A stretch of DNA of 24,012 nucleotides from positions 1 to 24,012 of IMG/VR virus record IMGVR_UViG_3300032516_000199. One strand, given 5' to 3'. This DNA is from a virus. The position numbers were made by a program, and so were the translations under genes. The notes under the pieces are model-generated. The model saw only the letters and a program-made list of their open reading frames with translations. It was not told the origin of the DNA and ran no database searches. Shown here piece after piece: positions 1 through 24,012 of this stretch (positions are counted from its first letter, which is position 1; each line of letters begins with the position of its first letter).

Positions 1-49
1 TGCGTGCGAAGATACACGAAACGAACACGCAATACAAGGGGGGCGCAAC

Positions 50-289
50 ATGACTGCGGCGACAAACACTCGCAACGTGCGTACTTTCAGCAGCGGTGAC
101 TACATCTCAGGGCTCATGGCGGATCTGACACGTCGTGCGCTCGAGCTTCTAGACGCGCAACACAGCATCGTCGGACGGCTAGAGCACGATCGCGGCTATG
201 TGTTCTGCGGGGCATCCTGCGGCGACGAGCCTGCGGAGTTCGCCCACGTCGGCGTCCGAGTGGGCGAACTCCATTGCGTCGTCGGGTAG
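50..289 (+). CDS. possible convergent plus-strand gene (79 aa), uncertain
   Basis: An ATG at 50 follows AAGGGGGG at a workable distance (six-base spacer, CGCAAC) and opens a 79-codon frame. The first 55 residues look protein-like (MTAATNTRNVRTFSSGDYIS; LTRRALELLDAQHSIVGR), with a helix at about 22-45. The last third overlaps a likely minus-strand gene by 111 bases, and there the peptide is explained by the inverted repeat, so the true coding extent may differ. It could be the first sign of another transcription unit or a chance frame. No function is recognised. Bases 1-49 show no clear promoter. Confidence 0.35.
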   Translation: MTAATNTRNVRTFSSGDYISGLMADLTRRALELLDAQHSIVGRLEHDRGYVFCGASCGDEPAEFAHVGVRVGELHCVVG

Positions 290-409
290 TAGTCCGGCGT
301 GACGTGCCTGCCGATACCGGTGCTGGAAGATGCAGGCTTCTTCGTCTGTCAGATCCCAACTGGTTGTTGACTGGTCAGGCATGGACGATGGGGCTAGGCT
401 GTCCACCAC
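179..409 (-). CDS. small helical protein at the left end of the operon (76 aa)
   Basis: The frame is read from GTG at 409, with an AGG seven bases upstream, overlapping the preceding gene by 16 bases. An ATG at 382 (67 aa, MPDQSTTSWDLTDEEA), just after the preceding stop, is an equally plausible start. The protein is helical, with TDEEACIFQHRYRQARHAG, AMEFAHSDADVGELRRLV, and an ending AAGCPAEHIAAIVL. This looks like a small phage protein of unknown function with a helix-turn-like arrangement. A perfect inverted repeat lies inside it, at 235-272. Confidence 0.65.
   Translation of the reverse strand: MVDSLAPSSMPDQSTTSWDLTDEEACIFQHRYRQARHAGLLPDDAMEFAHSDADVGELRRLVAAGCPAEHIAAIVL
235..272. other. 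13-bp perfect inverted repeat with nested 4-bp stem
   Basis: Bases 235-247 (ggagttcgcccac) and 260-272 (gtgggcgaactcc) are exact reverse complements. The 12-base loop can itself pair (tcgg/ccga, loop cgt), giving a hairpin of about 17 pairs with one bulge. It lies inside the last minus-strand gene and just before the stop of the possible convergent gene. There is no T-run on either side. It might stop or slow transcription from both directions. Confidence 0.7.
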
Positions 410-585
410 GTTCGGCCTGAGCCGTGCTCGTCACGATCCTGGGGTTCGCGGTAGCCGACCTTGTCGCCCTTCCCTAGTGCGACGAGTGTGTCTTTGCCGT
501 CGTCGTCGGCTTCGACGAACAACGCGTATTCTTCGCCTGCTCCGAAGTTCGCTTTCACGATTGTTCCTGGGGCTGGCTTGGGCAT
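394..585 (-). CDS. small soluble protein (63 aa)
   Basis: The ATG at 585 is preceded by GGAGG four bases upstream. The open frame runs much farther upstream over the membrane-protein genes, but this ribosome binding site and the end of the 60-aa gene 15 bases before it fix the start. The protein begins MPKPAPGTIVKANFGAGEEY and reads as a compact beta domain (ALFVEADDDGKDTLVALG), ending in a charged, probably flexible tail with a double Trp. I see no enzymatic motif. Similar small proteins are known in actinobacterial phages with no assigned role. Confidence 0.72.
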   Translation of the reverse strand: MPKPAPGTIVKANFGAGEEYALFVEADDDGKDTLVALGKGDKVGYREPQDRDEHGSGRTWWTA

Positions 586-599
586 GATGCCTCCTTGTT

Positions 600-782
600 C
601 TAGGGGTTGGTGTTGCCGAACGGAACTGCGGGGTTCGTCCACAGGTGGACGGCGCCGCCGATAGCGACGACCAATGATGTGATCCATGCTTGTTGGTCGG
701 CGGTGATGTCCCATCCGAACAGGACGGCGCCTTGGACGATGAGGGTGATGATGCCGGTGAGTGCGGCGATCTTGGTGAGCAT
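600..782 (-). CDS. two-span membrane protein, holin-like (60 aa)
   Basis: The ATG at 782 has AAGGAG at a good distance, formed partly by the stop region of the 27-aa gene. The protein has one hydrophobic segment at about 6-24 (AALTGIITLIVQGAVLFGW), a short polar turn with TADQQ, and a second at about 32-48 (AWITSLVVAIGGAVHLW). The tail is short and polar (TNPAVPFGNTNP). Size, two spans and position after an endolysin suit a class II holin, which would open the membrane for the endolysin. This is the best holin candidate in the window, but holins lack a defining motif. Confidence 0.72.
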   Translation of the reverse strand: MLTKIAALTGIITLIVQGAVLFGWDITADQQAWITSLVVAIGGAVHLWTNPAVPFGNTNP

Positions 783-791
783 GGTTTCTCC

Positions 792-875
792 TTAGATGGC
801 GTTGGCGCCGGCTACGACGAGGATGACGGCGCAGACGGCGATGACGATCAGACAAATGTCGGCGAGCGAAAGCAT
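792..875 (-). CDS. 27-aa transmembrane microprotein
   Basis: A small frame starts at an ATG at 875 with AAAGGAG seven bases upstream and ends at 792. The product begins MLSLADICLIVIAVCAVILV and continues VAGANAI: one hydrophobic helix with an Asp near the N-terminus and two Cys. The stop is followed at once by AAGGAG serving the next ATG. Strong start signal, fit between neighbours and clean hydrophobic pattern support a real gene of minimal size. Holin-like or holin-regulating activity is an inference from location. Confidence 0.72.
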   Translation of the reverse strand: MLSLADICLIVIAVCAVILVVAGANAI

Positions 876-886
876 CGGGGCTCCTT

Positions 887-1132
887 TCAATGGATGATTT
901 CGGCGCAAATGGGAGTCACGATTGGCGGCATCTGGAGGTGCTGCCGCAGGATGATCTCGTTGATGTAGCGGCGCTGCTGGTTCGCTCGTTCGCAGCCGGC
1001 GATCTGCTCGGCCCGCCGGGACGAGTCAAGCTTTTGCGCGTACACGACGGAGAACAGGACGGTGAACGCGACCACACCGATCGTGATGATCGTGCACGCT
1101 TCGATCAGCATCAGCTTCGTTCGGTTGGTCAC
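887..1132 (-). CDS. single-pass membrane protein of the lysis region (81 aa)
   Basis: The GTG at 1132 overlaps the previous stop (GTGA), which decides the start against the longer frame above it. Residues 9-32 (LIEACTIITIGVVAFTVLFS in part) form a transmembrane helix. A basic stretch with Ser-Arg-Arg follows, then a helix EQIAGCERANQQRRYINEII with one Cys. The C-terminal end is Pro-rich and short. Similar one-span proteins with a Cys-Glu-Arg helix occur in actinobacterial phage lysis regions; their role is not established. A spanin-like or holin-regulating role is possible. Confidence 0.75.
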   Translation of the reverse strand: MTNRTKLMLIEACTIITIGVVAFTVLFSVVYAQKLDSSRRAEQIAGCERANQQRRYINEIILRQHLQMPPIVTPICAEIIH

Positions 1133-1293
1133 CCGGAACCTACCGTCGTTAACGCGAACACGATCGTCGCGACCGACACCGAAATACACAGGCTCACGAG
1201 AGCCCATATGAGCCGGTCGACTTTCGCCTCCACGATCCGGCATTCGGCTTCCAATTGCCCGACTCGGTGTGCCAGAATTTCATTGGTGGTCAC
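1129..1293 (-). CDS. small coiled-coil plus C-terminal membrane-anchor protein (XhlA-like, 54 aa)
   Basis: A GTG at 1293 starts a 54-aa protein. An in-frame TAA 12 bases upstream makes this the earliest possible start, and an AAAGG lies very close before it. The product opens MTTNEILAHRVGQLEAECRI, an amphipathic helix with heptad-like spacing, and then has one hydrophobic span (about residues 29-48, LIWALVSLCISVSVATIVFA). This is the layout of XhlA-type holin-associated proteins, which help phage lysis. Its stop overlaps the next start as GTGA. The frame and overlap are direct observations; the XhlA likeness is by architecture. Confidence 0.72.
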   Translation of the reverse strand: MTTNEILAHRVGQLEAECRIVEAKVDRLIWALVSLCISVSVATIVFALTTVGSG

Positions 1294-1360
1294 GACCTTT
1301 CGTTACCCATGCGTCTCTCGCTTCTGGGCGTCGCGACCCTGTTGATGGTTGTTTACATCG

Positions 1361-1864
1361 TTACAGCAGCGACGGATGTCTCCAGACGCCGACGAGCGGC
1401 ACGGGATGGTAGTTCAACGTGACTCGGTTCGGCGAGTGTTCGTTGCCGTTGGACGACCACACGGACGTTGTCGCGGTGCCTGCTTTGCGGCAAATGAACG
1501 TGTGGTCGGTGCTCGAGGCCGAGTGGCCGTTGATCGCGATGTCGCCCACCTGGTAGTTCGGCCCCGAGAGTTTCTTGCCGTGCTTTTGCAGCCAGGTGAT
1601 TTCGCTGCCGGTGTAGCCGTAGCCTGAGTAGCGGTATCCCAGCGGGTCGGCCATGTAGGTGCTGGTGTTGTGCATCGCCCACGCATAGACGAGCGCGATG
1701 TAGCCGCTGCAGTCGTTGACGTGCCGCTGCTCGGGCTGCACGTTGAAGCCACCGAACGGACGTTGTCGCGAGTAGTGCCATGCGAGCTGCTGTTTTTCGG
1801 CGCGCAGGCAGAAATCGCTCATTGCTTTGCGGACGTTCAGCTTTTGGGTTGGTGTGAGCGCCAA
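1361..1864 (-). CDS. endolysin, NlpC/P60-type cysteine peptidase (TTG start)
   Basis: I choose TTG at 1864 (167 aa): a GGAG five bases upstream overlaps the preceding stop (TAGGAG). The open frame farther upstream lies inside the propeller gene and gives a poor start. Catalytic features are C52 in NDCSGYIALVYAWA and H121 in TDHTFICRKAGT, with VGDIAIN before the His strand and SSNGNE (137-142) as the possible third polar site. This matches NlpC/P60-type hydrolases, which cleave peptide stems in peptidoglycan. There is no signal peptide and no separate cell-wall-binding domain, so export should depend on a holin. The small membrane genes just downstream supply candidates. Confidence 0.85.
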   Translation of the reverse strand: MALTPTQKLNVRKAMSDFCLRAEKQQLAWHYSRQRPFGGFNVQPEQRHVNDCSGYIALVYAWAMHNTSTYMADPLGYRYSGYGYTGSEITWLQKHGKKLSGPNYQVGDIAINGHSASSTDHTFICRKAGTATTSVWSSNGNEHSPNRVTLNYHPVPLVGVWRHPSLL

Positions 1865-1872
1865 CGTATCTC

Positions 1873-3240
1873 CTATCCGTAGCGGTAGATTTGCGGGACG
1901 AAGCCCAATTCCCACACGTCGATCGACCACGGCGTCGCTCCAGTTCCCTCCGGGTCAAAGGACGCATAGCCGATAAAAGAATGAGCTCCGTCGTACCATT
2001 TGACACGGTTGTTGTTCGAGTCGACGATGAAGATGTCGCCAGCCTGGTTCAGAACAACGCCGGATGCGGAATCGTATTTCGTTGAGTCGCCACCAGGCCC
2101 CACGTTCCCGAACGCCAGATCCTCGTAGACGAGCGTGTCGGACGAGTCGAACACGCTGTATCCGGAAACGTTCGTGACGTACAGGTTGTCGTCCGGGTCG
2201 AAGAACAGTTCGCCGTCGGGTGACGTTGACGTGCCCACCCAGGCTGCGCTCGTGAACTGCGACACGTATGTGCCTGCCGTGTCGAACTTCTGGATACGTC
2301 GCGGGGTTCCACTGTCTACGACGTAGACTTCGTCCTGGGAGTTGATCGCTATTCCGAACGGCGACCTTCCTGAGAACTGGCCGTTGCCGGTGCCGACCGA
2401 CCCGAACGTCGACACATACGCGCCGGACGAATCGAACTTGCGTATATAGCCGCCCTGCGGCGAGTTCTGAATGTCACAGACGTACAGGTTCCCGGCTGAG
2501 TCCTCCGCGAGCTGCCCGACCGAATACGACGTGTCGAAGTTGCCGCCCAACGCAATCCGTTTCCCGAACTTGAAATTGAGCGAAAGGTCGGAGCGGTTGA
2601 GCACGATCACGTGCTCATCCCAATATGGTGAGAGGCTCGTCGTGCGTGCCGTCTGCGTCAGGAACACATTCGTCTTGTCACGCGAAAGACGGACGGATCG
2701 GATGGAGTACATTGATGGGTTGGCCCAGAATCCGAGGTCGCCCAGCGTGTCGTCGCTCAGCCACACCATGTTGAGGCTCGACAGCAGCGTCGTGAAGTAC
2801 GTCGTGATCGAATTGCTGTAGTAGTCGATCCACCAGTCGAGGTTGAACGTGCCGGCGTCGGCGTTCGTGAATCCGGTCACTTCGAGGTAGTAGTCGCCGG
2901 CGGCAGGAACCCAGACGACCAGCCGCGAATACGCCGGCCCGTGGATTACGTCGTCTTCGTTGACGCCAAGCTCGACCAGGGTCGCAAGCGTCGACCCCTC
3001 GTAAATGCCGATCACAGTGTCGCCAGCCGGTGTGCCCGACGACGGCGCAGACGTCATCGCAGTGATGTTGCCGGGGCCGCTAACGGTGATCTTGTACCAC
3101 ACCGACGGTGTTCCATAGACGTTCGCGAGCGGATCGTTCGCACCGTCCGAGGTTGCCGAAGCGTTCGTCTCATCAACGAGCGATCCGTTGTCCGCGAGGG
3201 CGGTGGCGTTCGCGAACGCATCATTGGCAGGAGCAGGCAT
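1873..3240 (-). CDS. tail tip protein with NHL-type beta-propeller (likely receptor binding)
   Basis: This 455-aa protein begins with a beta-sandwich domain (PANDAFANATAL; YKITVSGPGNITAMTS; RLVVWVPAAGDYYLEVTG), a form of pre-peptidase-like carbohydrate- or protein-binding domain, to about residue 140. A spacer (about 140-230) follows. From about 250 to 440 it has NHL/six-bladed-propeller-like repeats: LAEDSAGNLYVCDI, IRKFDSSGAYVSTFG, FGIAINSQDEVYVVD, RIQKFDTAGTYVSQF, FFDPDDNLYVTN and GVVLNQAGDIFIVDSNNNRV. These repeats bind ligands on their open face. Its place last in the tail block, before the endolysin, fits a receptor-binding protein. The receptor is unknown. Confidence 0.83.
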   Translation of the reverse strand: MPAPANDAFANATALADNGSLVDETNASATSDGANDPLANVYGTPSVWYKITVSGPGNITAMTSAPSSGTPAGDTVIGIYEGSTLATLVELGVNEDDVIHGPAYSRLVVWVPAAGDYYLEVTGFTNADAGTFNLDWWIDYYSNSITTYFTTLLSSLNMVWLSDDTLGDLGFWANPSMYSIRSVRLSRDKTNVFLTQTARTTSLSPYWDEHVIVLNRSDLSLNFKFGKRIALGGNFDTSYSVGQLAEDSAGNLYVCDIQNSPQGGYIRKFDSSGAYVSTFGSVGTGNGQFSGRSPFGIAINSQDEVYVVDSGTPRRIQKFDTAGTYVSQFTSAAWVGTSTSPDGELFFDPDDNLYVTNVSGYSVFDSSDTLVYEDLAFGNVGPGGDSTKYDSASGVVLNQAGDIFIVDSNNNRVKWYDGAHSFIGYASFDPEGTGATPWSIDVWELGFVPQIYRYG

Positions 3241-3241
3241 C

Positions 3242-3673
3242 TCAGCGGCCGAACCCGAGGATCACGCCGAGCCCTTTCGCTCCGGTTCCGGCTGAGTCAA
3301 CGTCGATCGCGATTCGATCTCCCGTCGCCACGTCGTCTTTCGTCAGGTCGATGACCGACGCGGTGCCGGCCGTATACGACGTGTATTCGCTCGCGTCGAT
3401 CGTGACTTTCGTGCTCATTATGTCGACGGAATCGGTGACGTTCCGCAGCTGCACCGCCACCGTTCCCGACGACGACAGCGTCGTCACGTAAGCGTTGGCG
3501 CTCACCACGTTCAGGCCGTTCAGGTCGGAGCCGCACGCGAAGATGAACTGGCCGTCGCCGACCGCGAGCACCGAAATGTCGGACGTCACCTTGATTTCCA
3601 TCATCACGGGGTAGAGAGGATCTGATCCCTGCGGACGGTGGTCGCGACCGTGAACAGCATGGAGTTTCGCCAT
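3242..3673 (-). CDS. minor tail protein (143 aa)
   Basis: The protein starts at the ATG sharing a base with the previous stop. It opens with KLHAVHGRDHRPQGSDPLYP, a His/Gly/Asp-rich linker motif that often marks collagen-like or linker starts of actinobacterial phage tail proteins. The remainder is beta-rich (ISVLAVGDGQFIFACGSDLN, TVAVQLRNVTDSVDIMS, RIAIDVDSAGTGAKGLG), with the look of a jelly-roll domain that ends in a Gly-rich strand. The role is probably a tail tip or fibre-base component; I know no specific function. Confidence 0.75.
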   Translation of the reverse strand: MAKLHAVHGRDHRPQGSDPLYPVMMEIKVTSDISVLAVGDGQFIFACGSDLNGLNVVSANAYVTTLSSSGTVAVQLRNVTDSVDIMSTKVTIDASEYTSYTAGTASVIDLTKDDVATGDRIAIDVDSAGTGAKGLGVILGFGR

Positions 3674-5001
3674 CAGAACGGGCTCGTTCCGTAGTAGCCG
3701 GTCGGAGACACATCGAGGGTGAGGGTGACGTTAGGGACGCCCCCGCTGATCGGACCCGCCGCCTCATAGTGCACGCCCTCAACGTAAAAGTCGTCGTTGA
3801 AGCCGCCTCCGGTCGCTGACCCAGCCACGTTGTAGTGCGTCGTCTTCAGGTGAACGACGTCGGAGATGTCGACGCCGCACATCATCGCCCAGGTGGCCGT
3901 CCCGACCGACCCGGTTCGCCGTTGCGGCAGGATCGTCAGCTGGCCGACGCGGGTGCGTGGTGTCGCATAGTTGTCGCGATAATAGTTCGAGAACAGTTTG
4001 CAAACCGCGGTAGCGGACGAGTTGGCGGTGCCGCCCGCGGTAACGAGGTTCTCGGCCGACCAGGTACGCATCCCGTAGGCGGTGTGGCCCGAACTAGAGG
4101 TGGAGACGAGCGCGGACACGTCGGCGTCAACGATGTTCTGGGGTGTTGCGACCGCGGACGTGAATAGGTTGGCGTCATCGCGCACGACGGTCAGAGGCGG
4201 CGAGACCGGCACCACCGCCGTGCCCGCCGACACAGCAGTCACGTCGCCGGCCGACCAGCGAGTGAAATCCCACGCTGTCGAGGTTGCCGTCGTGTCCGGG
4301 TCGAAACGGGCGAGACGACCGTGGAACGCGAACGTGCCCGTCGAGTTGACATACACGTTCGAGACGCCTGGGAACTCGGCGTCGGCTGCGTCGAGGATCA
4401 CGTTCAGAGCCTGCGACCGACCGGGATAACGTGTTTGCTGCAGCTTCACGTTTCCCGTGAAAATCTGCCGCAGCCCGGACGGCCACGACGCCTGGTCGAG
4501 AACCTTGTTGATCCTCGTCTGCACCGCGTTGGTCGTCAGATCTTCGTTAAACTGGATTTCGCCGGCGACGACCTGGTCGCCCCAGTTGCCGTCGGCGGTC
4601 ATTTCCGCTGCACCCAGGATCGCCATCCCGTCGACGAGCTCGAGCCTGACGTTGGCATGGCGCTCCGTCACATACGGCACCCATTGGACAGACGAGATGA
4701 AGCCGCGAAAGAGCGTCGACCAGGCGGCCGTGAGCGGATTCTGCAGCGCTATCGCAGCCTGCTTCAGCGGCGCGATCCTCCCGTAGAACGTGCCGCCCGT
4801 GTTCGTCGGGTCGAAAGCTCCGGTCGTGTCGACGATGTCGATCGTCGCGACACCGGTGCCTGTTTTGTCGAGCTCGTAGGAGCGGCCCCGGTCAATCGAC
4901 CACGACGTCACCTTGTAGTCGACGTCGAGACGGTTCCACGTAGGCGCCTCCACCAGCGTGTTCGAGTCCAACGCAACACAGATTCCCTGCGGCGCCGCCA
5001 T
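3673..5001 (-). CDS. minor tail protein (distal tail / hub-like)
   Basis: This 442-aa protein starts at the ATG directly after the tape measure stop. It opens with a beta domain (WNRLDVDYKVTSWSIDRGRS) followed by GVATIDIVDTTGAFDPTN, a pattern common in actinobacterial phage minor tail proteins that bind the tail tip. Next come LFRGFISSVQWVPYV and LELVDGMAILGAAEM. The C-terminal half is Thr/Ser/Ala-rich with a final strand VPNVTLTLDVSPTG. The start and its position just after the tape measure fit a distal tail or hub protein. There is no visible enzyme motif. It ends in a TGATG overlap with the next gene. Confidence 0.83.
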   Translation of the reverse strand: MAAPQGICVALDSNTLVEAPTWNRLDVDYKVTSWSIDRGRSYELDKTGTGVATIDIVDTTGAFDPTNTGGTFYGRIAPLKQAAIALQNPLTAAWSTLFRGFISSVQWVPYVTERHANVRLELVDGMAILGAAEMTADGNWGDQVVAGEIQFNEDLTTNAVQTRINKVLDQASWPSGLRQIFTGNVKLQQTRYPGRSQALNVILDAADAEFPGVSNVYVNSTGTFAFHGRLARFDPDTTATSTAWDFTRWSAGDVTAVSAGTAVVPVSPPLTVVRDDANLFTSAVATPQNIVDADVSALVSTSSSGHTAYGMRTWSAENLVTAGGTANSSATAVCKLFSNYYRDNYATPRTRVGQLTILPQRRTGSVGTATWAMMCGVDISDVVHLKTTHYNVAGSATGGGFNDDFYVEGVHYEAAGPISGGVPNVTLTLDVSPTGYYGTSPF

Positions 5002-7818
5002 TTAGGCGGGGATTCCGGCGTTGCGGTTAATGCCGCCCGCGGTGCCTCTGTGCTGCGACACCCCTTGGCGTCCCTTCTTTTGCAACGCTGCGATCACCTG
5101 TTTCGCGATCTGCTCTGGAGACTGGTTGGCGCCGTTAATGTTGACGGTGATCGTCGTCGGGCCTGCCGGACGGTATCCGCCCGGGTCGGGGAACGCGGAT
5201 CCGGGTCGCTTCGAGAAGCCAACGTTGATTCCCTGCGCCTTCATTCGCGCCATCTCGAGCTTTGCGTCCTCGAGCGCCCGCGTCGCCAACTTGATCCCGA
5301 TCGGGCCGCCAAGCATCTTCGCCTCGTGCATCTGCGCCTGCGCGTCCTCGAGCGCCCTGCCCGCCTGCCTGCCAGACTGGATTTTGTCAAGCCGGTCGAG
5401 CTCCTTGTTCGACGACAACACCCCCGCGAGCGCGTCCTTGACCGAGTTGATCGCCGACTGGATTTGCGCCCGCACCCCATCCGACGTCGCCTTCGCGAAC
5501 TTGCCGCGCAACTCCTTCAACTGGCCCAAGTAAACGCGAATGTCATCGATGTTCGTGGCCGTGCCGAGCGCCTTCGCCTCCGCAAGTTTCAGCTTGTCGG
5601 ACAGATCGACGAGCGACGCCTGCAAATCGGTCGCGACGCCGTCGTAGAGGCCGCGCATCTGCCGTTGCACGGCCCGAAGTTGGTCGCCCAGGTTCAGCCG
5701 CCGTGTTTTGTCTTTCGTGACGGAGATTTTGCCGACGATCGTGGCCGCCACCTTCTTCAGCGCGGCGATCTGTCCTTGCACGGACGTGATGTCAGCAACG
5801 ATGTCGAGTGAACGCTTTATCGACGCGTCGAACCATGTGTTTCGCTGCGCGGCCGTGATCCCAGCGCCCTTACCCGTTCCCGTCGAAGGTGTTGTTGTCG
5901 TATTGACAGCGACACTGCGGTTCGTTGAGCCGGCGGGCTTCTGCGGCACCGGCAGCTGGAAAGCGAACGCGTCGAACTGAGACTGGGCGCCAAGCAGATA
6001 GCTGGTCGCCATCGACTCTCCCGCAGCCTTCGCGGGAGCGGCCGTCTCGTCAAGTTTCCCCTTGATCGACTTCACCAGCGAGTCCATCCCCGGGATCAGG
6101 GAATGGCCGAGCAGCTTAATGTTGAACGGCTCCACGATCTCCAAGGCAGCCCGCAACGCGTTCTTCTTCAGCACCTCCCAGGCGGCATCCAGGGCGCCGC
6201 CGATGAACGCTCCCAATCTGGCGAAGACCCCGGAGACGTCTCGGGCGAGCCCGACGACCGTGTCGATCACGGCTTGGATCCCCAGCACCTTGACCACGAA
6301 CCGGGAAACCGTCCCGAGCGCCTTGAACTTGTCGGCGACCACTCGGGCGAGCGCCGCCAGAGGCGCAACCACATGGCCCGGCAACGCAACCAACGCACGT
6401 AACAGGGCGGCCGCGATCCTCGGCGACAGTCGCTCCACGATCCCGACGATCGCGACCACGCCGTCAGCAGCCGCCTTCCCCGCAGCCCTGAGCGGATAAA
6501 CAAGGGCGGCCGCGATCCTCGGCGACAGTCGCTCGAGCGGCACCGCTACAGCCAACGCCAACGACACACCGAGCTTGCCTGCGATCCTGCCGATCCCTTT
6601 CGTGAACACCGACGCCGCCACCGCCAACGCCAAATCCCAGTTCTTGATCCAGAACATCGGGTCGGTCAACGTCACGAACGCCGTCACCATCGCAGCCGCC
6701 AGTCCCGGCCCGATCTTCTTCCCCAACGCCACGAAATCGATGGCGGCGATCACGTCGCTGATCCGTCCGGCGATCTCTTTCGTCGCCGACGCAGCCTTCT
6801 TGATCGAGTCCGCGATCCCCTGCCCGATACGCTCCCCCACCCGCGAGAAGTCAACCTGTTCGATCCTCGCTTGCAAACCGTCGCCGATCCCCGTCGCTTT
6901 CGCCCACACGGCATCCCAATCAACGGCAGCGACGGCCGCCGACAGTGTCGACTGCAGTTTCCCGGCGAGGTTCTTCGTCGTGTCGAACACCACGTCGAAC
7001 TTGGCTCGCAACCCTTTGGCCTTAGTCAGCTCGTCTGAGAACTTCAGCAAGCTGCCGAGCGCAACGTCGAAAGCGGGAGCCAGTTGCCCCACGATGCTGC
7101 CGGCGAGATTCTTGAACGTTTCCTGCAGCCGCTTCAGCTTCCCGGGAATCGTGTCACCCAGAGCTCTGGCCGAGCCGCCGAACTCCTTCGTCAGTTCAGC
7201 CAGGATTACCTTCTGTGCCTTCGCCGTCTCACCTAGTTTCGAGAATCCTTTGATTGCTGCCACCTGCGACTTCGTGAACGCAACACCAATCCTTTGCAGT
7301 CGTGCGTAGCCGCGCTCGGGATCGTTCAGCGCCTTCCCAACCTGGAGTGCTGCTTTCTTCATGTCGATCCCCATTGCCACGGAAAGGTCGGCGGTCGCCT
7401 TCGTCGCCTGCGCGAAGATGTCGTTCGTTTTCCCCACCCGATTTTGGATTTGCACAAACGTGAGCAGCATGTTCTCGCCAGCCTGCACCGCTTCGTCATC
7501 TATGCCGGAGTAGTTCGAGATCGACGCTGCCAGCGCATCCACCTGTTTCGCCGTCACGTTTGCGGCCGCCCCCGTCGATTTCAGCACAGCCTGCGTTTGC
7601 GCCGTGGCTTTCTGCTGGTCGGCGAACTCAGACACTCCGGCGCGAACCGTTTTCGCCAGCAGGTCGAGCCCTGCGATGGCTCCTCCGACCTTTGCCAGCG
7701 TGCCGAACGATATGCCGCCTATCGCACGGTTGAACCCGTGCGCCGCTGTCGCAGCGTGTTTGAAGCTGCGTTCCAGCGACGTTGCGTCACCGAGGATCTT
7801 GACCTTGACCTGGGCCAC
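5002..7818 (-). CDS. tape measure protein
   Basis: The 938-aa protein is the longest tail gene and follows the chaperone pair. The start is GTG at 7818 (MAQVKVKILGDATSLERSF), with AAAGG upstream. The N-terminal third carries the TMP-type domain (QVDALAASISNYSGIDDEAVQAG, in part; LLTFVQIQN; ADLSVAMGIDMKKAALQVGKAL). The middle (about 370-560) is hydrophobic and Ala-rich, with likely membrane-interacting helices. The C-terminal part is coiled coil (about 660-830) and ends in a Gly/Ala-rich tail. At roughly 1.5 angstroms per residue the tail would be near 140 nm. The segment VERLSPRIAAAL occurs twice, starting near residues 428 and 461. Confidence 0.95.
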   Translation of the reverse strand: MAQVKVKILGDATSLERSFKHAATAAHGFNRAIGGISFGTLAKVGGAIAGLDLLAKTVRAGVSEFADQQKATAQTQAVLKSTGAAANVTAKQVDALAASISNYSGIDDEAVQAGENMLLTFVQIQNRVGKTNDIFAQATKATADLSVAMGIDMKKAALQVGKALNDPERGYARLQRIGVAFTKSQVAAIKGFSKLGETAKAQKVILAELTKEFGGSARALGDTIPGKLKRLQETFKNLAGSIVGQLAPAFDVALGSLLKFSDELTKAKGLRAKFDVVFDTTKNLAGKLQSTLSAAVAAVDWDAVWAKATGIGDGLQARIEQVDFSRVGERIGQGIADSIKKAASATKEIAGRISDVIAAIDFVALGKKIGPGLAAAMVTAFVTLTDPMFWIKNWDLALAVAASVFTKGIGRIAGKLGVSLALAVAVPLERLSPRIAAALVYPLRAAGKAAADGVVAIVGIVERLSPRIAAALLRALVALPGHVVAPLAALARVVADKFKALGTVSRFVVKVLGIQAVIDTVVGLARDVSGVFARLGAFIGGALDAAWEVLKKNALRAALEIVEPFNIKLLGHSLIPGMDSLVKSIKGKLDETAAPAKAAGESMATSYLLGAQSQFDAFAFQLPVPQKPAGSTNRSVAVNTTTTPSTGTGKGAGITAAQRNTWFDASIKRSLDIVADITSVQGQIAALKKVAATIVGKISVTKDKTRRLNLGDQLRAVQRQMRGLYDGVATDLQASLVDLSDKLKLAEAKALGTATNIDDIRVYLGQLKELRGKFAKATSDGVRAQIQSAINSVKDALAGVLSSNKELDRLDKIQSGRQAGRALEDAQAQMHEAKMLGGPIGIKLATRALEDAKLEMARMKAQGINVGFSKRPGSAFPDPGGYRPAGPTTITVNINGANQSPEQIAKQVIAALQKKGRQGVSQHRGTAGGINRNAGIPA
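6404..6534. repeat. 32-bp perfect direct repeat, 99 bp apart, in tape measure gene
   Basis: Bases 6404-6435 and 6503-6534 are identical. The 99-bp offset equals 33 codons, so the copies keep frame and encode the repeated VERLSPRIAAAL segments. It looks like a recent partial duplication lengthening the tape measure. Confidence 0.85.
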
Positions 7819-8052
7819 CTAGCCGCCTTTGCCTAGCAGCGCCTCACTCAAATCAGCCGCCTCCAACAGTTGCTGCGGAGTGATTCCCCCAATGTCGTTC
7901 GGTGTCAGACCGCATGCGTGACCGATTCCAGCATCCCAATAAGATTCGGGTCGCTCCCCGGAGGATCCGAATCGCTCGTCGAATCGTCGCCAGAAGAACT
8001 CGGAGTCGCGCTGCTGGTTGTAGGCGTCTCGTTCGACAGCAGCGCGACCGGC
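7819..8052 (-). CDS. tail assembly chaperone frameshift extension (gpT-like)
   Basis: A second frame, -1 relative to the short form, runs from the proposed shift at 8052 to a stop at 7819 abutting the tape measure start. It lacks its own start with a ribosome binding site. It encodes about 77 residues: NQQRDSEFFWRRFDERFG, then RPESYWDAGIGHACG and LTPNDIGGITPQQLLEAADLSEALLG. It is a normal folded, mixed sequence, unlike the low-complexity short-form tail. A -1 shift would give a 174-aa fused protein, as in the classic G-GT system. The frame relation is seen directly; the shift itself is inferred. Confidence 0.75.
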   Translation of the reverse strand, partial: AGRAAVERDAYNQQRDSEFFWRRFDERFGSSGERPESYWDAGIGHACGLTPNDIGGITPQQLLEAADLSEALLGKGG

Positions 8053-8342
8053 GGGGGGAGCGCCTCCTCTTCCCCAACGACGATCGTGATCGACCCTGCC
8101 TGCGCGTCCCACAACGCGTCCTCGTCAACCGGTTTCCCATGTCGCTGCAACGCGAGCACGCAGAACGCGACCAGCACGTCCGAGTCTCCCGTCCGCATCG
8201 CCTCGTCGAGCTCGCCGACCCGCAATCCGGTCAGCCGCTTGATCGTGTGAAGTTCGCGGTTGGTGAAGTAACCCAGGTCGACGTCGTATTCGCCGTCATA
8301 GCCTGCCTGCACACCCTCGATCACGATCTTCGTTTCGCTCAT
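7905..8342 (-). CDS. tail assembly chaperone, short form (gpG-like)
   Basis: This 145-aa product begins with beta strands (KIVIEGVQAGYDGEYDVDLG), then a helical region with an LHTIKRLTGLRVGELDEAM segment and LVAFCVLALQRHGKPVDEDA, as in chaperones such as gpG of lambda or gp13-type proteins. After about residue 95 it becomes a low-complexity Ser/Thr/Asp/Pro tail, which is what is read if no frameshift takes place. It sits directly before the tape measure gene, the defining position for this pair. It helps to keep the tape measure soluble during tail assembly. Confidence 0.84.
   Translation of the reverse strand: MSETKIVIEGVQAGYDGEYDVDLGYFTNRELHTIKRLTGLRVGELDEAMRTGDSDVLVAFCVLALQRHGKPVDEDALWDAQAGSITIVVGEEEALPPPVALLSNETPTTSSATPSSSGDDSTSDSDPPGSDPNLIGMLESVTHAV
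8052..8058 (-). promoter_or_regulatory. candidate -1 ribosomal frameshift site CCCCCCG
   Basis: On the minus strand the short-form codons are CTC CCC CCG. The heptamer C CCC CCG fits X XXY YYZ in the correct zero frame, and both tRNAs can re-pair after a one-base slip. It lies upstream of the point where the short form turns low-complexity and inside the overlap of the two frames. I did not find a better slippery heptamer nearer the end. Confidence 0.6.
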
Positions 8343-8737
8343 GCCGCGTTGATCCTTTCCGCAATCCGGTCAAGCATCGCGTCGAATGACCGGACGATCT
8401 CGTGCTTGTTCTGCTCGAGCGCCGGCTGATACGCCTTCTCCATCAGCAGCTCACCGAACCTGCTGCGCCGCTTCCTTCCCCTGCCTCGAACGCCTTTCTG
8501 CCTTGGAACCACATACACCTCTTTCTGGGTGATTCCGATCCTCGCTTTGTCCCACGGGTCTCCCGCATCCAGGTTCGTGATCTCGACGGCAGCGAGATAC
8601 TGCGCCCGTCGTTGGACTGGCCTGGCTGCATCCCTCAACACGCCACGCAGTTCTTTGCGCGCCTGCGGTGAGGCCTCCGCCAACGCCCTGCTCAGCTCCC
8701 GCAGGCCTTCGACTCGGATCTCACCGACAGGCGGCAT
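8339..8737 (-). CDS. HK97 gp10-like tail/neck protein
   Basis: This 132-aa protein has the gp10 pattern: RVEGLRELSRALAEASPQAR helix at the N-terminus, a second helix LRDAARPVQRRAQYLA, a positively charged loop (RQKGVRGRGRKRRSRFG) and a C-terminal helix EIVRSFDAMLDRIAERINAA. gp10-like proteins act in tail completion or the head-tail junction. It lies after the tail tube gene, whereas it more often precedes the terminator. No ribosome binding site is visible, so it is probably translated by coupling to the tube gene. Its stop overlaps the next ATG (ATGA). Confidence 0.84.
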   Translation of the reverse strand: MPPVGEIRVEGLRELSRALAEASPQARKELRGVLRDAARPVQRRAQYLAAVEITNLDAGDPWDKARIGITQKEVYVVPRQKGVRGRGRKRRSRFGELLMEKAYQPALEQNKHEIVRSFDAMLDRIAERINAA

Positions 8738-9148
8738 TTACGAGGTCGCGACCGTGATCGTTCCGTTGACGGGCATCTCGAGCGGCGTCATCGCGGCGTC
8801 GCCCACTGCTCCCGACACCGGATTGTAGGTCAGCAGCGGACAATACCCAGTGAACTTCGGGTTCAGAGTACCGACCGTGTTTCCCGACGGGTAGACGACC
8901 ACCTCGAGCGTTCCCGCCGCCACGAACTTCGCGTTCACGATCGAGTGCAACGTGCTCGCACCGAACGCCGAGAACGCCGTGAACGTGAACTTGTCGTCGC
9001 GGATTCCGGCGAGATGCTGCTGTCCGCCGGCGCCCATCGCCGTCACGTTCACATCGGCTGCCGACATATCGACCGCGACCGACTGGATCGACGTTGAAAT
9101 GTCGGTGCCGTCCAACTGCACCACTGCGTTACGCAATACGTAAGCCAC
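8738..9148 (-). CDS. major tail tube protein
   Basis: The start is GTG at 9148 with AGGAGG five bases upstream; this strong ribosome binding site overlaps the stop of the terminator gene, as expected for a highly expressed subunit. The 136-aa protein is nearly all beta: VVQLDGTDISTSIQSVAVD, FTFTAFSAFGASTLHS, GTLEVVVYPSG and a C-terminal PVNGTITVATS. The pattern of an early 'DGTDIS' strand and a later 'FTGYCPLLTYNPVSG' resembles siphovirus tail tube proteins. Many hexameric rings of it would stack around the tape measure. The stop TAA directly abuts the next ATG. Confidence 0.83.
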   Translation of the reverse strand: MAYVLRNAVVQLDGTDISTSIQSVAVDMSAADVNVTAMGAGGQQHLAGIRDDKFTFTAFSAFGASTLHSIVNAKFVAAGTLEVVVYPSGNTVGTLNPKFTGYCPLLTYNPVSGAVGDAAMTPLEMPVNGTITVATS

Positions 9149-9157
9149 AATTCCCTC

Positions 9158-9568
9158 CTAGAGCCACACTTCGACAGACCAGTCAGAACCTAAGACCGGG
9201 CCGCCTTGGTCTCGCGCATACGGCTGCTCGCCGGTAGCGCCCGTCACATGCAAGTCCTGCACCAAACCACCGAGCGTCGTGTCGGCTTCTAACGCCTGCT
9301 TGACCGACAGGTCACCGTCCGCCGCGAGATAACGGTCGAGCAGTCTTTGAGCTCCCTGATCCGACACCAGCGCCACATACGCGGTGACGGTGAAGTTAGG
9401 TCGGTGAACACCGCCGTGCATCGCCTGGTCGTACTCGACGGGACCGCGGGTGATCTGCGCGCACGGCGGCGTCGCGTTCGCCATCTGCCACGCCGACACC
9501 TGCATGCCGGGAATGACCCGCAGCGCCGACGCGAGCGCGACCCGCACGTCAGAGATGTCGGCGCTCAC
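9158..9568 (-). CDS. tail terminator / tail completion protein
   Basis: This 136-aa protein overlaps the connector stop as ATGA. It begins with a helix over ISDVRVALASALRVIPG, continues with PPCAQITRGPVEYDQAM and a strand NFTVTAYVALVSDQGAQ, and then LLDRYLAADGDLSVKQALEAD with LGGLVQDLHVTGATG. This is the usual arrangement of tail terminators in siphoviruses, including the 'one dimension per residue' ring helix around LLDRYL. The protein caps the finished tail tube and joins it to the head. Position between connector and tail tube agrees. Confidence 0.82.
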   Translation of the reverse strand: MSADISDVRVALASALRVIPGMQVSAWQMANATPPCAQITRGPVEYDQAMHGGVHRPNFTVTAYVALVSDQGAQRLLDRYLAADGDLSVKQALEADTTLGGLVQDLHVTGATGEQPYARDQGGPVLGSDWSVEVWL

Positions 9569-10170
9569 GCGGCCAGCACCCCGGAGCCGCGCACCAAGTT
9601 GTCAAGCAGCCACGAAACATCAGGGTCGATTCTCGAGATCCGAACTGGTGCGTTGTCGATCCCTAAGCCGACGACGCCGAACGGCGCCTCCCGTGCCCGG
9701 CGCAGCAGCCGGGTCGCCATGATCGTCGTCGCTTCCTTCACCTGCGGCGGGGTTGTCAGCCAGCCGAACTGGCCGGTCACGAGCACCGACCGCGGTGCCG
9801 TCGAGAAACGCAGGCTCGAATAGGGGTTCGGCTCGAGCCGCTCATACGGTTTCCCGTCCGCCGTCGCATTGTACGGCCACAACAGATAATCGGTGTTGGA
9901 CGCCCACACCGTCTCGAAGGTGGCGTTCCCGTCCGTGTCGGTCGCGACAGTCGCCGCCGAGATCAGGTCGTCGATAAGCACGTAGCCGAGCTCCGTCGCC
10001 GAGTAGTAGCGTGACACGGCTGTGCCGGACGAATAGAACGTGCGGTCGCAATACTCTTCGATCCCTGCTTCGGCAGCGTTGATCGCCTGCTGCGCGTCGT
10101 AATCCGCGAACGAAAACCCGATCAGCTCGGACGTGTTCTTCAGTTCGGTCAGCTGCACGTAGTTGCTCAT
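9565..10170 (-). CDS. head-tail connector (HK97 gp6-like adaptor)
   Basis: The start is the ATG at 10170 overlapping the previous stop (ATGA), giving 201 aa. The longer upstream frame is a shadow. The protein has the gp6/adaptor layout: an N-terminal helical part (DYDAQQAINAAEAGIEEYCD) ending in a Cys-Asp-Arg-Thr segment, a beta insertion (YYSATELGYVLIDDLIS), the typical VLVTGQFGW strand, and a C-terminal helix (PQVKEATTIMATRLLRRARE). Such proteins dock on the portal and form the next ring of the neck. It begins the connector and tail block after the accessory segment. Confidence 0.86.
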   Translation of the reverse strand: MSNYVQLTELKNTSELIGFSFADYDAQQAINAAEAGIEEYCDRTFYSSGTAVSRYYSATELGYVLIDDLISAATVATDTDGNATFETVWASNTDYLLWPYNATADGKPYERLEPNPYSSLRFSTAPRSVLVTGQFGWLTTPPQVKEATTIMATRLLRRAREAPFGVVGLGIDNAPVRISRIDPDVSWLLDNLVRGSGVLAA

Positions 10171-10523
10171 CCGATCGCCGCCGTCACCTGGACGAGGAAC
10201 GGGTCGGCGTTCGGGAACGTTTGCACGGTTCCGGACGCGAACCGCACCTGCCATTCGCCGCAATACAACCCTGGCACGGCGGTGTCGTTCGCACCCCAGT
10301 TGTAATGGATTTGTCCCATCGCCCCCGTGCCTCCCGTTCCGTTACCGACCTGATCGATAATCGCGGTTCCGGCGACCGTCAATGTTCCGCCGGAAATAGG
10401 GGCGATCCGCAAGATAACGGTTGCGTTCTCGACCGACACAGCGGTGCCACCGGAGTTTTCTACCGTCGCTTCCAGACGCGACGCTCCGTCGCCCTGCTTT
10501 ATCAGGAAATCCGGGTCAGGCAT
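10167..10523 (-). CDS. BppU-N-like beta-sandwich protein (118 aa)
   Basis: The ATG at 10523 shares a base with the stop of the repeat protein (TAATG). The sequence follows a well-known phage pattern: an opening DFLIKQGDGASRLEATVEN, a strand VENATVILRIAPI, a middle GAMGQIHYNWGANDT, the signature AVPGLYCGEWQVRF, and an end GTVQTFPNADPFLVQV. This matches the small beta domain found at the N-terminus of BppU-type baseplate proteins and as a free-standing protein in many phages. The free-standing form has no fixed function. It could link the repeat protein to the virion. Its stop overlaps the connector start (ATGA). Confidence 0.78.
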   Translation of the reverse strand: MPDPDFLIKQGDGASRLEATVENSGGTAVSVENATVILRIAPISGGTLTVAGTAIIDQVGNGTGGTGAMGQIHYNWGANDTAVPGLYCGEWQVRFASGTVQTFPNADPFLVQVTAAIG

Positions 10524-13500
10524 TAGCCCACCGGCGCTTTCGTTCTGCTGCCATTCATTCTCACGATTGTAGGTTCGCCATCGGTCAATATCAGTGTTCG
10601 CGTTCGCCCGTTCGCCCCCGGCGCGAGCGTCCGATAGGTGAACGACGGTCCAGCGCCCGCGCCAGCGTTGCCGGCGTTGCAGCTGGCGGTCGCGAGCGCC
10701 CTGACGCCCACGACATACGAGGTAAACGAGAGGTAGCCGACCTTGCCTGCCGCTGTCGCGGTGGCGCGGCTGCCGCTGATCGCGAGCCAGGGTGCGCCCG
10801 CCGCCGCAGCCGCAGCCGCTGTCGCCCGAACGCCGCTAAGCCTGATCCGTGGCGCTCCTGCTGTCGCGGTCGCGGTCGCCAGGGCGCGGCTGCCTGCCAG
10901 CGAGCTCGACAGGTTAACGGTGCCGCCGTTCGCTGCTGCTGTGGCGGTCGCGCGGACGCCCGTGATCGAGATGCGCGGCGTGCCGACGGTGGCGGCAGCC
11001 GTGGCGGTCGCCCTGATTCCCGCTGCGAGACGCAGCCTCGGGCTGCCCGCGCCTGCCGCCGCGGTCGCCAGGGCGCGCACGCCCGTGATGCTGACAGGGC
11101 CGACGACGCTGACCGTGCCGGCGTTCCCGGTTGCGCTCGCTGCTGCACGTCTCCCGGGGATCAAGATCGTTGGGCTGCCCGCCCGTGCGGCCGCAGCGGC
11201 AGGGGCGCGAACACCGAGATACGAGAGTTTGGGGGCTCCCGCGGTCGCTGCAGCTGTCGCCGCGGCGCGTGCTCCGCTGAGCCGGCAGTCGTAGGCGAGA
11301 GCGCCGTTCTTTGCCGCTGCCGTCGCGACCGCACGGACGCCCGAGACGTAAACGGAGCCGCCGACGATCAGCGAACCTGCGTTACCGACAGCCGTCGCGA
11401 GCGCCCTTACGCCCGTGACGGCGACCTTGACCGTTCCTTGCGTCCCTGCGGCCGTGGCTGCCGCTCTTACGCCCGTCGGCGCGACCTTCGGGGTTCCGGG
11501 GTTCCCTGCCGCCGATGCTGTAGCGCGTGCTCCTGCGACCGATAGGTGGACGGTGTTGAGGAGCGTTCCGGCGTTTCCTGTCGAGGTCGCCGTGGCCCTG
11601 GTGCCGGTGACGGCGATCCTGATGGTGCCGGGTTTCGCCGCCGCGGTCGCTGCCGCCCTGGCGCCGGTGACGGTGGAGGTGAACGCGACCGTGCCGGCTG
11701 TCGCTGCGGCTGTGGCGAGCGCCCTAGCGCCGGTAAGCGCCAGTTTCGGGCTACCTTTATTTCCGGCGGCGGTCGCTGTCGCCCTGACGCCGGTGATGAG
11801 CATGTTGGCGCCGGACGAAACGCTGCCCGCGTTCCCAGATGCTGTTGCTGCCGCTCGAGCTCCGGTGACCGAGAGTTTGACGGTGCCGGGTTTCGCTGCG
11901 GCTGTGGCGCTCGCTCGCGCACCCGACACCGTCTGCCGCGTCGAGCCCGCCGTAGCAGCTGCGGCAGCCGTGGCACGGACACCAGTGACCGAGATGCGGG
12001 CAGTCCCGGGTTTTCCTGCGGCCGTGGCCGCAGCCCGGACGCCCGTGATCGTGACGGCGGCGCTGACGGTGCCGGATTTTCCTGCTGCCGTTGCGGCAGC
12101 ACGAACACCGGTGGCGGAAACCCTGACGGTGCCGGCGTTCGCCGCGGCAGTTGCGGCTGCGCGGACGCCGGTGACGCTGATCCCGAAATTGACCTGGCCT
12201 GCGTTCGCCGCCACCGTGGCCGCAGCGCGGACGCCTCCGATCTTGATCGTCGGGGTGCCCGGCTTCCCTGCCGCGGTCGCCGTTGCCCGGACTCCCGTGA
12301 TCGTGATGCTGGCGCCGCTCGAGATGCTGCCCGGGTTGGCCGTCGCTGTGGCTGCAGCGCGAACACCGGTGGCGGCGACCTTGGGCGTGCCCGGCGTGCC
12401 TGCCGCAGTCGCGGCAGCGCGGACGCCGGTGACGGTCGACGTGAACGCAACCGAGCCCGGCTTCGCCGCCGCGGTCGCCGCAGCACGGACGCCCGTGGCG
12501 GCAACCTTCGGGGTGCCCGGCTTCGCTGCCGCAGTCGCGGCAGCGCGGACGCCGGTGACGGTCGACGTGAACACAACGGTGCCCGGCTTGCCTGCGGCCG
12601 TTGCGGCGGCTCGAACACCCGTGATTCTGATGTTCTGCTCGGCGGTGACGGTGCCCGGCTTGCCTGCGGCAGCGGCGGTCGCGCGAACACCGGTGGCGGC
12701 AACCTTCGGCGAGCCCGGCTTCGCTGCCGCCGTCGCAGTGGCGCGAACACCCGTGAGCCGGTAGTCGTACTTGACGGTGCCGATCTTGCCTGCCGCCGTT
12801 GCGGTCGCTCGAACGCCGGTGATGCTGATGTTCGTGATGCCGGACGAAACAGGTTTAAGTGCGAACCCGACAACCCCCCAGCTGTCGGCGAGCGCCATCC
12901 CGTATGTGTTGGGGCCGCCGACCGTGACAGCCGCGTAGTTCGGCTTGTAGTTCATGTCAGATGTGCTGGTGGCGGGAGTCCAGGTGCCGCTCGATCTGGA
13001 CTTTGGGATCCCTGGCACGGTGGCCGGGTCAGCTCCGTTCAGGTAGTAGTAGTTGACCGCGTCACGCGCACCCGACCGCCGCGTCACAATCCAGTAGGAG
13101 GTTCCGACTACGAGGGTCGCGCTGACCGCGAACGTTTCGTCCCTGAAGGTTCCCCACGCCGTCATCGCCGACCATGCCAGCGTGGGAGACGAACCTACCG
13201 GGGTGCCCGACGGGCTTCCCGCCGAATCCGTCTGGATCTCCACAACCAGGTTGTCACCAGGGTCGGATCCGCCTACCGCGGCACAAGAAAGAACGACGGA
13301 CTGGAGGTTCGTACCGGCCGCCGTGAACGGGATCCCCCACATTTCCTGAATACCGGTGGCACCCTGCACCCCAAAGAGGGCGGTGGTGCCCGTCAGATAG
13401 CTTTCCTCGGGCGTCGCGGTCTGCAGCTGTATCGTGGCGTCGGTTCCCGTTGCCGTCGAATACTCCGCGACCGCTTCGGCCCACGGGCCTCCGTACCCGC

Positions 13501-14026
13501 CGGTGAAAGCGGCGACCGCATTGTCGTTGTTGACCATCACGAGGTTGATCGCCAACCTCTCAATGTCCGTCGTCACGACAGTCGCAGCCGTGATCGTGCC
13601 GCCAAACCCCTTCGACACCGTGAACGTGCCCGCCGTCGTGTTTTCGAGGATTTGCGCTATCGACGTGCCGGCGTTGACGGCCGAGAACTCATAGCTTCGG
13701 ACATACAGGTCGTCGCCCGACGCGTTACTTCCTGTCGCGGTGTGCGTCGACCCGGTGCTTGTCGTGCGTCCAACCCACAGCTTCTGGAAGGCCGCGGAAG
13801 CCGTGCCGACGCTGAACTCGCCAATCAGATCCCAAACGTTTGCCGTACCAGCAAGGTTCTTGATCCCCGATGCGCTGTCGATAACAGCGCCACCCGTCGG
13901 CCCGTCCTCCCCCACCTGCAAGATGACGAGGTTCCCCGCCGTCGCAGCAGCCGGGCCCGCATACGTCCAGCCGCCCGTCGCGTCGGTGATGCCCGTTCCC
14001 GCGTTGACGTAAGACGGTCTTGCCAT
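10523..14026 (-). CDS. giant Ala/Thr-rich tandem-repeat virion protein (fibre-like)
   Basis: This 1167-aa protein has three parts. Residues 1-225 resemble a beta-rich phage structural domain (GNLVILQVGEDG, IERLAINLVMVNND). Residues about 226-392 look like a jelly-roll binding or anchor domain (MWGIPFTAAGTNLQSVVLS, NLVVEIQTDSAGSP, VVGTSYWIVTRR). Residues 403-1105 are 33 full tandem repeats, with a 34th partial unit to about 1119, on the pattern TGVRAxATAAxKPGT plus a 5-, 7- or 9-residue variable strand. A short tail (about 1120-1167) ends the protein. No signal peptide or membrane span is seen. Short TGV/GT beta repeats occur in other phage tail proteins, but this array is unusually long. The most likely role is a surface shaft or adhesin. 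It overlaps the 118-aa gene by one base (TAATG). Confidence 0.85.
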   Translation of the reverse strand: MARPSYVNAGTGITDATGGWTYAGPAAATAGNLVILQVGEDGPTGGAVIDSASGIKNLAGTANVWDLIGEFSVGTASAAFQKLWVGRTTSTGSTHTATGSNASGDDLYVRSYEFSAVNAGTSIAQILENTTAGTFTVSKGFGGTITAATVVTTDIERLAINLVMVNNDNAVAAFTGGYGGPWAEAVAEYSTATGTDATIQLQTATPEESYLTGTTALFGVQGATGIQEMWGIPFTAAGTNLQSVVLSCAAVGGSDPGDNLVVEIQTDSAGSPSGTPVGSSPTLAWSAMTAWGTFRDETFAVSATLVVGTSYWIVTRRSGARDAVNYYYLNGADPATVPGIPKSRSSGTWTPATSTSDMNYKPNYAAVTVGGPNTYGMALADSWGVVGFALKPVSSGITNISITGVRATATAAGKIGTVKYDYRLTGVRATATAAAKPGSPKVAATGVRATAAAAGKPGTVTAEQNIRITGVRAAATAAGKPGTVVFTSTVTGVRAAATAAAKPGTPKVAATGVRAAATAAAKPGSVAFTSTVTGVRAAATAAGTPGTPKVAATGVRAAATATANPGSISSGASITITGVRATATAAGKPGTPTIKIGGVRAAATVAANAGQVNFGISVTGVRAAATAAANAGTVRVSATGVRAAATAAGKSGTVSAAVTITGVRAAATAAGKPGTARISVTGVRATAAAAATAGSTRQTVSGARASATAAAKPGTVKLSVTGARAAATASGNAGSVSSGANMLITGVRATATAAGNKGSPKLALTGARALATAAATAGTVAFTSTVTGARAAATAAAKPGTIRIAVTGTRATATSTGNAGTLLNTVHLSVAGARATASAAGNPGTPKVAPTGVRAAATAAGTQGTVKVAVTGVRALATAVGNAGSLIVGGSVYVSGVRAVATAAAKNGALAYDCRLSGARAAATAAATAGAPKLSYLGVRAPAAAAARAGSPTILIPGRRAAASATGNAGTVSVVGPVSITGVRALATAAAGAGSPRLRLAAGIRATATAAATVGTPRISITGVRATATAAANGGTVNLSSSLAGSRALATATATAGAPRIRLSGVRATAAAAAAAGAPWLAISGSRATATAAGKVGYLSFTSYVVGVRALATASCNAGNAGAGAGPSFTYRTLAPGANGRTRTLILTDGEPTIVRMNGSRTKAPVG
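10670..12820 (-). repeat. in-frame tandem repeat array, about 34 units of 60-72 bp
   Basis: By hand parsing of the translation there are 33 full units: 17 of 20 aa, 9 of 22, 6 of 24 and one of 21, then a partial 14-aa unit. The conserved core of each is (T/S)G(V/A)RA-x-A-x-AAxKPG(T/S). The part after the core is a variable beta-like strand ending in a hydrophobic residue. At the DNA level units are diverged except near 12400-12660, where neighbouring two-unit blocks are nearly identical, showing recent copying. Confidence 0.92.
12400..12572. repeat. 47-bp perfect direct repeat, 126 bp apart, within the array
   Basis: Bases 12400-12446 and 12526-12572 are identical over 47 bases. The offset is 126 bp, exactly one 22-residue plus one 20-residue unit. 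This points to expansion by duplication of a two-unit block rather than single units. Confidence 0.85.
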
Positions 14027-14143
14027 CTACTTGTTCACCGCCGAAACGGTTCGGTCGATCGACACGGCGTCAGCCGCCAGAAACGGGTGTCAGCGTTCCC
14101 TCGTGATGATGCTGTGCCATGTGCCGGACGCTCCCGGCCCCGC

Positions 14144-14587
14144 TTACGCGACCGTGATCGCGCCCGCCGTCGTAGCCGGGACGACATACGTGAACGTGCC
14201 CGACGACACCGTTTGGGTTCCGCCGAACTCGACGTACATCAGCGCCTCCCACGACGTCGTCGTCCCTCCGGCCCGCCGGTTGTAAACGACCATGCTTGAC
14301 GCGCTGAAGCTCGCCGACGTCCACGTTGGGTCGTCGAAGTCCCAGCGGATCTCGTTCGTCGCAGCGTCATACGAGATAGTCGAGTTCGACACGGTCGCGC
14401 CCAACGTTGTGTAGCCGGTGCCTGTGATCTCTTTCGACATCACGCTCGTCACATAGCGGTGGTTGTCCTGGTCGACCGTGTATCCGGTCAACAGAACGGC
14501 GCCCAAAGGGCCGACGTTCAGGTTCACTGTGCCGCCGGCAAGCGCGTCCTTCAAGCCAAGCGGGTAAAAGACTGCTGTTACGGCCAT
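14144..14587 (-). CDS. phage structural protein, beta-sandwich type (147 aa)
   Basis: The ATG at 14587 has a GGAGG eight bases upstream that overlaps the end of the previous gene. The protein has the ordered features of a family common in phage virion regions: an opening about the encoded object (TAVFYPLGLKDALAGG), a turn TGYTVDQDNHRYVTSV, then SKEITGTGYTTLGATVS, a strand IRWDFDDPTWTSASF, and a final barrel segment GGTQTVSSGTFTYVVP. Related proteins are seen near tail-fibre and decoration genes; exact location is not established. It directly precedes the large repeat protein and may form its base or partner. Confidence 0.75.
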   Translation of the reverse strand: MAVTAVFYPLGLKDALAGGTVNLNVGPLGAVLLTGYTVDQDNHRYVTSVMSKEITGTGYTTLGATVSNSTISYDAATNEIRWDFDDPTWTSASFSASSMVVYNRRAGGTTTSWEALMYVEFGGTQTVSSGTFTYVVPATTAGAITVA

Positions 14588-14591
14588 TTCC

Positions 14592-15593
14592 CTATCCTCC
14601 GATTCCGGTTGCTCGTGCGGTCACACCGTCAATGATGACTGATGCGGTGGATGACAGCACCCGATTTTCCACGAGTTGCTCTAGCAGCCGAATCGCTTCG
14701 AGGGTGCCGTCGTCGCCGACGAAACGGTCTCGCCATTCGGCGGCACCGTCGTCGCCGTCGCAGGCGGCGACTATCAGCTCGTCGAGCTCGCCGTACTCGA
14801 CGTCGAGTGGGTAGCGCAGCAGATCAGCGTATAAGTCGGTGTTGTTGGGCCAACAGTAGGAGCCGTTCACGTAATCAGCCAGGTTCGTTTGGCCGAGCAT
14901 CACCGTAGGTTTGCCTGACGCTATTGCAGCTGCAGCGACCGATCCGGCGCCGACGACGACGTCGGCCTGCTGGACGAGCGCGAACGACTGCTGGAACTCC
15001 ATGTTCGGATTGTCGACGAACGCCACACCGGGATGCGCCCAAACGCCGTTCTTCCACAGCGGCCCGACGGACGTGACGGTGAGTTCGTAGCCGAGTTTGA
15101 GCAGATCCTTGTAAACGGCCTGGTTCAGCTTCGGGCCTGAATCGTGGCCGTTCGTGCCCGCGTGAACCATCTCCATGTTCGGATGCTGCGGTGCGAACAG
15201 CAGCCTGACGGGATTCTCGACCGGCTCGAACGGTCGCGCGGGTGAGAACAGCCAGCCGGTTTCCTTTTGCTTCAGCTCGAGGCCAAGCAACTGGGCAATC
15301 TCGATTGGCCCTCGTCCGTGCTCGAGCCGTAGGTCGACGTTCTCGTCGGGCGGGGTGAGGCCGTCGTAAACGAAGACGGTGGGTGCGCCGCCGTGCGGGT
15401 AGACCGCCACCTTCGCGCCCGCCTGCTTCGCGAGCCGGATCAGCTCCGGTCGAGGGTGCGCCCACGCCCAGTCGCAGTCGACGATCAGGACGTCGGTTCT
15501 GTCAACGGTTTCGGCGACCGTGTGTCCCTGTTCGACCAGCCGCTGCTGCAGATAGCTTCCTTTGCCGCAGTTTTGCCAGATCGCGAACCTCAT
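14592..15593 (-). CDS. GT-B-like glycosyltransferase or related sugar-phosphate transferase
   Basis: The start is the ATG at 15593 overlapping the GT2-like stop (ATGA), giving 333 aa. The longer open frame upstream is only a shadow of the GT2-like gene. The N-terminal domain begins MRFAIWQNCGKGSYLQQ and has strands such as VLIVDCDW and KVAVYPHGG. The C-terminal domain ends with a GT-B-type donor-binding pattern, DVVVGAGSVAAAAIASGKPTVMLG (residues 211-234, in two parts), with a small-residue turn followed by a Gly-Lys-Pro strand. The match is to the fold rather than a named family. Overlaps with two clear glycosyltransferases support a role in the same pathway. No catalytic base could be assigned. 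Confidence 0.62.
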   Translation of the reverse strand: MRFAIWQNCGKGSYLQQRLVEQGHTVAETVDRTDVLIVDCDWAWAHPRPELIRLAKQAGAKVAVYPHGGAPTVFVYDGLTPPDENVDLRLEHGRGPIEIAQLLGLELKQKETGWLFSPARPFEPVENPVRLLFAPQHPNMEMVHAGTNGHDSGPKLNQAVYKDLLKLGYELTVTSVGPLWKNGVWAHPGVAFVDNPNMEFQQSFALVQQADVVVGAGSVAAAAIASGKPTVMLGQTNLADYVNGSYCWPNNTDLYADLLRYPLDVEYGELDELIVAACDGDDGAAEWRDRFVGDDGTLEAIRLLEQLVENRVLSSTASVIIDGVTARATGIGG

Positions 15594-16213
15594 TTGAGCG
15601 TTTCCCGCACCTGGTCGCCGAACAGAACTCTGTTCGCCGCCAGCGCCAACTCGAATCGCACCTGATCCTGTCCGCCGGTGCGGCCGCCGAAGTGCCGCAA
15701 TCCCGGTCGCAGTTCGCGCAGCAGCATCCCTTGCATGCGCGCCTGGAACGACAGCGCGTTGTCGGAATAGTAGGCGGGGCCGGCGACGTCGTAGGTTTCG
15801 TCCCAGCCGCCAATTCGTCTTAGATCCTCCGTCATCGCCGCCAAACACCAGCCGTCGGCATACGGGTAGTCGACGTCGTCGACGGCGCCGTGCGGGTCGA
15901 AACGCAGCGGCGCCAGGATCACGCCCGGTTCGACGCGGTCGCGGATCTCCTGCAGCCATGTGGGTCGCAGCATCGCAACGTCGTTGTTGAGCATCACGAC
16001 GGCGTCGGTTTCGACAAGCGCGAGAGCGACGTTGTTGGTCGTGCAGAACCCCGACGGCTCCTCCATTCGGGCGGCCGCGAACTCGAGCGGCGGGTCGGAC
16101 GCGTCATCGACGATGACGAGCTGATCCGGTTTTCCCGTTTCGACGGCGGCGAAATAGTCGGGTGCGAGCTCAAGATGGTCGCGCCAAGCGGTACAGACAG
16201 CGATCGTCGTCAT
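15590..16213 (-). CDS. glycosyltransferase, GT-A fold, GT2-like
   Basis: This 207-aa protein shows GT2-family features. The first strand leads to LVIVDDASDPP (D36-D37, nucleotide binding). The metal-binding DXD-like segment is VVMLNNDVAML (N76-D78). The acceptor-side acidic motif is around GGWDETY (136-141), followed by AYYSDNALSFQARMQG and a late His (H174, LRHFGG). It is short but complete for the catalytic domain, with no membrane segment, so a soluble cytoplasmic enzyme is expected. It starts in an ATGA overlap with the GT4-like gene and ends in an ATGA overlap with the next gene, so the three are translationally coupled. Sugar donor and acceptor cannot be read from sequence. Confidence 0.87.
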   Translation of the reverse strand: MTTIAVCTAWRDHLELAPDYFAAVETGKPDQLVIVDDASDPPLEFAAARMEEPSGFCTTNNVALALVETDAVVMLNNDVAMLRPTWLQEIRDRVEPGVILAPLRFDPHGAVDDVDYPYADGWCLAAMTEDLRRIGGWDETYDVAGPAYYSDNALSFQARMQGMLLRELRPGLRHFGGRTGGQDQVRFELALAANRVLFGDQVRETLK

Positions 16214-17391
16214 GCTGCGATCCTGAGCGCCGGCACCTCACGCGGTCGCAGGACCAGATCGAGGGTCGGCAACCAATGCTCGACCATCACCCTGTCAACG
16301 TCATAGGCTGCGGCGAACGCGACGGCCTGCTCGGAAAGCCCTTCGGCGTCGTTGTAGGCGTTATCCATCGCCTCCGCGATGTCAGCCACATAGGGAACCT
16401 TCTGGTAGGCGCCCTGCATCTGATCCCACCATTTGTCGCCCTGCACGAGCCAGCCGGCGCCGCACAACTCCGTCATCGCCGTCCACTCCGTCGTTATCAC
16501 CGGCACGCCGCACGCCTGCGCCTCAATCAGAGGGATCCCGAACCCTTCCCCCATTGACGGCATCGCCAGCACGTCGAAACAGTTGATGATCTCGGCGATC
16601 ACGGGCTGCGGGATCCCCAACGCGAGCGCCAGCTGATCGGACGTTCGCATCGAGTCGGGGTCGATTCCGCACGACGACGCAAGCTGGATCAGGTTGACGC
16701 CGCCGTTTCGGCCATGCACGTCGGCGTGCACGTACATGACCGCGTCAGTGTGTTTCTTCCGAAGCTGTGCGAACGCCTCGAACACCTGCGGGAAACACTT
16801 ACGGGACGGCAGCCCCTGGTTGTTCGCGACCATGCCGACGACGAACGCGTCCGTCGGCACCTTCAGAGCGGTCCGCAAAGCGTCCCGCTCGTCGCGGCGA
16901 GGACGAAACGCCTTCGTGTCGACGGCGTGAGGAACGTACAGCGCCTCGAAGTCCGCCTGCTGCAACGCACCCAACCCGTGTTGAGACATTGCGATCGTCT
17001 GTGCGCCCGACTCGCGAAGAAACTGGCCGACCATCGGCGGCAGCGGATCGTGGTCGACTGGCGTCCAGCAGGCAAACCGGATGCCCTGCAGGTTCGGGAG
17101 CCCCTGCACGAGCGGCCACAGATCCTGCAGCGTCATCACGAGCGGTGCTGTGCGGTCGCCGCCCGCATGATGCCCTGCATATTCGCCCAGCAGCATGGCG
17201 CCGAAACGGGTGATGTCGGTCGGATAACACTTGATTCCGTTCCACTCGAGGCAGCCGCCCTCCAAACCGTAGAAACACGAGATCGCCATGTTGTGCCCCG
17301 CTTCCGCGAATCGCGGAACGAACATCGCCGTCTGATTCCCATATCCGCTGGTTGACCAGGGAGCGTTCGAAGACCAAACTATGTCAGCCAT
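16210..17391 (-). CDS. glycosyltransferase, GT-B fold, GT4-like
   Basis: I choose the ATG at 17391 (393 aa). It opens directly into the conserved N-terminal strand and loop (MADIVWSSNAPWSTSGYGNQ) and has an AAAGG upstream. An alternative ATG at 17421 adds ten residues and lacks a ribosome binding site. The C-terminal domain carries the nucleotide-sugar-binding signature of retaining GT4 enzymes: GMVANNQGLPSRK, then MPSMGEGFGIPLIEAQACG, containing the EX7E pair (E282 and E290). The acceptor is unknown. Similar enzymes occur in actinobacterial phage structural regions. Its stop overlaps the next start (ATGA), and it is the first of three coupled sugar-transfer genes. Likely targets are virion proteins, host cell-wall glycans or phage DNA; the first is favoured by context. 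Confidence 0.88.
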   Translation of the reverse strand: MADIVWSSNAPWSTSGYGNQTAMFVPRFAEAGHNMAISCFYGLEGGCLEWNGIKCYPTDITRFGAMLLGEYAGHHAGGDRTAPLVMTLQDLWPLVQGLPNLQGIRFACWTPVDHDPLPPMVGQFLRESGAQTIAMSQHGLGALQQADFEALYVPHAVDTKAFRPRRDERDALRTALKVPTDAFVVGMVANNQGLPSRKCFPQVFEAFAQLRKKHTDAVMYVHADVHGRNGGVNLIQLASSCGIDPDSMRTSDQLALALGIPQPVIAEIINCFDVLAMPSMGEGFGIPLIEAQACGVPVITTEWTAMTELCGAGWLVQGDKWWDQMQGAYQKVPYVADIAEAMDNAYNDAEGLSEQAVAFAAAYDVDRVMVEHWLPTLDLVLRPREVPALRIAA

Positions 17392-17438
17392 CAGGTCGTG
17401 CCTTTCGTCGCGGGGTGACATTCAACGTGCAATCAGGC

Positions 17439-17888
17439 TCATCCCAATTCGCAGATCACGTAGGAGGCTGTCGAGTAGTTCGATGTGCCTCCCACCGTGT
17501 TCAACGTGGACGTTTTGATCTGGTAGCCGGGGCCGAGGATCAGCCCGTCCGGTAGCGGTGCTGTGGCATGCACTCCGGTCGTGACGCCAGCACAAGCGGA
17601 CAGCGTCAGCCCGGGAGCCCACGTGTACGTGCACGTCGTCGAGACCGGCTGTCCGGAACCGGGGATGGCTCCGAACGACTCGAAGAACACTGTTCCGCCA
17701 GCGTTCGCGAGCTGCAACACGGGGATCGGAGTGCCTCCGGCGCCGCCCTTCACCAAAACCTGCTGCACCGACTTCAACGCCCAGTATTTTCCCGCCGGCA
17801 CGGTGTCGAGCTTCTCGAGGCCGGGGCTCGTGCCGCCCGTGAACGAGACGCCCCACTGGCCGATCGTTGACGGAAGAGGAAGACCCAT
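17439..17888 (-). CDS. beta-rich putative virion protein (149 aa)
   Basis: A 149-aa protein starts at the ATG sharing a base with the previous stop. The frame continues upstream through that gene without support, so this start is chosen. The sequence is rich in Gly, Thr, Ser and Val with alternating hydrophobic residues and no charged helices, for example VPAGKYWALKSVQQVLV, GGTVFFESFGAIP and LILGPGYQIKTSTLN. This is typical of a compact beta-sandwich or jelly-roll head decoration or fibre-base protein. I do not recognise a specific family. Its place between the capsid and glycosyltransferase genes fits a virion surface role, but that is inference. Confidence 0.7.
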   Translation of the reverse strand: MGLPLPSTIGQWGVSFTGGTSPGLEKLDTVPAGKYWALKSVQQVLVKGGAGGTPIPVLQLANAGGTVFFESFGAIPGSGQPVSTTCTYTWAPGLTLSACAGVTTGVHATAPLPDGLILGPGYQIKTSTLNTVGGTSNYSTASYVICELG

Positions 17889-18103
17889 CAGACTTTCACC
17901 ACCCTTCGCTCGCCGGGAGCCGCTGTCGCCTGCTCCACGTCGGAGCGGTACTGCGCCTCCGCTTCCATGAACTTTTCGGGAAACCGCAGGTAGATGTCGC
18001 TGTCCTCGCTGACGAGGGTGCGGCCCTCGCGGATCAGCTCGGATTTTCCGTCGACGGTCGTCCAGAACGACTCCCGGCAAATCATCATTTTCGCTGCTGA
18101 CAT
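17888..18103 (-). CDS. small conserved-type phage protein downstream of capsid (71 aa)
   Basis: A 71-aa protein starts at an ATG at 18103, just after the capsid gene and its hairpin. The frame is open further upstream, but that would run back across the hairpin and into the capsid gene in another frame, so the ATG at 18103 is preferred. An AAAGG lies about ten bases upstream. The product is charged, with a beta-like first half and a C-terminus QATAAPGERRVVKV. Small proteins with a similar basic ending often follow capsid genes in actinobacterial phages; their role is unknown. The stop shares one base with the next ATG (TGATG). Confidence 0.72.
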   Translation of the reverse strand: MSAAKMMICRESFWTTVDGKSELIREGRTLVSEDSDIYLRFPEKFMEAEAQYRSDVEQATAAPGERRVVKV

Positions 18104-18135
18104 CTTGGGGGTTCCCTTTCGTGTGTCGCGGTGTC

Positions 18136-18181
18136 CTGACAGGGGCGGGCGGCCCCGCGACAGCCCGCCCGCCCCGATCAG
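18136..18181 (-). terminator. GC-rich hairpin after the capsid gene
   Basis: Bases 18142-18152 and 18165-18175 are a perfect 11-bp inverted repeat (ggggcgggcgg / ccgcccgcccc) with a 12-base loop. Four further outer pairs (ctga/tcag) lie beyond a small internal loop. It sits in the 91-base gap between the capsid stop and the next small gene. No T-run follows on the minus strand, so it may be a partial terminator, an attenuator that lowers expression after the capsid gene, or an mRNA 3'-end stabiliser. Confidence 0.6.
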
Positions 18182-18194
18182 GTTCAGTGGCCTG

Positions 18195-19658
18195 CTACTG
18201 GATCGTCCCGACCCGGAATGCGTTCCGGTCGATGACGCCGGCCGAGTTGCGCCAGAACGCGACGAGCCCGGACTGGCCCCGCGGGTACGTGATGCCGCCC
18301 GTGGTGTTGCCGTTGAACAGATCCGGGATGATCCGGATCGACATTCCGATCCGATCGACGATCGCGAACTTGTTGAAGTCGCCGAACACACCCCACTTCA
18401 CGGTCGTCGCGAGACCCGGGCCGGCGGTGCCGACGCTCGACGCCTTGTAGGCGGGGTAGCCAAGCAACTGCGGCGGGTTCCCGTCGGCCAACTGCACCCA
18501 CAGGTTCGCGCCTCCCGCGGTGTCCAGCTGCCGCACCTTCGCGAACATTCCCGGGGTCGCGACCCAGGAGGCGTTCGGGATGTGCCGTGCCGGCAGATCC
18601 GACTCGAGGTTGTACAGGTCGACGACCGAGAACGCCGTCGCCGCTGACGACTGGTAGGTGACTGGGCCCGATGCCACGTCGCCATACAGGACGCCTCGCG
18701 GCTCGTTCGACGCGTGCCCGGTGCCGACGCTGAACTTGAGCGACTCCACCGTGTCCTTCGCATCCTGAATCTCGGCTGCGAGTGTTGACTCGAGCGAACC
18801 CCAGTCCTGCCCGATCTCGTATGAGAACGGAACGAACGCGTCGACGCGCTCGGGGATGATCGACGGGGCCGCCAGCGTCGGCGAGTTGTCCGTCATTATC
18901 GCGGCCTCAGCCCGGTAGTTCGCCGTGATGCCGCCCGACGTGACTCCCGACCACTGGTACGACGTCGTCGTGAACACGCGACTGATCTGCCGCAGCGGGT
19001 TCAGAGCTCCGTTCGACGTCGGGATGATCGTCGGGTCGAGGTCGACCGGAACGGCCGCCTGACCTGTTGCCGCCGCACCGACCGCCAACGCCCGCTGCTC
19101 CTCGTTCGTCATCGGCTGCGACGTGATGTGCTTCCAGAACGCCCGATGGTAGATTTCGGAGCCGGTCGTCAGGATCCGCTGAGCGATCTCCCTGTCGGGG
19201 CTGTCCTGCCCCAGGATCCGTTCGACGTGCGAGTTGATCTTGTCCTTGTCCGCCTGCGGGTGCGGATAGTCGAACGTCTCGAGCGCCCTCTTTGCGCCGT
19301 CGCCGAGCATCCGAAGCATCTGCGACTGGTCACGCGCGAGACCGTGGTAGGCGGTGACGTCGAACACGTTCTCCGGCGTCTTGTCCTTGCCGGCCCGGCG
19401 TGTCACATACACGTCTGCCGTCTGCGATCCCGCCTCCCGGGTGCCGCCGCCCGCCACCATCTTCTCGAGCCGCAGCTGCCGGTTCTCCTCGGCCAAACAG
19501 CGCTTGTCGAGGTCGTCCCACTCGGCCTCGAACTGATCCCATGCTGCCTGATCCTGGGCGGAAAGGACGGCGCCGCGGTTCTCGTTCGCGATCTCCTCGA
19601 GCTGCGCCTTGATCTCGTCCTGCCGCGCCCGCATCTCACCGATGCTGGTCGTGTCCAT
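18195..19658 (-). CDS. probable capsid-only product from internal start within the fusion gene
   Basis: An ATG at 19658 in the frame of the fusion gene (residue M320) is preceded by GGAGG with a 5-base spacer. It falls exactly where the acidic linker ends and the delta-domain coiled coil begins (MDTTSIGEMRARQDEIK). Initiation here would give a 487-aa scaffold-plus-capsid protein without the protease. That would let the phage make many capsid subunits per protease from one frame. The site is seen in the sequence; its use is inferred. Without it, protease and capsid would be made one to one and would need self-cleavage at the linker. Confidence 0.55.
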   Translation of the reverse strand: MDTTSIGEMRARQDEIKAQLEEIANENRGAVLSAQDQAAWDQFEAEWDDLDKRCLAEENRQLRLEKMVAGGGTREAGSQTADVYVTRRAGKDKTPENVFDVTAYHGLARDQSQMLRMLGDGAKRALETFDYPHPQADKDKINSHVERILGQDSPDREIAQRILTTGSEIYHRAFWKHITSQPMTNEEQRALAVGAAATGQAAVPVDLDPTIIPTSNGALNPLRQISRVFTTTSYQWSGVTSGGITANYRAEAAIMTDNSPTLAAPSIIPERVDAFVPFSYEIGQDWGSLESTLAAEIQDAKDTVESLKFSVGTGHASNEPRGVLYGDVASGPVTYQSSAATAFSVVDLYNLESDLPARHIPNASWVATPGMFAKVRQLDTAGGANLWVQLADGNPPQLLGYPAYKASSVGTAGPGLATTVKWGVFGDFNKFAIVDRIGMSIRIIPDLFNGNTTGGITYPRGQSGLVAFWRNSAGVIDRNAFRVGTIQ

Positions 19659-20615
19659 CGTGTCCTCCGTTTTCGTGTCGTCGTTGTTGGCGCGACGCTC
19701 ATGCGGCTGGGTGTCCCGGCGCTCCAAGATGGCAGGGTGGGGCGGCGCAGCGGCCGTCGTCGTTTCTTCTTCGTCTTCGGGTCCGTCGGCTTCTCTCGCG
19801 TGCTCATCCGAGCCCGTTGCGGTCGAAGCCTCCACGGTTGCCGGTTCCGCCACAGCGGCGGGAACCAAACCGGCCAACGTCTCCAATACCTGTTCCATCA
19901 CCGACACGTTCGCCTGGTTGGCTGGCGCGTCCTGCTCGTCGATGTAGTCGGCGCCGATCTGGATCATTTCCGCGAGCTTCGCGAGATCCTCGGTGTCCAT
20001 CCGCTCGATCTTGTCGCGGTCGAGGCTGCCGACGAACTGGGCGATCCGATACTGGTCGGTCAGCGACCTGACACCCGCCGTCGCGGACGAATAGGCCGGG
20101 AACGTGACGGGGCCGAACTCCGCGACCGACGCCTCCGTGATCGTCCGCTCGGGCAGCCCGTCGGGGTTCCAGTCGGACTTGCCGGGTTGGCGCTCAATGT
20201 CCTCGCGCACAACCTTGAAACGAAATGACGCACCGTACTCGCCGGCACGCAGCCCGGGCAGCAGATCGCGGTTGTAAGAGGTGTCGTGCATCTCGACGTC
20301 GTAGGCGGCACCACGCCCGTCCTCAACGACCGACGTGACCGACCCGAGCACCTTGTTGCCGATCTGCGGGTCTGACCCGTGGTTGAACAGCACCTTCGGC
20401 GTCTGCTCACGGAACGTTTTAGCGAACGCACCCGGGGCGATCCGCTCCATGAAATGACCTTCGAATATCGACTTGATTTCCGTGAACTCGTTGAAGACAG
20501 CGAAATGACCTGTTAGCGTCGGCATTTCACTGTCTGCCGTGGCACGCAACTCGAGATCGGCAGGGAAGACCGCGCGAACGAGATCGTCCTTCGGAAACGG
20601 CTTTATGTCCGCCAC
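18195..20615 (-). CDS. prohead protease / major capsid protein fusion (HK97 fold)
   Basis: One 806-aa frame contains two normally separate proteins. Residues 1-190 are an S78/U35-type prohead protease, with candidate catalytic residues H79 (LFNHGSD), S130 (GEYGASFRF) and E161 (TEASVAEFGPV), and the family ending FPAYSSATAGVRSL. Residues about 250-320 are a low-complexity acidic Ala/Thr/Pro linker. Residues about 320-390 form a coiled-coil scaffold-like delta domain (RARQDEIKAQLEEIANENRG). Residues about 415-806 are an HK97-like capsid protein, with NPLRQISRVFTT, AFVPFSYEIGQDW and a C-terminal ITYPRGQSGLVAFWRNSAG. The start is GTG, preceded by GAGGAGG seven bases upstream. Fused protease-capsid genes are known. 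This one also has an internal ribosome binding site and ATG at the junction, listed separately. Confidence 0.93.
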   Translation of the reverse strand: MADIKPFPKDDLVRAVFPADLELRATADSEMPTLTGHFAVFNEFTEIKSIFEGHFMERIAPGAFAKTFREQTPKVLFNHGSDPQIGNKVLGSVTSVVEDGRGAAYDVEMHDTSYNRDLLPGLRAGEYGASFRFKVVREDIERQPGKSDWNPDGLPERTITEASVAEFGPVTFPAYSSATAGVRSLTDQYRIAQFVGSLDRDKIERMDTEDLAKLAEMIQIGADYIDEQDAPANQANVSVMEQVLETLAGLVPAAVAEPATVEASTATGSDEHAREADGPEDEEETTTAAAPPHPAILERRDTQPHERRANNDDTKTEDTMDTTSIGEMRARQDEIKAQLEEIANENRGAVLSAQDQAAWDQFEAEWDDLDKRCLAEENRQLRLEKMVAGGGTREAGSQTADVYVTRRAGKDKTPENVFDVTAYHGLARDQSQMLRMLGDGAKRALETFDYPHPQADKDKINSHVERILGQDSPDREIAQRILTTGSEIYHRAFWKHITSQPMTNEEQRALAVGAAATGQAAVPVDLDPTIIPTSNGALNPLRQISRVFTTTSYQWSGVTSGGITANYRAEAAIMTDNSPTLAAPSIIPERVDAFVPFSYEIGQDWGSLESTLAAEIQDAKDTVESLKFSVGTGHASNEPRGVLYGDVASGPVTYQSSAATAFSVVDLYNLESDLPARHIPNASWVATPGMFAKVRQLDTAGGANLWVQLADGNPPQLLGYPAYKASSVGTAGPGLATTVKWGVFGDFNKFAIVDRIGMSIRIIPDLFNGNTTGGITYPRGQSGLVAFWRNSAGVIDRNAFRVGTIQ
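19659..19674 (-). promoter_or_regulatory. internal Shine-Dalgarno site inside protease-capsid fusion
   Basis: Read on the minus strand, the bases just before the ATG at 19658 are ACGGAGGACACG. The GGAGG core is five bases from the start, as good as the site used for the whole gene. In a coding region such a site next to an in-frame ATG at a domain boundary is unlikely to be meaningless. Confidence 0.55.
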
Positions 20616-20630
20616 GTTATTCCCTCCTCA

Positions 20631-22040
20631 TTATGCTTCTAATTGTGCAGGAACCATCGGACTACTACCGTTCAACGATCCTGTCGGGAGCGCGTTATTG
20701 GGAGCGCTCGGTTCCGTTCCCGGAGGCTGCAATTGCACCGACAGCATTCCCGTGTGAACGAGAGCGGTGACGTCGTTCGCCGCGACTGCCTGCACCGCTG
20801 ACTCTGGCGTGAATCCGCTGTTGACGTAGGCGACGACGGTTTGCGACTGGATCTGCTGAATGTCTGCGAGATCACGAACGTCTTCTTTCAGGAAAGCGAT
20901 CTCGCGGTCGTCGTACCAGAGCTCGGAGCCGGAAGGCACCTGGATGATCGACGCGAGAGACCCGGCCGCGTTTCGCCACAGCGGCCGCAACAAACCGTCA
21001 GCGAAGTTCCTCCGGGCGGACGCATAGTTGCCAGCGTTCAACGTCGAGCCTTGCAGCCCTTCGCTGATCCCCAACAGGGTCGCCGGCACTCTTGCGGCAG
21101 CAGCGATCCTGACTTCGCCAGCGCCCTGCACGACCTTGAAATCTATTTGTTGCAAATCGCTTCCGACGGGTGTTGCGTCCGCCCCCATTCCCAGGAACAT
21201 CGTCCGGTAGGCCTTCGCGACGCCCTCGTGGCCGTCGCGAATCACCTTCACCCACTCCTGGAACTGATCCATCGTCGGCGCCGCTTCCTTCGGCAGCTTC
21301 ACGACGAGGTTGACGGTGGCGCCGTTCTCGAAGAACTTGAGCCGGTGCGCGGTCATTGCCTGGTCTGCCTGGATCTCGCGGATCAGGGGTGTCAGCCACG
21401 ACATGCCCCGGTAGATCGCCTGCGGGTCGGGGATCGGCGCGAAGTGCGCCACCGTCGAAGCCGGGAACACCATTTCCGGTTCGGTGCCGCGTAACCCGCC
21501 GGGCTTGTAGATGTAGCCGACGACTTCGGTGTCGGGGTCGCCGGCAACCCATGTTTCCCGGTCGGATGTCGAGCCGAGCAGAATGCTGACCCAGTCGGGA
21601 CGCAGCCGTGCTAGCCGGTCGCCCTGACGGACGATGAACGCGTTACCCGCCAGATCAACGTCCTGGATCATCCGGGCGAGCAGATCGCCTGTGGTGCCGT
21701 TTGGCCACGGTGTCTCGAGCGGAGCCAACGCCGCGGTGCCGAACAGGCTTCCGGGCCGTCCGTTCCTCAACTGGCGAAACTGGAACCTTGCTTCCGTGAA
21801 ATGCAACATTCGCGCGTACATGCAGGCGAACACAACCCCGTTCGCCGCGTAGGCGCCGCTGACGAGCCCCGTGTAGTCGCCGTACAGTTCCTCCCGGTCT
21901 CCCGTCAACGTCTGCTGCAAACCGACGGGATACAGATTTCCCTGATAGTTGACCATGTCGACCCACTGCTGGAAACCGAGCGGCATCACCGACGTCCGCT
22001 CGGAGGCCCGTCCTGTCAGCCGGCGCGCCAGGCTCGTCAC
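20631..22040 (-). CDS. portal protein (HK97/SPP1-like)
   Basis: This 469-aa protein sits between terminase and protease/capsid, the standard portal position. It has typical features of the HK97-type Phage_portal family: a conserved early segment (AYAANGVVFACMYARM, about residues 63-78), a middle region with a Trp-rich GMSWLTPLIREI stretch, then VNLVVKLPKEA and GISEGLQGSTLNAGNYASAR near the stem and clip. The portal forms the dodecameric ring through which DNA enters and leaves. The C-terminal 50 residues are Pro/Ser/Asn-rich and probably disordered. It starts in an ATGA overlap with the small membrane gene. A 15-base gap containing a ribosome binding site separates its stop from the next start. 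Confidence 0.93.
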   Translation of the reverse strand: MTSLARRLTGRASERTSVMPLGFQQWVDMVNYQGNLYPVGLQQTLTGDREELYGDYTGLVSGAYAANGVVFACMYARMLHFTEARFQFRQLRNGRPGSLFGTAALAPLETPWPNGTTGDLLARMIQDVDLAGNAFIVRQGDRLARLRPDWVSILLGSTSDRETWVAGDPDTEVVGYIYKPGGLRGTEPEMVFPASTVAHFAPIPDPQAIYRGMSWLTPLIREIQADQAMTAHRLKFFENGATVNLVVKLPKEAAPTMDQFQEWVKVIRDGHEGVAKAYRTMFLGMGADATPVGSDLQQIDFKVVQGAGEVRIAAAARVPATLLGISEGLQGSTLNAGNYASARRNFADGLLRPLWRNAAGSLASIIQVPSGSELWYDDREIAFLKEDVRDLADIQQIQSQTVVAYVNSGFTPESAVQAVAANDVTALVHTGMLSVQLQPPGTEPSAPNNALPTGSLNGSSPMVPAQLEA

Positions 22041-22186
22041 TCGGTCACGTCAATCAGGAGCGCGCCCGCCGCGAGCACGGCGCAACCGGCCACAATGACC
22101 GCTGCAGGAATCGACCACATAGCGATGCCACCTATTATGAGCAGCGCACCGGATACGCAGGCGGCGACCGCGAACCAAATCCTCAT
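22037..22186 (-). CDS. small two-span membrane protein between terminase and portal
   Basis: A 49-aa protein starts at an ATG at 22186 that overlaps the terminase stop (ATGA). Its own stop overlaps the portal ATG in the same way. An upstream in-frame ATG at 22237 would force a long overlap inside terL and add a basic, non-hydrophobic extension, so I prefer 22186. The protein is almost entirely hydrophobic: one span at about residues 3-22, a short turn (MWSIPA), a second span at about 25-43, then an acidic tail (LLIDVTE). I do not recognise a family. The locked overlaps on both sides indicate a real gene translated with the packaging genes. Confidence 0.78.
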   Translation of the reverse strand: MRIWFAVAACVSGALLIIGGIAMWSIPAAVIVAGCAVLAAGALLIDVTE

Positions 22187-23688
22187 GAGAACGCGACCAG
22201 CGGTCCGGCGTAAGCGGAAGTGTTTGCCGCATGCCACATTGCCCTGTCGAAAGCGATGATCGAAGCGACGGCACCGTCGATCTTCCGGGGAGAATCCTTG
22301 AAGTCCTTAGTCACGAGAACACCATAGGCCGACGGAACCGAAACGCAGTTGCCGAAATGCGCTGCCAACACCTGCGCCAACGAACCACCATACGTAAATG
22401 TGCCGTCCTGCATTCCCGCTTCGGTACGTTCGCAAGCGGGCGCCATCTTCGACGGCTGACGGGTCTCGAACATCACTACGCATTCGCCGTACTTGTCGGC
22501 CCACTCGTCGATTTCGGAATACCAGCCTGGCGGATCGGCCGCAAGCTCGAGCACGTCGAACCGTCGCATCGCCTCGTCAACAGCAGCATGAACCTGCTGC
22601 CGCGGGATCCGCCATTCGTCATTCGCTCCGGCCGGACGGAACCAGCGTTGCAACGGCTCCACGAACCCATCGTCGACGCGACACGCGACCAGCCACGTTT
22701 CGTCGCGCTTCTCCGACCCGTCGAACCCCAACACGACCCGGTCGCCGTCATCGACCCGTTCGCCCGCCCGAAACGCGCCGCCAATCACCTGCGGCGCAAC
22801 GAACGTCGTTTCCGTTGCCGCCCACACACATCCGTGCAACTGCAGAATCGTGGCCGGCGCCAACCCATCGACATTCGACTGTGCCTTCAGATACTCGTCC
22901 GTGATCCACGACGCAGGGTTCGCCATCTGCATCGCCGGAATGTCCAACGGATCCATCGTCGGAGCCGAATAGTTGAACAGCAGCGTTCGCCCCTCATGGT
23001 TGCGCGACACCGTCAACCCCGGATGAGGCTGGTCGACGTCACCGCGGCCTTCGGTGCCGTCGATGATCCGCCCCAGAATCGACGAATGCCTAGCCGAAGC
23101 GTCCCCGGCCGTCGTGATCGTGAACACCTGGGAGCGTTTCCGTGCGCCGCCCGCCGTGTTCAACGAATCCCACACCCGCCGGCGGGTCGGAGTCGTCCAA
23201 GCATGAAGCTCATCGCAAATCGCGAGCGACGGATTGGCGCCGTCCAGGGTGTCGCCAGTAGACGACAACCTGATGATCTTGCCGCCCGACTCGATATGCA
23301 CGATCTCGCCGATGTACTCGCGCCGCTGCACCAACTCGTCGAGCTCCGGATTGCGCCGCAAATAATTGATGCAGGCGTCGAACAGCTTCCCCGCCTGCTT
23401 GTCGGTGCCGGCCGCCAACAGAATCTCGGGGCGACCCACATCGTTAAACAGCCGGAACAACGCGAGCGCCGCAAGCATCGCCGTCTTCCCGTTCTTCCTA
23501 CTCACGACCAAAGCGAGCGTCTTCCAATACGGCTCGAGCGTCTCCTCATCAGTGACGGTCAACGCCGCGTCGAAGAAGTCACGCTGCCACTGCTCCAACT
23601 TCAACGGCTTCCCGGCGAACTGGTCCTCCGACTGGATCAAATGCTGCTCACACCAGTCCGCGAAAATGTCGCCTTCCGTCCACAGCAT
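22183..23688 (-). CDS. terL: terminase large subunit (packaging ATPase and nuclease)
   Basis: This 501-aa protein has the motor and nuclease motifs of a large terminase. A Walker-A-like VSRKNGKT is at residues 62-69, a Walker B with catalytic acid (LAICDE) at 155-160, and a coupling motif ITTAGD at 191-196. The RNase H-like nuclease half begins near VVLGFDGSEKRDE (D323), with further acidic positions at D385 (LAADP) and around D471/D481. The protein pumps DNA into the prohead and cuts concatemers. Length and motif order match the HK97-type Terminase_1 group. The start directly follows the small-subunit stop, and the stop overlaps the next ATG as ATGA. All key motifs are intact. Confidence 0.96.
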   Translation of the reverse strand: MLWTEGDIFADWCEQHLIQSEDQFAGKPLKLEQWQRDFFDAALTVTDEETLEPYWKTLALVVSRKNGKTAMLAALALFRLFNDVGRPEILLAAGTDKQAGKLFDACINYLRRNPELDELVQRREYIGEIVHIESGGKIIRLSSTGDTLDGANPSLAICDELHAWTTPTRRRVWDSLNTAGGARKRSQVFTITTAGDASARHSSILGRIIDGTEGRGDVDQPHPGLTVSRNHEGRTLLFNYSAPTMDPLDIPAMQMANPASWITDEYLKAQSNVDGLAPATILQLHGCVWAATETTFVAPQVIGGAFRAGERVDDGDRVVLGFDGSEKRDETWLVACRVDDGFVEPLQRWFRPAGANDEWRIPRQQVHAAVDEAMRRFDVLELAADPPGWYSEIDEWADKYGECVVMFETRQPSKMAPACERTEAGMQDGTFTYGGSLAQVLAAHFGNCVSVPSAYGVLVTKDFKDSPRKIDGAVASIIAFDRAMWHAANTSAYAGPLVAFS

Positions 23689-24012
23689 CTAGCCGACGGC
23701 TTTCAACTTCGCGCGCCCCGCCCGATCCGGCGCAGACGATGCGCCCGTCGGCCGACCCTGGCGCGCCTGCCGATGAGACAACGACTTCATAAGCCTGTCC
23801 GCATGAGCCTCCGACTCGATCAGCACCTTCAACAGCGGATTGATCCCCTCCATCCCGTTCACGTACACGATCGTCAACTCGCCGCCTGCCTCCTCCCACT
23901 GCTTGCGCGCCGATGCCGCACGCCGCTCGGCCGCCTCGTAACGCGCCATCGCTTCCGCCGCGATACCCTCAGCCAACGTAACCTTCGATCCGAGAATCCG
24001 TCCGCGTTTGGA
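23689..24012 (-). CDS. terminase small subunit, P27-like (partial, N-terminus outside window)
   Basis: The reading frame is open to the window edge, so the N-terminus is missing. The visible 107 residues are helical and charged, with an Ala/Glu/Arg helix (ARYEAAERRAASARKQWEEA), a short beta-like stretch (ELTIVYVNGMEG), then INPLLKVLIESEAHADRLMKSL. This order, including the Asn-Pro-Leu-Leu helix, resembles the C-terminal half of P27-family terminase small subunits, which recognise phage DNA and load the large subunit for packaging. An in-frame TTG at 23976 would give a 95-aa protein, but family length suggests the true start is upstream. The stop codon directly abuts the ATG of the large subunit, as expected for this pair. 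Identification rests mostly on position plus this C-terminal pattern. Confidence 0.68.
   Translation of the reverse strand, partial: SKRGRILGSKVTLAEGIAAEAMARYEAAERRAASARKQWEEAGGELTIVYVNGMEGINPLLKVLIESEAHADRLMKSLSHRQARQGRPTGASSAPDRAGRAKLKAVG

Follow-up and report, generated by a model that had tools for sequence, protein, structure and literature searches.

About a dozen Gordonia phages with sequenced genomes encode proteins that have tandem repeats of the kind considered here. These proteins are called "minor tail proteins", which in the Gordonia records is an annotation. One set of them comprises Moosehead gp28, Pickett gp27, Vasanti gp28 (PHROG 7114 / 553), Phendrix gp92 and GodonK gp95/96. 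Their arrays have about 11–12 units, mostly 24-mers, and are followed by a C-terminal domain. In a second set (Guey18 gp64, Keelan gp57, Fryberger gp59, Forza gp107 and Sixama gp105), about 8–11 units were found, and the cores are more divergent, with Pro-rich positions 2–3 and Leu or Ile at position 6. Spacings in nine Gordonia proteins are 24 residues (52 cases), 22 (17 cases), 20 (three cases) and 26 (two cases), with few odd values, the clear exception being one 25-aa unit. Orthologous units of Keelan and Fryberger are exactly two residues apart in length. The C-terminal domains to which the arrays are attached are of at least two different kinds, which would be expected if the arrays were spacers or shafts. 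A literature search, conducted largely among papers available without subscription, found no description of these repeats.

We analyzed a viral DNA sequence of 24,012 nucleotides (IMG/VR record IMGVR_UViG_3300032516_000199, referred to here as the window) that encodes a 1167-aa repeat protein in its virion gene region, a proposed shaft or fibre. The gene lies on the minus strand (10523..14026); its ATG is at 14026, and its TAA (10525-10523) overlaps the ATG of the next gene, which encodes 118 aa (10167..10523, minus strand). Long open reading frames on the plus strand over the array region, such as 11546-14299, are probably mirror frames that reflect the high GC content of the gene, and were not considered to be genes. 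The surrounding block consists of head and tail genes. Within it, the array gene sits between capsid and head-tail connector genes, while the first set of Gordonia genes is near tail or lysis genes.

The protein has three parts, all given here in minus-strand coordinates. Its N-terminal 403 residues (12818..14026) have no significant match in Pfam, NCBIfam, PHROG, PDB sequences or phages, and do not resemble the Gordonia C-terminal domains of the PHROG 7114/553 or 9930 type. The repeat array follows from residue 404 (10667..12817) and has 34 units, i.e., 33 full units and the core of a 34th. The protein then ends about 47 aa past the last core, in a tail without relatives (10523..10666).

Anchoring on the invariant G-x-R-A gives unit lengths of 20 aa (17 units), 22 aa (nine units), 24 aa (six units) and 21 aa (one unit, residues 982-1002, 11021..11083, minus strand). 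These counts agree exactly with those in the preliminary description of this DNA, which did not mention the strand. Given that an invariant anchor reproduces the spacings, they are not a parsing artefact. Each unit consists of a 14-residue core, G-V-R-A-x-A-T-A-A-x-x-x-G-T, and a variable segment, which has 6, 8 or 10 residues. The core was previously proposed to be fixed, with length varying elsewhere. Indeed, the change in length always falls past the core, and the best gap relative to 20-mers begins mostly at unit position 14-15. Spacings are even in 32 of 33 cases (binomial P = 4e-9, on the assumption that units are independent, which duplicated units are not). In the variable segment, hydrophobic residues occupy 82 of 117 odd positions versus 11 of 117 even positions, and this alternation holds separately in the 20-, 22- and 24-mers. 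Regardless of how far apart the units are, their cores share about 69% identity as protein and about 66% as DNA, and synonymous codons vary at the invariant Gly, Arg and Ala. These properties indicate that the array is old and that its core is under selection at the protein level.

Even lengths could also be a by-product of array growth, either by slippage in 6-bp steps or by duplication of founder units, without structural constraint. The units did arise by duplication, and part of the array shows a period of 126 bp (42 aa). Moreover, units longer than 20 aa tend to alternate with 20-mers and are rarely adjacent (3 long-long pairs versus 7.3 expected, p = 0.004). However, 30 of the 33 variable segments differ in sequence, and the 20-, 22- and 24-mers fall into separate types (P-K/R-V, V-x-F and V-S-S-G) rather than being copies with a doubled hexamer. 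The parity also appears in the divergent Gordonia phages, while a different type of array, that of the phage Hibiscus, has neighbouring 20- and 21-aa units. We regard growth without constraint as very improbable.

Direct searches with the whole window protein, with its array and with its N-terminal part did not reveal relatives in Pfam, PHROGs, NCBIfam, PDB sequences, a tblastn search of phages, or pattern scans of IMG/VR and GTDB. Phages related through the terminase or the capsid protein have no such array. The preliminary description had suggested a repeat-profile search; a 17-column HMM built from the window units failed to recover the Gordonia units, but a position-specific matrix linked the two, with unit lengths that are nearly all even. 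This matrix, made from 66 Gordonia unit cores only, recovers 32 of the 34 window units, versus at most 7 anchors in shuffled arrays. The window array has the tandem core G-x-x-A-x-x-x-x-x-x-x-x-G-x-V of the Gordonia type. Pairwise comparisons of the window array with Gordonia arrays by hhalign gave a probability of 92.6 (E 4.4e-7) and a probability of 85 (E 6e-6), values that are inflated by repeats.

The first set of Gordonia proteins has the same core spacing as the window (G1, A4, A6/A8, G13, V15), the same variable segment, 24- and 22-aa units and an upstream PHROG-644-like gene. The second set shares the core, even lengths of 20, 22, 24 and 26, and the partner gene directly upstream. In Gordonia units, hydrophobic residues in the variable segment follow the same trend as in the window (74 of 135 odd positions versus 29 of 135 even positions). 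The preliminary description knew of no array with such a length rule, a statement that the Gordonia minor tail proteins contradict. It also knew of none this long, and known Gordonia arrays are indeed about one third as long, although the kind itself is already present there. The window array also differs from the first set in being mostly 20-mers and in having Arg at position 3. In addition, the window protein has its 403-residue part ahead of the array and lacks the C-terminal globular domain (PHROG 7114/553 or 9930 type) that follows the Gordonia arrays. Therefore, we claim homology for the array only, not for the full architecture. In two other Gordonia proteins, Hibiscus gp30 and Whitney gp34, a repeat array is joined to that type of C-terminal domain, but their core differs from that of the window, and no PHROG-644-like gene was found among the upstream genes tested.

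Structure prediction, as suggested in the preliminary description, was performed with AlphaFold2 (AF2) on a monomer of eight units with a 4-row self-alignment, and again without an alignment. (A self-alignment of 26 overlapping rows was useless, as MAFFT aligned identical stretches.) The first model is entirely beta (pLDDT 72.8, pTM 0.74). The run without an alignment likewise predicts two strands in each unit of the array, with pLDDT of about 63-89 past the first unit, whereas the N-terminal part fails, mostly below 50. In the predicted fold, each unit forms one coil of a beta-solenoid. For both models, most of the top-scoring PDB structures are beta-helices or solenoids (Z 8-13), including the autotransporter passenger Vag8, SRRP, pectate lyases and phage tailspikes. 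These proteins have coils of about 20-25 residues and experimentally solved structures, but no sequence relation to the array, whose predicted coils have two strands. Matches to Dot/Icm, SufB/SufD and antifreeze proteins were read as a common solenoid shape, not as kinship. In a Foldseek search of viral structures, the top match was the minor tail protein of GodonK (E 0.04), and the array-only model had no match at E 0.001. An alpha-helical reading, raised by weak matches to helical-looking PDB entries, was rejected in view of the beta structure in both runs and the period-two alternation. AF2 folds even random repeats, mucin 22 included, into confident beta-solenoids [PMC11795689], and because of this bias the predicted fold is weak evidence.

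The earlier proposal that the array is a beta structure rather than a linker nevertheless gains support from parity, from alternation in all three length classes, from the retention of both in divergent Gordonia proteins, and from the two strands per unit in both runs. Its corollary, that the variable strand itself changes length, is less clear. In the model, the two strands remain 7-8 residues long in almost every unit, and the loop that connects them varies, mostly between 2, 4 and 6 residues, but the sequence alternation spans the whole variable stretch.

A beta structure could alternatively involve three chains wound together as a trimeric fibre shaft, such as the triple beta-spiral of adenovirus. 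Each unit would then be a strand, a turn, a strand and a variable solvent loop, and the even rule would keep the register between chains. The units resemble triple beta-spiral repeats in having two strands that flank a Gly/Pro turn, and a variable loop; the separate N-terminal part ahead of the array suits a fibre, and the Ala richness of the array suits tight packing between chains. However, the monomer models are single-chain solenoids, and the triple beta-spiral unit (strand, turn, strand, loop) is about 15 aa, versus 20-24 aa here. A trimeric shaft is unlikely, though less so than growth without constraint.

The neighbouring genes bear on a further alternative. Upstream of the array gene, all on the minus strand, are a gene for a 147-aa protein (14144..14587; PHROG 644, 1.2e-17), a gene for a 333-aa protein without a library match (14592..15593), a probable glycosyltransferase gene (15590..16213; PHROG 1579, 5.6e-6) and a glycosyltransferase gene of the group 1 / GT4 type (16210..17421; Pfam PF00534, 3.2e-12; PHROG 2170, 4e-33). 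Judging by its position and appearance, the 333-aa protein may also transfer sugars, as a third such enzyme. In composition, the array is 30% Ala, 15% Thr and 6.5% Ser, with few large hydrophobic residues and 71 Lys/Arg versus 3 Asp/Glu. An array rich in Thr, Ser, Ala and Pro might be an unstructured, mucin-like spacer that is glycosylated by these enzymes, encoded between the capsid and array genes, and that, lacking a fixed fold, extends the surface of the particle. In mycobacteriophages, phage enzymes are reported to glycosylate phage capsids [PMC11256854], and AF2's misfolding of mucins as solenoids also fits such a spacer. On the other hand, disorder gives no ground for even-only lengths or hydrophobic residues at odd positions, no annotated glycosyltransferase is beside the array in the Gordonia regions read, and the capsid protein would suit these enzymes equally well as a substrate. 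We consider a mucin-like spacer improbable.

The array is probably a rigid shaft with a beta structure, belonging to a surface protein of the virion (a minor tail protein or a fibre); it is homologous to the Gordonia arrays and about three times longer. Gene order in the structural block and the annotations of relatives suggest that the 1167-aa protein is present in the virion. The proposed shaft would be about 16 nm long if each unit forms a single coil of 4.8 angstroms. In each unit, the core would form strand A, with Ala at positions 4, 6 and 8 facing inward, and the variable segment would form strand B, with Val, Ile, Leu or Phe at odd positions facing inward. The strands would be joined at Gly1 and through a turn around Gly13. 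With such in/out alternation, only insertion or loss of a residue pair would keep the inward face inward, which would give rise to the 20/22/24 rule. The composition, i.e., Ala-rich with few large hydrophobic residues and an excess of Lys and Arg, would be unusual for a stable solenoid. The domain order is reversed relative to Gordonia, and the gene is not among tail-tip genes, both of which also count against a shaft.

Most likely, the array is an unusually long example of a known but undescribed kind of repeat shaft. A homologue of the upstream gene (about 145 aa) is immediately upstream of the array gene in all 11 array-bearing Gordonia relatives read, as in the window. Somewhat more tentatively, these proteins may constitute an undescribed class of phage shafts, having a fixed 14-residue core with two-residue length quanta, a dedicated PHROG 644 partner, a freely extendable length (from about 9 units to 34 or more) and swappable terminal domains.

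The conserved small gene, whose family occurs in 66 phage records, would be an unnoticed partner of the array protein, perhaps in anchoring or assembly. The parity rule amounts to a prediction of three-dimensional structure for which the sequence alone suffices. Given that it holds in several phage groups, it offers an easy way to find and test phage shafts with a beta structure that escape profile libraries, as the window array escapes Pfam and PHROGs.

The repeat counts in the preliminary description are matched exactly, and the array gene lies on the minus strand (10523-14026). Anchored on G-x-R-A, the units show 17 spacings of 20 residues, nine of 22, six of 24 and one of 21. Gly1, Arg3, Ala4, Ala6 and Gly13 are invariant in 33 of 33 full units, and length differences are confined to the stretch that follows the 14-residue core. 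Given that synonymous codons vary freely at the invariant sites and that unit cores share ~66% DNA identity whatever their separation, the array is old and has been kept by selection on the protein. In the variable segment, hydrophobic residues occupy 82 of 117 odd positions versus 11 of 117 even positions. This alternation is present in the 20-, 22- and 24-mers taken separately; extra residues therefore arrive as inward-outward pairs.

Units longer than 20 residues are rarely adjacent (three long-long pairs versus 7.3 expected, p = 0.004; 10667-12817, minus strand), which suggests a packing rule or growth by pairs of 42-44 residues. TRF reports a 126-bp period in part of the array.

Neither profile libraries nor BLAST found relatives of the repeat protein. 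We reached them through the neighbouring 147-aa gene, which has homologues in 66 phage records, by reading the next large gene in the homologues' genomes. In Gordonia phages, this large gene encodes a repeat protein of the same architecture. A matrix built from 66 Gordonia cores alone, with the window sequence excluded, places 33 anchors in the window protein; 32 coincide with true unit starts, and shuffled arrays yield a mean of 3.4 anchors and a maximum of 7. In the reverse test, most Gordonia units rank top within their own proteins, with Sixama and Forza less clear. The window and Gordonia arrays align in register in hhalign. Independently, the top hit of a Foldseek viral search with the window model is a GodonK minor tail protein, albeit at E 0.04. 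We claim homology for the array only, because domain order differs: the window protein has a 403-residue N-terminal part, the array and then ~47 residues, whereas the Gordonia proteins join the array to C-terminal domains. The supposed uniqueness of the repeat rule was not borne out, since sequenced Gordonia phages carry the same kind of repeat, of which the window array is the longest example seen here. No published description of these repeats was found in the literature library searched.

Gordonia spacings, measured with leave-one-out matrices, are almost all even (52 of 24, 17 of 22, three of 20, two of 26, one of 28 and two of 48, the last being two units); the only odd values are one 25 and one 73. 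Related phages are non-independent, but Moosehead/Vasanti, Phendrix/GodonK, Guey18/Keelan/Fryberger, Forza/Sixama and the window form well-diverged groups. Keelan and Fryberger have one orthologous unit whose lengths are exactly two residues apart. By contrast, Hibiscus gp30, which has the same type of C-terminal domain, carries a different array with 20- and 21-aa units side by side. The even rule is therefore a property of this repeat kind and not of phage repeats generally. Even lengths are unlikely to be a pure by-product of slippage, because the three length classes are distinct sequence types and the rule is conserved across relatives.

The window, which spans an entire IMG/VR virus record of 24,012 bases, has 64% G+C. 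All its recognised genes are on the minus strand and follow head-and-tail order. The large terminase (22183-23688) and portal (20631-22040) are followed by a protease and HK97-type capsid fusion in one 806-aa ORF (18195-20615; Peptidase_S78 at 21-182, Phage_capsid at 519-804). The capsid and fibre genes are separated by two clear glycosyltransferase genes and possibly a third (14592-17421), whose products may glycosylate the capsid or shaft. The 147-aa PHROG-644 protein (14144-14587) and the repeat protein come next, and then a 118-aa gene, head-tail adaptor, tail terminator, major tail protein, tape measure and tail-end genes. The tail gene block ends in a 455-aa protein (1873-3240) that carries NHL repeats of beta-propeller type and is a candidate receptor-binding protein. 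The host is probably actinobacterial, because the nearest large terminases among sequenced phages are those of phiC31-kind Streptomyces phages (identity ~30%). The array gene sits between capsid and connector genes; tail tip, neck and head are candidate locations for its product. The adjoining glycosyltransferase genes, together with the capsid glycosylation known in mycobacteriophages (PMC11256854), suggest a disordered, sugar-coated spacer as a rival reading, but this leaves parity and alternation unexplained.

Each of the 11 array-bearing relatives read has a PHROG-644-like gene upstream of its array gene (Guey18, Sixama, Forza, Keelan, Fryberger, Vasanti, Pickett, Moosehead, Phendrix, GodonK and the further relative L044; E 1e-12 or better). 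For Hibiscus, Whitney and Stultus, the upstream genes tested included no such gene. Because such genes also adjoin other fibre-like proteins (Orchid, CRP-603), they are partners of fibre-like genes and not exclusively of this array; phages of Gordonia, Mycobacterium, Caulobacter and Roseobacter have homologues next to fibre-like genes. The protein is possibly a dedicated partner, and we would guess at a putative role in anchoring or assembly.

The array is followed by a PHROG 7114-type domain in Moosehead and, by eye, Fryberger, and by a PHROG 9930-type domain in Sixama and, by eye, Keelan, Forza and L044. One array type thus carries two or more kinds of C-terminal domain (loci L028, L036 and L038 versus L037, L039 and L044), and the kind differs even inside one genus (Fryberger versus Keelan). 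Joining to exchangeable domains is behaviour expected of a shaft. The GodonK array occupies two overlapping frames (gp95/gp96, L035:1900-3433), versus one ORF in Phendrix (gp92, L034:2312-4381), and Guey18 gp64/gp65 is apparently split likewise when compared with Keelan gp57. Candidate causes are sequencing error, decay and a programmed frameshift.

Beta structure is supported mainly by parity, alternation and their conservation. AlphaFold2, given eight units and a four-row array self-alignment, returns an all-beta model (pLDDT 72.8, pTM 0.74). Without an alignment, the N-terminal 400 residues of a 1-577 model fail, and the array again has two strands in each unit, which in nearly all units cover positions 3-10 and the final 7-8 and are separated by loops mostly of 2, 4 or 6 residues. 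Beta-helices and solenoids make up most of the models' best matches among solved structures (Z up to 10 and 13). The solenoid fold itself is a hypothesis, and its strongest competitor is a trimeric shaft. Ala 4, 6 and 8 of strand A would pack against Val, Ile, Leu or Phe of strand B, so that adding a residue pair would preserve the inward face. The repeat observation is real and was accurately described, and now has a better explanation than at first. The array may act as a stiff spacer; if the solenoid is right, 34 coils of 4.8 angstroms would make a rod of ~16 nm.
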